Source: Stenotrophomonas africana
GTDB taxonomy: Bacteria; Pseudomonadota; Gammaproteobacteria; Xanthomonadales; Xanthomonadaceae
Length of the DNA: 64,000 nucleotides
Assembly (NCBI RefSeq): GCF_013004645.1
Contig: NZ_JABEME010000010.1
Coordinates: 1 to 64,000 of the forward strand
Direction of reading: 5' to 3'
The notes under the pieces are model-generated. The model was given only the letters and a program-made list of their open reading frames with translations. It was not told the origin of the DNA and did no database searches. Below, piece by piece: positions 1-64,000 of this stretch (its first letter is position 1; each line of letters starts with the position of its first letter). A program made the position numbers and the translations under genes.

Positions 1-1
1 C

Positions 2-34
2 CGCCCGGCCCAGCCCATGAAGCCGGTCGACTAA
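2..34 (+). CDS. possible 3' end of an upstream gene (partial)
   Basis: A short open frame reads RPAQPMKPVD and stops at TAA (32-34). It could be the last codons of a gene that begins left of the window. Ten residues are too few to identify a family, and the frame could be chance. The stop lies inside the palindrome at 25-47. Confidence 0.25.
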   Translation, partial: RPAQPMKPVD

Positions 35-47
35 CAGTCGACCCTAC
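25..47 (-). repeat. SMAG-like GTAG palindrome
   Basis: GGTCGACT and AGTCGACC pair around a 3-nt loop, and the element ends in CTAC, which is GTAG on the minus strand. This matches the SMAG layout (GTAG head followed by a short hairpin) found many times in this window. Confidence 0.5.
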
Positions 48-194
48 CAGGAGCCCGCCACGAGGGGCTCCGCCGTTGGCCGGACACCCCGCGACAAACC
101 CGCGCACGTGCGCAATCCCCACGAACGGCGGACAATGGAACCCTTGGCGGCCCGCCGCGCCGCCCCTCCCGCTTTCCGCTGCAAGGATTCCCCC

Positions 195-1610
195 ATGGCC
201 GCCCGCAAGTCCTCCGCCCCCCTGATCGAAGTCACCGCCCGTCCCGGCCAGCCGCTGGGCATGGCGCCGGCCACCTTCCTGCGCGATTTCTGGCAGAAGC
301 GCCCGCTGCTGATCCGCAACGCCTTCCCCAACTTCCAGACCCCGGTGCAGCCGGAAGATCTGGCCGGGCTGGCCTGCGAGGAAGGCGTGCTTGCGCGCCT
401 GATCGAGCACGACAAGACCCAGGACGGCTGGCGCGTGCGCACCGGCCCGTTCCAGGAAGACGTGTTCCCCGCCCTGCCCGACCACGACTGGACCCTGCTG
501 GTGCAGGACGTGGACAAGTGGGACCCGGATGTGCGCGCCCTGATCGAGCACTTCAGCTTCCTGCCGCGCTGGCGCATGGATGATGTGATGATCAGCTTCG
601 CCGCTACCGGCGGCTCGGTCGGCGCCCATGTCGACCAGTACGACGTGTTCCTGCTGCAGGCCCACGGCCACCGCCGCTGGCAGATCGATGCCAGCGAATC
701 GATCAAGGGCAAGCAGCCGCCGCTGGGCTTCCGCCCGGACGTGGAGCTGAAGCTGCTGAAGGTGTTCAAGCCGACCCACGACTGGGTGCTGGCGCCGGGC
801 GACATGCTGTACCTGCCGCCGAACGTGCCGCACCACGGCGTGGCCGAAGATCCGTGCCTGACCTTCTCGTTCGGCATGCGCGCGCCGTCCTCGGCCGAGT
901 TGATCAGCGATTACCTGGACACCCTGATTGCCGATGCCGACGAGAACATCCGCTACCAGGATGCCGAGCTGAAGGTGCCGGCCGATCCGAACGAAATCGA
1001 CACGGTGGCGATGGCACGCGTGATCACCGCGCTCAACGCCATCCGCATGAACGACCCGGACAAGCTGGGCGACTGGTTCGGCCGTTTCATCACCACCTAC
1101 CGTGCAGCGGGCGAAGTGATGGCCCACCAGGCCGCGCCGGCCCCGGAGGAAGTGGTCCAGGCCCTGGCCTCGGGCCTGCTGCTGCAGCGCCACCCGTGGG
1201 CACGCCTGGCCTGGCGCCGGGCCAAGCGCGGCGCCAGCCTGTACGTCAGCGGCCAGGACTTCGCGCTGCCGGTTAAGGACGCCCAGCGTCTGGCCGGCGC
1301 CGAACAACTCGATGCCACCGCCTACCGTGGCCTGTCCGACAAGGGCCGCGCGGTGGTCCAGCAGCTGCTGGTCGGTGGCGTGTTCCAGCTGATCGATCCG
1401 AATGAGGTGTATGACGCTGAAGATGAGGATGACGGCGAAGACGCCGTGGTGCTCGGCGAGGTCGTCGAAGGCCGCGACCGTGTCGACGCGATCGACGCCG
1501 ACGCGGTGTCCGACGATGTCCACACCGTGACCGTGCACGACGACGGCATCGAGGTCATCGTCAACTTCGAGGATCACGACGAAGACGACAGCGACGACGG
1601 TCGCGCCTGA
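195..1610 (+). CDS. roxA: JmjC/cupin ribosomal oxygenase (L16 arginine hydroxylase family)
   Basis: The predicted protein has 471 residues and belongs to the cupin_4/JmjC 2-oxoglutarate- and Fe(II)-dependent oxygenases related to E. coli YcfD/RoxA, which hydroxylates an arginine of ribosomal protein L16. The facial triad is visible as HVD (H145, D147) and a histidine in PHHG (about residue 213). The ATG at 195 is preferred over upstream in-frame starts because the conserved fold begins about 20 residues later. The protein is longer than the roughly 370-residue E. coli enzyme. The last 68 residues form an acidic tail with about 28 Asp/Glu. The next gene starts 8 bp downstream. The family call is firm; the L16 substrate is inferred. 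Confidence 0.85.
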   Translation: MAARKSSAPLIEVTARPGQPLGMAPATFLRDFWQKRPLLIRNAFPNFQTPVQPEDLAGLACEEGVLARLIEHDKTQDGWRVRTGPFQEDVFPALPDHDWTLLVQDVDKWDPDVRALIEHFSFLPRWRMDDVMISFAATGGSVGAHVDQYDVFLLQAHGHRRWQIDASESIKGKQPPLGFRPDVELKLLKVFKPTHDWVLAPGDMLYLPPNVPHHGVAEDPCLTFSFGMRAPSSAELISDYLDTLIADADENIRYQDAELKVPADPNEIDTVAMARVITALNAIRMNDPDKLGDWFGRFITTYRAAGEVMAHQAAPAPEEVVQALASGLLLQRHPWARLAWRRAKRGASLYVSGQDFALPVKDAQRLAGAEQLDATAYRGLSDKGRAVVQQLLVGGVFQLIDPNEVYDAEDEDDGEDAVVLGEVVEGRDRVDAIDADAVSDDVHTVTVHDDGIEVIVNFEDHDEDDSDDGRA

Positions 1611-1618
1611 GCCTTGCC

Positions 1619-2515
1619 ATGATCCGGGTCCAGCAGGTCAGCCACGCCAACGCCCACGTCGCCATCCACGACGTGCGCCAACGCGTGTTCGTGCAGGAAC
1701 AGGGCATCGCCGCCGAGCTGGAACGCGATGCGCTGGACCCGGTCAGCGCCCATGTGCTGGCGCTGGATGCCGACGGCCAACCGGTCGGCACCGGCCGGCT
1801 GGCCCCGGATGGCCGCATCGGCCGCATGGCGGTGCTGGCCAGCCATCGCAGCCGCGGGGTTGGCGAGGCCCTGCTGGAGGCACTGGTCGAGGCCGGGCGC
1901 CGCCTCGGCCTGGCCGAACTGCACCTGCACGCCCAGCTGCCCGCCCGCGATTTCTATGCCCGCCAAGGCTTCCTGCCCGAAGGCGAGGTGTTCGAGGAGG
2001 CCGGCATCGGCCACCAGCAGATGCGCCGCCGGCTGAGCGCCGCGAGCGCCATCGACAGCCGCGCCGAGGCGGTGGCCATCACTACGGCCATCATCCACCG
2101 CGCCCGTCGCCAGCTGTGGCTGCACAGCCGCCAGCTGGACCCGGGGCTGCTCGACGCGCCCCCGGTACAGGCGGCACTGCGCCGCTTCGTCACCGCCCGC
2201 CACGACAAGCAGCTGCGGGTGATCGTGCACGATGCCGCTGCGATCGCGTCTGCCGGGGCACCACTGCTGGCGCTGGCCCAGCGCCTGCCCAGTGTGATCC
2301 AGTTCCGCGAGGTCAGCGACCCGGTCGACCGTGCGCTGGCCTCGGCCTGCCTGCTCAACGATGCGGGCGACTTCTACTTTCGTCTGATCGGGCATCGGCT
2401 TGACGGCGAGGCCGGCATCGCGCTGCCGGCACGTTCGCAGCCGTTCGAGCAGCAATTGCAGCGCGTCTGGGACCGTTCGCGCGATTGCAGCGAACTGCGC
2501 GCGCTCGGCATCTGA
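1619..2515 (+). CDS. GNAT N-acetyltransferase with C-terminal extra domain
   Basis: The protein has 298 residues. The first 140 form a GNAT fold of the ElaA/YjcF type: VRQRVFVQEQGI near the N-terminus and an acetyl-CoA loop of the form RSRGVG around residue 80. The remaining 150 residues are a separate domain that often accompanies this GNAT in xanthomonads and pseudomonads; I do not know its function. The start is 8 bp after the hydroxylase stop, so the two genes are probably co-transcribed. The substrate is unknown. Confidence 0.75.
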   Translation: MIRVQQVSHANAHVAIHDVRQRVFVQEQGIAAELERDALDPVSAHVLALDADGQPVGTGRLAPDGRIGRMAVLASHRSRGVGEALLEALVEAGRRLGLAELHLHAQLPARDFYARQGFLPEGEVFEEAGIGHQQMRRRLSAASAIDSRAEAVAITTAIIHRARRQLWLHSRQLDPGLLDAPPVQAALRRFVTARHDKQLRVIVHDAAAIASAGAPLLALAQRLPSVIQFREVSDPVDRALASACLLNDAGDFYFRLIGHRLDGEAGIALPARSQPFEQQLQRVWDRSRDCSELRALGI

Positions 2516-2602
2516 GCGCGCACAGCCGGCTCAACCTGTCTGGAAGCGGCACCGGGGGACGCGGGATACCTCTGGTGGTGCCCCTTCGTGTCCGGTTGGG
2601 GG

Positions 2603-2608
2603 TACAAT
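2603..2608 (+). promoter_or_regulatory. possible -10 element for the suc operon
   Basis: TACAAT sits about 95 bp upstream of the sucA start in the only intergenic gap before the operon. No convincing -35 hexamer is found at 16-18 bp, so this is a weak assignment. Confidence 0.3.
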
Positions 2609-2701
2609 TTGGCTGTTTGAACGCGCCCGCGCAGGGCTATTCATCTTCCTGCCGGGTCCTTCTGAAGCCATACCCCACAAAGCGAATCAACACCCTCCAT
2701 C

Positions 2702-5533
2702 GTGGACAATCAACTGAAGCAGTTTGCGCAATCTTCGCAACTCGCCGGCGGCAACGCCTCCTATGTCGAGGACCTGTACGAGCAGTACCTGGTCTCCCCG
2801 GATAGTGTCGATCCCAAATGGAAAACCTACTTCGACGGCTTCAAGGGCCGTGAAGCAGGTGACATTCCGCACTCGGCCGTCATCTCCCACATTGCGGACG
2901 CGGCCAAGGATGCGCTGAAGGCCGGTACCGGTAACGGTGCAGGCGACGAGCGCGAGCGCAATGTCGGTCGTCTGATCACCGCCTACCGTTCGCGCGGCCA
3001 CCTGGACGCCCGCCTCGATCCGCTGGGCCTGGCCGCACCGGTCAACACCCCGGACCTGGGCCTGCCGTTCCACAGCCTGTCCGATGCCGACCTCAACAGC
3101 GAGTTCAGCACCGGCGGCGTCGGCGGCCAGCCGCGCATGAAGCTGCGCGACCTGCTGGCGCGCCTGAAGGCGACCTACACCGGCTCGATCGGTGCGGAGT
3201 TCATGCACATCTCCGAGGTCGAACAGCGCCAGTGGATCTACAAGAAGCTGGAAGCGGCCGGTGGCAACTACCAGCTGGACGCTGACACCCAGCGTCGCAC
3301 CCTGGAGCGCCTGACCGCGGCCGAAGGCCTGGAGCGCTACCTGCACACCAAGTACGTCGGCCAGAAGCGCTTCTCGCTGGAAGGCGGCGACTCGCTGATC
3401 CCGATGATGGACACCATCATCCGCAGCGCCGGCAAGGATGGCGTCAAGGACGTGGTGATCGGCATGGCCCACCGCGGCCGCCTGAACGTGCTGGTCAACA
3501 CCCTGGGCAAGAACCCGCGCAAGCTGTTCGACGAGTTCGAAGGCAAGTTCGAGCACGACGAACACGCCTCGGCCGGTGACGTGAAGTACCACATGGGCTT
3601 CTCCGCCGACGTCGCCACCGATGGCGGCCCGGTGCACCTGGCGCTGGCGTTCAACCCGTCGCACCTGGAAATCGCCGACCCGGTCGTGGCCGGTTCCGTG
3701 CGTTCGCGCCAGGAGCGCCGCAAGGACACCGCACGCAAGCAGGTCATGCCCATCCTGATCCACGGCGACGCGGCCTTCTCCGGCCAGGGCGTGGTCATGG
3801 AACTGTTCCAGATGTCGCAGGCCCGCGGCTTTGCCGTCGGCGGCACCGTGCACATCGTGGTCAACAACCAGGTCGGCTTCACCACCTCCAACCCGCTTGA
3901 TACGCGTTCCACGCGCTATGCCACCGACGTGGCGAAGATGATCGCCGCCCCGGTGCTGCACGTGAACGGCGATGATCCGGAAGCGGTGGTGTTCGCCGCG
4001 CAGCTGGCCTTCGAGTTCCGCCAGAAGTTCGCCAAGGACGTGGTCATCGACCTGATGTGCTACCGCCGTTGGGGCCACAACGAGGCCGACGAGCCGGCGA
4101 TCACCCAGCCGCTGATGTACCAGGTGATCCGCAAGCATGCCACCACCCGCGAAATGTACGCCGAGCAGCTGGAAAAGGCGGGCGTGATTGCCGCCGGTGC
4201 CGGCAAGGCGATGGTCGATGCCTACCGCGAGAAGCTGGACGCCGGTGAAGTGACCACCGAGCTGGCCAAGGTCGAGAAGACTCCGCCGACCAGCCCGCTG
4301 TTCGTCGATTGGCCGAAGCTGCTGGAAGGCAAGCTGTCCGACCCGGTCTCGACCAAGGTGGAGAAGAACAGGCTGGTCGAGCTGGCCAAACTGATCAACA
4401 CCATCCCGGAAGAAGTGCAGCTGCACTCGCGCGTGGCCAAGGTCTACGACGACCGCCGCAAGATGGCCGCCGGCGAGATCCCGGGCGACTGGGGCTTTGC
4501 CGAGAACCTGGCCTACGCCACCCTGCTCGACGAAGGCAATGCACTGCGTCTGGTCGGCCAGGACGTGGGCCGCGGTACGTTCACGCACCGCCACGCGATC
4601 CTGCACGACCAGAAGACCGACAACTACTACATGCCGCTGCGGCAGCTGGTGGATTCGCCGGAGAAGGCCACCGTCATCGATTCGCTGCTGAGCGAAGAAG
4701 CGGTGATGGCCTATGAGTACGGCTTCTCCACCACCGATCCGAACACGCTGTGCATCTGGGAAGGCCAGTTCGGCGACTTCGCCAACGGTGCCCAGGTCGT
4801 CATCGACCAGTTCATCGCCGCCGGCGAAGCCAAGTGGGGCCGCATCTCCGGCCTGACCCTGCTGCTGCCGCATGGCTATGAAGGTCAGGGCCCGGAACAC
4901 AGCTCGGCGCGCCTGGAGCGCTTCCTGCAGCTGTGCGCACTGGAGAACATGCTGGTGGTGGTGCCGTCGACCCCGGCGCAGGCCTTCCACATGCTGCGTC
5001 GCCAGCAGCACCTGACCACCCGCAAGCCGCTGGTGGTGATGTCGCCGAAGTCGCTGCTGCGCCACAAGCTGGCCGTGTCGACCCTGGACGAGCTGGCCAA
5101 CGGCGAGTTCCAGCACCTGATCGGCGACGCCAATGCGGACGCCAAGAAGGTCAAGCGCGTGGTGCTGTGCTCGGGCAAGGTCTACTACGACCTGCTGGAA
5201 GACCAGACCAAGCGTGGCCAGGACGACGTGGCGATCATCCGCGTGGAGCAGCTGTATCCGTTCCCGCGTGCGCTGCTGGCTGCCGAACTGAAGAAGTACG
5301 GCAAGGCCACCGACGTGGTGTGGACGCAGGAAGAACCGCAGAACCAGGGAGCGTGGTACCAGATCCGCCACCATCTGCAGTTCTGCCTGGCCGATGGCCA
5401 GAACCTGCACTACGCCGGTCGCGCACGCTCGGCTTCGCCGGCTGCCGGTCACATGGCTGACCACGTCCGCGAACAGCAGCAGCTGGTCGCCGACGCACTG
5501 GTCAACCCGTTCAACGACACGTTCGCTGAATAA
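2702..5533 (+). CDS. sucA: 2-oxoglutarate dehydrogenase E1 component
   Basis: This 943-residue thiamine-diphosphate enzyme decarboxylates 2-oxoglutarate in the TCA cycle and passes the succinyl group to the lipoyl domain of SucB. The length matches the family. The ThDP/Mg motif is visible as GDAAFSGQG followed by VVNNQVGFTTS, and the N-terminal segment has the usual form (SYVEDLYEQYLVSP). The start codon is GTG at 2702. sucB follows 40 bp downstream and lpdA after that, giving the complete complex in one operon. Confidence 0.97.
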   Translation: MDNQLKQFAQSSQLAGGNASYVEDLYEQYLVSPDSVDPKWKTYFDGFKGREAGDIPHSAVISHIADAAKDALKAGTGNGAGDERERNVGRLITAYRSRGHLDARLDPLGLAAPVNTPDLGLPFHSLSDADLNSEFSTGGVGGQPRMKLRDLLARLKATYTGSIGAEFMHISEVEQRQWIYKKLEAAGGNYQLDADTQRRTLERLTAAEGLERYLHTKYVGQKRFSLEGGDSLIPMMDTIIRSAGKDGVKDVVIGMAHRGRLNVLVNTLGKNPRKLFDEFEGKFEHDEHASAGDVKYHMGFSADVATDGGPVHLALAFNPSHLEIADPVVAGSVRSRQERRKDTARKQVMPILIHGDAAFSGQGVVMELFQMSQARGFAVGGTVHIVVNNQVGFTTSNPLDTRSTRYATDVAKMIAAPVLHVNGDDPEAVVFAAQLAFEFRQKFAKDVVIDLMCYRRWGHNEADEPAITQPLMYQVIRKHATTREMYAEQLEKAGVIAAGAGKAMVDAYREKLDAGEVTTELAKVEKTPPTSPLFVDWPKLLEGKLSDPVSTKVEKNRLVELAKLINTIPEEVQLHSRVAKVYDDRRKMAAGEIPGDWGFAENLAYATLLDEGNALRLVGQDVGRGTFTHRHAILHDQKTDNYYMPLRQLVDSPEKATVIDSLLSEEAVMAYEYGFSTTDPNTLCIWEGQFGDFANGAQVVIDQFIAAGEAKWGRISGLTLLLPHGYEGQGPEHSSARLERFLQLCALENMLVVVPSTPAQAFHMLRRQQHLTTRKPLVVMSPKSLLRHKLAVSTLDELANGEFQHLIGDANADAKKVKRVVLCSGKVYYDLLEDQTKRGQDDVAIIRVEQLYPFPRALLAAELKKYGKATDVVWTQEEPQNQGAWYQIRHHLQFCLADGQNLHYAGRARSASPAAGHMADHVREQQQLVADALVNPFNDTFAE

Positions 5534-5573
5534 TCCTCCCCCTATTTAGAAGACAAACCAGGAAGCTCCCGCA

Positions 5574-6773
5574 ATGGCCACCGAAGTCAAAGCCCCGGTA
5601 CTGCCCGAATCCGTCGCCGACGGCACCATCGCCACCTGGCACAAGAAGGTGGGCGACGCCGTCAAGCGCGACGAAAACCTGCTTGACCTGGAAACCGACA
5701 AGGTCGTCCTGGAAGTGCCGTCGCCGGTCGACGGCGTGCTCAAGGAGATCAAGTTCAAGGAAGGCGATACCGTGACCTCCAGCCAGGTCGTGGCGATCAT
5801 CGAAGAAGGCGCCGTGGCTGCCGCCCCGGCCCCGGCCGCTGAAGAGAAGAAGGCTGAAGCCGCACCGGCCGCCGCTGCTCCGGCCGCTGCCGCCGCTCCG
5901 GCTCCGGCTGCCAAGTCGGCCGCCGACACCCTGCCGCCGGGCGCCCGCTTCACCGCCATCACCGAAGGCGTGAACCCGGCCGACGTCGACGGCACCGGCC
6001 GTCGCGGCGCGGTGACCAAGGAAGACATCGTCAACTTCGCCCGCAACGGCGGCGCCGGCAAGGCCGGTGGCGCACGCCCGGAAGAACGCGTGCCGATGAC
6101 CCGCATCCGCAAGCGCATCGCCGAGCGCCTGATGGAGTCGAAGAACTCCACCGCCATGCTGACCACCTTCAACGAAGTCGACCTGTCCAAGGTCTCGGCT
6201 GCGCGCAAGGAGCTGCAGGACGAGTTCGTCAAGGCACACGGCATCAAGCTGGGCTTCATGAGCTTCTTCGTGAAGGCCGCTGCCAACGCGCTGCAGCGCT
6301 TCCCGCTGGTCAACGCCTCGATCGACGGCGACGACATCATCTACCACGGCTACTCGGACATCTCGATCGCCGTCTCGACCGAGAAGGGCCTGGTCACGCC
6401 GGTGCTGCGCAACGTCGAGCGCATGTCGTTCGCCGACATCGAGAAGACCATCGCCGACTACGCCAAGAAGGCCCGTGACGGCAAGCTGAGCCTGGAAGAA
6501 CTGCAGGGCGGCACCTTCACCGTGACCAACGGCGGCACCTTCGGTTCGCTGCTGTCGACCCCGATCATCAACCCGCCGCAGAGCGCCATCCTGGGCATGC
6601 ACGCCATCAAGGAGCGTCCGATCGCCCAGAACGGCCAGGTCGTGATCGCGCCGATGATGTACCTGGCGCTGTCGTACGACCACCGCATCATCGACGGCAA
6701 GGACTCGGTGCAGTTCCTGGTGGACATCAAGAACCAGCTGGAAAACCCGGGCCGCATGCTGTTCGGCCTGTAA
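5574..6773 (+). CDS. sucB: 2-oxoglutarate dehydrogenase E2, dihydrolipoyl succinyltransferase
   Basis: The protein has 399 residues with the expected domain order. A single lipoyl domain carries the lipoylated lysine in [10 protein letters not shown] (about residue 43). An Ala/Pro-rich flexible linker (about 80-115) follows, then a peripheral subunit-binding domain, then the catalytic domain with the DHRIIDGKD active-site motif near the C-terminus. It forms the core of the 2-oxoglutarate dehydrogenase complex. Confidence 0.97.
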
Positions 6774-6784
6774 GAAACCTCCCG

Positions 6785-6808
6785 CCCCTCCGCGCCTGCG
6801 CGGAGGGG
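6785..6808. other. stem-loop between sucB and lpdA
   Basis: CCCCTCCGCG pairs perfectly with CGCGGAGGGG around a CCTG loop, 12 bp after the sucB stop. No U-run follows. It may act as an mRNA 3' stabiliser, a processing boundary or a partial terminator that sets lpdA expression below sucAB. Confidence 0.6.
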
Positions 6809-6836
6809 TTCTGGTAATGCATCAAGGAATAATTCA

Positions 6837-8273
6837 ATGGCTGAACAATTCGACGTCGTCGTCATCGGTGCCGGCCCGGCCGGTTACCACGCTGCCATCC
6901 GCGCGGCCCAGCTGGGCCTGAAGACCGCCTGCATCGACGCAGCGCTGGGCAAGGACGGCAAGCCGGCCCTCGGCGGCACCTGCCTGCGCGTGGGCTGCAT
7001 CCCGTCCAAGGCGCTGCTGGATTCCTCGCGCCAGTTCTGGAACATGGGCCACATCTTTGGCGACCACGGCATCAGCTTCAAGGATGCCAAGATCGACGTC
7101 GAGGCGATGATTGGCCGCAAGGACAAGATCGTCAAGCAGTTCACCGGCGGCATCGGCATGCTGTTCAAGGCCAACAAGGTCGCCGCCTACTACGGCTTCG
7201 GCGAACTGCAGCCGGGCAACGTGGTCAAGGTCACCCAGCATGACGGTTCCATCGTCGAGCTGAAGGGTACCAACGTCATCATTGCGGCCGGTTCGGACTC
7301 GATCGAACTGCCGTTCGCCAAGTTCGACGGCGAGACCATCGTCGACAACGTCGGCGGCCTGGACTTCACCGAAGTGCCGAACCGCCTGGCGGTGATCGGC
7401 GCCGGCGTGATTGGCCTGGAACTGGGCAGCGTGTGGAAGCGCCTGGGCGCTGAAGTCACCATCCTGGAAGCACTGCCGGAGTTCCTGGCCGTGGCCGACG
7501 CCGAAGTGGCCAAGACCGCAGCCAAGGAATTCAAGAAGCAGGGCCTGGACATCCGCCTCGGTGCCAAGGTCTCCAAGACCGAGATCACCGGCAAGGGCAA
7601 GAAGAAGGAAGTCGTTGTCACCTACACCGACAGCGAAGGCGAAAAGGCCCTGACCGTGGACAAGCTGCTGGTGGCAGTCGGCCGTCGCGCCGCCACCAAG
7701 GGCCTGCTGGCGGAAGGCACCGGCGTCAAGATCAACGAGCGTGGCCAGATTGAAGTCGACGCGCACTGCCACACCGGCGTCAATGGCGTGTGGGCGGTCG
7801 GCGACTGCGTGCGCGGCCCGATGCTGGCGCACAAGGGCTTCGAGGAAGGCATCGCGGTGGCTGAGCTGATCGCCGGCCTGCCGGGCCACGTCAATTTCGA
7901 CACCATTCCGTGGGTCATCTATACCGAGCCGGAACTGGCATGGGTCGGCAAGACCGAAGCCCAGCTGAAGGCCGAAGGCATTCCGTACAAGGCCGGCAGC
8001 TTCCCGTTCGCCGCCAACGGCCGTGCCGTGGCGATGATCGAACCGGCAGGCTTCGTGAAGATCCTGGCCCATGCCGAAACCGATCGCATCCTCGGCATGC
8101 ACCTGGTCGGCGCCAACGTCTCCGAACTGGTGCACGAAGGCGTGCTGACCATGGAGTTCAGTGGCTCGGCCGATGACCTGGCCCGCATCTGCCACGCCCA
8201 CCCGTCGCTGTCGGAAGTGATCCACGACGCGGCGATGGCAGTCAGCAAGCGCGCCATCCACAAGGCGAACTGA
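6837..8273 (+). CDS. lpdA: dihydrolipoyl dehydrogenase (E3)
   Basis: This 478-residue FAD enzyme reoxidises dihydrolipoamide. The N-terminal FAD motif is GAGPAGYHAA, and the redox-active disulfide lies in GGTCLRVGCIPSK. The NAD-binding motif GAGVIGLELG is near residue 185, and the C-terminal dimer domain holds the catalytic HAHPSLSE histidine. It is the third gene of the suc operon and probably serves that complex; other complexes could share it. Confidence 0.96.
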   Translation: MAEQFDVVVIGAGPAGYHAAIRAAQLGLKTACIDAALGKDGKPALGGTCLRVGCIPSKALLDSSRQFWNMGHIFGDHGISFKDAKIDVEAMIGRKDKIVKQFTGGIGMLFKANKVAAYYGFGELQPGNVVKVTQHDGSIVELKGTNVIIAAGSDSIELPFAKFDGETIVDNVGGLDFTEVPNRLAVIGAGVIGLELGSVWKRLGAEVTILEALPEFLAVADAEVAKTAAKEFKKQGLDIRLGAKVSKTEITGKGKKKEVVVTYTDSEGEKALTVDKLLVAVGRRAATKGLLAEGTGVKINERGQIEVDAHCHTGVNGVWAVGDCVRGPMLAHKGFEEGIAVAELIAGLPGHVNFDTIPWVIYTEPELAWVGKTEAQLKAEGIPYKAGSFPFAANGRAVAMIEPAGFVKILAHAETDRILGMHLVGANVSELVHEGVLTMEFSGSADDLARICHAHPSLSEVIHDAAMAVSKRAIHKAN

Positions 8274-8284
8274 TCTGCATCCGG

Positions 8285-8309
8285 GTAGGTGCCGACCGCT
8301 GGTCGGCAC
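8285..8309 (+). repeat. SMAG (GTAG REP) element
   Basis: A GTAG head is followed by GTGCCGACC and its complement GGTCGGCAC around a short loop. It lies between the lpdA stop and its terminator. Confidence 0.7.
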
Positions 8310-8318
8310 GCGCCTGCA

Positions 8319-8352
8319 AACGAAAAACCCCGCCTCGGCGGGGTTTTTCGTT
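8319..8352. terminator. bidirectional rho-independent terminator after lpdA
   Basis: AACGAAAAACCCCGCC is complementary to GGCGGGGTTTTTCGTT, leaving A-runs on one side and T-runs on the other. It can terminate both the suc operon and the convergent minus-strand genes. Confidence 0.9.
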
Positions 8353-8365
8353 GCCCATTTTCGTT

Positions 8366-8392
8366 TAGAGCCAAGCCCACGCTCGGCTCTAC
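8366..8392 (-). repeat. SMAG element overlapping a stop codon
   Basis: Read on the minus strand it starts GTAGAGCCGAGC and folds on a matching GGCTCTA arm. The TAG in the head is the stop codon of the small exported protein at 8389-8637. Confidence 0.7.
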
Positions 8393-8637
8393 ACCTTGGC
8401 AGCCGGCTTCTTCGGCGGATCGTCGCAGATGCGGTGTTGCACTACGGCCTCACCAATCTTCCATTCCTTCACCACCTTGCAGCGCTCCTTGACTTTCGGC
8501 ACAGAAACCGCTGCAGCATTCGCCTCGTCAGCCGCAGCGGTCTGCTGGCGCTCCAGCCACACCGATGGCGGTGCTGGAGGTGAAGCCACGACGGGCGCAG
8601 CGATCAGTGCCAGAGCGGTCAACAGCATGACCCTCAT
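8389..8637 (-). CDS. small exported protein of unknown function
   Basis: The 82-residue protein has a clear signal peptide (MRVMLLTALALIAAPVVAS) and a mature part of about 63 residues with two cysteines (ERC and RICDDPP) that could form a disulfide. The start overlaps the stop of the upstream gene as ATGA, which indicates translational coupling. The stop TAG is part of a SMAG element. I do not recognise a family. Confidence 0.65.
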   Translation of the reverse strand: MRVMLLTALALIAAPVVASPPAPPSVWLERQQTAAADEANAAAVSVPKVKERCKVVKEWKIGEAVVQHRICDDPPKKPAAKV

Positions 8638-8846
8638 GCGGCAACCGGCCCGCCGCCGAGCAACCGTGCCGGCAGCATGAACAGCGCACGCAGGAAGGCA
8701 AACAGCGCCGAGAAGGTGATGCCGACCAGACGGAACGGCAGGCTCAGCAGCCACACGAACGGCCAGGCGATCAGGGCGAGGATCGCCAGCGGCCAGCACA
8801 GCACGAACAGCAGGCACCACACACCGAGCGCGAACAGGGTCTTCAT
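8634..8846 (-). CDS. small integral membrane protein
   Basis: The protein has 70 residues, almost all hydrophobic, with two or three predicted membrane segments rich in Trp, Leu and Phe. An AAGGAG ribosome-binding site lies 6-7 bp upstream of the ATG at 8846, which fixes this start rather than longer in-frame alternatives. It overlaps the following exported-protein gene by 4 bp, so the two form a unit. Function unknown. Confidence 0.7.
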   Translation of the reverse strand: MKTLFALGVWCLLFVLCWPLAILALIAWPFVWLLSLPFRLVGITFSALFAFLRALFMLPARLLGGGPVAA

Positions 8847-8965
8847 CACGGTCTCCTTGTGGCGGCACCCTGCCGCCTGCGGACACCTTGGCGCCCCGTC
8901 CCGCCGCCGACAAACGGTTTGCGACGAAACCGGGCTGGGGGCGATGAAACCGATCCAGCGCTGTT

Positions 8966-9064
8966 GTAGAGCCGAGCCCACGCTCGGCTGCTCATGGGAA
9001 TGCGCCGACCAACGGTCCGCGACCACCGGAGGCAGAGAGCAGCCGAGCGTGGGCTCGGCTCTAC
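8966..9064. repeat. inverted pair of SMAG elements
   Basis: One SMAG reads GTAGAGCCGAGCCCACGCTC on the plus strand (8966-8991). A near-identical copy is on the minus strand (9040-9064), with about 48 bp between them. The pair can fold into one long hairpin. The right copy supplies the stop codon of the phoD-like gene. Confidence 0.85.
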
Positions 9065-10653
9065 AAGAGCTGCACCGCGCCCGGGCGGCCATGGGCCACC
9101 TGGAAGCGCGCCGCGGTGCGCACTGCGGCATCCGCGCGCAGCACGCTGTCGGCGAAGCGCAGTTCGGCATCCACGGCCTGCCGGTTCAGCTGCAGCTTCC
9201 ACCAGCCGCGGCGGTCGCCGTCGAAGTAGCGGATATGCGGATTCTGCGGAATCGACGGACCGTAGTACGGGCCGTACGGTGTGTCGTCGCCGCCACTGCT
9301 GATCGCCGGGGCGATGAATTCGGTGGCCACGATCGGCGCGCGGGCCGCGTCGAAATCCAGCTTCAGGTCGTTGACGAAAGTGGAATGCCAGTCACCGCCG
9401 AGCACGATGGCATTGCCCCGCCCGCCCGCCTGCAAGGCCTGCAGCAGCCGGTTGCGTGCGGCGGGATAGCCATCCCAGGCATCGTTCCAGAAGCGCTCGC
9501 GTGGCGTGCCACCGTCCAGCCGCAGCTGCGCCATCAGCAGCTGCTGCACCACCACGTTCCAGCGCGTGCCCTGCGCGGCGGCCATCGACTGCGCGAACCA
9601 CGCCTCCTGGCCCGTACCGAGCATGCTCTTGCGCGGATCCAGGGCCGCTTCGCAGCGCGGTGACTCGCCTACACCACAGGGATTGGCCGGGCGGAACTGG
9701 CGGCAGTCCAGCAGCGTCAGCTGCGCCAGATCGCCATAGCGCAGCCGCCGGTGTACACGCAGGCCGCCATTGCCAGCAGGCGTGCTGCGCATCGGCAGAT
9801 GTTCGTAGAACGCACGGTAGGCCGCCGCGCGCCGCACGATGAAGTCTTCGGCCGAGACGCCGGGCTTCTCAGGATGGATGCCGGAGTAATCGTTCTGCAC
9901 CTCGTGGTCGTCCCAGATCACTGCGAACGCGTGTGCGGCGTGCGCGGCCTGCAGGTCGGGATCGAGCTTGTACAGCGCGTACTGGTCGCGGTAGCGCTCC
10001 AGGCTCACCGTCTCGCCACTGAAGCGCGCCGCATCCAGCGTGCTGTCGCGCGCGTTCTGCAGCGGGCTGTATTCGTACAGGTAGTCGCCGGCATGCAGCA
10101 CCAGGTCGACGTCACTCTGCGCGATGTCGCGCAGCACCGGGTAGTAGCCGCTGTTCCAGGCCTGGCAGGTGCACAGGGCCAGCCGCAGCTGCTGCAGCTG
10201 CGTGTCCAGCAGCGGCGCGGTACGGAAATGGCCGACCGCGCTTTCCTCGTCACCGTCGCAGGCAAAACGGTAGTAGTAATCGCGGCCTGGGCGCAGGCCA
10301 TTGACCTCCACGTGCACCGAATGGGCCAACTCGGGCACAGCGGCAGCGACACCCCGTTGCACCAGCCGACGCATGCCGGGGTCTTCGGCCACGAACCAGC
10401 GCACCGGTACTGCCCGCGACGGCATGCCGCCGCCATTGAGCGGGTCCGGCGCCAGTCGCGTCCACAACACCGCACCCTGCGGATCCGGATCACCGGCAGC
10501 GACACCGAGGGTGAACGGATCACGGCCAAGCCGCGGCCGCGGGCCGGCCGTGGCCAGCCCCGGCATCGCCGCCAGTGCGATCGCCGCCCCCGTGCCTTGC
10601 CACGCCATGCGCAGCAGGCGACGACGGCTTGCCGGATCCACAGGCCCGCGCAT
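9061..10653 (-). CDS. phoD: PhoD-family alkaline phosphatase/phosphodiesterase, Tat-exported
   Basis: The protein has 530 residues and belongs to the PhoD family of metal-dependent phosphatases that release phosphate from organic esters outside the cytoplasm. It begins with a twin-arginine signal (SRRRLLRMAW, then a hydrophobic stretch and ATA). Metal-site motifs are visible: HAGDYLYEY, WDDHEVQND and GGDWHSTFVND. Its ATG overlaps the stop of the TonB-dependent receptor gene by one base (TGATG), so the two are translationally coupled. The TAG stop lies in the head of a SMAG element. Confidence 0.9.
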   Translation of the reverse strand: MRGPVDPASRRRLLRMAWQGTGAAIALAAMPGLATAGPRPRLGRDPFTLGVAAGDPDPQGAVLWTRLAPDPLNGGGMPSRAVPVRWFVAEDPGMRRLVQRGVAAAVPELAHSVHVEVNGLRPGRDYYYRFACDGDEESAVGHFRTAPLLDTQLQQLRLALCTCQAWNSGYYPVLRDIAQSDVDLVLHAGDYLYEYSPLQNARDSTLDAARFSGETVSLERYRDQYALYKLDPDLQAAHAAHAFAVIWDDHEVQNDYSGIHPEKPGVSAEDFIVRRAAAYRAFYEHLPMRSTPAGNGGLRVHRRLRYGDLAQLTLLDCRQFRPANPCGVGESPRCEAALDPRKSMLGTGQEAWFAQSMAAAQGTRWNVVVQQLLMAQLRLDGGTPRERFWNDAWDGYPAARNRLLQALQAGGRGNAIVLGGDWHSTFVNDLKLDFDAARAPIVATEFIAPAISSGGDDTPYGPYYGPSIPQNPHIRYFDGDRRGWWKLQLNRQAVDAELRFADSVLRADAAVRTAARFQVAHGRPGAVQLL

Positions 10654-12896
10654 CAGAAGTGCACGGTAGCGGTGGCCATCACCTGCCGCGGCGCGCCGAC
10701 CTGCATGGTCGCCAGACTGCGGGTCGGATCGGCGGCGTAGGTGCCGTTGGTGTTGATCGAGGACAGGTAGCGCTTGTCGGTCAGGTTGGTCAGGTTCAGC
10801 GCCACGGTCAGGTTCTGCGCCGGGCCGAGCTTGCCGAAGTCATAGGCCACCGAGGCGTTGACCAGCCAGTAGCTCGGCACCGACACATCGTTGGTATAGG
10901 TCACGTAACGCTTGCCGACATGGTTGGCGGCCAGGCGCAGGTCCCACGGGCCCGGCGTCCAGGCCAGGGTGCTGGCGAACATCCATTCCGGGGTGTCGAC
11001 GGTCGTCTTGCCGCGGGTCGGCACCACACCGTTGTTCACGTAGTCGTTGTCGTAGGTGCTGTCATTCCACGACAGTGCGTTGGACCAGGTCAGGTCCTGC
11101 ATCGGCTTCAGCTGCAGGGTCGCCTCGGCGCCGCGGCTGGTCACCGAACCCACGTTGGAGAACAGCGCCGGGCAACCGAGGATGCCCACGCACTGCGCGA
11201 TGGCCAGCAGGCGGTTGTCGAACTTGACGTCGTACACCGCCACCGAGGCTTCATAGCCCTGGCCATAGCCGCGCCAGCCCAGTTCGATGGTGCGCGACTG
11301 TTCCGGCTTCAGGCTCTGCGCGCTGGCGTCGAACGCGGCCTGCGGCACGTTGAACGGGCTGCCCACGCCCAGCGCGTACGCGGCCACGTTCTTGGCGAAC
11401 GAACCGAAGATCTCGTTGCCTTCGTTGAGCTTGAAGTTGAAGCCGGCCTGCGGCAGCAGGCCCTTCTTCGAGGTCAGGCTGCTGTTGTTGGCATAGCTGC
11501 CCAGCGGCGTGCGCACGCGGGTGCGGGTGTGCGGCGACTTGGCGCCGATGTCGATGGTCAGGCGGTCATCGAACAGGCGGAAGCGGTCCTGCACGTAGAA
11601 CTGGCGGGTGATGGTGGTGTAGCGCTGGTGCCACACGCGCTGGTCCGGGTTGCGCAGGAAGAAGTCGTCGGTGATCGGGCCGTCGATGTAGTAGAAGTTG
11701 CGCTGCACGCTGTGGCCGTTGTCCTCGTACCAGAGGCCGGCTTCCAGTTCGTGGCCACCGACGTTCCAGGTGAACGCCGAGGTCACGCCGGTGCGGTCGA
11801 TCGCATACTCGGTGGTGCGGATCGAGATCGGGATCTCGCGGCTGGTGCCCGGGTTGGATGGATTGGACGGGCTGAACCAGTGACCCTGGCCGCGGTTGCT
11901 GTGGTTGTAGACATTCACCTTCAACCGCATCGAATCGTTCAGGCCGAAATCGCCGGCGATGCTGGACAGGTCATCGTTGCGCAGGCCGTGGCCGGAGTAG
12001 TACGCATCCCACGGGCTGTTGACGCCACCCGTGTACTTTCCGCGTGCCGCGGCAACCGCGCGATCCCAGTCCGGCGCGTAGTTGTCCCAGTCCCAGCCGA
12101 GGCGATCGATCATCTCCAGCGACAGGTCCTGGTAATCGGCCTCGACGCGGCGCGAGCCGTTGAACAGCGCGGTGATCCTGCTGTCCGTTCCGAAGTTGTA
12201 GGTGGCCTTGCCGTTGAACTGCTTCAGCTCCTGCGAGCCCTTGCCCTTCCACTTGTCACCTTCCGAGTACGCGCCGGACAGGTAGGCCGCAAAGCCCTGG
12301 TGGTCGCCGGTGTCGAGGCGCGCATAGCTGCGGCGCGCGTTGTCGCTGCCGAAGCCCTGTGCCAGAACCACGCCGTATTCAGTGGACGGATCGATCGAGT
12401 AGAACTGGAACACGCCGCCAAGGTTGCTGGTGGACGGCGTACCCAGCGCGCCAATGCCGGTGGAGACCTCCGCACCGCCCAGGTTCTCGCTGATCACCGC
12501 GCGGCTGATGTGCAGGCCGTTGCTGTTGCCGTAGGCCATGTTGCCCAGCGGGATGCCATCAAGGGTGTAGCCCAGGCGGTTCTGGTTGAAGCCACGCAGG
12601 CTGATGGTGGTGGACCATTCGTAGGCACCGGTGGCGTCGGCCGATTCGAAATGCACGCCCGGCTTGGTCGCCAGCAGCTTCAGCGGGTTGGCACCCGGCG
12701 GCAGGATCTTCATGTCCTCGGCGGTCACGCGCTGCACCTGGCGGGCTTCGCCGCGGCCGATCACCGAGATCGAATCGAGCGTGGTGGCCGACGGTGTGTC
12801 GATGGCGGGGGCGGTTTCAGCGACAGCCAGCGACGGCAGCGAAGCACAGACCAGCAGGGCCAGCAGATTGCGGCGGAGCGGAGCGTGGGACGGCAT
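10653..12896 (-). CDS. TonB-dependent outer-membrane receptor
   Basis: The predicted protein has 747 residues. It shows a signal peptide (LLALLVCASLPSLAVA), a TonB-box-like LDSISVIG segment, a plug domain (about 45-160, with SLRGFNQNRLGYTLDGIPLG) and a 22-strand barrel type C-terminus ending in Phe. The ATG at 12896 is chosen because GAGGA lies 10 bp upstream; the upstream GTG at 12917 has no such site. Coupling to a secreted phosphatase and a Pho-box-like site upstream suggest uptake of a phosphorylated substrate, which is an inference. Confidence 0.9.
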   Translation of the reverse strand: MPSHAPLRRNLLALLVCASLPSLAVAETAPAIDTPSATTLDSISVIGRGEARQVQRVTAEDMKILPPGANPLKLLATKPGVHFESADATGAYEWSTTISLRGFNQNRLGYTLDGIPLGNMAYGNSNGLHISRAVISENLGGAEVSTGIGALGTPSTSNLGGVFQFYSIDPSTEYGVVLAQGFGSDNARRSYARLDTGDHQGFAAYLSGAYSEGDKWKGKGSQELKQFNGKATYNFGTDSRITALFNGSRRVEADYQDLSLEMIDRLGWDWDNYAPDWDRAVAAARGKYTGGVNSPWDAYYSGHGLRNDDLSSIAGDFGLNDSMRLKVNVYNHSNRGQGHWFSPSNPSNPGTSREIPISIRTTEYAIDRTGVTSAFTWNVGGHELEAGLWYEDNGHSVQRNFYYIDGPITDDFFLRNPDQRVWHQRYTTITRQFYVQDRFRLFDDRLTIDIGAKSPHTRTRVRTPLGSYANNSSLTSKKGLLPQAGFNFKLNEGNEIFGSFAKNVAAYALGVGSPFNVPQAAFDASAQSLKPEQSRTIELGWRGYGQGYEASVAVYDVKFDNRLLAIAQCVGILGCPALFSNVGSVTSRGAEATLQLKPMQDLTWSNALSWNDSTYDNDYVNNGVVPTRGKTTVDTPEWMFASTLAWTPGPWDLRLAANHVGKRYVTYTNDVSVPSYWLVNASVAYDFGKLGPAQNLTVALNLTNLTDKRYLSSINTNGTYAADPTRSLATMQVGAPRQVMATATVHF

Positions 12897-12975
12897 GGGG
12901 GCGGATTCCTCGGGCACGCTGGACGCCGAAGGGCGGCGTCGAAGGGCAGCAGCGGCGGAATCGTAGAAGCGTCGC

Positions 12976-12993
12976 GTTACATGTCATTTACAC
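12976..12993 (-). promoter_or_regulatory. candidate Pho box upstream of receptor-phoD operon
   Basis: On the minus strand this reads GTGTAAA TGAC ATGTAAC: two 7-bp direct repeats separated by 4 bp. That is the layout of the PhoB box (CTGTCAT-N4-CTGTCAT). It lies about 80 bp upstream of the receptor start. The match is to pattern and spacing, not an exact consensus. Confidence 0.5.
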
Positions 12994-13043
12994 GCCACAT
13001 ACGGAAGATTGGCGTTTTGAATGGTTTGCCGGCCGTGGGGCGG

Positions 13044-13067
13044 TTGCCGGCCAGCGGCCGGCACTAC
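13044..13067 (-). repeat. SMAG element
   Basis: TTGCCGGCCAGCGGCCGGCA followed by CTAC, which is GTAGTGCCGGCC on the minus strand. It lies just past the dnaB stop. Confidence 0.8.
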
Positions 13068-13069
13068 GG

Positions 13070-14500
13070 TTATTCGAATGAACCGACCGAATCGTGGGCC
13101 AGGTTGTCGAAGCGGGTGTATTCGCCGAAGAACTTCAGCTTGCACGAGCCGGTCGGGCCACCACGGTGCTTGCCGATGATGATCTCGGCCAGGCCCTTGT
13201 CCGGCGAATTTTCCTTGTTGTAGTAATCATCGCGGTAGATGAAGACGATCATGTCCGCGTCCTGCTCGATTGCGCCCGATTCGCGAAGGTCGGCCATCAC
13301 CGGACGCTTGTCGGTACGTGTTTCCAGCGAGCGGTTGAGCTGCGACAGCGCGATCACCGGCACGTGCAGTTCCTTGGCCAGGCCCTTCAGCGAACGCGAG
13401 ATCTCCGAGATTTCGGTCGCGCGGTTCTCGCTGTTGCCCGGCACGCTCATCAGCTGCAGGTAGTCGATCACGACCAGGCCCAGGTCATGTTCGCGCTTGA
13501 GCCGGCGGCACTTGGAACGCAGCACTTCCGGCGACACGCCGGGCGTGTCGTCGATGAAGATCTTGGTTTCCTTCAGCATCTTGATCGCGCTGGTGACGCG
13601 GCTCCAGTCCTCGTCTTCCAGCTGGCCGGTACGCAGGCGCTGCGCGTTGATGCGGCCGTTGGAGGAAATCAGGCGCATCGCCAGCTGCGATGCCGACATT
13701 TCCATCGAGAACACCGCCACGCCCTTCTTCGACTTGATCGCCGCGTACTCGGCGATGTTCAGTGCGAAGGTGGTCTTGCCCATGGCCGGGCGCGCGGCAA
13801 GGATGATCAGGTCGGTCGGCTGCAGGCCGGAGGTCATCGCATCGAAATCGTTGTAGCCGGTCGGCAGGCCGGTGATGTTGCCGCCGTTCTCGAAGCGGCT
13901 GCGCAGCTCTTCGAAGGCATCCTTCAGAGCACCGGGCATCGCCACGAAATCGGTACGGCCGCGTGCGCCCTGTTCGGCGATGGCGAACACGCTCTTCTCC
14001 GCCGATGCCAGCAGCTCGCTGCTCTCACGGCCCTCGGGCTGGAAACCATCGTTGACGATGTCGGTGCCCACCTGGATCAGCTGCCGCAGCACTGCCTTGT
14101 CACGCACGATCTCGGCGTAGGCCACGATGTTGGCTGCCGACGGCGTGGTACTGGCCAGCTCGATCAGATAGGCACCATCGCCCACCAGTTCCATCTTGCC
14201 CTGCGATTCGAACCACTCGCCCAGGGTCACCGCATCGAACGGCCGCTCGCGCTCGGACAGCTCGCGGATCGCGCGATAGATCATCTGATGGTCGCGACGA
14301 TAGAAATCGCCTTCGGTCAGCTGGTCGTTGACCCGGTCGTAGGCCTCCGGGGCCAGCATCAGGCCACCCAGCACCGCCTGCTCGGCTTCCACCGAATGTG
14401 GCGGTACCCGCAACTGGTCGATGCGCGACTCGTCGCGATCGCGATCAAAGCCATCACCGCGCTCTCTGCGGTTGGAACGGAAGCCGGGGCGAGCGGACAT
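13070..14500 (-). CDS. dnaB: replicative DNA helicase
   Basis: The protein has 476 residues, typical of DnaB. The N-terminal domain begins at LRVPPHSVEAEQAVLGG and binds primase. The C-terminal RecA-like motor has a Walker A motif ARPAMGKTT, and the DNA-binding region near the end contains GAIEQDADMIVFIYRDDYY. The ATG at 14500 places the conserved start about 30 residues in; longer in-frame extensions upstream are not family sequence. Confidence 0.96.
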   Translation of the reverse strand: MSARPGFRSNRRERGDGFDRDRDESRIDQLRVPPHSVEAEQAVLGGLMLAPEAYDRVNDQLTEGDFYRRDHQMIYRAIRELSERERPFDAVTLGEWFESQGKMELVGDGAYLIELASTTPSAANIVAYAEIVRDKAVLRQLIQVGTDIVNDGFQPEGRESSELLASAEKSVFAIAEQGARGRTDFVAMPGALKDAFEELRSRFENGGNITGLPTGYNDFDAMTSGLQPTDLIILAARPAMGKTTFALNIAEYAAIKSKKGVAVFSMEMSASQLAMRLISSNGRINAQRLRTGQLEDEDWSRVTSAIKMLKETKIFIDDTPGVSPEVLRSKCRRLKREHDLGLVVIDYLQLMSVPGNSENRATEISEISRSLKGLAKELHVPVIALSQLNRSLETRTDKRPVMADLRESGAIEQDADMIVFIYRDDYYNKENSPDKGLAEIIIGKHRGGPTGSCKLKFFGEYTRFDNLAHDSVGSFE

Positions 14501-14712
14501 GCTGCGGTGTTTCCTGCAAAAGTGGGCCGGACGAGTGTAGGCATGCGCCGACCCCGGCGGCCATGGACAAGCCTGTGGATAAGCCGTGGAGAAACGGGGT
14601 ATATCCGCCGGTGGCTGGCCAGATTGGCGTGGGGGCGTCGCACTGCCTGCGACGGGCGCCGTTGCGGCACCCGAGCGAGCATTATCGCAGATGGGGGTGG
14701 CAACCGCTGGCG

Positions 14713-15273
14713 TCAATCGCCCTTGACGTGAACCGCGATCAGCGCCAGGAAGCGGTCCACATAGCCCTGCAGGAACTTCTGCGTGCCTTCGTTGTGGACC
14801 GTACCGTCGGCATCGATCAGGCCGTCCTTGAAATGAATGAACGCCTCGGGCTGGCCGAGCACGTGCATGTCCAGGAAGGCCAGGCTGTTGCGCAGGTGCT
14901 GCTGGGCCACGGCGGTGCCGATCTGGCCGATGGAGGCGCCGATCACCGCCGCAGGCTTGCCGGCAAACGCACTGTCGCCATACGGGCGCGAGCCGATATC
15001 GATGGCGTTCTTCAGCACGCCCGGCACCGACCGGTTGTATTCGGGGGTCACAAACAGCACCGCGTCGGCAGCGCGCACCTGATCCTTCAGCCGGGTGCCC
15101 TGCGGCGGGTACTGGCCATCGAAATCCTGGTCGTACAGCGGCAGATCACCGATCTGCACGTACTGGAAGCGTGCACGGTCGCCGGCGATCTTCTCCAGCG
15201 CATGGGCCAGCCTGCGGTTGCAGGACTCCTTGCGCAGGCTGCCGACGAACACGGCGATGGTGGGGACGGACAT
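14713..15273 (-). CDS. NADPH-dependent FMN reductase (ChrR/YieF-like)
   Basis: The 186-residue flavodoxin-fold protein has the motifs of quinone/chromate reductases: VGSLRKESCNR binds the FMN phosphate, and TPEYNRSVPGVLKNAID is the family signature. Such enzymes give two-electron reduction of quinones and metal ions. It stands alone between dnaB and asnB on the same strand. Confidence 0.88.
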   Translation of the reverse strand: MSVPTIAVFVGSLRKESCNRRLAHALEKIAGDRARFQYVQIGDLPLYDQDFDGQYPPQGTRLKDQVRAADAVLFVTPEYNRSVPGVLKNAIDIGSRPYGDSAFAGKPAAVIGASIGQIGTAVAQQHLRNSLAFLDMHVLGQPEAFIHFKDGLIDADGTVHNEGTQKFLQGYVDRFLALIAVHVKGD

Positions 15274-15339
15274 CGGGACATTCTCCTCATGGTGCGGGAG
15301 ACCCAGCCTAGTCGCCGGGCCCGTGCAGACCGGTGAAGA

Positions 15340-17283
15340 TCAGCCGCCCGTCACGCCCGCACGCACCTGCCGCCAATGTGCCTGCCAGGCCTGGAACATC
15401 AGCACGTTCCACAGATGGGTATGCCACTTGCGCTGGCCGCCGAGGAACTGCTGCCACAGCGGCTGTACCGCAGCCGCCGACAGCACGCCCTCCCGCTCCA
15501 GCCGCGCCGGCTGCAGCAGGTCTTCAGCCCATGGCCGCAGGTCTCCCTTCAGCCAGTCACTGACCGGCGCGCCGAAGCCACGCTTGGGCCGGTGCACCAT
15601 CGACTGCGGCACATAACGGCCCAGCACGCGCTTGAGCAGCACCTTGCTGGTGGTTTCACTGCGCTTGAAGCCCAGCGGCAGCGACCAGGCGAACTCGGCC
15701 ACGCGTGAATCCAGCAGCGGCGCACGTGCTTCCAGGCTGACCGCCATCGAGGTGCGGTCGACCTTGCACAACAGGTCATCCGGCAGGTAGGTCACGTAAT
15801 CGGCCAGCATCATCGCGTCGGCCGGTGTGCCGGCACCGTGCAACGGGTCGGCCAGGTCATAGAAGCAGCCCGCGGCCTGCGCCCCGGGCACTGCCGCCGC
15901 CGGGTCGCGCCAGCGCGAGATGCGGTTGCGGTACACGTCGCCGATGCCACGCGCGCCGGACTCGGCCAACAGCGCGGCCAGGCCGCCGGTACGCGAGGCC
16001 TCGCCCTGCTGCTGGGAGCGTGCGCCCATCCAGCGCCGCAGCGGCCCCGGCACACGGCCCAGCATCTGCCAGTTGCGCAGCGCGCGCACATAGCGGGTAT
16101 AGCCGAAGAACAGCTCGTCGCCACCATCGCCGGACAGCGCGACGGTCACGCCCTGCCGCGCCAGGCGGGCGACCAGTGCGGTCGGCACCTGCGAGGCATC
16201 GGCAAAGGGTTCGTCGAACATCGCCGGCAACTGCGGCACCACCGCCAATGCATCGGCACCGCTGACGTAGAGTTCGGTGTGGTCACAGCCCAGATGCGCA
16301 GCCAGTTCCCTGGCCAACGGCGCCTCGTCGTGGCCCGAACCGGTGAAGCCGATACTGAAGCTGTGCACCGGCTGTCCGCTCTGTGCCTGCATCAGCGCGG
16401 CCACCAGCGACGAATCGGTGCCGCCTGACAGGAACACGCCCACCGGCACGTCGGCCACCATGCGCAGCGCCACCGCGTCCCGCAGCAGCCCGTCCAGCTG
16501 CTCCTCGGCTTCCTCGATGCGGCCTTGGAACGGCGCGGCCAACGCCGCCTGCATGCGTGCACGCGCATCCCAGTAGGGGCGCTGCGCCTGTTCAGGGCGG
16601 TGCGCCGATGCGCCCGCCGCTACGGCTTCGGCATCCAGTCGCAGCACGCGGCCCGGCATCAGCTTGTAGCAGCGCTGGTGGATGCTGTGCGGGGCCGGAA
16701 TGTAGTCCAACCGCAGCAACAGGGTCAGTGCGTCGCGGTCGATGTCGTTGTCGAAGGCCGGGTGCTGCCACAGCGCCTTCAGCTCGGAACCGAACACCAG
16801 AGTGTTACCGGCCCAGCCGTAGTACAGCGGCTTCTTGCCGACGCGGTCACGGGCCAGCCACAGGCACTGCTCCTGGCGGTCCCACAGCGCGATGGCAAAC
16901 ATGCCGTTGCAGCGCTGCAGGGTGTCCTCGATGCCCCATTGCAGGATCGCTGCCAGCAGCACCTCGGTATCGGAGTGGCCACGGAAGGTGTGCCCCAGCG
17001 GCTCCAGTTCGGCACGCAGGGCGGCGAAGTTGTAGACCTCGCCGTTGTAGGCCATCACGTAGCGACCATCGTACGAGGCCATCGGCTGGTGGCCCAGCGG
17101 CGACAGGTCGAGAATGCTCAGCCGGCGGTGCGCCAGCGCGATGCCTGCCCCGGCATCGACCCAGCTGCCGCCATCATCCGGCCCGCGGTGGTGCAGCGCC
17201 TCGCCCATGGCCAGGACCTGCGCCTGCAGCACCTCGGCCGACGCCACAGGCGCCGGCAACAACATTCCCGCCAATCCACACAT
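15340..17283 (-). CDS. asnB: asparagine synthetase (glutamine-hydrolysing)
   Basis: The protein has 647 residues. The N-terminal class II glutaminase domain starts MCGLAGML, with Cys2 as nucleophile after Met removal. The synthetase domain has the PP-loop SGGTDSSLVAAL, and GDGGDELFFGY lies further on. It is longer than E. coli AsnB (about 554) and resembles the amidotransferase versions found in surface-polysaccharide and secondary-metabolite clusters. It starts 3 bp after the stop of the TPP-dependent enzyme, so they share an operon. The amidated substrate may be aspartate or a pathway intermediate. Confidence 0.88.
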   Translation of the reverse strand: MCGLAGMLLPAPVASAEVLQAQVLAMGEALHHRGPDDGGSWVDAGAGIALAHRRLSILDLSPLGHQPMASYDGRYVMAYNGEVYNFAALRAELEPLGHTFRGHSDTEVLLAAILQWGIEDTLQRCNGMFAIALWDRQEQCLWLARDRVGKKPLYYGWAGNTLVFGSELKALWQHPAFDNDIDRDALTLLLRLDYIPAPHSIHQRCYKLMPGRVLRLDAEAVAAGASAHRPEQAQRPYWDARARMQAALAAPFQGRIEEAEEQLDGLLRDAVALRMVADVPVGVFLSGGTDSSLVAALMQAQSGQPVHSFSIGFTGSGHDEAPLARELAAHLGCDHTELYVSGADALAVVPQLPAMFDEPFADASQVPTALVARLARQGVTVALSGDGGDELFFGYTRYVRALRNWQMLGRVPGPLRRWMGARSQQQGEASRTGGLAALLAESGARGIGDVYRNRISRWRDPAAAVPGAQAAGCFYDLADPLHGAGTPADAMMLADYVTYLPDDLLCKVDRTSMAVSLEARAPLLDSRVAEFAWSLPLGFKRSETTSKVLLKRVLGRYVPQSMVHRPKRGFGAPVSDWLKGDLRPWAEDLLQPARLEREGVLSAAAVQPLWQQFLGGQRKWHTHLWNVLMFQAWQAHWRQVRAGVTGG

Positions 17284-17286
17284 GCA

Positions 17287-19566
<2,280 letters not shown>

Positions 19567-19643
19567 CGAACACCCTCCGTGTCGTTGTTGCATTCCGCCG
19601 GGCATGGCCCGGCGCTACCCTGTGGGGGTCACCCTGGTGAGAA

Positions 19644-20300
19644 TCACGCGGCCTCGAAACGCGAGCGCACTTCGGCGGTCACTGCCGGCATCGGCAGGAA
19701 GCGCGGCTGCTCACGCACGCGCTGCAGCCAGGCGCGAACTTCCGGGAACGGCTGCAGGCTGATGCCGCCCTCGCCCGCCACATCGGTATAGGCAAACAGG
19801 GCGATATCGGCAATGCCGTATCCGATGCCGGTGAACCACTGCGCCTGGCGCAGGTGCTGCTCCATCACCGCCAGCGCGGTGGCGGCGCGTTCATGCAGGC
19901 GCGGCAGTTCGGCGCGGCGCGGCGAATCGGGTGCGGTCCAGCCGCGGATGAAGCGCGCCACTGCCACGCACGGCTCGTGCGTGTACTGCTCGAAGAACAT
20001 CCAGCTCAACGCCTGCGCGCGCTCCCAGCCATCGGTGGGCAGGTACGGCGTGCCTTCGGCCAGCCAGAACAGGATCGCGTTGGATTCGGTCAACACGCGG
20101 CCATCGTCGCGGACGATGAGCGGCACCTTGGCATTCGGGTTGAGCGCCAGGAATTCGGGGGTATGGGTCTGGCCGTGGGCGCTGTCCACTTCCACCCAGC
20201 GGTAACGGCTGCCGAGCTGCTCCAGCAGCAGGCGGACCTTGTGGCAATTGCCCGAGACCGACATGCCATGCACCGTCAGCGGGACGCGCTCTTCCACCAT
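19644..20300 (-). CDS. glutathione S-transferase family protein
   Basis: The protein has 218 residues with an N-terminal thioredoxin-like domain (GMSVSGNCHKVRLLLEQLG, then NPNAKVPLI and the ESNAI glutathione-binding motif) and a helical C-terminal domain. The start at ATG 20300 is chosen because GGAGCAGG lies 5 bp upstream. The upstream in-frame Met codons lack a ribosome-binding site. Substrate unknown. Confidence 0.82.
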   Translation of the reverse strand: MVEERVPLTVHGMSVSGNCHKVRLLLEQLGSRYRWVEVDSAHGQTHTPEFLALNPNAKVPLIVRDDGRVLTESNAILFWLAEGTPYLPTDGWERAQALSWMFFEQYTHEPCVAVARFIRGWTAPDSPRRAELPRLHERAATALAVMEQHLRQAQWFTGIGYGIADIALFAYTDVAGEGGISLQPFPEVRAWLQRVREQPRFLPMPAVTAEVRSRFEAA

Positions 20301-20397
20301 TGCCTGCTCCATCACATCCGGCCGGCGGCCGGCTGCGTGCAGTCTGGCAAGCGCGTCTGTGAATGCCAAGCGCGGGTGCAGCATGGCGGGCTCGGCT

Positions 20398-20946
20398 CTA
20401 CAACGGCGAACGGCGCTGTCGCCACTGCGCGCGCGACTGGCCCCAGATCTGCATCGGCTTGTCGTTGTACGGCGCTGGCAACTCCCCCATGCGCAGCATC
20501 GTGCTGCCGAGCTTGCGCGCGACCGCCCGCGAGTTGTCGTTGTTCTCGGCGATGGTGTGGATCACCTCGTCCCATCCGAGCGTGTCAAATGCCCAGTCGA
20601 TCGCGGCGACCGCCGCCTCCGGCGCATAGCCCCTGCCCCAGCTGGCATGACGGATGCCCCAGCCCACTTCGGTACCGGGCCAGTCCTGCGGCTGCCACGG
20701 GCCCATCCGCCCGATCCATTCGCCGCTGGATTTCTCGATCACGCTGAACATCGAGAAGCCGAACAGCTGCCAGGCGCCAGCCAGGCTGCAGAAGCCACGC
20801 CAGGCCACCGACGGCGGCTGCACGCCACCGAGGGTGCGCATCGTTTCCTCGTCAGCGCAGAACGCCAGATACGGCTCGTAGTCCTCGCGCAGCAGCGGGC
20901 GCAGGATCAGGCGTTCGGTTTCAATGCGCAGGTCGAAGATGCTCAT
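20398..20946 (-). CDS. GNAT family N-acetyltransferase (RimJ/RimL-like)
   Basis: The 182-residue protein has the RimJ/RimL-type GNAT pattern: ETERLILRPLLREDYEPYLAF at the start, GWGIRHASWGRGYAPEA as the acetyl-CoA loop, and ENNDNSRAVARKLG near the end. The longer upstream in-frame extension is not family sequence. The TAG stop overlaps a decayed SMAG head (GTAGAGCCGAGCCC). The acceptor is unknown; this group acetylates protein N-termini or small amines. Confidence 0.82.
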   Translation of the reverse strand: MSIFDLRIETERLILRPLLREDYEPYLAFCADEETMRTLGGVQPPSVAWRGFCSLAGAWQLFGFSMFSVIEKSSGEWIGRMGPWQPQDWPGTEVGWGIRHASWGRGYAPEAAVAAIDWAFDTLGWDEVIHTIAENNDNSRAVARKLGSTMLRMGELPAPYNDKPMQIWGQSRAQWRQRRSPL

Positions 20947-21072
20947 GCCGGCTCCGTGTCGAAAGGAGCATCCATGATGGTGGATTCGCGCCCCGCGCGG
21001 ATGAATTTTGCCGGCTGCAACGAAACGGGCCGGCATGAGCCGGCCCGTCGGGTACTGCATGCTGCGTCGGGA

Positions 21073-21918
21073 TTACTGGCGCGTGGCGGCCGCGGTGGTA
21101 CCGGCAGCGGCGGTCTGCGTGACCAGCTGGCCATCGACCACCGGCAGGCGATCGCTGGCCGGCTTGTTGTCCATGCGCACGGTCTTCTCGGCGCCGTCGT
21201 AGCGGTAGGTCACGTTGTAACCCTTCACCACGTCGTTGGTACCCATGGCAATGCGGTTGCCCGGCTTGCTGGCCATGCGCATGGTGCCGGTGGTGCCGTC
21301 CTCGTTGCGATAGGTCACGTTGTAGCCGGTGACGCGGCTCGACTCCGAGGTCGCGGTCTCGGTGTGGCACTGGCGCTCGGTGCGGTTGACCACGCGGCCA
21401 CCCACATGGCGCTTGTCGATCTGGTTGCCGATGAAGCCACCCGCCACGGCACCGGCTGCGGTCGCGGCTTTCTTGCCGTTGCCGCCGCCGACCTGGTTGC
21501 CCAGCAGGCCACCCACCACGGCACCGACCACGGTGCCGCCGACGTTGCCGTCACGTTCCGGCAGGCGCTCCTGCACCGTCACGTCCTGGCAGACTTCATG
21601 AGGGGTCTGGGTGGTGGACGTCTCACGCACCGCATCGGTGCCGATCACGGTGGCGTAGGCCTTCTGCTTCTCGGTGATCGGGTCGACCTTCAGAACATCG
21701 GCATATTCAAGCCCGCGCGGCGCGGAGGGGTCCAGCTTGTCACCACGTGCGCCGTCGTCAGCGGCATTGCCGTCAACGAGGCGCGATTCGCCATTGGGGG
21801 TTCCGGCGCTGATGGAATCGGGCGACGTGCCGCCACTCTTCATGAAGGCGGCGGTGGCGATGCCACCGACCAGCAGCGCGCCCGCTGCGACCAGGACAGT
21901 TGTAGTTGTGCTTTTCAT
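21073..21918 (-). CDS. glycine-zipper membrane protein with duplicated C-terminal repeat
   Basis: The 281-residue protein has an N-terminal signal anchor (TTVLVAAGALLVGGIATAAF). A central glycine-zipper pair (GGTVVGAVVGGLLGNQV and AAGAVAGGFIGNQI) is typical of the Rickettsia 17-kDa antigen/SlyB type. The C-terminal part holds two copies of a motif that starts GYNVTYR and contains MRMASKP or VRMDNKP, about 36 residues apart. It is probably anchored in the envelope. The start at 21918 begins the signal sequence, and AGGAGC lies upstream. Confidence 0.78.
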   Translation of the reverse strand: MKSTTTTVLVAAGALLVGGIATAAFMKSGGTSPDSISAGTPNGESRLVDGNAADDGARGDKLDPSAPRGLEYADVLKVDPITEKQKAYATVIGTDAVRETSTTQTPHEVCQDVTVQERLPERDGNVGGTVVGAVVGGLLGNQVGGGNGKKAATAAGAVAGGFIGNQIDKRHVGGRVVNRTERQCHTETATSESSRVTGYNVTYRNEDGTTGTMRMASKPGNRIAMGTNDVVKGYNVTYRYDGAEKTVRMDNKPASDRLPVVDGQLVTQTAAAGTTAAATRQ

Positions 21919-22081
21919 GACCTGCTCCTTGCGGACCATCCGCAACGTTCTCGGGCCAGATTGCAGCATGCGCTGCCTGAACGGAATCTCCACATTTCCT
22001 GCTCATTGCTGTAACCCATTCAGCATCGGGAAATGCTGGGCCCGTGGTAGCGTTTGCATATTCCCCAGGAGGATTCCCGCC

Positions 22082-22297
22082 ATGGCCAACCCGATGCTGC
22101 TGCCGGTACTGCAATGGGCACGCCGGCTGCGCTACCCCACCCTGTTCAAGCTCACCGCCGGCCTGTTCGCGCTGACCCTGTTCATCCCGGACCCGATTCC
22201 GTTCGTCGATGAGCTGGTATTGGGCTTCGGCACCCTGCTGCTGGCCAACTGGAAGCGCCGCAACGCTGCCACGCCACCACCGCTGGAACAGCGTTGA
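22082..22297 (+). CDS. small membrane protein (DUF6116-like)
   Basis: The 71-residue protein has one hydrophobic hairpin (LFKLTAGLFALTLFIPDPIPFVDELVLGFGTL read in parts) and a basic C-terminus. A strong AGGAGG lies about 9 bp upstream of the ATG at 22082. It resembles a short family seen beside other xanthomonad housekeeping genes. The stop overlaps the TTG start of the TatD gene (TTGA), suggesting coupling. Function unknown. Confidence 0.7.
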   Translation: MANPMLLPVLQWARRLRYPTLFKLTAGLFALTLFIPDPIPFVDELVLGFGTLLLANWKRRNAATPPPLEQR

Positions 22298-23067
22298 GCC
22301 TGCTGGTCGACAGCCACTGCCACCTCGATGCCGACGAGTTCGACAGTGACCGCGCCGCCGTGATCGCACGCGCGCAGGCCGCTGGCGTGCGGCTGCAGGT
22401 GGTGCCGGCGGTGACCGCGGGCAGCTGGCCGAAGCTGCGCGAGGTCTGCAGGCAGGCACCGGGACTGTACCCGGCCTATGGCCTGCACCCGATGTTCCTG
22501 GCCGAGCACCGGCCCGGCCACCTGCCGCTGCTGCGCGAGTGGATCGAGCGCGAACGCCCCTGCGCGATCGGCGAATGCGGCCTGGACTTCTTTGTCGAAG
22601 GCCTGGATGCCGAGGCGCAGCAGGCGTACTTCATCGGTCAGCTGGAACTGGCCCGTGAGTACGAACTGCCGGTGATCGTGCATGCACGGCGTGCGGTGGA
22701 TGCGGTGATCACCGCGATCCGTCGCGTCGGCAGCCTGCGCGGCGTGGTGCACAGCTTTTCCGGCAGTCCGGAACAGGCGGCGCAACTGCACAGGCAGGGC
22801 TTCCTGCTCGGGCTCGGCGGCCCGTTGACCTACGAACGCGCGCAGCGGCTGCAGCGGCTGGTGCGCGAAATGCCGCTGGAACAACTGCTGCTGGAGACTG
22901 ACGCGCCCGACCAGCCCGACGCCGGCATCCGCGGCCAGCGCAACGAACCGGCACGGCTGGCGGTCATCGCCCGCCATGTGGCCGCGCTGCGCGGGATGGA
23001 GCTGGACGCCGTGGCCCAGGCCACGACGGAGAATGCGCGGCGGCTGTTCGCGCTGCCGGCAATGTAG
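22294..23067 (+). CDS. TatD-family metal-dependent hydrolase (DNase)
   Basis: The 257-residue TIM-barrel protein has the metal motif DSHCHLD at the start, GECGLDFF in the middle, HARRAVDAV and LLETDAPD. TatD proteins are Mg-dependent 3'-5' exonucleases linked to DNA repair and RNA quality control. The best start is TTG at 22294, overlapping the previous stop by 4 bp, because it puts the metal motif at residue 6 as usual. Confidence 0.88.
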   Translation: MSLLVDSHCHLDADEFDSDRAAVIARAQAAGVRLQVVPAVTAGSWPKLREVCRQAPGLYPAYGLHPMFLAEHRPGHLPLLREWIERERPCAIGECGLDFFVEGLDAEAQQAYFIGQLELAREYELPVIVHARRAVDAVITAIRRVGSLRGVVHSFSGSPEQAAQLHRQGFLLGLGGPLTYERAQRLQRLVREMPLEQLLLETDAPDQPDAGIRGQRNEPARLAVIARHVAALRGMELDAVAQATTENARRLFALPAM

Positions 23068-23072
23068 CGGAA

Positions 23073-23143
23073 GGTGCCGGCCGGTGGCCGGCATCTGCGC
23101 TGTTTCAATCGTTCCGGAGTTGCCGGCCAGCGGCCGGCACTAC
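23073..23143. repeat. inverted pair of SMAG-type palindromes
   Basis: GGTGCCGGCCGGTGGCCGGC (23073-23092) and TTGCCGGCCAGCGGCCGGCA-CTAC (23120-23143) face each other between convergent tatD and tcdA. The left copy has lost its GTAG head. Confidence 0.75.
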
Positions 23144-23145
23144 CC

Positions 23146-23973
23146 TCACGCGTCGGCGTGATCCTCGACCACTTCGGCCTTCACCTTCTTCGGCTCCAGC
23201 AGCATTTCCAATGCCTTGCCCACCGCTGCGAAGGCGAACGCGCCAGTGATGTGGGTCGCCGCGCCCAGGCCTGCGCCACAGTCCAGTTTCAGTGCCGCGT
23301 CGGCACCGAGGTTCGGGCGGATGCCACAGACGCTGCCATCAGCCTGCGGGTACTTCACGTTCTCCAGCGAATACACCGCCGGCACGCCGAAATAGCGCTT
23401 GGCGTTCTTCGGAAAATTGAACTCGCTGCGCAGCTTTTTGCGGATCAGCGCCAGCATGGCATCGTGCTCGGTGCGCGAAACATCGCGGATCCGCACCAGG
23501 GTGGGATCGGTACGCCCACCGGCGGCGCCGACGGTCAGCAGTGGCAGCTTGCGGCGGCGGCACCACGCAATCGTCTCGACCTTGACCCGGAAGCTGTCAC
23601 AGGCGTCGATCACCAGATCGAAGCCCCGGTCCAGCAGCTCGGCCATGTTGGACACCGTCAGGAACGCCTGCACCGCATCAACCTCGATGTCCGGGTTGAT
23701 CGCGCGGCAGCGCTCGGCCATCGCCTCGCCCTTGTTGCGGCCGTAGTTGCCTTCCATCGCCGGCAGCTGCCGGTTGGTATTGGACACGCAGATGTCATCG
23801 GCATCGATCAGGGTCAGGTGACCGACCGCGGAGCGCGCCAGCGCTTCCACCACCCATGAGCCGACACCCCCCATGCCCACCACCGCCACGCGGCTGCCCT
23901 GCAGGCGCTCGAGCGCACCCACGCCATACAGCCGTTCGATGCCGGCGAAGCGTTGTTTGACCTGTTCGTTCAT
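23146..23973 (-). CDS. tcdA: tRNA threonylcarbamoyladenosine dehydratase
   Basis: The 275-residue E1/ThiF-fold protein has the nucleotide motif VVGMGGVGSWVVEAL near residue 32 and the usual tcdA segment VSNTNRQLPA. DACDSFRVK and GAAGGRTDPT lie further on. TcdA uses ATP to convert t6A to cyclic ct6A at position 37 of ANN-reading tRNAs. Length and motifs match CsdL/YgdL. The gene is alone and convergent with tatD. Confidence 0.92.
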   Translation of the reverse strand: MNEQVKQRFAGIERLYGVGALERLQGSRVAVVGMGGVGSWVVEALARSAVGHLTLIDADDICVSNTNRQLPAMEGNYGRNKGEAMAERCRAINPDIEVDAVQAFLTVSNMAELLDRGFDLVIDACDSFRVKVETIAWCRRRKLPLLTVGAAGGRTDPTLVRIRDVSRTEHDAMLALIRKKLRSEFNFPKNAKRYFGVPAVYSLENVKYPQADGSVCGIRPNLGADAALKLDCGAGLGAATHITGAFAFAAVGKALEMLLEPKKVKAEVVEDHADA

Positions 23974-24053
23974 CCGGCTATTTTAACGTGCAGGCGTCGG
24001 CGCCTGCAGCGCACCGGCATCGAACCCACCGTTGCACGCCCGGAGAGCCCGCC

Positions 24054-24488
24054 ATGAACGCCAGCCCGCCCCGCCGCCCGTCCACCGCCTACCGCTATCT
24101 GTTCGTGCTGTGCCTGGGCCTGCTGATCGGCCTGATCGCCACGGTCATGGTGGGCCGCGCCCTGCAGGCGCGCCGCGACCCGTTCCCGGACAGCCTGATG
24201 CAGGTCATGCAGCGGCAATCAGAGCTGCTGCAGCAGGCCCGGCAGCAGAACCGCTGCAGCCTGGCCGACAGCGTGCCGCGCCTGCAGGCCGTACGCCTGC
24301 TGTCCAATGATCTGGATCTGGCCTTTCCCGGGCTGAAGGACAACGCGCAGTTCCAGCAGCACGCCAGCCAGCTGCGCGGCAACCTCAACGCCGCGCTGGC
24401 GTCTCCGCCCAGCGACTGCAAGGCACTGGCCCAGGTGGTGGAAACGGTGCAGGCCGACTGCCGCGCATGCCACCAGGACTTCCGCTGA
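24054..24488 (+). CDS. membrane-anchored cytochrome c'-like protein
   Basis: The 144-residue protein has one N-terminal membrane segment (YLFVLCLGLLIGLIATVMVG) followed by a helical domain. A single haem c motif CRACH is only five residues from the C-terminus, the position used by class II cytochromes (cytochrome c'). The predicted domain is periplasmic. The ATG at 24054 follows GGAGAG. The electron-transfer or gas-binding role is inferred from haem position only. Confidence 0.72.
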   Translation: MNASPPRRPSTAYRYLFVLCLGLLIGLIATVMVGRALQARRDPFPDSLMQVMQRQSELLQQARQQNRCSLADSVPRLQAVRLLSNDLDLAFPGLKDNAQFQQHASQLRGNLNAALASPPSDCKALAQVVETVQADCRACHQDFR

Positions 24489-24623
24489 GCCGCATTCATC
24501 CTGCAGCCGGGCAAGGCACGCATGGTTGGCGCGTCGTTCACGTTCGAAAGGAGAGGATTCGTCCACCCTGCTGCATGACGCAGTACCACCCAGACACCCG
24601 CCTTCACGGCCAGGAGACGCCCC

Positions 24624-25118
24624 ATGAAGATCCAGCTCATTGCCGCCAGCGCCATCGCTACCCTCGCCCTGGCAGGCTGTGCCACCTCACCCGGCTACGG
24701 CGGTGGTGGCTACAACAACGGCTACAACAATGGCGGCTACGGCAACAATGGTGGCTACAACCAGGGCCGCTGCGCCGACTGCGGCATCGTCACCCGCATC
24801 AGCACCGTACAGTCCGGCCGTACCGCCCCCAGCGCTACCGGCGCCATCCTCGGCGGCATCGTCGGCGCCGTGGCCGGCCATGAGATCTCCGACCACACCG
24901 GTGGCAGCCGCGGCAACAAGAACATCGCCGCCGCCGCAGGCGCGGTCGGTGGCGCGCTGGCCGGCAACCAGATCCAGAAGAACGTGACCAGCGATACCTA
25001 CGACATCAGCGTGCGCATGGACGATGGCCGCACCATCGTGGTGAACCAGCGCGACCTCGGCGGCATCCGCGAGAACACCTACGTGCGCGTGGTCAACGGC
25101 AAGGTCATCCTGCGCTGA
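24624..25118 (+). CDS. glycine-zipper outer-membrane lipoprotein
   Basis: The 164-residue protein has a signal peptide with lipobox LALAGC (Cys19). A Gly/Asn/Tyr-rich linker (YGGGGYNNGYNNGG and following) comes next, then CADCG, a glycine-zipper pair (GAILGGIVGAVAGHEI and AAGAVGGALAGNQI), and a C-terminal beta-domain ending VVNGKVILR. The layout matches SlyB/PcpY-like envelope lipoproteins. AGGAG lies upstream of the ATG, and a strong terminator follows 22 bp after the stop. Confidence 0.82.
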   Translation: MKIQLIAASAIATLALAGCATSPGYGGGGYNNGYNNGGYGNNGGYNQGRCADCGIVTRISTVQSGRTAPSATGAILGGIVGAVAGHEISDHTGGSRGNKNIAAAAGAVGGALAGNQIQKNVTSDTYDISVRMDDGRTIVVNQRDLGGIRENTYVRVVNGKVILR

Positions 25119-25140
25119 TCCGCACCGGGCCATGCGCAAA

Positions 25141-25170
25141 GAAAAAGGCCCGCTTGCGCGGGCCTTTTTC
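25141..25170. terminator. rho-independent terminator between lipoprotein and csp genes
   Basis: GAAAAAGGCCCGC pairs with GCGGGCCTTTTTC around TTGC. T-runs are on both strands, so it serves the convergent genes on either side. Confidence 0.9.
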
Positions 25171-25190
25171 ATGCCGACAGGCGGCGGGTA

Positions 25191-25400
25191 TTACACCGGC
25201 TGCACCTTGTCAGCCTGCAGACCCTTCTGGCCCTGCACGACTTCGAAGCTCACAGTCTGGCCTTCCTTGAGGCTCTTGAAGCCCTGGGTCTCGATGGCGC
25301 GGAAGTGCACGAACACGTCCTCGCCATTCTGCCGGCTGATGAAGCCGAAGCCCTTCGCATCATTGAACCACTTTACGGTACCGGTCTCGCGATCAGCCAT
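25191..25400 (-). CDS. cold shock protein (CspA family)
   Basis: The 69-residue protein is a single cold shock domain with RNP1 KGFGFI and RNP2 VFVHF. It binds single-stranded RNA/DNA and melts RNA structure. The true ATG is at 25400 with AAGGGAG about 10 bp upstream; a longer in-frame extension upstream is leader, not protein. A long, lower-GC leader precedes it. Confidence 0.95.
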
Positions 25401-25584
25401 CTCACTAACTCCCTTTGACTCTCTCTTGTTGTTGGAAACGCCTGGTGGGCGGCTGACAAGCAAGGGGGAAGCGAGGTGCATCGATGCAGCGGATCGGGAA
25501 GATCTTGCTTCATCAGGCCACGATCCACGGTGACCTTGCCAAGCTCAGCGACTGCAACTTAACCCGCCCAAAACGAAAAATCAA
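25401..25584 (-). promoter_or_regulatory. csp promoter and long 5' leader
   Basis: On the minus strand a TTGATT -35-like hexamer (25579-25584) is followed after 17 bp by TAAGTT (25556-25561). This would give a leader of about 150 nt before the csp ATG. Long structured leaders are typical of cold-shock csp mRNAs. The promoter call rests on weak hexamers. Confidence 0.4.
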
Positions 25585-25635
25585 CTGGCAAAATCTTTCA
25601 CTGTCAACCCCAAAACGGCCACCATACGGGACAGC

Positions 25636-26121
25636 ATGGGACTCTCATTCATCTTATATCTGCTAGCGGTCATTTTTGTCCTCGTCGGCATCGCCGGAAT
25701 CATTCTTCCGGCCCTGCCCGGGGTCCCGCTGGTGTTCATCGGACTGCTGCTGGCAGCGTGGGCCGACGGCTTCGTCCATGTGGGCTGGCCAACCCTGGTC
25801 GCACTGGGTGTACTGACCGTGCTCTCACTGCTGGCGGACGTGCTGGCCACAGTGGTGGGCGCGCAACGGGTGGGCGCCAGCCGGAAGGCGCTATGGGGTA
25901 CGTTCGTCGGCAGCATCGTCGGCCTGTTCTTCATGCCGATCGGTTTGTTCGCCGGTCCGCTGATCGGCGCCCTGCTCGGCGAGTATTGGCACACCCGCGA
26001 GCTGGGCCGCTCGACCAAGGTCGGCCTGGCCACCTGGCTCGGCATCCTGCTCGGCCTGGCGCTGAAACTGGCGGTGGTGATCGCGATGCTGGGGCTGTTC
26101 GCCTTCGCCTGGTTCCTGTGA
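25636..26121 (+). CDS. DUF456 family membrane protein
   Basis: The 161-residue protein is nearly all membrane helices. It opens with ILYLLAVIFVLVGIAGIILP and PALPGVPLVFIGLLLAAWADG, the DUF456 signature, and has a glycine-rich second half (GTFVGSIVGLFFMPIGLFAG). The family is common and uncharacterised. The gene diverges from csp. Confidence 0.85.
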   Translation: MGLSFILYLLAVIFVLVGIAGIILPALPGVPLVFIGLLLAAWADGFVHVGWPTLVALGVLTVLSLLADVLATVVGAQRVGASRKALWGTFVGSIVGLFFMPIGLFAGPLIGALLGEYWHTRELGRSTKVGLATWLGILLGLALKLAVVIAMLGLFAFAWFL

Positions 26122-26239
26122 GCGGCGCAGCCTTCACGCCACACGCACGCAGTGGCCGTGCATATACCGTGGGGCTGGCCGCAATCCGGTGCAGCCGCCA
26201 CACTGTGCGATCCCCATAGTCACCGAAGGGCCTGCTGGA

Positions 26240-27394
26240 ATGACCCTCCCCTCGCTGCTTCCCCGCCTTGCACCGCTGGCGCTGGCCCTGGCCAGTGCGC
26301 CGCTGGCCGCGCAGGAGTTCGTGCCCAGCACCGACACCTCGCCGGCCGCTTGCGCGGCCATCACCACCGACGCGGCGCGCCTGGCCTGCTATGACCGGCT
26401 GTTCGCGCACACCCCGCAGGCCACGGCGGCTGCCGACGCCGCTGCCGAGGCGGCCGCGCAGGCCCTTCGCGAAGAGCGCAAGACCGCACGCGTGAGCCAG
26501 GGCGAAGAGAAACTGCGCGAACGGGTCAGCGACCTGTTCCGTCCGGCAACACCGGACAGCGCACTGGCCAACGCCGGCCGTGGTTCGTTGCTGGACAGCC
26601 GCTGGGAACTGGCCGAAGACTCCAAGCTGGGTCCATTCCAGCTGCGTGCCTACAAGCCGGTGTACCTGCTGCCGGCGTTCTGGACCAGCGACCGCAACAC
26701 CACGCCGCATTCGCCGAACCCGGCCAACACGGTCACCACGCCGCAGGTGCTGGACAGTGCCGAACTGAAGTTCCAGATCAGCTTCAAGACCAAGATCGCC
26801 GAGAACCTGTTCGGCGACAACGGCGATATCTGGGCCGGCTACACCCAGAGCTCGCGCTGGCAGGCCTACAACGGCGAGGATTCGCGCCCGTTCCGCGAAA
26901 CCAATTACGAGCCGGAAGTGATGATGGTGTTCCGCAACGGCTATTCGATCGGTGGCTGGCGCGGGCGCATGACCGGCATCGCGCTGAACCACCAGTCCAA
27001 TGGCCGCGCTGATCCGCTGTCGCGCAGCTGGAACCGGGTGATGCTCAACATCGGCCTGGACCGTGAGAACTGGGCGCTGGTGCTGCGGCCGTGGTACCGC
27101 ATTCCCGAGACGCGCAGCGACGACAACAACCCGGACATCGAGGATTACATGGGCCGCGGTGACGCGACCCTGACCTGGAACCGCAACGGCCACGAAGTCT
27201 CTTTGATGGCGCGCCATTCGCTGCGCACCGGCAGCCGCTCGCACGGCGCCCTGCAGCTGGACTACGGCTTCCCGATCAGCAACCTGCTGCGCGGCCATGT
27301 GCAGGTCTTCGACGGCTACGGCGAAAGCCTGATCGACTACAACCACAAGGCTACCTACGTGGGTGTGGGCGTGTCCCTGCTGGAGTGGTTCTGA
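26240..27394 (+). CDS. pldA: outer-membrane phospholipase A
   Basis: The protein has 384 residues including a signal peptide (LALALASAPLAAQ). The C-terminal two thirds form the PldA barrel, with RPFRETNYEPE and the active-site region ALNHQSNGRADPLSRSWNR containing the catalytic His and Ser. PldA hydrolyses phospholipids that reach the outer leaflet. The N-terminal 100 residues include a two-cysteine segment (SPAACAAITTDAARLACYD). The stop overlaps the arsC-like ATG (TGATG). Confidence 0.92.
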   Translation: MTLPSLLPRLAPLALALASAPLAAQEFVPSTDTSPAACAAITTDAARLACYDRLFAHTPQATAAADAAAEAAAQALREERKTARVSQGEEKLRERVSDLFRPATPDSALANAGRGSLLDSRWELAEDSKLGPFQLRAYKPVYLLPAFWTSDRNTTPHSPNPANTVTTPQVLDSAELKFQISFKTKIAENLFGDNGDIWAGYTQSSRWQAYNGEDSRPFRETNYEPEVMMVFRNGYSIGGWRGRMTGIALNHQSNGRADPLSRSWNRVMLNIGLDRENWALVLRPWYRIPETRSDDNNPDIEDYMGRGDATLTWNRNGHEVSLMARHSLRTGSRSHGALQLDYGFPISNLLRGHVQVFDGYGESLIDYNHKATYVGVGVSLLEWF

Positions 27395-27735
27395 TGGACG
27401 TGACGATCTGGCACAACCCGGCCTGCAGCAATTCACGCGGCGCATTGAAGCTGATTCGCGATGCGGGCTTTGAGCCGGAGGTGATCGAGTACCTCGGCAA
27501 TCCACCCGATGTGGCCACACTGCGCCAGGTGCTGGCCGAATCCGGATTGAGCGCGCGTGATCTGGTGCGCAGCAAGGAAGCGCAGTTCGCCGAACTGGGC
27601 CTGGAAGATGCAGGCGAGGCCACGCTGCTGGCCGCGATGGCCGAACATCCGCGGCTGATCAACCGCCCCGTGGTGCGCACGGACAAGGGCACGCGGCTGT
27701 GCCGCCCGCCCGAAACGGTGCTGGAGATCCTGTAA
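27394..27735 (+). CDS. arsC: ArsC-family reductase (glutaredoxin-coupled)
   Basis: The 113-residue protein has the ArsC/Spx fold with HNPACSNSRGAL (catalytic Cys in CSNSR) and RPVVRTDKGTRLCRPPE near the C-terminus, as in plasmid R773 ArsC-like reductases. It is translationally coupled to pldA by a one-base overlap. No arsenite pump or ArsR is adjacent, so arsenate as the true substrate is not certain. Confidence 0.85.
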   Translation: MDVTIWHNPACSNSRGALKLIRDAGFEPEVIEYLGNPPDVATLRQVLAESGLSARDLVRSKEAQFAELGLEDAGEATLLAAMAEHPRLINRPVVRTDKGTRLCRPPETVLEIL

Positions 27736-27749
27736 TCCGCACTGCGTTG

Positions 27750-27821
27750 GTAGAGCCGAGCCATGCTCGGCTGCATTCATGGACTGCACGCGAACAGCAG
27801 CCGAGCATGGCTCGGCTCTAC
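27750..27821. repeat. inverted pair of SMAG elements
   Basis: GTAGAGCCGAGCCATGCTCG on plus (27750-27774) and its near-perfect inverse (27797-27821) lie between convergent arsC and GST genes. The whole unit can form one hairpin. Confidence 0.88.
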
Positions 27822-27829
27822 AGAACAGG

Positions 27830-28465
27830 TTACCGCCAGTCGGTGATGCCTTCGCGGCGGTACACCTCGGCGAACGCCGGGCGCGCCTTCATCGACGTGG
27901 CATGTGCCTTGAGCTCCGGCCAGGTGTCGCTGGGCTTCGGCATGTTGCGCGACCAGCGCATCAGCATCACCAGCATGTAGTCGACCACGCAGGGCGTGGT
28001 GCCCAGCAGGTAAGGGCCATGCGCCTGCAGGTGCGTGGCCACATGCTGCCAGGCCGCTTCAAGGCGCTGACGGGCCATCTCGCGACTCGCCTCGACGTTC
28101 GCCTCGCCCGCCACCTCATGCGGATAGAACCAGGCGCGATAGGCCGGCTGCAGCGTATTGGCACACCAGAACATCCAGCGGTAGGCATCGGCGCGCTGCG
28201 GCGTGCCCAGCGCGGGCAGCAGGTTGGCGTCCGGATGGCGATCAGCCAGGTACAACGCAATGGCCGCCGCTTCGGTCAGTACCAGGCCATCGATGAGCAG
28301 CGTCGGCACCACACCGGCCGGATTCAGTGCCAGGTACTGCGCCGACTTGTGCTCGCGCGCGTCGAAATCCAGCAGCACCAGTTCGTGCTCGATGCCCAGC
28401 TCGATCAGCAGCCAATGCACCACCAGGGCGGCGGTGCTGGTTGAACCATACAGCGTGGTGCTCAT
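27830..28465 (-). CDS. glutathione S-transferase family protein
   Basis: The 211-residue protein has the N-terminal thioredoxin fold (LYGSTSTAALVVHWLL, NPAGVVPTL and LTEAAAIALYLADRH) and an all-helical C-terminal domain with WMFWCANTLQPAYRAW. It is a beta/GstA-like bacterial GST. It is distinct from the GST at 19644-20300. Substrate unknown. Confidence 0.87.
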   Translation of the reverse strand: MSTTLYGSTSTAALVVHWLLIELGIEHELVLLDFDAREHKSAQYLALNPAGVVPTLLIDGLVLTEAAAIALYLADRHPDANLLPALGTPQRADAYRWMFWCANTLQPAYRAWFYPHEVAGEANVEASREMARQRLEAAWQHVATHLQAHGPYLLGTTPCVVDYMLVMLMRWSRNMPKPSDTWPELKAHATSMKARPAFAEVYRREGITDWR

Positions 28466-28522
28466 GCGCGGGTCCTGTGTGGATGGATCGACCGATTATG
28501 CGCCCACACCGGCTGTCGCCGC

Positions 28523-28861
28523 TCAGCCGCAACTGCTCATGCAGGTATCGCGGCGTTCGCCACAGGACATCATCGGCGCGCGCATCGTGCAGTCATGCGC
28601 CTTCAGTTCACAGGAACGGCGCAGTTCGGGGTTGGAAACGTCCTTGCAGCGCTTGTCCGGCGCCGGCACCACCTGCTGCTCGCAATTGCTCTGGCGACTG
28701 CCGAGCGAATCGTTCTGGGCCATGCAGCTGCGATAGCTGGCCTGGCATTGCATGCGGCACTGCGCGGAGGCAGGGAAATCCGCGCCTTCGTACGACGCTG
28801 GGGTGTTGCAGCCAGCCAGCGCCAGCAGCATGCCTACCACGATGAATCGATGCAGGGCCAT
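28523..28861 (-). CDS. cysteine-rich lipoprotein of unknown function
   Basis: The 112-residue protein has a signal peptide with lipobox ALAGC. Ten more cysteines follow in a short mature domain (QCRMQCQASYRSC, NCEQQ, RCKDV, SCELKAHDC, SCGERRDTCMSSCG), an even number compatible with five disulfides. The start at 28861 begins the signal peptide. The family is not recognised. It stands alone between a GST and fumarase. Confidence 0.72.
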   Translation of the reverse strand: MALHRFIVVGMLLALAGCNTPASYEGADFPASAQCRMQCQASYRSCMAQNDSLGSRQSNCEQQVVPAPDKRCKDVSNPELRRSCELKAHDCTMRAPMMSCGERRDTCMSSCG

Positions 28862-28938
28862 GGACACGTCCTGTGCGAGGGTGCGCCGACCGTAGCAGAG
28901 CAAGGGCTACAGGCGCGTTAATCCTCCCTCCAGTTGCA

Positions 28939-28965
28939 ACAACGGCGCCACACGGGCGCCGTTGT
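28939..28965. terminator. perfect hairpin after fumarase
   Basis: ACAACGGCGCC pairs perfectly with GGCGCCGTTGT around a 5-nt loop, 20 bp past the fumarase stop on the minus strand. No U-run follows, so it may be a 3'-end stabiliser or a Rho-assisted terminator. Confidence 0.55.
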
Positions 28966-28985
28966 CTGCACCGAAACGTGCGGAA

Positions 28986-30503
28986 TTACTCCACCACCAC
29001 CGGAATCTTGCCGATGCGGGCCTGCCATTCGCGCGGGCCGGTCTTGTGCACCGATTCACCGGTGGAGTCGACGGCCACGGTCACCGGCATGTCCTGCACG
29101 GTGAACTCGTAGATCGCTTCCATGCCCAGGTCGGCGAAGCCGACCACCTTGGCCGCCTTGATCGCCTTGGACACCAGGTAGGCCGAACCACCGACGGCCA
29201 TCAGGTAGGCCGACTTGTGCTTCTTGATGGCCTCGATGGCGGCCGGGCCGCGCTCGGCCTTGCCGACCATGCCCAGCAGGCCGGTCTGTGCCAGCACCTG
29301 CTCGGTGAACTTGTCCATGCGGGTCGCCGTGGTCGGACCGGCCGGGCCCACCACTTCGTCGCGCACCGGATCGACCGGGCCGACGTAATAGATGAAGCGA
29401 CCCTTCAGATCGACCGGCAGTTCCTCGCCCTTGTTGAGCATGTCGACGATGCGCTTGTGGGCAGCATCGCGGCCGGTCAGCAGCTTGCCGTTGAGCAGCA
29501 GGGTCTGGCCAGGCTTCCAGCTGGCCACGTCTTCCGGCGTGATCGTGTCCAGGTCCACGCGGGTGCCCTTGGACGCGTCGTAGGTCAGCTTCGGCCAGTC
29601 TTCCAGCGACGGCGGGTCCAGCATCACCGGGCCGCTGCCATCGAGGGTGAAGTGCGCATGGCGGGTGGCCGCGCAGTTCGGGATCATCGCCACCGGCAGG
29701 TTGGCCGCGTGCGTCGGGTAGTCGTTGATCTTGATGTCGAGCACGGTGGTCAGACCGCCCAGGCCCTGCGCACCGATGCCCAGCGCGTTGACCTTCTCGT
29801 ACAGCTCGAGGCGCAGCTCTTCGATGCGGTTGGACGCGCCACGCGCCTGCAGCTCGGTGATGTCGATCGGCTCCATCAGCGCTTCCTTGGCCAGCAGCAT
29901 CGCCTTCTCGGCGGTGCCACCGATGCCGATGCCGAGCATGCCCGGCGGGCACCAGCCGGCGCCCATGGTCGGCACGGTCTTCAGCACCCAGTCGACGATC
30001 GAGTCGGACGGGTTGAGCATGGCGAACTTGGTCTTCGCTTCCGAACCACCGCCCTTGGCGGCGACGATCACGTCGACCTTGTTGCCCGGCACCACCTTCA
30101 CGTTGACCACGCCCGGGGTGTTGTCCCTGGTGTTGATGCGCTTGCCGGCCGGATCAGCCAGCACCGAGGCGCGCAGCTTGTTGTCCGGGTGCATGTAGGC
30201 GCGGCGCACGCCTTCATTGGCCATGTCTTCCACGCCCATGGTGGCGTCGTCCCAACGCACGTCCATGCCGATTTCCAGGAACACGGTGACGATGCCGGTG
30301 TCCTGGCAGATCGGACGGTGGCCTTCGGCGCACATGCGTGAATTGATCAGGATCTGCGCCATCGCTTCCTTCGCGGCCGGCGACTCCTCGCGCTCGTAGG
30401 CGGCGGCAAGGTTCTTGATGTAATCGACCGGGTGGTAGTACGAGATGTACTGCAGCGCGTCGGCGATGGACTGGATGAGGTCTTCCTGCTTGATCGATGT
30501 CAC
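28986..30503 (-). CDS. class I fumarate hydratase (Fe-S)
   Basis: The protein has 505 residues and is a single-chain class I fumarase containing the alpha and beta parts. Cys residues for the [4Fe-4S] cluster are seen in SRMCAEGHRPICQDTGI-type sequence, in the AGWCPPG segment and in IPNCAATRH. It converts fumarate to malate in the TCA cycle. The start is GTG at 30503 (VTSIKQED). Upstream in-frame codons run antisense through the sigma gene and are not coding. Confidence 0.94.
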   Translation of the reverse strand: MTSIKQEDLIQSIADALQYISYYHPVDYIKNLAAAYEREESPAAKEAMAQILINSRMCAEGHRPICQDTGIVTVFLEIGMDVRWDDATMGVEDMANEGVRRAYMHPDNKLRASVLADPAGKRINTRDNTPGVVNVKVVPGNKVDVIVAAKGGGSEAKTKFAMLNPSDSIVDWVLKTVPTMGAGWCPPGMLGIGIGGTAEKAMLLAKEALMEPIDITELQARGASNRIEELRLELYEKVNALGIGAQGLGGLTTVLDIKINDYPTHAANLPVAMIPNCAATRHAHFTLDGSGPVMLDPPSLEDWPKLTYDASKGTRVDLDTITPEDVASWKPGQTLLLNGKLLTGRDAAHKRIVDMLNKGEELPVDLKGRFIYYVGPVDPVRDEVVGPAGPTTATRMDKFTEQVLAQTGLLGMVGKAERGPAAIEAIKKHKSAYLMAVGGSAYLVSKAIKAAKVVGFADLGMEAIYEFTVQDMPVTVAVDSTGESVHKTGPREWQARIGKIPVVVE

Positions 30504-30573
30504 GACTTGCTCGCTTGCTGGAGGCTGGCGGGGGTAATCCGCCCATTTTACCCCCTCCCCCGGCCGCAGGGTG

Positions 30574-30597
30574 GTAGTACCGGCCGCTGGCCGGCAA
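30574..30597 (+). repeat. SMAG element
   Basis: GTAGTACCGGCCGCTGGCCGGC, a GTAG head with a CCGGCC/GGCCGG stem. It lies between the divergent fumarase and sigma factor genes. Confidence 0.8.
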
Positions 30598-30614
30598 TAT
30601 CCACGCAAGCCCTC

Positions 30615-30641
30615 TGTCACGCCACGCGCCACTGCGGCGTC
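30615..30641 (+). promoter_or_regulatory. ECF41-type promoter of the sigma factor gene
   Basis: TGTCACG (30615-30621), 16 bp, then CGTC (30638-30641). ECF41 promoters are known as TGTCACA-N16-CGTC. The predicted start of transcription is only a few bases before the ATG at 30651, so the transcript may be nearly leaderless. Confidence 0.75.
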
Positions 30642-30650
30642 CTTGCCCAC

Positions 30651-31547
30651 ATGAACGCCGAAACCGCTTTCCAGACCCACCGCCCGCGCCTGATGGCCCT
30701 GGCCTACCGCCTGCTCGGCAGTCGCGCCGACGCCGAAGACGTGGTCCAGGATGCCTGGCTGCGCTGGTCCGGTGCCGATCCGGCGGCCGTCCGCGACCCC
30801 GAAGCCTGGCTGGTCACCACCACCACCCGGCTCGGCCTGGACCGGCTGCGCGCGGCCAAGCGCGAGCGCGTGCACTACGTCGGCCCATGGCTGGCCGAGC
30901 CGCTGGCGGTCACCCTGGAGCCCGACCCGGCGCCCGGCCCGGCCCAGCTGCATGCGCTGGCCGACGACGTCTCGGTCGCCTTCCTGACCCTGCTCGAACA
31001 GCTCGGCCCCGAGGAACGCGCCGCCTTCCTGCTGAAGGAGGCCTTTGACCACGACTACCGCGAAATCGCCGACCTGATCGGCCACAGCGAGGCCAACTGC
31101 CGGCAGCTGGTGCATCGCGCCCGGCAGCGGTTGCAGGCCGGACGACCGCGCTTCAACGCCGATGCCAGCCAGCACCGGCAGCTGCTGGCGCGCTTCATGG
31201 ATGCCTCGCAGCGCGGCGACAGCAAGGCGATCCAGGCCCTGCTGCACACCAACGCGTTGCTGGTGTCCGACGGCGGCGGTGTGGTCACCGCAGCGGTGCG
31301 CCCGCTGCTGGGCGCCGAGCGCATCGGTCGCCTGTTCTGGGCCATTGCCCGCCGCGGCGCGGTGCATCCGGCGCAGTTGGGCTACGTCAACGGCGAGCCG
31401 GCGATCCTGCGCTTCCAGGGTGGCCGCCTGCACTCGGTCACCACCATCGAAGTGGTCGATGGCCGCATCGCCAACGTGTACAGCGTGCTGAATCCGGAAA
31501 AGTTGCCGAAGGTTGTCACGCGCGGTGACGGTGCGGCGTCCTGGTAG
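30651..31547 (+). CDS. ECF41-family RNA polymerase sigma factor (SigJ-like)
   Basis: The 298-residue protein has sigma region 2 (YRLLGSRADAEDVVQDAWLRW, 18-38), region 4 with a helix-turn-helix (REIADLIGHSEANCRQLVHRARQR, read in parts), and a C-terminal SnoaL-like domain (about 175-298). The C-terminal domain carries the ECF41 landmarks DGGG (SDGGGVV) and NPEKL, a form of the known NPDKL. In this group the C-terminal domain replaces an anti-sigma factor and controls activity. It is followed by the typical partner gene. Confidence 0.9.
   Translation: MNAETAFQTHRPRLMALAYRLLGSRADAEDVVQDAWLRWSGADPAAVRDPEAWLVTTTTRLGLDRLRAAKRERVHYVGPWLAEPLAVTLEPDPAPGPAQLHALADDVSVAFLTLLEQLGPEERAAFLLKEAFDHDYREIADLIGHSEANCRQLVHRARQRLQAGRPRFNADASQHRQLLARFMDASQRGDSKAIQALLHTNALLVSDGGGVVTAAVRPLLGAERIGRLFWAIARRGAVHPAQLGYVNGEPAILRFQGGRLHSVTTIEVVDGRIANVYSVLNPEKLPKVVTRGDGAASW
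31514..31540 (+). promoter_or_regulatory. ECF41-type promoter of the partner gene, inside the sigma gene
   Basis: TGTCACG (31514-31520), 16 bp, then CGTC (31537-31540). The spacing is identical to the copy before the sigma gene. It overlaps the last codons of the sigma gene and would start transcription around its stop codon. Confidence 0.75.
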
Positions 31548-31583
31548 TGAAAGGCGGCCATCGTGGTCGCCGTGGAGCCCCCG

Positions 31584-32036
31584 ATGTCCAATCACACTTC
31601 TCCCCGCGTCCCCTACACCCGCCTGGCTGCCGATGCCTTCAACGGCCTGCTGGCCACCAGCCAGGCGGTGCATGACAGCTCGATCGATCCGACCCTGATG
31701 GAACTGGTGTTCCTGCGCGTGTCGCAGCTCAACGGCTGCGGCTACTGCATGGACATGCACGGCACGGCGCTGCGCAAGGGCGGCATCGAGCCGCGCAAGC
31801 TGGACACCCTGCCCGCCTGGCACGAAAGCCGTTTCTTCGATGCCCGCGAGCGTGCAGCGCTGGGCTGGGCCGAGGCACTGACCCGGCTGACTGACGGTGC
31901 GCCGTCGCAGGCGGCGTTCGACGCGCTGGCACCGCACTTCGATGAGAAGGGCATCAGTGACCTGAGCATGGGGATTGCAGTGATCAACGCCTGGAACCGT
32001 CTGGGTGCGGGCCTGCTGCCGCCGCTGCCGGCCTGA
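31584..32036 (+). CDS. carboxymuconolactone decarboxylase / AhpD-family protein
   Basis: The 150-residue protein has the AhpD-type motif LNGCGYCMDMHGTALRKGG with the CxxC redox pair and downstream His. The start at 31584 has GGAG about 9 bp upstream. ECF41 sigma factors are typically linked to carboxymuconolactone decarboxylases, oxidoreductases or epimerases, so this is the expected target gene. The likely function is peroxidase-type thiol chemistry; the substrate is unknown. Confidence 0.87.
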   Translation: MSNHTSPRVPYTRLAADAFNGLLATSQAVHDSSIDPTLMELVFLRVSQLNGCGYCMDMHGTALRKGGIEPRKLDTLPAWHESRFFDARERAALGWAEALTRLTDGAPSQAAFDALAPHFDEKGISDLSMGIAVINAWNRLGAGLLPPLPA

Positions 32037-32074
32037 CCCACCCCGGCTTCGAGAGGTTCCAGCACCTGTTGGCA

Positions 32075-32121
32075 GGTGTCGACCTTGGTCGACACGGTAG
32101 ATCCACGCCGTGCGTGGATGC
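32075..32121. repeat. two adjacent SMAG-type palindromes
   Basis: GGTGTCGACCTTGGTCGACAC (first 20 bases counted) is followed at once by GTAGATCCACGCCGTGCGTG and GATGC. The two hairpins are tandem rather than the usual inverted arrangement. Confidence 0.7.
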
Positions 32122-32125
32122 GGGA

Positions 32126-32214
32126 GGGTCGGATCCCTTCGCTTCGCGAAGGGCTCTGATCCCCTCTGGGTCGCTGGGTTCATAGCCCTTTGCCGTGCAA
32201 AGGGATCTGACCCC
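32126..32214. repeat. inverted pair of a second, non-SMAG palindromic repeat
   Basis: A roughly 39-bp unit (32126-32164) starts GGGTCGGATCCCTT, has a short stem and ends GATCCCC. It is repeated in inverse orientation at 32176-32214 (GGGTCAGATCCCTT on the minus strand). Each unit is a small hairpin and the pair forms a larger one. It lacks a GTAG head. Confidence 0.75.
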
Positions 32215-32275
32215 GATGTCGGCCACACGGCTGCACTGACCCCCTCTGCACGTATCAGGCGCGCACAATACGCGC

Positions 32276-34147
32276 ATGCCTGCCACCCCCACCGCTGGCG
32301 CTGCCGCCGCGAAGAAACCCAGCCTGCGCCAGCGCTTCAGGGCCATGCGCAACCTGCCGCCGTTTCTGCGCATGGTCTGGCAGACCAGCCCTGCGCTCAC
32401 CCTGGCCAGCCTCGGGCTGCGCCTGATCCGCGCCCTGCTGCCGGTGGCGATGCTGTACGTCGGCAAGCTGATCATCGACAGCGCCCTGCACCTGAGCCAG
32501 CACGATGCCGGCTTCCCGCCGCTGGGGGAGGCGCTGTCCAGCGGCGTGCTCAATCCACTGCTGGGCCTGCTGGCGCTGGAATTCGGCCTGGCCATCGCCT
32601 CGGACCTGCTCGGCCGTTTGGTCAGCTATGCCGACGCCCTGCTTTCCGAACTGTTCGCCAACGTCACCAGCATCCGCCTGATGGAACACGCGGCAACGCT
32701 GGATCTGGAGGACTTCGAGGACCCGGACCTGCAGGACAAGCTGGACCGCGCGCGGCGCCAGACCATGGGCCGGATGAACCTGATGAGCCAGCTGTTCGGC
32801 CAGGTGCAGGACGCGATCACCGTGGCCAGCCTCGCCGTCGGCCTGCTGGTGTATGCGCCGTGGTTGATCCTGCTGCTGGCGCTGGCGCTGGTGCCGGCCT
32901 TCATCGGCGAATCGCACTTCAACGCAGCCGGGTACAGCCTCAACTTCCAGTGGACGCCCGAGCGCCGCCAGCTCGACTACCTGCGCCAACTCGGCGCCAG
33001 CGTGGAAACGGCCAAGGAAGTGAAGATCTACAACCTGCACCGCTTCCTGGTGGAGCGCTACCGGCGCCTGTCGGTGGCGTTGTTCCAGGCCAACCGGGCG
33101 CTGGCCCGGCGCCGCGCGTTCTGGGGCACGCTGCTGGCCGCGCTGGGTACGCTGGGTTACTACACCGCCTATGCCTACATCGCCTGGCGCACGGTGCGCG
33201 GCGATTTCTCGATCGGCGACCTGACCTTCCTCGCCGGCAGCTTCCTGCGCCTGCGCCAGCTGCTGGAGGGCCTGCTGATCGGGTTCTCGCAGGTGGCCAG
33301 CCAGGCGCTGTACCTGGATGACCTGTTCTCTTTCTTCCAGATCGAGCCGGAAATCCACTCGCGGGAAGACGCCGCGCGCGTGCCGCAGCCGATCCGCCAG
33401 GGCTTCGTGTTCGAGAACGTCGGCTTCCGCTATCCCGATGCCGAACAATGGGCGGTGCGCCATCTGGATTTCCAGCTGCACGCCGGCGAAGTGCTGGCCC
33501 TGGTCGGCGAGAATGGCGCGGGCAAGACCACACTGGTCAAACTGCTGGCACGCCTGTACGAACCGGACGAGGGCCGCATCCTGCTCGATGGCCGCGACCT
33601 GCGCGACTACGACCTGGACGACCTGCGCGCCAACCTCGGAGTGATCTTCCAGGACTTCGTGCGCTACAACCTCAGCGCTGGCGAGAACATCGGCGTCGGT
33701 CAGGTCGAGGCGATGGATGACCAGGCACGCATCGCCGATGCCGCGCGGCGCGGCATGGCCGAGGAAGTGATCGACGACCTGCCCGGCGGCTACGACCAGC
33801 TGATCGGCCGCCGCTTCAAGCAGGGCGTGGACCTCTCTGGCGGCCAGTGGCAGAAGATCGCCATTGCCCGCGCGTGGATGCGCAATGCGCAGGTGATGAT
33901 CCTGGATGAGCCAACGGCAGCGCTGGATGCGCGCAGTGAGTTCGAAGTGTTCCAGCGGTTCAGGGAGCTGGCGGATAATCGTACGGCAGTGCTGATTTCC
34001 CACCGCTTCTCTTCGGTACGCATGGCCGATCGCATCCTGGTGCTGGCCGATGGCCGGATCGAGGCCAGTGGCACCCATGAGCAACTGATGGCCGAAGGCG
34101 GCCGTTATGCCGAGCTGTTCGAGCTGCAGGCGGCCGGTTATCGCTGA
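32276..34147 (+). CDS. ABC transporter, fused permease and ATPase
   Basis: The 623-residue protein has a six-helix transmembrane domain (about 40-330) and a C-terminal ATPase with Walker A GENGAGKTTL, signature LSGGQWQKIAIARA, Walker B VMILDEPTAALD and the switch histidine in ISHRFSS. This is a half-transporter of the exporter (MsbA/peptide-lipid) type. Neighbours do not reveal the substrate. Confidence 0.9.
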   Translation: MPATPTAGAAAAKKPSLRQRFRAMRNLPPFLRMVWQTSPALTLASLGLRLIRALLPVAMLYVGKLIIDSALHLSQHDAGFPPLGEALSSGVLNPLLGLLALEFGLAIASDLLGRLVSYADALLSELFANVTSIRLMEHAATLDLEDFEDPDLQDKLDRARRQTMGRMNLMSQLFGQVQDAITVASLAVGLLVYAPWLILLLALALVPAFIGESHFNAAGYSLNFQWTPERRQLDYLRQLGASVETAKEVKIYNLHRFLVERYRRLSVALFQANRALARRRAFWGTLLAALGTLGYYTAYAYIAWRTVRGDFSIGDLTFLAGSFLRLRQLLEGLLIGFSQVASQALYLDDLFSFFQIEPEIHSREDAARVPQPIRQGFVFENVGFRYPDAEQWAVRHLDFQLHAGEVLALVGENGAGKTTLVKLLARLYEPDEGRILLDGRDLRDYDLDDLRANLGVIFQDFVRYNLSAGENIGVGQVEAMDDQARIADAARRGMAEEVIDDLPGGYDQLIGRRFKQGVDLSGGQWQKIAIARAWMRNAQVMILDEPTAALDARSEFEVFQRFRELADNRTAVLISHRFSSVRMADRILVLADGRIEASGTHEQLMAEGGRYAELFELQAAGYR

Positions 34148-34167
34148 GAACGCCTCTCGTTCCGCCC

Positions 34168-34186
34168 AATGAGAACTTGTCTCATT
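34168..34186. promoter_or_regulatory. palindromic operator upstream of fpr, Fur-box-like
   Basis: AATGAGAACTTGTCTCATT has 7-bp arms (AATGAGA / TCTCATT) around 5 bp. It resembles 19-bp Fur boxes of xanthomonads and pseudomonads and is followed by a second overlapping palindrome TCTCATTTGAGA. A -10-like TAGAAT (34192-34197) lies just downstream. Confidence 0.4.
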
Positions 34187-34226
34187 TGAGATAGAATCCC
34201 TCCGACGACTTTTGATAGATACGCCC

Positions 34227-35006
34227 ATGTCCTCCGCTTTTGGCGCCGAAACGGTGCTTGAGGTCCGTCACTGGACCGACGCCTACTTCAGTTTCACCAC
34301 CACCCGCGACAGCGGCTTCCGCTTCGAGAACGGCCAGTTCGTGATGATCGGCCTGGAAACCGAGGCGCGGCCGCTGCTGCGTGCGTATTCCATTGCCAGC
34401 GCCAACTGGGAAGAGCACCTGGAGTTCTTCAGCATCAAGGTGCAGGACGGCCCGCTGACCTCGCGTCTGCAGCACATCAAGCCGGGTGACAAGGTGCTGG
34501 TCGGCAAGAAGCCCACCGGCACCCTGTTGATCAGCGACCTGCACCCGGGCAAGAACCTGTACCTGCTGGGCACCGGCACCGGCATGGCACCGTGGCTGTC
34601 GGTCATCAAGGACCCGGAAACCTACGAACGCTTCGAGAAGGTGATCCTCTGCCACGGCGTGCGCTACGAAAAGGACCTGGCCTATCGCGATTACTTCGAG
34701 AAGGAACTGCGCGAGCATGAGTTTCTGGGCGAGATGATCGGCGACAAGCTGCTGTACTACCCGGCGGTCACCCGTGAGCCGTTCGCCAACCAGGGCCGCC
34801 TGACCCAGCTGATGGAAAGCGGAGAGATGCAGCGCACCCTCGGCCTGCCGGAGCTGAACCCGGAAAACGACCGCGCGATGATCTGCGGCAGCCCGCAGAT
34901 GCTGGCCGACCTGCGCAGTGTGCTCGACGCCCGCGGCTTCCAGGTCTCGCCTCGCATCGGCCAGCCGGGCCACTACGTGTTCGAGCGCGCGTTCGTCGAG
35001 AAATAA
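34227..35006 (+). CDS. fpr: ferredoxin-NADP reductase
   Basis: The 259-residue flavoenzyme has the FAD-binding RAYSIAS motif, GTGTGMAPWLSVI for NADP binding and the C-terminal VFERAFVEK typical of bacterial subclass I reductases. It moves electrons between NADPH and ferredoxin or flavodoxin and supports oxidative-stress defence and Fe-S enzymes. The ATG at 34227 is used; an upstream TTG lacks support. Confidence 0.93.
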   Translation: MSSAFGAETVLEVRHWTDAYFSFTTTRDSGFRFENGQFVMIGLETEARPLLRAYSIASANWEEHLEFFSIKVQDGPLTSRLQHIKPGDKVLVGKKPTGTLLISDLHPGKNLYLLGTGTGMAPWLSVIKDPETYERFEKVILCHGVRYEKDLAYRDYFEKELREHEFLGEMIGDKLLYYPAVTREPFANQGRLTQLMESGEMQRTLGLPELNPENDRAMICGSPQMLADLRSVLDARGFQVSPRIGQPGHYVFERAFVEK

Positions 35007-35018
35007 GGCGGCGCACCG

Positions 35019-35104
35019 GTAGAGCCGAGCCCACGCTCGGCTCGCGCGCACCGCGCGCCCTCAATGTCGGCCGGACAAGCAGCCGAGCGTGGGCTCGGCT
35101 CTAC
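35019..35104. repeat. inverted pair of SMAG elements
   Basis: GTAGAGCCGAGCCCACGCTC on plus (35019-35042) and its inverse (35079-35104) lie between convergent fpr and gpx. The right copy's GTAG holds the gpx stop codon. Confidence 0.88.
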
Positions 35105-35580
35105 AACACCGCTTCGATCGCGCCGCGCAGTTGTTCCGGCTTGGTGGTGGGTGCAAAGCGATCCACCACGTTGCCCTGGCGATCGACCAGGAACTTGCTG
35201 AAATTCCATTTGATGCGGGCGCTGCCCAGCAGGCCGCGCTTCTGGCGTGACAGCCATGCCCACAACGGATCAGCCCTCTCGCCGTTGACCTCGATCTTCT
35301 CCGACAGCGGGAAGCTGACCGGATAATCCAGCGAACAGAACTGGCGGATCTGCGCGGCGTCGCCGGGCTCCTGTGCACCGAACTGGTTGCACGGGAAGCC
35401 GATCACCACCAGGCCACGCTCGCGGTAGTCCTGCCACAGCTGCTCCAGCCCGGTGTACTGCGGGGTGAAGCCACAGCGGCTGGCGACGTTCACCAGCAGC
35501 AACGGGTGGCCGTGATAACCGGCCAGCGCCTGCGGCTGGCCGTCGAGGTCGCGGAAGCTGAAATCGTAGGCAGTGGTCAT
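35101..35580 (-). CDS. glutathione peroxidase family protein (Cys type)
   Basis: The 159-residue thioredoxin-fold peroxidase has the catalytic Cys in ASRCGFTPQY, the Gln-containing GFPCNQFGAQEPG (with a second Cys) and the Trp in WNFSKFLVD. Bacterial members usually work with thioredoxin rather than glutathione. The TAG stop lies within a SMAG GTAG. Confidence 0.92.
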   Translation of the reverse strand: MTTAYDFSFRDLDGQPQALAGYHGHPLLLVNVASRCGFTPQYTGLEQLWQDYRERGLVVIGFPCNQFGAQEPGDAAQIRQFCSLDYPVSFPLSEKIEVNGERADPLWAWLSRQKRGLLGSARIKWNFSKFLVDRQGNVVDRFAPTTKPEQLRGAIEAVL

Positions 35581-35709
35581 GGCAGCGGGCCGTGGGCGGT
35601 GACTGCATGGTACCCGCGCCCGGCCCGGTAACATGCCTTTTGACACAAGTGCGGGCGCCGCCGGCCGGGTTACCCTCGGGCCCTTGTTTGCCTTACCGGA
35701 GTTCCTACC

Positions 35710-37878
35710 TTGACCACTCGCCTTGCCCTTGCCGTGGCCATGTCCCTCGGCCTTGCCCTGCCCGCCTTCTCGGCCGGCGCCGCCACCCCGGCTGCCAGCA
35801 CCAATGCCCAGCAGGCCAATCCGTTTTTCGCCGAAAGCCCGCTGCCGCTGCACTTCCCGCAGTTCGACAAGATCAAGGACAGTGACTTCGCCCCGGCCTT
35901 CGACGCCGGCATGGCGCAGCAGCTGAAGGAAGTGGAGGCAATCGCCAACAACAAGGCCAAGCCGACCTTCGACAACACCATCATCGCCCTGGAAAAGAGC
36001 GGTGACATCCTCGACCGTGCGACCACTGTGTTCTTCAGCCTGGTCGGCGCCGACACCAACGACACCCGCAAGAAGCTGCAGGCCGACTACTCGGCCAAGT
36101 TCGCCGCGCACAGCGATGCGATCGCGCTGAACGGCAAGCTGTTCGCCCGCATCCAGGCGCTGTATGACACCCGCAGCCAGCTGGGCCTGGACGCCGAAGG
36201 CGTGCGCCTGGTCGAGAAGTACTACGACAACTACGTGCGCGCTGGCGCCAAGCTGTCCGAGGCCGACAAGGCCAAGTTGAAGGACATGAACGCCGAGCTG
36301 GCCAACCTCGGTACCAAGTTCAGCCAGAACGTGCAGTCGGAAGTGAACGCCTCGGCGATCACCGTCGACGACGTCAAGGAGCTGGACGGCCTGTCCAAGG
36401 AGCAGATCGCCGCCGCCGCCGAAGCCGCTAAGGCCCGCGGCCAGGACGGCAAGTATGTGATTACCCTGCTCAACACCACCGGCCAGCCGCCGCTGACCAA
36501 CCTGGCCAACCGCGCCCTGCGCCAGAAGATCTACGAAGCCTCGACCACCCGCGGCAGCCGCGGCGGTGAGTTCGACAACACCGCGCTGGTCTCGCGCATC
36601 ATGCAGCTGCGTGCCGACAAGGCCAAGCTGATGGGCTTCCCGAACTTCGCCGCCTACAACCTGACCAACCAGACCGCCAAGACCCCGGAAGCAGTCAACG
36701 CGATGCTGGGCAAGCTGGCCCCGGCCGCGGTGGCCAACGCCAAGCGCGAAGCCGCCGACCTGCAGGCGATGATCGACAAGGAACAGAAGGCCGCGCGCAA
36801 GCCGACCTTCCAGCTGGAACCGTGGGACTGGGCCTTCTACAGCGAGAAGGTGCGCCAGGCCAAGTACAACTTCGACGAGTCGCAGCTGAAGCCGTACTTC
36901 GAGATGAAGAACGTGCTGGAGAACGGCGTGTTCTACGCCGCCGGCCAGGAATTCGGCCTGACCTTCAAGCAGCGCACCGACCTGCCGGTCTACCACGATG
37001 ACGTCACCGTCTACGATGTGTTCGACGCCGACGGCAGCCAGCTGGCGATCTTCATCTTCGACCCGTATGCACGCGCCTCCAAGCGCGGTGGTGCGTGGAT
37101 GAACTCCTACATCTCGCAGTCCAAGCTGACCGGCTTCAAGCCGGTGGTCGCCAACCACCTGAACATCCCGAAGCCGCCGGCCGGCCAGCCGACCCTGCTG
37201 ACCTGGGATGAAGTGAACACCACCTTCCACGAGTTCGGCCACGCCCTGCACGGCATGTTCTCCAACGTGAAGTACCCGTACTTCTCGGGCACCTCGGTGC
37301 CGCGTGACTTCGTCGAGTTCCCCTCGCAGGTCAACGAGATGTGGGCCGACAACCCGGTCATCCTGAAGAACTACGCCAAGCACTACCAGAATGGTTCGGC
37401 GATGCCGCAGGCACTGCTGGACAAGGTGCTGGCGGCGGCCAAGTTCAACCAGGGCTTCGCCACCACCGAGTACCTGGGTGCAGCCATGCTTGATCAGCGC
37501 TGGCACCAGATCGGCGCCGACCAGGTGCCGGCCGCCAAGGACGTGATGGCCTTCGAGCGCGCCGCGCTGGAGAAGGACGGCATCTACTACGCGCCGGTTC
37601 CGCCGCGCTACAAGACCCCGTACTTCAGCCACATCATGGGCGGCTACTCGGCCGGTTACTACGCCTACATCTGGTCGGAAGTGCTCGACGCCAACACCCA
37701 GAAGTGGTTCAAGGACAACGGCGGCCTGAGCCGCAAGAACGGCGACCACTTCCGCGCCACCCTGCTGTCCAAGGGCGGCAGTGTGGATGCCATGCAGCTG
37801 TTCCGCGATTTCGCCGGCCACGAGCCGCAGATCGAACCGCTGCTGGAAAAGCGTGGCCTGACCGGCGCCGGCAACTGA
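35710..37878 (+). CDS. dcp: M3-family peptidyl-dipeptidase, exported
   Basis: The 722-residue protein has a signal peptide (AVAMSLGLALPAFSAGAA) and the thimet-oligopeptidase fold. The zinc motif is FHEFGHALHG with a downstream Glu (EFPSQVNEMW). It resembles Dcp, which removes C-terminal dipeptides. The start is TTG at 35710 with GGAG about 10 bp upstream. The gene is flanked by its own terminator. Confidence 0.9.
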   Translation: MTTRLALAVAMSLGLALPAFSAGAATPAASTNAQQANPFFAESPLPLHFPQFDKIKDSDFAPAFDAGMAQQLKEVEAIANNKAKPTFDNTIIALEKSGDILDRATTVFFSLVGADTNDTRKKLQADYSAKFAAHSDAIALNGKLFARIQALYDTRSQLGLDAEGVRLVEKYYDNYVRAGAKLSEADKAKLKDMNAELANLGTKFSQNVQSEVNASAITVDDVKELDGLSKEQIAAAAEAAKARGQDGKYVITLLNTTGQPPLTNLANRALRQKIYEASTTRGSRGGEFDNTALVSRIMQLRADKAKLMGFPNFAAYNLTNQTAKTPEAVNAMLGKLAPAAVANAKREAADLQAMIDKEQKAARKPTFQLEPWDWAFYSEKVRQAKYNFDESQLKPYFEMKNVLENGVFYAAGQEFGLTFKQRTDLPVYHDDVTVYDVFDADGSQLAIFIFDPYARASKRGGAWMNSYISQSKLTGFKPVVANHLNIPKPPAGQPTLLTWDEVNTTFHEFGHALHGMFSNVKYPYFSGTSVPRDFVEFPSQVNEMWADNPVILKNYAKHYQNGSAMPQALLDKVLAAAKFNQGFATTEYLGAAMLDQRWHQIGADQVPAAKDVMAFERAALEKDGIYYAPVPPRYKTPYFSHIMGGYSAGYYAYIWSEVLDANTQKWFKDNGGLSRKNGDHFRATLLSKGGSVDAMQLFRDFAGHEPQIEPLLEKRGLTGAGN

Positions 37879-37902
37879 TCGCCGCTGCGGCAGCCTGAAA
37901 CG

Positions 37903-37933
37903 AAAACCGCCCGGGAAACCGGGCGGTTTTTTT
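37903..37933 (+). terminator. rho-independent terminator after dcp
   Basis: CCGCCCGG pairs with CCGGGCGG around GAAA, followed by seven T residues. Confidence 0.92.
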
Positions 37934-37936
37934 GTG

Positions 37937-37996
37937 GCATCCACCCATGGCGTGGATCTACTGCAGTCCCGGTAGATCCCATCCATCCGTGGATGA
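37937..37996. repeat. divergent pair of SMAG elements
   Basis: GCATCCACCCATGGCGTGGAT-CTAC (37937-37961) and GTAGATCCCATCCATCCGTG (37972-37996) have their GTAG heads adjacent. This is the reverse of the arrangement in most pairs here. Confidence 0.7.
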
Positions 37997-38003
37997 TCTC
38001 CGG

Positions 38004-38744
38004 TCACCGCCGGAACAGCCGCTCCCACCATCGGCTTTTTGGAGCAGCTGCAGGAGAGGCATGGGCACCCAGGAACTCCTGCAGTTGGGCCGCGGCGGCC
38101 TCCGCGTACAGCAACGCGCCATCGGGCGCGCAGTTGAGTAGATTGCTCATGCTGGTCGATGCATTGAGGTCCATCGGGTTCGGCTCGACCACCTCGCTTG
38201 CTTCCAGCAATCCGCATTCCTTGCCGATGGCATCATCGACAACGCTCCAGAACACGGCCAGTCGACCATCGGAAAACAGCTCGTCCAGACGCGCACGCAG
38301 TTCATTGTCCCCGCCGTAGTCCGCGCGCATCTGCTTCAGCCGGTCATGCGTGATGAACACACCACCACCGTAGTTCTCGCGCAGGTGGTTTCCGGCAGCG
38401 GCGTCCGCCCACTGCGGCGGCACCAGTTGCCGCCAGTCCGCGAAATAACGGGCAATCACTGGGTCGTCGATGAAGAACGAAAGGGCGCTCCCGCGAAGGT
38501 AATGATACCGGCGCAGGTGACCGGCCACGATCGCCAGGTACAACGCGTGCCCCTTCTCGAAAGGCACTTCGGCGCTGATCGAGCGAGCCTCGTCGATGCG
38601 TTCCTGCAACTGCTCCATGTAGAACGGCTCGATCCGGAACCGCTGTTGCAGCGCCTCGACCAGCGTCACGTCCTCCAGCGCACGGAAATAGATGTCACGG
38701 ATCTCCGAATCCGCGACTGGATGGTAGGTGATGTCCCAACCCAT
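38004..38744 (-). CDS. protein of unknown function
   Basis: The 246-residue soluble, mostly acidic protein begins MGWDITYHPVADSEIRDIYF and contains GNHLRENYGGGVFITHDRLKQM. It has no signal peptide or membrane segment and ends with a basic tail (KSRWWERLFRR). I do not recognise the family. It lies between a repeat pair and cfa, alone on the minus strand, and could be part of the local accessory content. Confidence 0.6.
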   Translation of the reverse strand: MGWDITYHPVADSEIRDIYFRALEDVTLVEALQQRFRIEPFYMEQLQERIDEARSISAEVPFEKGHALYLAIVAGHLRRYHYLRGSALSFFIDDPVIARYFADWRQLVPPQWADAAAGNHLRENYGGGVFITHDRLKQMRADYGGDNELRARLDELFSDGRLAVFWSVVDDAIGKECGLLEASEVVEPNPMDLNASTSMSNLLNCAPDGALLYAEAAAAQLQEFLGAHASPAAAPKSRWWERLFRR

Positions 38745-38872
38745 GCTGCAACGCCTTCAGGAATGCGGTAATCCCGCCGACCCAACAGCTTAGCGTCGAC
38801 GACGCCCACGCGCGGAGCAGACCGTGCAACACACGGATTTGGCGTCAGTGAGTGTCGCATCCGGCCCGCTCT

Positions 38873-38886
38873 CCCCCCCCCCCCCC
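38873..38886. repeat. homopolymer of 14 C (poly-G on the cfa strand)
   Basis: Fourteen consecutive C lie just beyond the cfa stop codon (38896-38898). Such tracts are prone to slipped-strand length change and to sequencing error. Confidence 0.9.
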
Positions 38887-38895
38887 GCGCACCCT

Positions 38896-40011
38896 TTAGC
38901 GTGGCGCCACGTACCCGCCCGGCACGCCTTCCGGCGACAGCACCAGCTGCCACAGCTGCGCGTGCCGGGTGCGGAAGGTCGCCATCGATCCGGCCAGGTA
39001 GAACCGCCACATGCGCCGGAAGTGCTCGTCATAACGCGCATCCAGCTGCGGCCACGCCACTTCCACGTTGCGTCGCCAGGCCTGCAGGGTCAGGTCGTAG
39101 TCGGTGCCGAAGTTGTGCCAGTCCTCCAGCACGAAATGCCCTTCGAAGGCCTTGGTGATCTGCACCGCCGACGGCAGCATTGAATTGGGGAAGATGTGGC
39201 GCGCGATCCACGGATCGGTGCGATGCCGCGAGATGTTGGTGCCGATGGTGTGCAGCAGCAGCAACCCGCGCGACGACAGGCAGCGTTTGGCCACCTCGAA
39301 GAAACTGGCGTAGTTCTTGTCACCGACGTGCTCGAACATGCCGATCGAGAAGATCGCATCGAACGGTTCGTGCAGTTCGCGGTAGTCCTGCAGACGGATC
39401 TCGATCGGCAGGCCCGCGCACAGTTCGCGCGCGAACCCGGCCTGTTCCTGCGAAATGGTCACGCCGACGCCACTGACACCGTAGCGCTCTGCGGCGAACT
39501 TCAGGGCTTCGCCCCAACCACAGCCGATGTCCAGCACGCGCTGGCCTGGGCGTAGGCCCAGCTTGCGGCAGACCAGGTCGAGCTTGGCTTCCTGCGCGGC
39601 GTCGAGATTGTCGGCATTGCGCCAGTAGCCGCAGCTGTAGACCAGGCGCTGACCGAGCATGGCCTGGTAGAGATCGTTGCCGAGGTCGTAGTGACGGCGG
39701 CCCACTTCGTAGCTGCCCTGCCCGACCTGCAGGTTGAACAGGCGCGCCTTCAGTGCATCGGCCACTTCGCGCCAACCGTGCACCCGTTCGTCCAGGTGCG
39801 CCTGCATCAGGTGGAAGAGGAATTCATCCAGGACGTTGGCATCCCACCAACCGTCCATGTAGCTCTCGCCCAGGCCGAGCGAGCCGTGGCCCATGACCCG
39901 CGCGAAAAAGCGCGGGTCATGCACCTGGATGTCCTGTGGCTGGGTGCCGCCGATGCGGACCCCGGCTTCGTGGAGCAGGCCGGCGACCCGCTCCTGCAAC
40001 CCTGTATCCAC
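38896..40011 (-). CDS. cfa: cyclopropane-fatty-acid synthase family methyltransferase
   Basis: The 371-residue protein has the SAM motif VLDIGCGWGEAL, EHVGDKNY and the lipid-site segments of CFA synthases (SCGYWRNADNLDAAQEAKLD, HTIGTNISRH). These enzymes methylenate unsaturated phospholipid acyl chains. The start is GTG at 40011, with AGGAGG about 5 bp upstream. A 12-bp perfect hairpin lies inside the early coding sequence (39892-39921). The nearest upstream gene on this strand is the DUF3298 lipoprotein, 20 bp away. Confidence 0.9.
   Translation of the reverse strand: MDTGLQERVAGLLHEAGVRIGGTQPQDIQVHDPRFFARVMGHGSLGLGESYMDGWWDANVLDEFLFHLMQAHLDERVHGWREVADALKARLFNLQVGQGSYEVGRRHYDLGNDLYQAMLGQRLVYSCGYWRNADNLDAAQEAKLDLVCRKLGLRPGQRVLDIGCGWGEALKFAAERYGVSGVGVTISQEQAGFARELCAGLPIEIRLQDYRELHEPFDAIFSIGMFEHVGDKNYASFFEVAKRCLSSRGLLLLHTIGTNISRHRTDPWIARHIFPNSMLPSAVQITKAFEGHFVLEDWHNFGTDYDLTLQAWRRNVEVAWPQLDARYDEHFRRMWRFYLAGSMATFRTRHAQLWQLVLSPEGVPGGYVAPR
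39892..39921 (-). other. intragenic perfect 12-bp stem-loop in cfa
   Basis: CATGACCCGCGC pairs with GCGCGGGTCATG around a 6-nt loop inside the coding region. On the mRNA the loop is U-rich (TTTTTC). It encodes part of VHDPRFFARVMGHG. Confidence 0.7.
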
Positions 40012-40030
40012 ACCACCTCCTCGACTGCGG

Positions 40031-40885
40031 TCAACCGCGTGCGAACAGCTCCACGTAGTCCTTGGCCACGTGCGGCAACAGCACCGCCGCCGGTACATCG
40101 GCGGTCTGGGTGCCGTCCGAGTATGGACCCACCTGGTACGGCGGGAAAACAAAGCGCAGCGCGGTGATCTGCCCCTTGTCGTCGGTCAGCGGCTGGAACT
40201 GGCTGAAATTGTCGGCCTGCGGGCCGGTACCGTCGGCGATCATGCGCGATGCGTTGCGCAGCGACTCCTGCAGCTGGGCCGGGTCCATGTCCTCGCCACT
40301 GAGACGGGTGGCCACGCGTTCGCGCAACTGGTCGGCGACGAAATCGCTGATCGCCTTCCAGCCCTTGGCATCGGCCACCAGCTTTTCGGCGCTGAGCATC
40401 TGCTGATGCTGCGGCAGCCACACGAAGCGCGCCACCAGCGGTTCGCCATGGGCGCCACCGGTATAGCGGCTGCCGTCGGCACTGACCACCACCAACTGCG
40501 GCGTTTCCAGCAACTTCTCGAAGCTCAGCGACAGCTCGTAGGGCATGGTCGGCTTGTCGTTGCCAAGCCCGTCCAGTGCCTGCTGCAGGTCGCTGCGAGC
40601 GCTGGTGGCATAGTCCTGCAGCGCGCGCGCCAGGCCCGGGTAGCGGTCGATGCCGGCCGGGTAACTGATGCCCACCACTTCGCGTTCGTTGTTCTCGATC
40701 ACGTCTCGCAGGTCCAGCGGCGCCTCGGTGGCCGGCGTTTCGCCGGCGGCGGTGGCCTCGGCGGCGGGTGCCGCGTCGGCTGCCGGCGCCGGCTCGCTTT
40801 CACGCTGGCAACCGGCCAGCAACAGCACGCCCACCACGCCGGCCAGCACGGTGCCGTGCAATGGCCGGTTGTTTCCAATCTTCAT
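40031..40885 (-). CDS. DUF3298-domain lipoprotein
   Basis: The 284-residue protein has a lipobox (VLLLAGC) and an Ala/Pro/Glu-rich linker, then a DUF3298/RsiV-like domain with VVVSADGSRYTGGAHGEP and FVFPPYQVGPYSDG. The start at 40885 has AGGGGA upstream. Related domains are found in lysozyme-binding anti-sigma RsiV and in periplasmic proteins of unknown function. It precedes cfa by 20 bp. Confidence 0.82.
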   Translation of the reverse strand: MKIGNNRPLHGTVLAGVVGVLLLAGCQRESEPAPAADAAPAAEATAAGETPATEAPLDLRDVIENNEREVVGISYPAGIDRYPGLARALQDYATSARSDLQQALDGLGNDKPTMPYELSLSFEKLLETPQLVVVSADGSRYTGGAHGEPLVARFVWLPQHQQMLSAEKLVADAKGWKAISDFVADQLRERVATRLSGEDMDPAQLQESLRNASRMIADGTGPQADNFSQFQPLTDDKGQITALRFVFPPYQVGPYSDGTQTADVPAAVLLPHVAKDYVELFARG

Positions 40886-40949
40886 CGGGATCCCCTGTTC
40901 ATGTTTGTACATCATCGCCTGCCATGGCTGAAGCGTGGCCCGCTGGCAT

Positions 40950-41252
40950 TCAGCCAACGAGCAGGTCGTGGTACTCCTCGTGCCGCTGCAGGAAGGCCTC
41001 GGCGTAGGAACATGCCGGCACCACCTTGTACTTCTGCTCGCGGGCAAAGCGCAGTGCCACGCGGGTCAGCTCACCTGCGATGCCACGGCCGGCAATCGGC
41101 TCGGGTACCTCGGTGTGGGTGATGACCATGCGCCTGCGTTTGATCTGGTAATCGAGCACCGCCAGCTGTCCACGCACACGGGCGGTGAAGCGGTGGTTGG
41201 CCAGGTCGTGTTCGACCTCATAGGCCAGACCGGGGGGCGTGACCGAAGCCAT
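40950..41252 (-). CDS. small GNAT-like acetyltransferase (YjdJ/COG2388 type)
   Basis: The 100-residue protein matches the short GNAT family with TEVPEPIAGRGIAGELTRVAL as the acetyl-CoA loop and VVPACSYAEAFLQRHEEYHDLL at the C-terminus. Acceptor unknown. It lies upstream of the DUF3298 lipoprotein on the same strand. Confidence 0.88.
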   Translation of the reverse strand: MASVTPPGLAYEVEHDLANHRFTARVRGQLAVLDYQIKRRRMVITHTEVPEPIAGRGIAGELTRVALRFAREQKYKVVPACSYAEAFLQRHEEYHDLLVG

Positions 41253-41411
41253 GGAACTGTCTCCTGCGGCGACTGCGTGGATGGTGCGCAGCCGGGCGCC
41301 ATGATCGCGTGAAGCCTGAACAGGGGCAAGTCCAGTCCGTTCACGTCAGTTTTCGACCCTCAAGCTGGAGGGCCGGCGGCCGCTATCGCCTGTGGAGGGG
41401 TCCGGCCAGGC

Positions 41412-41426
41412 TGGCACGGCCCTTGC
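41412..41426 (+). promoter_or_regulatory. sigma-54 type promoter
   Basis: TGGCACG-GCCC-TTGC matches the -24/-12 consensus TGGCACG-N4-TTGC. Transcription would start near 41438, about 24 bp before the ATG of a 53-residue ORF with a good ribosome-binding site. Confidence 0.7.
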
Positions 41427-41461
41427 GACCGTTGATCATGCGCACCACCGCGGAGGCACCA

Positions 41462-41623
41462 ATGCACCCCAGTGATTCCCATACTGATACCGACCGTGCC
41501 CTGCTGGAGGGCCTGCTGCAACTGGCGGTGGAAGGGCAGACCGAAGACCAGGATTTCCAGCGCATCGGCGAGGAAGTGTTCGCCCGCCTGATGGACACCT
41601 ACGGCCAGCAGACCGCAGCCTGA
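41462..41623 (+). CDS. small acidic protein, sigma-54 promoter upstream
   Basis: The 53-residue ORF starts MHPSDSHTDTDRALLEGLLQ and has many acidic residues with a predicted amphipathic helix. GGAGG sits 5-6 bp before the ATG and a sigma-54 consensus promoter lies 36 bp upstream. A hairpin terminator follows the stop. No family recognised. Confidence 0.65.
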   Translation: MHPSDSHTDTDRALLEGLLQLAVEGQTEDQDFQRIGEEVFARLMDTYGQQTAA

Positions 41624-41630
41624 GCCTGCC

Positions 41631-41656
41631 GGGGCGGATCGCTGCCGATCCGCCCC
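41631..41656. terminator. hairpin between the small ORF and rhomboid
   Basis: GGGGCGGATCG pairs perfectly with CGATCCGCCCC around CTGC. There is no clear U-run. It separates two convergent genes. Confidence 0.6.
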
Positions 41657-41666
41657 GCTGCCGCCA

Positions 41667-42293
41667 TCAACCGCCGCCGAGGCGGAAGGTCGGGTTGGAG
41701 AGCTCGCGCAGGAAGTGGTTGAAGATGCTCGGCTGCATGGCCAGCATGAAGATCACGCCGAACGCCGCGCCCGCCAGATGGGCACTGTGGTTGATGCGGT
41801 CACCGCCGCGCTTGTCCATCCAGATGCTGTAGCCGACATAGAACGCGGCGTAGACGATGGCTGGCGCCGGGATGAAGAACACCAGGATGATCGACCACGG
41901 CTTGATCAGGATGAAGGCGAACAGCACCGCCGACACCGCACCGGACGCACCCAGGCTGAGGTAGTTCGGATTCTTCTGGTTCTTCAGGTAGCTGGGCAGG
42001 ATCGAAACCAGCAGCGCGCCAATGTAGAACGCCGGATAGGTCAGGTAGCTGCCGGTCAGCTGCACCATCACGCTCTCGATGAATCCCCCGAAGAAGAACA
42101 GGGTGATCATGTTGAAGATCAGGTGCGACCAGTCAGCGTGGATGAAGCCATAGGTCACCAGCCGGTCGTACTGGCGGTGACGGTCGATGGCCGGCGGCCA
42201 GAGGATCAGGCGGTCGGCCAGCTTGCGGTTGTTGAACGCCATCCACGACAGGATGGCGGTGATGGCGATCAACAGCAGATTGACGGGGGTCAT
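41667..42293 (-). CDS. rhomboid intramembrane serine protease
   Basis: The 208-residue membrane protein has the catalytic serine in GASGAVSAV, the histidine in NHSAHLAGA, and HADWSHLIFNM near the second helix. Length and six-helix layout fit bacterial rhomboids. The start at 42293 follows from the conserved N-terminus; the upstream in-frame extension is not membrane sequence. Substrates unknown. Confidence 0.92.
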   Translation of the reverse strand: MTPVNLLLIAITAILSWMAFNNRKLADRLILWPPAIDRHRQYDRLVTYGFIHADWSHLIFNMITLFFFGGFIESVMVQLTGSYLTYPAFYIGALLVSILPSYLKNQKNPNYLSLGASGAVSAVLFAFILIKPWSIILVFFIPAPAIVYAAFYVGYSIWMDKRGGDRINHSAHLAGAAFGVIFMLAMQPSIFNHFLRELSNPTFRLGGG

Positions 42294-42300
42294 GTCAGGC

Positions 42301-43866
42301 TCAGGCGCTACGGTAGTTGTCGACCATACGATAGCGTTTCGCATACCAACCGAAGGCCAACGCCGCGATGAAGGCGAAGCCGGCGAAGAAGAACATCAGG
42401 AACGCCGCCTCGCTCAGGCCCGTGCCGGCGATCTGGTGGGTCACCGTGTCATTGCGCACCGCCGCGTTGGACAGCAACACCCACAGGTTGCCGATGGTGG
42501 TGGTCAGGTTCCAGAAGCTCATCACCACGCCCTTCATCGCCTGCGGCGCCTGGCTGTAGGCGAACTCCAGGCCGGTAGCCGAGACCAGCACCTCACCAAA
42601 GGTCAGCAGCGCGTACGGCAGGATCTGCCAGAAGATCGACATGGCATTGCCACCGTCCATTACCACCTGGATGCCACCGATGACGATCCAGGCCAGGCCG
42701 CTGAAGGCGATACCGGCGGTCATGCGGCGCAGCGCGGTCGGCTCGAAGCCGAAGCGGCGCAGGGCCGGGTACAGCACCAGGTTGTTGAACGGGATCAGGA
42801 TCATCACCAGCAGCGGGTTCAGCGCCTGCATCTGCGAGGCGGTGAACCAGCTCGGCATCTGCATCTGCTGGCCCTGCAGGACCCAGGTCGAGGCCTTCTG
42901 GTCGAACAGCGAGAAGAACGGCGTGGTCAGCGCGAAGATCACCAGCACGCGCAGTACCGAACGCACACCTTCCACGGCTTCGGCCGGATGCTGGCCGCGG
43001 GCGCGGTCCAGCTGCAGCCAGGTGCCACCCCCGATGCCGGCAAGGATGGCCACCAGCGCCAGGCACAGGCAGATCACGATGCCCAACGAACCGACCAGGC
43101 CGAACGAGGCCACTGCCAGCACCCCGCCGAGCACGGCGATCACCAGGCCCGGACGGCCCTGGCCGGCGACGCGCGCGGTCAGCGCGGTGCGCACCACGTT
43201 GGCGAACGAGTGCGGGTCCTTCGGCGGCAACGGCACCAGCACGTAGCGCTTGCGGCCCAGCCAGAACACGAAGGTGGCGATGAACATCAGGATGCCCGGA
43301 ATGCCGAACGCCCACTGCGGGCCCCAGTTCTTCAGCACCAGCGGGATCAGCAGCGAGGCGAACAGCGAGCCGAAGTTGATGATCCAGTAGAAGGCGTCGA
43401 AGACGATCTTGGCCAGGTGCTTGTTGCTCTGGTCGAACTGGTCACCCATGAACGAGGCCACCAGCGGCTTGATGCCACCGGCACCCAGCGCGATCAGGCC
43501 CAGGCCGAGGAAGAAGCCTTCGCGGCTGTTTTCGAACAGTGCCAGGCACAGGTGGCCGGCGCAGTAGACCAGGCTGAACCAGAGGATGGTGTGGTACTTG
43601 CCGAAGAACTTGTCGGCCAGCCAGCCACCGAGCAGCGGGAAGAAATACACGCCGATCATGAAGCTGTGCATGATGTCCTTGGCTTCACCGGCACGGCCCT
43701 CTGCAGTGATTTCCTGCAGCAGCAGCGAGGTGATCAGGAACTGCACCAGGATGTTGCGCATCCCGTAGAAACTGAACCGTTCGCAGGCCTCATTGCCGAT
43801 GATGTACGGAATCTGGCGCGGCATCCTTCCCTGGCCGGCGATGGGGGCAACTGCGTCGTGGCTCAT
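42301..43866 (-). CDS. POT-family proton-dependent peptide transporter
   Basis: The 521-residue protein has about 12-14 membrane helices and POT signatures: ERFSFYGMRNILV near the N-terminus and FFPLLGGWLADKFFGKYHTI. It imports di- and tripeptides with protons. ATG 43866 is used; ATG 43878 four codons upstream is also possible. The stop is 7 bp before the rhomboid start, so they may be co-transcribed. Confidence 0.92.
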   Translation of the reverse strand: MSHDAVAPIAGQGRMPRQIPYIIGNEACERFSFYGMRNILVQFLITSLLLQEITAEGRAGEAKDIMHSFMIGVYFFPLLGGWLADKFFGKYHTILWFSLVYCAGHLCLALFENSREGFFLGLGLIALGAGGIKPLVASFMGDQFDQSNKHLAKIVFDAFYWIINFGSLFASLLIPLVLKNWGPQWAFGIPGILMFIATFVFWLGRKRYVLVPLPPKDPHSFANVVRTALTARVAGQGRPGLVIAVLGGVLAVASFGLVGSLGIVICLCLALVAILAGIGGGTWLQLDRARGQHPAEAVEGVRSVLRVLVIFALTTPFFSLFDQKASTWVLQGQQMQMPSWFTASQMQALNPLLVMILIPFNNLVLYPALRRFGFEPTALRRMTAGIAFSGLAWIVIGGIQVVMDGGNAMSIFWQILPYALLTFGEVLVSATGLEFAYSQAPQAMKGVVMSFWNLTTTIGNLWVLLSNAAVRNDTVTHQIAGTGLSEAAFLMFFFAGFAFIAALAFGWYAKRYRMVDNYRSA

Positions 43867-44028
43867 CCTGTAAGGCATTCCTGCAAAGCGAAAGGCGCAA
43901 GGTTACCGGAACCGGGGCTTGCGAAGCACGCTGCAGGGCTGCATGACGACGGTGCCAATCCATGGCAGGCCGTCCTGGCCCCGCCGGAAGTCACGGAACC
44001 TGCACGACAAAAGCGTAAACTTATCGTT

Positions 44029-44877
44029 ATGCGCCCCCTCGCCCACGCCCGCCTCCTGCTCAGCTGTCTTGCGCTGTTGCTGGCGCTGCAGGCACAGGCG
44101 CGGCCGCAGGCGCCGGCGTCCGCCACCGGCGGGGGCGAGGCTCGCCAACTGACGGTGGCCGCGCTGGAACTGCCCAGCCGCGATGACACGCAATGGAAAC
44201 AGCGCCGCGAGCAGGTCGCGCAGCTGCTGACCGACCTGCAACCGGACGTGATTTCGGTGCAGCAGGTGCTGCAGCAACAGGGCCGCAACCCGGCCTGCTG
44301 GCTGGCCAGCCGGCTGCGCTACAGCTGCGACTTCGTTACCGCCGATCCGCCCAGCCAGCCGCTGCGGCATGGCAACGCGATGCTGACCCGGTTGCCGGTC
44401 AGCGAGGATGGCGTGACCCTGCTGCATCCACCCGGCACCTTCAGCGCCGCCGGCATGATGCGGCTGAAGCTGGGCGAGGCGCTGGTCAACATCTATGTGG
44501 CGCGACTGCGCCCGGACCTGGACGAGGCCACTGCCCGCCAGCATCAGACCAGCGATCTGATGACCTGGATCGGCGCCACCTCCGAGGGCATGCCCAGCCT
44601 GATCGCCGGTGATTTCTCCGCCAACACGGTGGAACTGGTGCGCAGCACGCCCGGCTTCCAGCCGGCCCGGCGCAATCCCGGCGGCCGCGCCGATCCGCCC
44701 GCGGCCAGTGGCGGCGGTGCGAGTGGCCATGGCCTGGATGTGCTGTTCCAGGTCAAGCACTTCGGCGGCATCCGCCAGCAGCCGATCCTGCTGCCGGCCG
44801 ACGGCGACCTGCCCGGCCTGCGCCTGGGCGTGATGGCCACCCTGCGCCTGCAGGGCGATACGGCCACCGCCGAATAG
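44029..44877 (+). CDS. degenerate endonuclease/exonuclease/phosphatase-fold protein, exported
   Basis: The 282-residue protein has a signal peptide (LLLSCLALLLALQAQA) and the EEP fold, but the catalytic residues are changed. The usual LQEV is VQQV (Glu to Gln at 79), the early TFN motif is AAL, GDFNA is GDFSA, and the C-terminal SDH motif is missing. It is probably a pseudoenzyme or uses altered chemistry. Compare the intact paralog at 56333-57220. Confidence 0.75.
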   Translation: MRPLAHARLLLSCLALLLALQAQARPQAPASATGGGEARQLTVAALELPSRDDTQWKQRREQVAQLLTDLQPDVISVQQVLQQQGRNPACWLASRLRYSCDFVTADPPSQPLRHGNAMLTRLPVSEDGVTLLHPPGTFSAAGMMRLKLGEALVNIYVARLRPDLDEATARQHQTSDLMTWIGATSEGMPSLIAGDFSANTVELVRSTPGFQPARRNPGGRADPPAASGGGASGHGLDVLFQVKHFGGIRQQPILLPADGDLPGLRLGVMATLRLQGDTATAE

Positions 44878-44894
44878 CCCCGCCTTCGGCCCCG

Positions 44895-44970
44895 GTGGGT
44901 GCCAACCTTGGTCGGCACATTCCCACTGCGCTCGCATCATCTCCCGTGCCGACCAAGGTCGGCACCCACC
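44895..44970. repeat. inverted pair of SMAG-type elements
   Basis: GTGGGTGCCAACCTTGGTCG (44895 on) and its inverse (44946-44970) form a pair. The heads read GTGG instead of GTAG. Confidence 0.75.
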
Positions 44971-45004
44971 AGAGGTCCTGCCCGGCGTCCAGAAGCTGGG
45001 AAAC

Positions 45005-45034
45005 AAAAAGGCCGGGGTCTCCCCCGGCCTTCTC
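45005..45034. terminator. terminator of the sodA gene
   Basis: AAGGCCGGGG pairs with CCCCGGCCTT around TCTC. On the minus strand the stem is followed by a T-run (AAAAA on plus). Confidence 0.88.
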
Positions 45035-45053
45035 ATGTCATTCCGTCACGCAA

Positions 45054-45665
45054 TCAGGCGATCGCTTCCTGGTAACGGCGCTCGACTTCGTTCCAGTCGA
45101 TGACGTTGAAGAACGCGCCGATGTATTCCGGACGGCGGTTCTGGTACTTCAGGTAATACGCGTGCTCCCACACGTCCAGGCCGAGGATGGGGGTGTTGCC
45201 TTCCATCAGCGGGCTGTCCTGGTTGCCGGTGCTCTCGACCACGACCTTCTTGTCCGGGGTCACGCTCAGCCACGCCCAGCCGCTGCCGAAACGGGTCAGC
45301 GCAGCCTTGGTGAAGGCGTCCTTGAACTTGTCGAAGCCGCCCAGGTCCTTGTCGATGGCCTTGGCCACGTCGCCCACCGGGTTGCCGCCAGCATTGGGAG
45401 CCATCACGGTCCAGAACAGCGAGTGGTTGGCATGGCCGCCACCGTTGTTGCGCACCGGACCCTGCAGGTTCTCCGGCAGCGACTTGAGCTTCTTCACCAG
45501 TTCTTCGACCGGCAGGTCAGCGTACTCGGTGCCTTCCAGCGCCGCGTTGACGTTGTTGATGTAGGTCTGGTGATGCTTGGTGTGATGGATTTCCATCGTC
45601 GCCGCATCGATATGCGGTTCCAGCGCGTCGTAGGCGTAGGACAGCTTGGGCAGGGTATAGGCCAT
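45054..45665 (-). CDS. sodA: superoxide dismutase, Mn type
   Basis: The 203-residue enzyme has the metal ligands in [23 protein letters not shown] and [11 protein letters not shown], and the STGNQDSPL segment with the Gln-Asp typical of Mn-SODs. It dismutates superoxide in the cytoplasm. Its own terminator follows. A short hairpin (CCCGAC/GTCGGG) lies in the 5' region. Confidence 0.95.
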
Positions 45666-45885
45666 GATGCATCTCCTGATTGCGAGGGCACCCGACGGTG
45701 TCGGGCGTTGCGCGGTGAATGATGGGGACAGACCCCCAGATTACCAAGGGGGATGTAAAGGAAATTGCGTCCTGCCAGTGAGCACGACGGCAATTGTTAC
45801 GCAGCAGTGACGCGACGCCGTCCTCATGCACCGTGCAGCGCACTGGCGCTACAGTCCCTGCACCACCCTCGCCCGCTCCCTGCCC

Positions 45886-46338
45886 ATGCGCAACCCCCGG
45901 CTGCTGATCACCGCCATCGCCCTGCTGCTGCTCGGCCTGGTCGTCAACCATTTCATGCAGCGCCCGCCGGCGCCGCAGTTCGCGCCGGACCTGCAGGGTA
46001 CGCCTGCCGCGCGCGCGCCGGCCACGGCCGCAACCGGCAACGACAGCGGCCTGCCCGCGTTCCTGCCCGCCGAAGCCCGGCAGACCATCGCCCTGATCCA
46101 GCGCGGTGGTCCCTTCCCGCACCGCCAGGACGGCAGCACCTTCGGCAACCGCGAACAGCAGCTGCCACAGCGTCCGCGTGGCTACTACCGCGAATACACC
46201 GTCGACACCCCCGGTGCGCGTACCCGCGGCACGCGCCGCATCGTCACCGGTGGCGATCCGCCGGAGGCGTGGTACTACACCGACGACCACTACGAATCGT
46301 TCCGCAGCTTTACCGTACCGGCCCAGGGAGCGCAGTGA
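45886..46338 (+). CDS. barnase-family ribonuclease, membrane-anchored or exported
   Basis: The 150-residue protein has an N-terminal hydrophobic segment (LLITAIALLLLGLVV) and a barnase/RNase N1-like domain in the second half. The expected catalytic trio is in order: Glu103 (REYTV), Arg117 (RGTRR) and His135 (DDHYESF). The Glu-Arg spacing of 14 equals barnase. It is translationally coupled to a barstar gene (TGATG). Confidence 0.85.
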   Translation: MRNPRLLITAIALLLLGLVVNHFMQRPPAPQFAPDLQGTPAARAPATAATGNDSGLPAFLPAEARQTIALIQRGGPFPHRQDGSTFGNREQQLPQRPRGYYREYTVDTPGARTRGTRRIVTGGDPPEAWYYTDDHYESFRSFTVPAQGAQ

Positions 46339-46751
46339 TGAGCCACGATGATTTCGGCCTCGGCCTGCATGACATCAACAATGCTGGGGTCTACGCCATC
46401 GACAGCGACGACATCGACGCACTGGCCGCAGCGATGCGTGATGCCGGGCTGAAGGTGATCCGCATCGATCTGGAAGGCGTGGCCGACAAGCGCACCCTGC
46501 TCGCCCGGCTGGCCGCGCAACTGGATTTTCCGGCCGGCTTCGGCGGCAACTGGGATGCGCTGTCGGACAACCTGCGCGACCTGCAATGGCTGCCGGCCAA
46601 CGGTTACGCGCTGTTCCTGGCCGACGTGGACACGTTGCGCGCCTCCACGCAGAAGGACTTCGACACCCTGCTGGATGTGATGGACGAGACCAGCCGCGAC
46701 TGGGTCGGCCGCGACGTGCCGTTCTGGGTGTTCCTGTCGCAGAGCGCGTAA
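46338..46751 (+). CDS. barstar-family ribonuclease inhibitor
   Basis: The 137-residue protein has the barstar motif FGGNWDALSDNLRDL with the Asp residues that plug the barnase site. It has no signal peptide and would protect the cytoplasm before the RNase is exported. It overlaps the RNase stop by one base. Confidence 0.88.
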   Translation: MSHDDFGLGLHDINNAGVYAIDSDDIDALAAAMRDAGLKVIRIDLEGVADKRTLLARLAAQLDFPAGFGGNWDALSDNLRDLQWLPANGYALFLADVDTLRASTQKDFDTLLDVMDETSRDWVGRDVPFWVFLSQSA

Positions 46752-46766
46752 GGTCACTGCCCTGGC

Positions 46767-46855
46767 GGATGTCGACCTTGGTCGGCATGCGCCGGTGCCT
46801 TGGTAGAGGCCGACCCTGGTCGGCGCTTCTGTGCCAACCAGGGTTGGCACCCACC
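46767..46855. repeat. cluster of three SMAG-type hairpins
   Basis: Three hairpins follow the barstar gene: GATGTCGACCTTGGTCGGCA, GTAGAGGCCGACCCTGGTCG and GTGCCAACCAGGGTTGGCAC (ending CCACC). The third is inverted relative to the second. Confidence 0.75.
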
Positions 46856-46895
46856 AAAGCGCGGGGCGGCCGGCGTGTGGGGTCCGGCCCCTTGC

Positions 46896-48662
46896 CTAGC
46901 GGCTCCCGTTATCTTCCTGCAGTTCCTTCTTGAACGGGATATCCGGTGGCGGTCGCGCCACCGCCGGCTGGTCCTGCATGTTCGGATTGGTGAGGCCACA
47001 GCCACCACCAGCCTGCAGGATCGAGATCACACAGGATATCTTCGTGCCGGTGCCCGGCAACGGAATCTCCATCGACTTGATGCCCTTGCGCACCCACTCG
47101 GCCAGCAGCGATTCCTGCGGGACCCAGTACTTGTCGAACGAAGTGGGCGTGTAGTCGTACGGCGGTCGCTTCAACCACGTGCCCGATTGCGCGATGCGTT
47201 CCTTGCTCCAGCCATCGTTGGCACCACCGGGTGCACCGCGCTCGGCACGACCCTCGCCTTCCTGGCCCGGCACGCGGACGCTGCCATCGGCATTGAACAG
47301 GCCACTGCCCTTGCCGGTGGTGCTGGCCTGGCGGGCGCCGTTGTCGGCGCCGTCATGGTTGCGGCTCGATGCACCCCAGTCATCGCCCTTGGCGGGCGTG
47401 GCCCAGTTGCCCGGATCGGGGGCTGGACGCGCTCCAGCCTGGGCCGGGGTCGTGGTGGATGCAGCAGGCCGCGCAGTGCTGCTGCTCGCCTGCGTCGCGC
47501 TGCCACTGGATGCCGGCGCAGGTGTTGCCGCAGGTGCACTCCCATTCGAAGACGAAGGGGCTGCCGCCGGTGCCGAGGCTACTTCGCGCTCGCGCACCTG
47601 TACGTCACGACCCGCTGGCGCATGCACTGCCGGCTCACGACCGGCGACGGTTGCCATCCGCACCTGAGGATCGACCACTGCCTGCACTTCACGCTCGCGC
47701 ACCTGCACGTCGCGCTGCGGCACGCGCACCTGCACATCGGCCGTGCGCAGCGGCTGCGACACCGCCGGTGCATCGACCGTACTGACTTCGCGCTCCTGCA
47801 CCGGGATGTCACGCAGCTGCGGCGTCCGCACCGCGATCTCCGGCGCACGCGGTGCGGTTGGGGTTGGCGGCGCCTGCACCGGCTGCACGCTGCGCTCGCG
47901 CACCGTGGGTGTGGTGTCACGCGGCACGATGCTGACCTCGGTGCGCGGCACGCTGACCGGCGGCACCACGAAATCGGTGCTGGCCTGCGCCACTTCGGTG
48001 GCCTGCACCGGCGACGGTGGCGGGGCCGCAAGCGGGGCCGGCTCGGCGTCGGCCGGCGGCGACGGCACACTGGCTGTCGGTGCTGGAGCCGGTGCGGGCG
48101 CAGGCGCCGACGCGGCTGCAGGACGCGGCTCAGGTGCCGTCGCTGCCCCCGCTTCCTGGCCGGCGGCAACCTGCCCGGCCGGTGCAGCGGCAGCCGCTTC
48201 GGCGCCGGGCTGATCACCCCCGCCTTCCTGGCTGGCGCGACCGACGAATTCCACCTGCACACGCTCGCCTTCGGCGCCCTCTGCTTCCGGTGCCGTGGTG
48301 CGGATCACCGCAACCCACAGCAGCAGCACGAAGAACAGCAGGTGCAGCAGCGCGCTGGCCAACGCCGAGGTCCAGCGCATCCAGCGCTGATCGCGCGGCG
48401 CTGCGTCCCAGTCCTGCCAGAACAACCGGCGCAGCGACTGCCACGATGACAGCCGGGGCGACTGGCCCGGCGGTCCCGGCAGCGGGCGCGGCAGCAATAC
48501 CGCAATCACTTCGCGGGCGTGGAACGGCCGCGGCAGCGGGCCCAGCGAACGCAGCCACAGCGCCCAGCCATAGGGCAGGCGCGTGGACTTCTCGAGGACG
48601 GCGCGTGGCTGCTGGCGGGCCAGCAGCAGGTCGATAAGTTGCTCGGCCCGGGTCAGAGGCAC
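46896..48662 (-). CDS. repetitive transmembrane protein
   Basis: The 588-residue protein has an N-terminal cytoplasmic part and one membrane helix (SALLHLLFFVLLLWVAVI, about 103-120). A long Pro/Ala-rich low-complexity region follows, containing repeats of VREREV and VPQRDVQ type, and then a C-terminal domain (about 500-588) with WVPQESLLAEWVRKGIK and two cysteines. It resembles proteins annotated in xanthomonads as transmembrane repetitive protein and has a TonB-like architecture. It follows nfuA by 10 bp on the same strand. Confidence 0.75.
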   Translation of the reverse strand: MPLTRAEQLIDLLLARQQPRAVLEKSTRLPYGWALWLRSLGPLPRPFHAREVIAVLLPRPLPGPPGQSPRLSSWQSLRRLFWQDWDAAPRDQRWMRWTSALASALLHLLFFVLLLWVAVIRTTAPEAEGAEGERVQVEFVGRASQEGGGDQPGAEAAAAAPAGQVAAGQEAGAATAPEPRPAAASAPAPAPAPAPTASVPSPPADAEPAPLAAPPPSPVQATEVAQASTDFVVPPVSVPRTEVSIVPRDTTPTVRERSVQPVQAPPTPTAPRAPEIAVRTPQLRDIPVQEREVSTVDAPAVSQPLRTADVQVRVPQRDVQVREREVQAVVDPQVRMATVAGREPAVHAPAGRDVQVREREVASAPAAAPSSSNGSAPAATPAPASSGSATQASSSTARPAASTTTPAQAGARPAPDPGNWATPAKGDDWGASSRNHDGADNGARQASTTGKGSGLFNADGSVRVPGQEGEGRAERGAPGGANDGWSKERIAQSGTWLKRPPYDYTPTSFDKYWVPQESLLAEWVRKGIKSMEIPLPGTGTKISCVISILQAGGGCGLTNPNMQDQPAVARPPPDIPFKKELQEDNGSR

Positions 48663-48672
48663 GCGTCAGCGA

Positions 48673-49272
48673 TCAGGCGGCGTTGCCGCGAGGGATGTAC
48701 GGCGCGTGGCCACTGTCGTGGTCGGTCGCGTCGCGCACGGCAGTCACACCCGGCACGCGGCCCATCAGGGTCTTCTCGATACCCTGCTTGAGCGTCACAT
48801 CGGCCATGCCACAGCCCTGGCAGCCACCACCGAAGCGCAGCAGCACCACGCCTTCGGCCGACACTTCCTGCACGGCCACCTTGCCGCCATGCGAGGCCAG
48901 CTGCGGATTGACTTCGTTCTCGACCACCCAGTGCACGCGCTCGACCAGCGACGCGGCATCGCCGGGGGCCTCGCCCTTGATGCGCGGCGCCTTGATGGTC
49001 AGCTGCTGGGTACCGGCACTGCCGGCGACGATGTCGATCTCGGCGCCGTCGAGCCAGCCGACGCTGCTCGCATCGACGTAGAGGGTGAAGCCATCGCAGT
49101 CCACCGCCCACTCATCACCGAGCAGGTCGCTGGGTTCGGCGAACTCAAGCCGGGCATCGGCGCGCGGGGTGCCGGGGTCGACTGCACTCAAGCGCACGCC
49201 CATGCCGGGCACGCCCTCGCGTTCGATCAGCTTGCGGAAATGGGTCTGGGCAGTGTCGGAGATCTGGATCAT
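48673..49272 (-). CDS. nfuA: Fe-S cluster carrier
   Basis: The 199-residue protein combines an N-terminal A-type-like domain with a C-terminal Nfu domain whose CxxC is in [17 protein letters not shown]. NfuA delivers [4Fe-4S] clusters to apoproteins under stress. It is the first gene of the nfuA-repetitive protein operon. Confidence 0.93.
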
Positions 49273-49362
49273 CAGGCTATTCTAGCCAAGTAAGCGTCAG
49301 CCGCTCATTCGGTTTATACACCGTCCGGCGCATTGTTCAGTCAACACGAGGTGGAGATTCCC

Positions 49363-49713
49363 ATGGCCGACCTGATTCCACTGGCCCAGGCCCGTTGCGT
49401 GCCGCGCAAAGGCAGCGACCACAAGCTTGGCGAAGCCCGCCTGGCTGAACTGCTGCCGCAGATTCCCGGCTGGGAGCTGAGCGAGGGTGGCCAGGCGCTG
49501 TCGCGCACCTTCCGCTTCAAGGACTACTACGCCACCATGGCCTTCGTGAACGCGCTGGCCTGGATCGCCCACCGCGAGGACCACCATCCGGACCTGGGCG
49601 TGCACTACGACCGCGCGGTCGTGCGCTTCTCCACCCACGACGTGGGCGGCCTGAGCGAGAACGACTTCATCTGCGCGGCAAAGACTTCGGCCCTGACGGA
49701 GCAACTGCCATGA
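49363..49713 (+). CDS. phhB: pterin-4a-carbinolamine dehydratase
   Basis: The 116-residue protein has the family signature [16 protein letters not shown] and [13 protein letters not shown]. It recycles 4a-hydroxytetrahydrobiopterin for phenylalanine hydroxylase, although no phhA is adjacent. The ATG at 49363 has GGTGGAG upstream. Its stop overlaps the next start (ATGA). Confidence 0.92.
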
Positions 49714-50126
49714 ACGTACGCTTGTTGAGCCTGTCCCTGATGGCTGCGACCGGCCTGGCCGGCTGTGGCGCGTCCGAACCGCCCGCACCACCACCGCCGC
49801 CGCCGACAGAAGTGGCCGCAGTGAAGACGCCGCCGCCGCAGTACCCGCTGGAGCTGGCCTGCATGGGCGTGGGTGGCACCAGCACCTTCAAGGTGACCAT
49901 CGGCACCGACGGCAAGCCGAGCGAGGTCGCGCTGTTGACCGGGGCCGGCAACCCGCAACTGGATGAACTGGCCAAGACCGCCGTGCAGGGCTGGCAGTTC
50001 AACGCTGCCACCCGCAACGGCCAACCGGTGCCGGCCACCATCCAGGTGCCGGTCAGCTTCAACCCGCCGCAGCCGAAGCCAGACCAGTGCTTCGCCATCG
50101 AAGAACGGCTGCGCCGCGGCGGCTGA
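49710..50126 (+). CDS. lipoprotein with TonB C-terminal-like domain
   Basis: The 138-residue protein has a lipobox (GLAGC), a Pro-rich linker ([12 protein letters not shown]) and a TonB_C-like domain ([28 protein letters not shown]). It overlaps phhB by 4 bp. The role is unknown; it lacks the membrane anchor and box-binding context of a true TonB. Confidence 0.75.
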
Positions 50127-50170
50127 TCGCCCGTACCCCGACGAGGCCAGCCGACGCCCGCCTCGCCCTC

Positions 50171-50196
50171 GCCGCCCCGGCCTTGCCCGGGGCGGC
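50171..50196. terminator. hairpin between the TonB-like lipoprotein and zupT
   Basis: GCCGCCCCGG pairs perfectly with CCGGGGCGGC around CCTTGC. There is no long U-run, so efficiency is uncertain. Confidence 0.55.
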
Positions 50197-50224
50197 TGTC
50201 TGTTGACCAGGACCGCGTCGGTAC

Positions 50225-51034
50225 ATGCTGCAGATTCCCCCCGAAAACATCTGGATCGCGCTGGCGGTCACCCTCGCGGCCGGCCTCGCCACCGCCATCG
50301 GCAGCCTGCTGGTGCTGTTCTCGCGCCGCCCCAATCCGCGCCTGCTGGCGTTCGGCCTGGCTTTCGCCGGCGGCGCGATGGTCTATGTGTCGCTGTCAGA
50401 GATCCTCAACAAGTCCATTGCCTCCTTCGCACTGGCCTATGGAGAGCGCACCGGCTTCACCTACGGCACCCTGGCTTTCCTGCTGGGCGTGATCGTGATC
50501 GTGCTGATCGACCACTTCATTCCCAATCCGCATGACAGCCTCGACAAGCAGGACCCGGCGTTCCGCGAGAACAGCCGCGAGTACCTGAAACGGGTTGCCC
50601 TGCTGACCTCGGTCGCGATCACCGCGCACAACTTCCCGGAAGGGTTGGCAACCTTCTTTGCCACACTGGAAAGCCCATCGGTGGGCATGCCACTGGCTTT
50701 CGCCATCGCCATCCACAACATTCCCGAGGGCATCGCGATCGCGGTGCCGGTGTACTTCGCCACCCAGAACAAGTTCTATGCGTTCAGCGCCAGCCTGCTG
50801 TCGGGCCTGGCCGAACCGGTGGGCGCGGCGCTTGGCTACTGGCTGCTGTCCGGATCACTGTCGCACGCCACCTTCGGCTGGGTGTTCGGGCTGATCGCCG
50901 GCGTGATGGTGTTCCTGGCGCTGGATGAGCTGCTGCCGGCGGCCAAGCGCTATGCCAAGGGCCACGAGACGGTTTACGGGCTGGTGGCCGGCATGGGCAC
51001 GCTGGCGATCAGCCTGGTGCTGTTCAAGTGGTGA
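50225..51034 (+). CDS. zupT: ZIP-family zinc transporter
   Basis: The 269-residue protein has eight predicted helices with the metal-site motifs HNFPEG and HNIPEG in helices 4 and 5. ZupT imports Zn(II) and some other divalent metals without ATP. Length and motifs match E. coli ZupT. It is followed by the unusual palindromic intergenic region. Confidence 0.94.
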   Translation: MLQIPPENIWIALAVTLAAGLATAIGSLLVLFSRRPNPRLLAFGLAFAGGAMVYVSLSEILNKSIASFALAYGERTGFTYGTLAFLLGVIVIVLIDHFIPNPHDSLDKQDPAFRENSREYLKRVALLTSVAITAHNFPEGLATFFATLESPSVGMPLAFAIAIHNIPEGIAIAVPVYFATQNKFYAFSASLLSGLAEPVGAALGYWLLSGSLSHATFGWVFGLIAGVMVFLALDELLPAAKRYAKGHETVYGLVAGMGTLAISLVLFKW

Positions 51035-51095
51035 GGGGTTTGCGGCCAACGGACTGAGCCCCTCGCGGCTGGCGCATTCCACAGTATCGAGCGGT

Positions 51096-51197
51096 CACGG
51101 GCGGGGTCGGTTCGCGGGGGACGCCGTTAATCCGTCCTTGGAGGCTTGTCCGCGCCATCCATTGCGCGGACACCCCCGCGAACCGCCCCCGCCCGTG
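51096..51197 (+). repeat. palindromic module with 52-nt core, copy 1
   Basis: 25-nt arms (51096-51120 and 51173-51197) are complementary at 24 of 25 positions and enclose a 52-nt core starting ACGCCGT and ending GCGGACA. The core contains its own 9-bp hairpin (TGTCCGCGC/GCGCGGACA) with loop CATCCATT. It is not a SMAG element. Confidence 0.85.
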
Positions 51198-51266
51198 CCC
51201 CTCATTTTTCCGTGCGTGCCAGCCGCGCAATGAAAGAATGAAAAGCGAAGCCCGCGCTGCGCGCGT

Positions 51267-51290
51267 GAGTCGAGCGTGGCTCGACTCTAC
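51267..51290 (-). repeat. SMAG element between the two modules
   Basis: GAGTCGAGCGTGGCTCGACT followed by CTAC, i.e. GTAGAGTCGAGCC on the minus strand. Confidence 0.75.
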
Positions 51291-51331
51291 CCGGGCCGCC
51301 GCGCGGCCCGGGTCTGCTTTTCTTTTGATGT
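51289..51331. terminator. strong palindrome with flanking T-rich tract
   Basis: CCCGGGCCGC and GCGGCCCGGG flank CGC (51290-51312) and are followed by CTGCTTTTCTTTTG. On the other side, A-rich sequence (51230-51246) mirrors the T-tract. It probably terminates zupT transcription, and rluC transcription in the other direction. Confidence 0.6.
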
Positions 51332-51366
51332 TCCGTGGCTGACGCGCACGCGATCTGTCGAGGGGC

Positions 51367-51462
51367 GGTCGGGATGGGTTGGCGGGGGTGTCCGCGGCAT
51401 GGATGCCGCGGCCAAGCCCCCAAGGATGGGTTCACGGCGTCCCCCGCCAACCCATCCGGACC
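51367..51462 (-). repeat. palindromic module with 52-nt core, copy 2 (inverse)
   Basis: 22-nt arms (51367-51388 and 51441-51462) are complementary at 21 of 22 positions and unlike the arms of copy 1. The 52-nt core (51389-51440), read on the minus strand, matches copy 1 at 44 of 52 positions. The remaining part of the 51035-51536 gap holds no gene. Confidence 0.85.
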
Positions 51463-51536
51463 GACCAAAACCGGAACCCCATGTTGGACGCCAGCCGGAG
51501 GGGGCTGCGCCGGTTGGCCGGTCAGCCCCGAAGGGG

Positions 51537-52511
51537 TTACTTCAGGCGGTCCAGCGCCTCGGCCAGCTCATCCGCCAGCGGCGCGTTCAGCACGTACGGG
51601 CTCTTGCCGTCGTCCAGTGCGAATTCCAGCGAGGCCGCATGCAGGAACAGGCGCTTCAGTCCGATCTGCTCACGAAGCCGCTTGTTGACCGCCGGATCGC
51701 CGTATTTGTCGTCACCGGCCACCGGATGACCCAGGTGCTGGGCATGCACGCGGATCTGGTGGGTGCGACCGGTTTCGATACGCACCTCGCAGTACGAATG
51801 GCCGCCGCGACGCTCCAGCACGCGGAAGTGGCTGATCGATTCCTTGCCGATCGCGTTCACCTGCACATGGCGCTCGCCACCCTGGCGCAGGCCCACGTGC
51901 AGCGGCGCATCGACGGTCATCACGCCGTCGGGCATGCGCCCGGCCAGCAGGGTCAGGTAGCGCTTGCGGATACCGGCGCCATGGTCTTCACGCAGCAGCG
52001 CCTGCAGCTCGCTCAGGGCCGAACGCTTCTTGGCCACGATCAGCAGGCCCGACGTGTCGCGATCCAACCGGTGGACCAGCTCGAGGGTCTGGCCCGGGCG
52101 CAGCGCGCGCAGGGTCTCGATGGCGCCGAAGCTGATGCCGCTGCCGCCGTGGCTGGCTACGCCAGTGGGCTTGTTCAGGGCTAGCAGGCGGGCATCCTCG
52201 AAGACGATGGCCTGCTCCAGGCGGCGCATGAACGCCTCCGGCGGACCGGCCTTGTCTCCTTCTTCACTGAGACGAACCGGCGGCACGCGCACCTCGTCGC
52301 CCGCCTCCAGCTTGCGCTCGGCCTTGGCACGGCCACCATTCACCCGCACCTGGCCGCTGCGCACCAGCTTGTAGACCAGGCTGCGCGGGGCGCCCTTCAG
52401 CTGGCCGAGCAGGAAGTTGTCCAGACGCTGGCCGGCGCGGTCGGCGGGAACGGTGATCATGCGCACGGAAGGCTTGTCGCCAGCGGGCTTGGTGGGGTCT
52501 TGGGCAGTCAT
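51537..52511 (-). CDS. rluC: 23S rRNA pseudouridine synthase (RluC type)
   Basis: The 324-residue protein has an N-terminal S4 RNA-binding domain (RLDNFLLGQLKG, RVNGGRAKAERKL) and the RluA-family catalytic motif HRLDRDTSGLLI with the active Asp. RluC modifies 23S positions 955, 2504 and 2580. It diverges from rne, as in E. coli. Confidence 0.93.
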   Translation of the reverse strand: MTAQDPTKPAGDKPSVRMITVPADRAGQRLDNFLLGQLKGAPRSLVYKLVRSGQVRVNGGRAKAERKLEAGDEVRVPPVRLSEEGDKAGPPEAFMRRLEQAIVFEDARLLALNKPTGVASHGGSGISFGAIETLRALRPGQTLELVHRLDRDTSGLLIVAKKRSALSELQALLREDHGAGIRKRYLTLLAGRMPDGVMTVDAPLHVGLRQGGERHVQVNAIGKESISHFRVLERRGGHSYCEVRIETGRTHQIRVHAQHLGHPVAGDDKYGDPAVNKRLREQIGLKRLFLHAASLEFALDDGKSPYVLNAPLADELAEALDRLK

Positions 52512-52918
52512 CAGGCTGTTTATTCTGTTACACTCGGGGGGCGAGATAAGGGATTGATTTCGTTGGAAGTTACTCAGGGCCAGAAGCCCAGCTTCCGACG
52601 AATCCGGCACAGTGCGCGACCACCGCCCGCGGGGCGGCCATGTTAGCGGCTCACCGGCCTTCCCGGCCATCGCCGGATGCCTGACACGCAACCGTGCTGA
52701 ACATGTCCCGCGTGGCGCTCCAGCCTGGCTGACAGCTGCCTGCGGCCTGTAACACCCCAAAACCCATAAGAGTGAAGCGCTCCCGCGGCCTGCCGTGGTG
52801 TCGTAGCGCTGGAAACCCAAGCCGCCCTCCCCGCGCTTGCGCGAATGGGCGGCGAACCGTGTCCAGAGGCGAAACCCCATGGCGTTCCGCGCGGTAGCCG
52901 CTTGCGAGGAACGCAACA
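52512..52918 (+). promoter_or_regulatory. long leader region of rne
   Basis: The 407-bp gap between rluC and rne holds no supported ORF. It contains several hairpins (for example CCGCCC/GGGCGG at 52623-52637) and ends with GAGGA before the rne ATG. In E. coli the rne leader of about 360 nt is the target of RNase E autoregulation; the same role is inferred here. Confidence 0.5.
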
Positions 52919-55900
52919 ATGAAGCGAATGCTGATCAACGCCACGCAGGCTGAAGAGCTGCGTGTTGCCATCGTGGATGGCCAGTCGTTGTATGACATCG
53001 ACATCGAGCAGCCGTCGAAGGAACAGAAGAAGTCCAACATCTACAAGGGCCGGATCTTCCGCATCGAGCCCTCGCTGGAAGCGGCCTTCGTCGAATACGG
53101 TGGTGGCCGCCATGGCTTCCTGCCGCTGAAGGAAATCTCCCGCGATTACTTCCAGGCCGGTGTCGACCACAACAAGGCCGGCATCCGCGAACTGCTGAAG
53201 GAAGGCCAGGAGATCGTCGTCCAGGTCGACAAGGAAGAGCGTGGCAACAAGGGCGCCGCCCTGACCACGTTCATCTCGCTGGCCGGCCGTTACATGGTGC
53301 TGATGCCGAACTCGCCCAGCGCCGGCGGTGTCTCCCGTCGCATCGAGGGCGAAGACCGGGCCGCCCTGAAGGACGCCCTGGACAAGCTGAACATCCCCGA
53401 CGAAATGGGCGTGATCATCCGTACCGCTGGCGTCGGCCGCGATGCGGAAGAGCTGCAGTGGGACCTGGACTACCTGCTCAACGTCTGGCGTGCCATCGCC
53501 GAAGCCGCGCTGAGCAAGCCGGCCCCGTTCCTGATCTACCAGGAATCGCGCCTGATCGTGCGCGCCCTGCGTGACTACCTGCGCGCCGACATCGGCGAGA
53601 TCCTGGTGGACACCGAGGAGATGTACGAGCACGCCCGCGAGTTCATGCAGCAGGTGATGCCGCAGACCCTGCGCAAGCTCAAGCATTACAAGGACGACAT
53701 CCCGCTGTTCAACCGCTTCCAGATCGAATCGCAGATCGAAGGCGCCTACGAGCGCAACGTGCGCCTGCCGTCGGGCGGCTCGATCGTGGTCGACCAGACC
53801 GAAGCGTTGACCGCCGTTGACGTCAACTCCTCGCGCGCCACCAAGGGCAGCGACATCGAGGACACCGCGTTCCAGACCAACCTGGAAGCGGCCGAGGAAG
53901 TGGCCCGCCAGCTGCGCCTGCGCGACCTGGGTGGCCTGGTGGTCATCGACTTCATCGACATGGCCTCCAACAAGCACCAGCGCGAGGTCGAGAACCGCCT
54001 GGCCAACGCGCTGAAGTACGACCGCGCCCGCGTCCAGGTCGGCCGCATCTCGCGCTTCGGCCTGCTGGAAATGAGCCGCCAGCGCCTGCGCCCGAGCCTG
54101 GGCGAGTCCAGCCAGATCGTCTGCCCGCGTTGCGACGGCCACGGCCGCATGCGCAGCGTCGAGTCGCTGTCGCTGTCGATCATCCGCGTCGCCGAAGAGC
54201 ATGCGATGAAGGAGAACACCGGGCAGGTGCTGGTGCAGGCCCCGGTGGAGATCGCCAATTACCTGTTGAACGAAAAGCGCAGTGCCCTGCGCGAGATCGA
54301 GCAGCGCCACGAGGCGCCGATCGTGATCGTCGCCGACGAGCAGCTGCACACCCCGCACTACACCGTCACCCGCCTGCGCGAGAACGAGCTGGGTGAAGAG
54401 AGCAACAAGCCCAGCTACCAGCGCGGCACTCCGCGCAAGCTGCCGGTGCACGCTCTGACCAAGGGCCAGCTGAACATCCCGCCGCCGGCGGTGACCCAGG
54501 TCAAGCACACCTCCCCCGCCCCGGTGCGCGAGGAAGTGGAGCCGGCCGCAGCTGCCCCGGCCCCGGTCGTGGCAGCGCCGGTGGCGCCGGCCCCGAGCGG
54601 CGGCGTGATCGGTTGGCTCAAGCGCGTGTTCGGTGGCGAACCGGCCCCCGCGCCGGCGCCGGTCGCGCCGGCAGGGCGTCAGTCGCAGGACGGTGGCCGC
54701 AAGGACCGCAACAAGGATCGCAACAAGGACCGCAAGGACCGTCGCGACGACAATCGTGGCAACGGCGGCAACGGCAACGCGCAGCAGCAGAAGGACGGCA
54801 GCAACCGCAAGGACCGTGGTGAGCAGCGCAAGGACGGCCGCAACGGCAATGCCCAGCAGCAGCCGCAGCAGGGCAAGCAGAAGGAGTCGCAGCAGAAGGA
54901 TGGCCAGCAGCAGCCGCAGCAGCAGAACAAGCCGCGCAACGAGCAGCAGGGCCAGAACCATAACCAGAACCAGCAGCAGCCGAAGCTGAAGCAGCCCAAG
55001 CAGCCGCGCCAGCAGCAGGACGGTGACAAGCCAGCCGAGAAGCCGCAGCGCGGTGCCGCCGAAGCACCGGCCGAGGCCGTGACCGCGGCAGCAGCCGTGG
55101 CCGCCACCGCCGTCGCCGCCAATGTGGTGACCGCGCAGGAAGCCACTGCACCGGTCGCCCCGGTTGCGCCGGTGGCCGCCGCTCCGGTGGACACTGCAGC
55201 ACCGGTCGAGACCGGTGCCAACGCTGCCAGCGAGACCGAGGTGGTTGCGATTGCCGGTGAAGAGGCTGCAACCGACACTAATGGCGAGCAGGCAGGCGAA
55301 GGCGCGACGCGACGTCGTCGTGGCCGTCGTGGTGGCCGTCGCCGTCGTCGCGGGGGCGCCGAGAACGCCGCCGGCAGCGACGTCCTGGGCGATGACCAGG
55401 ACGATGGTGACGACGGTGATGACGCCGACGGCGCCGAGCCGAACGTCGACAGCACTGCCGGCACTGCGCCGGTCGCTGCTGCGCAGCCGGCCCGTTCGCA
55501 GCCGGAGTTCGACTTCGATGACGAAGCCGAACCGACCGCTGCCGACGCCGCGAAGCCGGTCCGTGCTGCCGCCGCCGTTGCCGCGGCACCGCTCGCCGTA
55601 GTGAGCAGCGCCGTGGTCGAAGCCGCTGCCCCGGTCGTGGCTGAAGTACAGGCCCCGGTCGAAGCTGCTGCGAAGACTGAAACGGCGTCCTCGCCGGTGC
55701 AGACCAGCATGCTCGATGCCATCGACGCCGCGACCCCGGCCCAGCCGGTAGCCGCTGCCGCGCCGGCAATCGAAGCCATTGCACCGGTGACCGAAGCAAA
55801 GCCGGCCGCGGTTGAAGCAGCCCCGGTTGTTGAAGCAGCTTCGGTTCTTGAAGCTGCTCCGGTGATCGAAGCGAAGCCGGAGATTGTTGAAGCCGCTCCG

Positions 55901-56164
55901 GTGGTCGATGCCGAGCCGGTGGTCGTTGAGGCTGCGCCGGTGGTTGAAGCCAAGCCGGTCGTCGTGGCCGCCGAGCAGCCGGTCGCTCCGGTGGCGGTGG
56001 AAGCCGCGCCAGTGGACGCTTCGGCCCCGGTCGCCGAAGCAGTGGTGACGCCGTCGATTGACCCGGTCGCCGATGGCCACACCGACGCTGCAGCCCAGGC
56101 TGCAGAAGCCAAGGCCGACGAAGAAGACGAAGAAGCCGCCAAGCGCACGCCGCCGGCGAACTGA
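52919..56164 (+). CDS. rne: ribonuclease E
   Basis: The 1081-residue protein has the catalytic half (1-510): S1 domain ([19 protein letters not shown]), the DNase I-like subdomain with Asp residues ([17 protein letters not shown]) and the Zn-link CPRCDG. The C-terminal half is a disordered scaffold. It has a membrane-binding amphipathic segment ([14 protein letters not shown], about 560), a Gln/Asn/Lys-rich stretch, an Arg-rich RNA-binding patch ([14 protein letters not shown], about 800) and a tail of VEAAPV-type repeats. It starts mRNA decay and rRNA/tRNA processing. Confidence 0.96.
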
Positions 56165-56187
56165 TCGCTCTTTGTCGCGTGAAAACG

Positions 56188-56218
56188 AAACGGCGGGGAT
56201 CAATGATCCCCGCCGTTT
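56188..56218. terminator. bidirectional terminator after rne
   Basis: AAACGGCGGGGATCA pairs with TGATCCCCGCCGTTT, with A- and T-runs at the ends. Confidence 0.9.
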
Positions 56219-56249
56219 TGTTTGTGCATCGGGCGCGTGCAGCGCTCTG

Positions 56250-56325
56250 GTAGCGGCCGACCCTGGACGGCGCCGTTGTTGGAGCGGACGCGGACACGCC
56301 CGTGCCAACCAAGGTTGGCACCTAC
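56250..56325. repeat. inverted pair of SMAG-type elements
   Basis: GTAGCGGCCGACCCTGGACG (56250 on) and GTGCCAACCAAGGTTGGCAC ending CTAC (56302-56325) face each other. Their stems differ in sequence. Confidence 0.75.
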
Positions 56326-56332
56326 CAGGACA

Positions 56333-57220
56333 TCAGCGCGCCGGCGCGAACTGCAGGCGTGTCCACACGCCGTAGTGATCGGATGCCCAGCGACCGCTGT
56401 CGTCGGGCTGGTCGAACAGCAGCTTCGCCTCGCGTGCGACCATCTCGTCCTGCTGGAAGAAGATGTGGTCGATCCGCGAAGGCGCTTGGTAGTAGTGGCG
56501 ATTGAGCGTACTGACCCCGGCCAGGTCGGTGTTGACATGCACGCTGCCGTAGCTGTCGCCGTAGTGGCTGCGCAGCTCGCTCAGGTCGCCAGCGTCCACC
56601 AGCGCATTGAAATCGCCGGCGATCACCACCGGTGCACCGGCCGAGGTTGCAGTGATGAAGCGCAGAAGGTCCTCCACCTGGGTGCGACGGATGCGCTGCC
56701 CACTCTCGTCACTGCGCTCGTTCAGATGCGTGGCGTAGACGTTCACCGGCGCGCCGTCGACGTCGATGCGCAGGTGAGCAACGGTGCGGTAGTCGTCCAA
56801 CGGCTGCAGCAGATGATCCCCCTGGGCGAGGATCGGCCGCCGGGTCAGCAGCGCATTGCCGTAGCGCTTCGGTGCGCCCACCGGATCGGTAGACACGAAC
56901 ACGTACCTGTAGCCGAGTTGGCTGGCCAGCCATTGCGCCTGGTTGCGCACGTTGCGGCGCTGGATCACCTCCTGCAGGGCAACCGCATCCGGCTGCAGAC
57001 GCTTGAGCTCGGCCAGGATGGTGCGGCGCCGGCTCGGCCAGTCTTCGCGGTCATGATGCAGGTTGAAGGTGACCATGCTCATGCCCGGCGCGCTGGCAAC
57101 GTCGGCCGCCGCAGTCGTGGCAACCGGTACGGCCGCCATCATCACGCCCGGCAATGCCAATGCCATTGCCAGCCCCAGGGCACGCACGGTCGTGCGCACC
57201 CTCTCCCCCTGCTGCTTCAT
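56333..57220 (-). CDS. endonuclease/exonuclease/phosphatase-family protein, exported
   Basis: The 295-residue protein has a signal peptide (ALGLAMALALPGVMMAA) and an intact EEP active site: TFNLHHD, LQEV (Glu84), the GDFNA motif, RIDHIF and SDHYG. Substrates could be nucleic acids, phosphoesters or lipids. It is the last gene of the glycan operon, 2 bp after the glycosidase stop. The ATG at 57220 begins the signal sequence region. Confidence 0.88.
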   Translation of the reverse strand: MKQQGERVRTTVRALGLAMALALPGVMMAAVPVATTAAADVASAPGMSMVTFNLHHDREDWPSRRRTILAELKRLQPDAVALQEVIQRRNVRNQAQWLASQLGYRYVFVSTDPVGAPKRYGNALLTRRPILAQGDHLLQPLDDYRTVAHLRIDVDGAPVNVYATHLNERSDESGQRIRRTQVEDLLRFITATSAGAPVVIAGDFNALVDAGDLSELRSHYGDSYGSVHVNTDLAGVSTLNRHYYQAPSRIDHIFFQQDEMVAREAKLLFDQPDDSGRWASDHYGVWTRLQFAPAR

Positions 57221-57222
57221 CG

Positions 57223-60200
57223 TTACTGTCCCTTGCGCTCGGCGCGGCGCACCGCGTTCGGCACTTCGACCTCGACCCGCGCCGGCAGCTGGTGCACGTG
57301 CAGTTCCTTGTTGACCCACTCGGCGGCTTCGCCGTTGACCGTCGCCTCGCCCGGATCACCCGCGTACGGCCATGGCAGCACCACGCCACCGGCCGGTGGC
57401 ACCAGGCCCGGCTGCAGCTCCAGCACCAGCTGCTTGTCGCTGCGCTGCAGGCGGTAGTTGAGCTGGCCCTGCGGCGTACGCAGGCCCTGAACGGCGATGC
57501 CCTCGCCCTGCAGCCACGCGGTCGGTACACCGGCGGCCAGCACCAGCGCATCGTCCATGTCGCGGTTGTAGGCGAACATGTCCAGCGCCGAGCGCACGAA
57601 GTCCGAAGCCACCCAGGCATGCGGCAGGTCACCGACGAAGAACGGCTTGCGCGGCGTGCGCGAAACCACCTCGGCCCACTGGTTCCAGGCCTGCGGTGCG
57701 CGATCCTTGAAGAAGAACTCGGTGGCCTGCCAGGCGCGGTCGCGCCAGCCCAGGCGCACGAACGCGGCCACGTTGCGCCACTCGTACGGGGTGTAGTCCT
57801 TCCACTCGCGCTTGCCATCGCGACGCGCCACGAACTCCTTCCAGTAGCGATCGAAGGTAGCCTCCAGTGCCTGCTGCGGCAGCCTGCCCTGCTCCCCGCC
57901 CGGCGCCAGCGCGATGGTGGTCGAGGTCGCGTCGAAGTCGCCCAGCTCGGCCGAGCCCGGCAGGTAATCGATCTTGTGCTGCTGCATCGCCGACAGCAGC
58001 GAGGCCTGCAGGTCAGCACGGAACTGGTCTCGCGATTCGGCCATCTGCATCGACTCGACCTTGCCCAGCTGGGTCGCCAGCAGCGCCGCGTCCTTGTAGC
58101 CGCGCAGCGCCCAGAAGTTGTCCCAGTACGAGTGCATCGGCTTGGCCGAATAGCCTTCGTGGCTGATCGAGGCCGGCATCATGCCGTAGAAGGCCGGATT
58201 GCGTGCGCGGTTCTCCTCGGTGCGCTCGCTGGACCGCAGCTGCTCCATGTAGCTGTAGGCGCCCTGCACGTGCGGCCACATCAATTCGACGAAGGTACTG
58301 TCGCCGGTGTAGCGCCCGTATTCGGCAATGCTGTAGATCAGCTCGCCATGACTGTCGTTCTCCGGCACCGGGTCGCTGCCACGTGCATCGACACAGCACG
58401 GCACCTTGCCGTTCTCGAACTGGTAGGGCGCATACCAGTTGATGTAGTCGCGCACCGCATCGCTGCGGCCCATGCGCAGCAGGCCCTCGGAGATCATCGC
58501 GCCATCGCGTATCCAGCTGCGCGCATACGAGCGCGTGCCCGGCTGCAGGCGCGGCCCCACGCGCGAAATCAGCATGTGCGCGACTGCCGTACGCAGGGTG
58601 TCGACCAGCGGCCGGCCCGCAGCGGGCACCTGCAGCGAGACCACGCCCAGCTTCTGCCGCCACTGCTCGGCTACCTGCGCCTGCGCCTTGGCCACGTCCA
58701 GCGCCTGCGGCGCCCAGCCACCGGTCTGCGGCAGTACTACCGCCACCTCGCGGCTCTGGCCGGGCTCGAGCGTGATCGTATAGATCAACGCGCCCGACGC
58801 CATGCCGGTGTTGTCCTTCACTGCAGTGGTGGCCGGATACTTTCCGTCCGCCAGATGCATCGCATCGAGCTTGCCGTCGAACGTACTGGCAAAGCGTGCG
58901 TCCGGCACCTGCAGCGGGTAGATGCGTGGCTCACCGTTGACCCGCACGAGCTGCTCGCCCACGTCCAGTGCATCGATGCGGCTGAAGCCACCGACGGTGT
59001 TGAGGAACTGGGTGGGCGGATTGACCTGCCACGGACGGATCGCCAGTGCCAGGGTGTACTCGTGCGCGACCTTGTCCGGATTGCTCAGCCGGTAGCGACC
59101 GATCAGCTGCGCGCGCTCCGGCGTGCCCTGCACGAAACTCGTCACCGCCAGGCCGGCCTTCTCATGCACCCAGTCGACGTTGGCGATCGGCAGGTAGTGA
59201 TCCTGCAGCGACTGCGTGATAGCCACCTTCGACCAGTCCAGCAGCTTGCCGTCTAGGCGGATGAACGGCTCGATGCTGAAGCTGCCCTTGGCCGGCTCCA
59301 GTGCGCCGTCCTCACTGATCAACGCCTGTTCCTGGCCGCCATCAAGGCCCAGCAGGGTCCAGTACGGCTGTTCGCCCACGTAGGCACGCGGCAACGACCC
59401 GCGCGGCAGGTCGGCCGCCACCGAGGACAGGAACGCGTTCGGCGTGGCCGCGAAGGCCAGCGGCTTGAGCGCGATGTCACGGATGCCGTAGCGCCAGTTC
59501 GGGCCATCCTGCAGATCGAAGCGCACGTAGCGCGCATCGGTGTCCGGCAGGGCAAGCCAGTCGCGGCCACCCGCACCGCTGGTGACTTCGCGCACGGTAC
59601 GCCAGTCACGGCCGTCCTCGGAGGTGCGCACGGTGTAGCGACGCGCTTCCAGGTTCGGCAGCCAGTCGATCACCGCACCGCCGATCTCGCGGCTCTTGTG
59701 CAGGTCCAGGCTGATGGTCTGCTGCTTGACGCCACCGCTGATCCAGAACGTATCGCTCTTGCCGTCGATCATGCGGTCCTGCAGCGCGGTAGCGGTGTCG
59801 GCGATCACCGACGGCATCAGCGCCGAATCATCCTGCGGCGGCAGGCCCTGCAGGGTCAGCTTGTCGAAGCACACCGTGCCGCGGCCGCCGACCTTGCTGT
59901 AGATGGTGAATTCGACGGCGGCGCTGCGTGCCATCTCCTTCTCGGGCGAGGGCCCCCATGCCTTGTCGATCTGCCGACGCCGGTACTCGACCGGCGTCCA
60001 TGCCTTGGGGAAGCTGTAGCCGGGACGGTTGACCCACCAGACGTTGTCGCCGCTGGCGTCGATCAGCTTGAACTGCAGGTCGTTGCCCGGTGAATCACCG
60101 CGCAGCTGGAAGCCGAAGCGGTAATTGACCGGGTACTCGACGTTCAGCGCACGACGGATGCCGACGTAGCCGGAGACATCGTGGAAGTCATAGTCCAGGC

Positions 60201-60390
60201 ACAGCGCGCGGCCGCCACCAGCGCCACTGACCGGTCGCAGAGAACCACTGACCTGGTCGGACAGCACCAGCTTCCAGGCCGCGATGTCGTCGAAATCGTC
60301 CAGCACCTTCGGTGCCGGCAGCGCCGGAGGTGCGGCGATCGCCAGGGAGGTCCACAACAGGCCCAGTCCAACGGCGATCGCTCGCTTCAT
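57223..60390 (-). CDS. large exported discoidin-domain glycosidase-like protein
   Basis: The 1055-residue protein has a signal peptide (AIAVGLGLLWTSLAIA), an N-terminal carbohydrate-binding-like domain (25-190), an F5/8 type C (discoidin) domain (about 200-320) and a C-terminal six-hairpin glycosidase-like region (about 560-960, with RSWIRDGAMI, NDSHGELIYSIAEYG and YWDNFWALRGY). Xanthomonad homologs are annotated as coagulation factor 5/8 type proteins. It overlaps the permease gene by 4 bp. The substrate is inferred to be a glucan or other glycan. Confidence 0.82.
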   Translation of the reverse strand: MKRAIAVGLGLLWTSLAIAAPPALPAPKVLDDFDDIAAWKLVLSDQVSGSLRPVSGAGGGRALCLDYDFHDVSGYVGIRRALNVEYPVNYRFGFQLRGDSPGNDLQFKLIDASGDNVWWVNRPGYSFPKAWTPVEYRRRQIDKAWGPSPEKEMARSAAVEFTIYSKVGGRGTVCFDKLTLQGLPPQDDSALMPSVIADTATALQDRMIDGKSDTFWISGGVKQQTISLDLHKSREIGGAVIDWLPNLEARRYTVRTSEDGRDWRTVREVTSGAGGRDWLALPDTDARYVRFDLQDGPNWRYGIRDIALKPLAFAATPNAFLSSVAADLPRGSLPRAYVGEQPYWTLLGLDGGQEQALISEDGALEPAKGSFSIEPFIRLDGKLLDWSKVAITQSLQDHYLPIANVDWVHEKAGLAVTSFVQGTPERAQLIGRYRLSNPDKVAHEYTLALAIRPWQVNPPTQFLNTVGGFSRIDALDVGEQLVRVNGEPRIYPLQVPDARFASTFDGKLDAMHLADGKYPATTAVKDNTGMASGALIYTITLEPGQSREVAVVLPQTGGWAPQALDVAKAQAQVAEQWRQKLGVVSLQVPAAGRPLVDTLRTAVAHMLISRVGPRLQPGTRSYARSWIRDGAMISEGLLRMGRSDAVRDYINWYAPYQFENGKVPCCVDARGSDPVPENDSHGELIYSIAEYGRYTGDSTFVELMWPHVQGAYSYMEQLRSSERTEENRARNPAFYGMMPASISHEGYSAKPMHSYWDNFWALRGYKDAALLATQLGKVESMQMAESRDQFRADLQASLLSAMQQHKIDYLPGSAELGDFDATSTTIALAPGGEQGRLPQQALEATFDRYWKEFVARRDGKREWKDYTPYEWRNVAAFVRLGWRDRAWQATEFFFKDRAPQAWNQWAEVVSRTPRKPFFVGDLPHAWVASDFVRSALDMFAYNRDMDDALVLAAGVPTAWLQGEGIAVQGLRTPQGQLNYRLQRSDKQLVLELQPGLVPPAGGVVLPWPYAGDPGEATVNGEAAEWVNKELHVHQLPARVEVEVPNAVRRAERKGQ

Positions 60391-61223
60391 CCTTTGACGC
60401 TCCCCAACAACAGACCTTGGATGTAGTACCGCTGCAGCACCAGGAACAGCGCCAGCACCGGAACCACGGTGACCACCGCGCCGGCCATCATCATTTCCAC
60501 GTCCATGATGTGCTCGCGCGAGAGGGTGGCCAGCGCCACCGGCAAAGTGTAGTGCTCCTGATCGGTCAGCACGATCAACGGCCACATGAAATCGTTCCAT
60601 GCGCCCATGAAAGTGAAGATCGCCAGGGTCACCAGCACCGGCTTGAGCATCGGCAGCACGATCTGGAAGAAGATGCGCAGCTCCCCTGCCCCGTCGATGC
60701 GGGCCGCTTCCAGCAGTTCGTCCGGAATCGAACGCGCGTACTGGCGCACCAGGAAGATGCCGAACACGCTGGCCAGCGCCGGCACGATCACGCCGCCGAA
60801 GCTGTTGACCAGGCCCAGCTGCTTCATCAGCAGGAACAGGGGCAGCATCGCTACCTGTGCCGGGATCACCAGCGCCGCCATCAACACCTGGAACAGGCGC
60901 TCGCGGCCAACGAAGTTCAGCTTGGCGAAGGCGTAGCCGGCCATCGTGTTGAGCAGCAGCGAACCCAGGGTGATGCCGACCGACACCAGCAGGCTGTTGG
61001 CGAAGTTGCCGCCCATGCCAGTGCGCGCGAACAACTCATGGTAGTTGCGCGTGGTGATGCTGGACGGCAGCAGCGGCGGCGGGAAGTGGGTCGCCTCGCC
61101 CTGCGGCATGAACGAGACCGAGAGCATCCACAGCAACGGCGCCAGGCTGACCAGGGCCAGCACCAGCAACGCACCATTGATCAACCACGGGTACCAGCGC
61201 GACTGGCCGATTTCACGACTCAT
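60387..61223 (-). CDS. sugar ABC transporter permease (MalG type)
   Basis: The 278-residue protein has six helices and the EAA loop ELLEAARIDGAGELRIFFQIVLP (central part). It pairs with the MalF-type permease upstream; both ends overlap neighbours by ATGA. The start at 61223 overlaps the previous stop. Confidence 0.92.
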   Translation of the reverse strand: MSREIGQSRWYPWLINGALLVLALVSLAPLLWMLSVSFMPQGEATHFPPPLLPSSITTRNYHELFARTGMGGNFANSLLVSVGITLGSLLLNTMAGYAFAKLNFVGRERLFQVLMAALVIPAQVAMLPLFLLMKQLGLVNSFGGVIVPALASVFGIFLVRQYARSIPDELLEAARIDGAGELRIFFQIVLPMLKPVLVTLAIFTFMGAWNDFMWPLIVLTDQEHYTLPVALATLSREHIMDVEMMMAGAVVTVVPVLALFLVLQRYYIQGLLLGSVKG

Positions 61224-62101
61224 ACCAACTGCCTCTTGCGGCCGAAACGCAGCATCACGGTGGTCACCGCCAGGATGATCAGGAACAGCAGGAACGCCAC
61301 CGCGGAGGCGCGTCCCAGGTTCCACCACTTGAAGCCTTCCTCGAACATGAAATACAGCACGCTGACGGTACTCTGCAGTGGGTCGCCGCGGGTCATCACG
61401 TAGGGCTCTGCGAACAGCTGGAAGTAGCCGGACACGGTGATCACGCCGACCACCAGCAGCACCGGGCCGAGCATCGGCAGGGTGATGTGCAGGAACTGCT
61501 TCCAGCGCGAGGCACCGTCGATGCGGGCGGCCTCGTACAGGTCATGCGGGATCGCCTGCAGGCCCGCCAGGAAGATCACCATGTTGTAGCCGAAGTTCTT
61601 CCACACCGCGAACAGCATGATGGTCGGCATCGCCCAGTTGGGATCGCCCAGCCAGTCGATCGGACTGATGCCCAGATGGCCCAGGCCGTAGTTCACCAGC
61701 CCGTAGCTGGTATGGAACAGGTAGCGCCAGATCACCGCCACCGCTACCAGCGTGGTCACCACCGGCGCGAACAGCGCGGTGCGGAACAGCGCCTTGAAAC
61801 GCGCGGCCGGTGCATTCAGCAGCATCGCTGCGCCCAGCGACACGCCAATCGACAACGGCACGCCGATCAACACGAAGTAAGTGGTATTCCACAACGACTT
61901 CCAGAACATCGGTGTCTGCAGCAGATCGATGTAGTTGCCCAGGCCGACAAAGCGCAGGTTGCTGCTGTCAGCCAAGGCATACAGGTCGAAGTCGGTCACG
62001 CTCAGCGCCAGCGCCGAAGCCACCGGCAGGCCGAAGAACATGCCCAGCACGATCAGCGAGGGACCGGCAAAAATCCAGCCGGCAAGTGAAGTACGTTTCA
62101 T
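61220..62101 (-). CDS. sugar ABC transporter permease (MalF type)
   Basis: The 293-residue protein has six helices and the EAA loop DLYEAARIDGASRWKQFLHI. With the MalG-type partner it forms the membrane channel of a carbohydrate importer. The ATPase gene is not in this window and may be shared or lie elsewhere. Confidence 0.92.
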   Translation of the reverse strand: MKRTSLAGWIFAGPSLIVLGMFFGLPVASALALSVTDFDLYALADSSNLRFVGLGNYIDLLQTPMFWKSLWNTTYFVLIGVPLSIGVSLGAAMLLNAPAARFKALFRTALFAPVVTTLVAVAVIWRYLFHTSYGLVNYGLGHLGISPIDWLGDPNWAMPTIMLFAVWKNFGYNMVIFLAGLQAIPHDLYEAARIDGASRWKQFLHITLPMLGPVLLVVGVITVSGYFQLFAEPYVMTRGDPLQSTVSVLYFMFEEGFKWWNLGRASAVAFLLFLIILAVTTVMLRFGRKRQLV

Positions 62102-63438
62102 TGGGCGCTCCCGGCGGCCACGGCACTGCTCGATTGCGGCGCCGGCACGCGCTGCTGCAGGCGTTGTTGTTCATGCATCCAGCGGCGCTTGGCCAGCACC
62201 TTGTCCACGCGCTGGTCCAGCTCTTCCACCGCCTTGTCCTGCGGCAGGCCACCGCGCACCACCTTTTCGGTGACGATGCGCATTTCCTGCACGATGCGCT
62301 CCCATTCGAGCACCTTCGGGGTCGGCTTGACCCGCTCCAGCTGGTCACGGAACGCCGCTGCCAGCGGATCATTGGCCAGCGACGGCGCGCTCCAGGTGCT
62401 GCGGCGCGGCGGCAGGTCGCCGATGATCGAATGGAATTGCGCCTGGATCCGCGGCCGCGACAGGAACTCGATCAGCTTCCAGGACGCTTCCTTCTGCTGC
62501 GACTTGCGGAAGATCACCAGGCTGGTGCCACCGGCGATGCCGGCGCCAGGGCCCTCCGGGCCGGGAAGCGCCGCAGTGCCCCACTGCCCTTCCAGTTCCT
62601 TCGGCTGCAGCTTCTTGAACTCACGGATGTTCCAGGGCCCGGAAATGTAGAACACGTTGAAGCCGCGGAAGAACTCATCCCAGACGTTGGAAATCTGTGT
62701 CTCCGACATCTTCGGCGCCCAGCCCTGCTCGAACATGTTGGCGTAGAAGGCCAACGTGCGGCGGAACCCCGGGCTGGCGAAATTGCCGCGGGTGTCATCG
62801 TCGCGCAGCAGCGGATCGGGCTGCTGCAGCGCCAGCGACAACTGCTGCTCGAACTCGTTGATCGGCATCAGCACCGCATAGCGGTTCGGGCCCTGCATGC
62901 GCTTGATCGCCGCCATCTGTTCGTCCCACTCCGCCCACGTGCGCGGCGGGTGGTCGTAGCCGGCCTTGGCCAGCAGATCCTTGCGGTAGTAGATCAGACG
63001 CGTGTCGACATACCACGGCACGCCGACCAGCTCGCCATGGATCACATTGGTATCCCAGATGCCCTGGAAGTAGTCCTTCGGGTCGACCACGGCCGAACGC
63101 TGCACGAACGGCTGCAGCGGGGTCAGCGCATCCAGCTCGGCGAACTCCGGCACCCAGGTGTTGCCGAGCTGGCACACGTCCGGCAGACCGTCGGCGGCGA
63201 ACGCGGTCAGCAGCTTTTCGTGCGCAGCGGTCCACGGGATGTTCTGCACATCCACCTTGATGCCCGGGTTCTCGGCTTCGAACTCATGGATCAGTTCGCT
63301 GACCACCTCGGCTTCGCGGCCCATCGCCCAGAAGCGCACGGTGGTGGTGCCCGGTTCGGTGCGGGCGCAGCCGGCCACGGCCAGTGCGGCCAGGGCTGGC
63401 AGTGTCCAGCGGCGCAGACGGTCGATCCAGTTCGGCAT
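62098..63438 (-). CDS. sugar ABC transporter substrate-binding lipoprotein
   Basis: The 446-residue protein has a lipobox (LAVAGC) and the class 1 extracellular binding fold (FEAENPGIKVDVQNIPWTAA, read in part; NVWDEFFRGFNVFYISGPW). It delivers the sugar to the two permeases that follow with ATGA overlaps. A roughly 45-residue helical tail is added at the C-terminus. Confidence 0.92.
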   Translation of the reverse strand: MPNWIDRLRRWTLPALAALAVAGCARTEPGTTTVRFWAMGREAEVVSELIHEFEAENPGIKVDVQNIPWTAAHEKLLTAFAADGLPDVCQLGNTWVPEFAELDALTPLQPFVQRSAVVDPKDYFQGIWDTNVIHGELVGVPWYVDTRLIYYRKDLLAKAGYDHPPRTWAEWDEQMAAIKRMQGPNRYAVLMPINEFEQQLSLALQQPDPLLRDDDTRGNFASPGFRRTLAFYANMFEQGWAPKMSETQISNVWDEFFRGFNVFYISGPWNIREFKKLQPKELEGQWGTAALPGPEGPGAGIAGGTSLVIFRKSQQKEASWKLIEFLSRPRIQAQFHSIIGDLPPRRSTWSAPSLANDPLAAAFRDQLERVKPTPKVLEWERIVQEMRIVTEKVVRGGLPQDKAVEELDQRVDKVLAKRRWMHEQQRLQQRVPAPQSSSAVAAGSAQ

Positions 63439-63442
63439 CGGG

Positions 63443-64000
63443 TTACTTGCCCTGGCCTGTGTTGCGGTTGGCATTGTTCTTCTGTTCCTGCGCGGCAGCC
63501 GCGCGTGATTCGGCGATACCCACCGCGCGTGCCGCTGCGGCCTTTTCGTCTTTCTGCAGTTCCAGCGGCTGGAACGAACCTTCCGGCGCCAGCCAGCCGC
63601 CACTGAACCCCGCCCGCTCCAGGCCCTTGCGGATGTACGGGTTCTTCTTCATCACTTCCCAGACGAAGTCATTGCGGTAGTTGGCGATCATGGTCAGGAT
63701 CGGCCCCTGGTCGATGGCGATGTAGTCGCTGGCGACCCAGCCACGATCCGGCACCACGCGGCCGGTCTTGATCGGGATGTCGTAGTTGAAGCTGGGATTG
63801 AACGAATCCAGGAAGCCGTAGCTGGAATAGATGTAATCGCCGTAGCGCTTGTGCATCTCCAGCGTGGCCGGGATCACCTGTTCCGGCGCGAACACCACCG
63901 ACGCGATCGCGGCAGTGGGGGCGATGGTGCCGTCATCGAAATTCTCGCGCAGGCCAGCGCCGCGTGAAGAGTAATGGCGGAACTGGCGCTGCTCGCCGCG
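63443..64000 (-). CDS. glucoamylase-family protein, 3' part (runs off the window)
   Basis: About 185 C-terminal residues are present. They include the family segments HYSSRGAG, DDGTIAPTAA, YGFLDSFNPS and DQGPILTMIANYR. The family (Pfam glycoamylase) includes GH144 endo-beta-1,2-glucanases. The start is beyond 64000. A charged tail (DEKAAAARAVGIAESRAAAA) follows the domain. It is upstream of the binding-protein gene by 4 bp. Confidence 0.85.
   Translation of the reverse strand, partial: RGEQRQFRHYSSRGAGLRENFDDGTIAPTAAIASVVFAPEQVIPATLEMHKRYGDYIYSSYGFLDSFNPSFNYDIPIKTGRVVPDRGWVASDYIAIDQGPILTMIANYRNDFVWEVMKKNPYIRKGLERAGFSGGWLAPEGSFQPLELQKDEKAAAARAVGIAESRAAAAQEQKNNANRNTGQGK

Follow-up and report, generated by a model that had tools for sequence, protein, structure and literature searches.

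Which kind of element are the two palindromic modules, A and B, that are found in facing orientation where the genes zupT and rluC converge, and how can their centres agree so closely when the arms around them differ? The modules lie in a stretch of 64,000 nucleotides of Stenotrophomonas africana DNA that was analyzed as a whole (the window), and their features are collected in the Table. The earlier note had counted two 52-nt cores with 44 identities between self-complementary arms, as well as a C-G to G-C swap at core positions 35 and 44; the count was exact on repetition, and the swap is real, since both positions differ between the cores. The remaining differences fall at core positions 8, 11, 14, 22, 29 and 43, positions 11 and 22 forming a T-A/C-G swap. 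The arms, each pair of which encloses exactly 52 nt, are 28 nt long and 93% complementary in module A, and 26 nt long and 92% complementary in module B. Over the 25 positions flanking the core, 24 (A) and 23 (B) Watson-Crick pairs are formed, vs. 20 at the next best place when all positions of the window are taken with a 52-nt spacer, and the match of the two modules is far beyond chance. Folding z-scores calculated for both modules on both strands ranged from -5.8 to -9.0. Hereafter, the strand carrying GGA in the hairpin loops is referred to as the GGA strand, and its complement as the TCC strand.

Table. Features of the zupT-rluC interval, with positions in the window (a dot: no strand assigned; GGA-loop strand: putative functional strand).
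Feature	Positions	Strand	Basis or remark
zupT, zinc transporter	50225..51034	+	65 nt between its stop and the 94-nt R1 match in module A
Module A, GGA-loop strand	51093..51200	-	inverted repeats, R1 match and fold
Module A outer arm, pairs with 51173-51200	51093..51120	.	inverted repeat I2
Module A 52-nt core	51121..51172	-	core comparison
Module A hairpin loop CAAGGACG	51133..51140	-	fits CANGGANG
Module A hairpin loop AATGGATG	51156..51163	-	one mismatch to CANGGANG
Module A inner arm	51173..51200	.	inverted repeat I2
Spacer between facing modules	51201..51362	.	other pairs have other small repeats inside
GTAG-tagged SMAG-type REP in spacer	51268..51290	-	read from the sequence; SMAG definition in the available text of PMC2613905
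Terminator-like stem-loop, then CTGCTTTTCT, between modules	51289..51313	+	1 found vs. mean 0.5 in shuffles
Module B, GGA-loop strand	51363..51466	+	inverted repeats, R1 match and fold
Module B inner arm, pairs with 51441-51466	51363..51388	.	inverted repeat I4
Module B 52-nt core	51389..51440	+	core comparison
Module B hairpin loop CATGGATG	51398..51405	+	fits CANGGANG; GGA triplets 20 nt apart
Module B hairpin loop CAAGGATG	51421..51428	+	fits CANGGANG
Module B outer arm	51441..51466	.	inverted repeat I4
rluC, 23S rRNA pseudouridine synthase, converges on zupT	51537..52511	-	start codon uncertain

The modules proved to be members of a large family. The covariance model R1 matched module A with 101.8 bits (51100-51193) and module B with 105.5 bits (51368-51461). 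When module B was compared by BLAST to the genome it comes from (G000; 4.57 Mb, 29 contigs), 111 candidates emerged, 40 of which were scored, while R1 at E<=0.001 revealed 114 copies upon scoring 150 of 4828 first-look candidates; 95 of these 114 places are full-length and 93 are distinct. Overlap with a called gene never exceeds 25 nt in the 114 copies, the genes being called with a codon model made for this analysis. The covariance-model search thus uncovered hundreds of copies of an intergenic family, in agreement with the dispersed palindromic unit suggested previously. Several contigs end inside a module (e.g., C8:1-72, C14:39928-39999, C29:1-72), which suggests that the assembly breaks at the repeat and that the true copy number may be higher.

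In the same taxonomic family, R1 found the element in 38 of 149 genomes and 16 of 54 genera, with up to 28 candidates scored per genome. A second covariance model, R2, built from 49 diverse copies, matched 74 of 369 genomes (65 of 271 genera) of the class and 33 of 398 genomes of the phylum, all 33 being from this class, whose members are included in the 398. Six well-assembled positive genomes contained 119, 62, at least 150, 16, 7 and 9 copies, and neither R1 nor R2 gave a match in the congener G029. A pattern scan of GTDB species genomes retrieved at least 119 loci (L206-L324), all of which, judging by their titles, belong to groups of Gammaproteobacteria (Stenotrophomonas, Xanthomonas, Vibrio, Shewanella, Alteromonas, Cellvibrio, Marinobacter and Rheinheimera among them), except three labelled only Proteobacteria; 80 of these loci (23 Stenotrophomonas, 16 Xanthomonas, 41 others) were analyzed further. 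The class copy set used below comprised 119 matches, of which 107 served for gene context and folding after one duplicate, the locus L387 and ten weak or truncated rows had been dropped; 104 served for terminators and 117 distinct ones for mismatches.

Comparison of the copies demonstrated that the element is a three-way junction with strong covariation. On the TCC strand the order is P1 (the arms), AC, P2 (GCC, a five-base bulge, three pairs and a loop), T, P3 and the closing side of P1. In the ungapped 94-column alignment of 33 copies from this genome, 94.5% of the pairs are standard ones, compared to 75.9% in shuffles, and two-sided changes occur in 26 of 37 pairs; among the 49 diverse copies, double-change cells numbered 467 vs. 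138 in shuffles. The sequences of P1 and P3 are free, and in the class copies the GCC/GGC part of P2 varies as well, with compensation. What stays constant is the two loops and the bulge, which is mostly GTRAA or GCAAG and whose positions 7 and 10 vary in equal proportion (T/C 68:25 and A/G 68:25, n=93 copies from this genome). In P3 of copies from Cellvibrio, Alteromonas and others, the loop-2 stem is flanked by G.A pairs in tandem, which read UGA...GAA on the GGA strand. Pairing and covariation in other copies therefore uphold the earlier description of a structured element in which the core is conserved and the stems covary, and the observations named there as adverse to it (no core hits elsewhere, no covariation or arm pairing in other copies) were not made, since hits are abundant and both pairing and covariation hold. 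Between genera, the arms are unrelated yet complementary over approximately 20-40 bp, as followed by a lenient pairing walk. The claim that the arms of different copies are unrelated is accurate between species and often between copies, but not throughout this genome, where some arms, GGGTGGGTCCGGTTGC for instance, form classes shared by many copies.

Of the two strands, the GGA strand, the reverse complement of the core as it was written previously, appears to be the functional one. Selection acting on a single strand tolerates G.U and G.A, while the same sites read as A.C and C.T on the opposite strand, and such non-canonical pairs are tolerated on the GGA strand and hardly on the other one. 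In 117 distinct class copies, G.U cells numbered 61 on the GGA strand vs. 22 on the TCC strand, and G.A cells 91 vs. 6; in the arms alone the corresponding values were 48 vs. 12 and 44 vs. 4, spread over 29 vs. 11 (G.U) and 29 vs. 4 (G.A) genomes or named loci. The copies of this genome also favour the GGA strand in G.U cells (55 vs. 16), and in G.A cells within P3 (71 vs. 0, nearly all in two adjacent pairs), the preference in the arms being weak (13 vs. 10). The GGA strand has the lower predicted energy in 85 of 107 class copies and in 68 of 95 copies of this genome; for both window modules the TCC strand is predicted to fold slightly better. Taken by itself, the asymmetry points to a strand, and it fits single-stranded DNA as well as RNA.

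On the GGA strand, each loop shows the consensus CANGGANG in 92 of 93 distinct copies of this genome. Among 74 copies selected by R2 alone (43 pattern-selected copies were left out), loop 1 carries it in 74 and loop 2 in 71, a retrieval that is biased because 44 of the 49 seed sequences of R2 had been selected with fixed TCC in both loops. Variation in these 74 copies is located, entirely in loop 1 and almost entirely in loop 2, at the two N positions, which are occupied by three or four different bases, G being the commonest at the first N. According to the available text of the respective papers, the RsmA consensus is CANGGAYG and that of CsrA, derived by CLIP-seq, is AUGGAUG (PMC7705225), while a CsrA site is an ANGGAN hexaloop presented in a hairpin, with an optimum for two-site bridging above 18 nt (PMC7652899). 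The loops of the element agree with the CANGGAYG and ANGGAN forms, one loop of module A being off by one base. In the whole window, two consensus motifs within 40 nt on one strand occur at only two places, of which module B is one. In minimum-energy folds, both GGA triplets are unpaired in 60 of 107 class copies and 48 of 95 copies of this genome, and the corresponding triplets of the TCC strand are unpaired in 85 of 107 class copies. The gene csrA was detected in 69 of 74 genomes bearing the element (60 of the 61 good ones), a count made over element-bearing genomes only; it was not detected in G378, which is 98% complete and has 10 element matches.

Considering these sequence features, we assign a probability of about 0.6 to the reading that this is an RNA element presenting two RsmA/CsrA sites and dispersed as a TwoAYGGAY-like repeat. 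In RNA transcribed from the GGA strand, the long variable stem formed by the arms would close the three-way junction, which would display two CANGGANG hairpins with 20 nt between the GGA triplets, and one RsmA/CsrA dimer could hold the two loops in its two pockets. RsmA/CsrA would then bind transcripts containing the element, which would serve as dispersed decoys or as processed sponge RNAs. The arms would need only to pair, which may let each copy fold by itself, and the repeat may spread by mobility or recombination. That the GGA strand is transcribed, that RsmA/CsrA binds it, that it works as a sponge and that the element spreads in this way is what we infer from the observations above and below.

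A quite different role, that of a 3'-UTR structure acting on the TCC strand as an mRNA stabilizer, an exonuclease block or a part of a terminator at converging genes, is brought up by the gene context. In this genome the TCC strand is 3'-sense in 74 of 109 placed copies (p 2e-4), 71 of these lying 42-148 nt past a stop codon, a preference that a cis function of the GGA strand in mRNA would not predict; furthermore, a terminator-like stem follows module A, and Ysr224, a Yersinia small RNA by name, matches the TCC strand with 35.5 bits in the window and 51.3 bits in L376 (cut-off 70). Of the 107 class copies, 29 lie in (-,-) and 29 in (+,+) tandem gene pairs, 21 between convergent and 11 between divergent genes, 11 have a single identified neighbour and 6 overlap a called ORF. 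Thus, the location relative to stop codons, which the earlier note had proposed to inspect, is biased towards 3'-sense here and little elsewhere (51 vs. 41 outside Xanthomonadaceae), and the structured 3' RNA that it had considered is not tied to 3' ends, as the two orientations in tandem gene pairs outside Xanthomonadaceae are equal (29 vs. 29). Intrinsic terminators do not account for the location, as only 11 of 104 copies have one within 150 nt, and the non-canonical pairs favour the GGA strand. On balance, we regard a 3'-UTR function of the TCC strand as improbable.

The mutual orientation of the modules is variable across the class. In this genome, all 26 pairs separated by less than 1.2 kb are facing, with gaps of 103-324 nt. 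In class loci outside Xanthomonadaceae (according to their labels), modules no more than 500 nt apart faced each other in 10 cases; four loci had tandem copies, and a back-to-back pair was not encountered. Isolated pairs in G064 are facing in 15 cases, tandem in one and never back-to-back, while back-to-back neighbours occur inside arrays, among the 78 of its 119 copies listed; they were also seen in the Xanthomonas loci L225 and L236. No facing pair was present among the 52 of 62 copies listed for G065. Hence, the facing arrangement noticed in the window holds throughout this genome and is frequent in some others, but it does not extend to all. Avoidance of like arms within pairs is not supported, the mean identity being 0.45 vs. 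0.48 after re-pairing (P 0.24, 21 pairs, i.e., those of the 26 in which both copies are full-length).

The main rival of the RsmA/CsrA reading is a mobile DNA palindrome, the GGA strand of which folds as single-stranded DNA, in the manner of REP or IS200-like elements, for a transposase or another enzyme binding single-stranded DNA, the likeness to Csr sites being coincidental. The many dispersed, orientation-neutral intergenic copies favour it, facing pairs recall REP dimers, and the strand asymmetry suits single-stranded DNA equally well. Orthologous loci speak in its favour too, with modules gained, lost or affected by core deletions. Around copy C1:228211, 14 of 18 relatives were readable: nine with the module, three with remnants and two without it; in three of these modules (G098, G156, G183) loop 1 is interrupted by another palindrome, and the module of G155 is degenerate. 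Differences in arm class were observed among the orthologous loci as well. The core may have been inserted into palindromes that were already present, but no clean empty site was found among these loci. The second palindromic repeat (GCGAAGCA.TGCTTCGC) resides in loop 1 in the same three genomes at the L089 locus and, on the minus strand, at L028 of G000, as if loop 1 were its target site. In G284, two copies share arms that end together; three copies in G490 have identical cores and different arms.

On the other hand, several observations leave this rival less probable than the RsmA/CsrA reading. The tag GTAG/CTAC is absent from both modules, CGTC is only internal, and a module of about 100 nt is to be compared with 20-40 bp for a tagged REP palindrome. 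Y1 transposases were detected in 59 of 74 element-bearing genomes, the only ones covered by this count, and not detected in 15, including the element-rich G421, G498 and G256, where all 12 scored element candidates matched, although a transposase may have been lost from such genomes; mobilization by RAYT as a requirement is thereby weakened. No match was obtained in 72,556 plasmid and 50,697 phage records, nor in E. coli, with short queries of limited sensitivity. Finally, a mobile palindrome leaves unexplained why the loop variation is confined almost to the positions that are free in the Rsm consensus. As far as mobility itself is concerned, the element is probably mobile, and a mobile repeat that also serves as an RsmA/CsrA decoy is compatible with the observations.

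The behaviour of the arms could also be explained with no function at all, if template switching or gene conversion at self-complementary DNA kept them palindromic in the absence of selection. At the site of copy C28:98401, where 10 of 18 relatives were readable and six had a module, one arm class is shared by G000 and G180, another by G152, G071 and G181, and G163 has a third form; the arms are thus exchanged as a set. Such replacement as a block at one locus between species (class GGGTGGGTCC vs. GGCGGTGTCGG) agrees with a functionless element, as does the scarcity of wobble-type cells (G.U and A.C together 71 of 3348 in the copies of this genome). The fixed loops, the bulge and the strand-specific tolerance of G.U and G.A, however, are left without explanation, and we consider a functionless element very unlikely.

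The zupT-rluC locus itself was compared in relatives. Of 30 loci, 19 were readable in full, and one or two modules are present in G000, G149, G152 and G098, as well as in the partly readable G180. The product of rluC scored 338.8 bits, below the RluC cut-off of 378 and above that of the RluA subfamily. A consensus scan of the window revealed no sigma-70 promoter-like site in 50950-51600, and GacA-type boxes were no more frequent in the window than by chance. In the interiors of other module pairs of this genome (e.g., C12:301999, C24:202527) a recurrent palindrome, GGGGTCAGATCCG...CGGATCTGACC, was seen, which fits the GGGGWSAS motif given for the TIRs of tyrosine transposases in the available text of PMC3733652. 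The outer flanks of many paired modules here carry AGC/AAC repeat tracts (GCAACAGCAACAGC) followed by GGCATTCCGTGGGATGGCG before the outer arm, in either gene direction.

If the loops do bind RsmA/CsrA, a global regulator would have decoys of variable copy number spread over the chromosome, and a little-studied Rfam motif together with an unlinked Yersinia small RNA entry would be fragments of one large repeat family. The copies would then be candidates for RsmA antagonists in xanthomonads besides RsmU, and the family would exemplify a repeat whose structure persists although entire stems are exchanged, so that its homology escapes sequence comparison. A bolder and rather doubtful proposal is that of a distributed genomic sponge in many Gammaproteobacteria, in which few to more than 100 two-site RsmA/CsrA RNAs per genome, being selfish or domesticated repeats, would set the titrating capacity by their copy number, the arms diversifying yet still pairing so that each copy folds alone; in xanthomonads they might make up the main RsmA-titrating pool.

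Among known systems, REP and BIME elements (the SMAG, GTAG and CGTC families) are, like the element, dispersed intergenic palindromes often arranged as inverted dimers, as described in the available text of PMC3733652; the element differs from them in its conserved centre with variable arms, the lack of GTAG/CTAC, the length of about 100 nt and the three-way junction. With the sponge RNAs CsrB and RsmX/Y/Z and with RsmU of Xanthomonas it shares GGA motifs in hairpins; these RNAs have several sites each, in contrast to two per copy and many copies per genome in the element. RsmU is described in PMC7694677. The comEA 3' regions of L395, L397 and L400 (presumably Xanthomonas) carry a conserved RNA that has multiple GGA motifs and a terminator-like end and fits the description of RsmU, and the comEA 3' region contains CAAGGACG; R2 gave no match in seven comEA loci, where the RsmU region was identified by gene and layout, and identity of the element with RsmU was thus rejected.

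The closest relatives are found in Rfam. At gathering thresholds Rfam yields no match in the window, and 20 element loci, L332 being one of them, give nothing but tRNAs. With permissive filters, L332 matched TwoAYGGAY (RF01731) on the GGA strand with 44.0 bits (cut-off 43), whereas L329 (30.3 bits) and L344 (35.3 bits) remained below the cut-off, and the window copies gave no match even at E<=5. A permissive scan of 16 element loci detected TwoAYGGAY at E<=2 in two, one of them above the cut-off, and Ysr224 in six. The window copies were among those from which R2 was built, and R2 gives L332 a score of 90.3 bits. Through such intermediate copies the element can be recognized from sequence as a homologue of TwoAYGGAY, so the family is not wholly unknown; the earlier note could not name it, and a name is now available, although the window copies themselves stay below the Rfam cut-off. 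In both, an outer stem surrounds a pair of hairpins whose loops, on the same strand, read (A)NGGA, and the alignment of L332 places loop on loop. The Rfam model differs in having a long second hairpin where the element has a short one interrupted by the conserved bulge, and the loops of module B, AUGGAU and AAGGAU, are ANGGAN rather than strict AYGGAY within the same two-hairpin architecture. TwoAYGGAY, which shares the Rfam clan CL00106 with rsmX, was reported from the human gut, Gammaproteobacteria and Clostridiales as probably an RNA and probably not cis-regulatory; the available text of PMC2864571 mentions neither its copy number nor CsrA, and Rfam, unlike that paper, types it as Cis-reg. 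The Rfam-passing copy of L332 (1480-1640) stands beside a tuf-like gene; a hairpin and T6 come after it on the GGA strand, and it is possibly a free-standing RNA.

Ysr224 (RF02770) contains the same core in its consensus on the TCC strand, its best score being the one in L376, and its cut-off was never reached; it is modelled on the strand opposite to that of TwoAYGGAY, and no Rfam clan joins RF02770 and RF01731. The repeat nature of the family, its variable arms, facing pairs and copy number found no mention in those parts of the open-access literature that were available. TwoAYGGAY and Ysr224 look like two unlinked fragments of one large diverged repeat.
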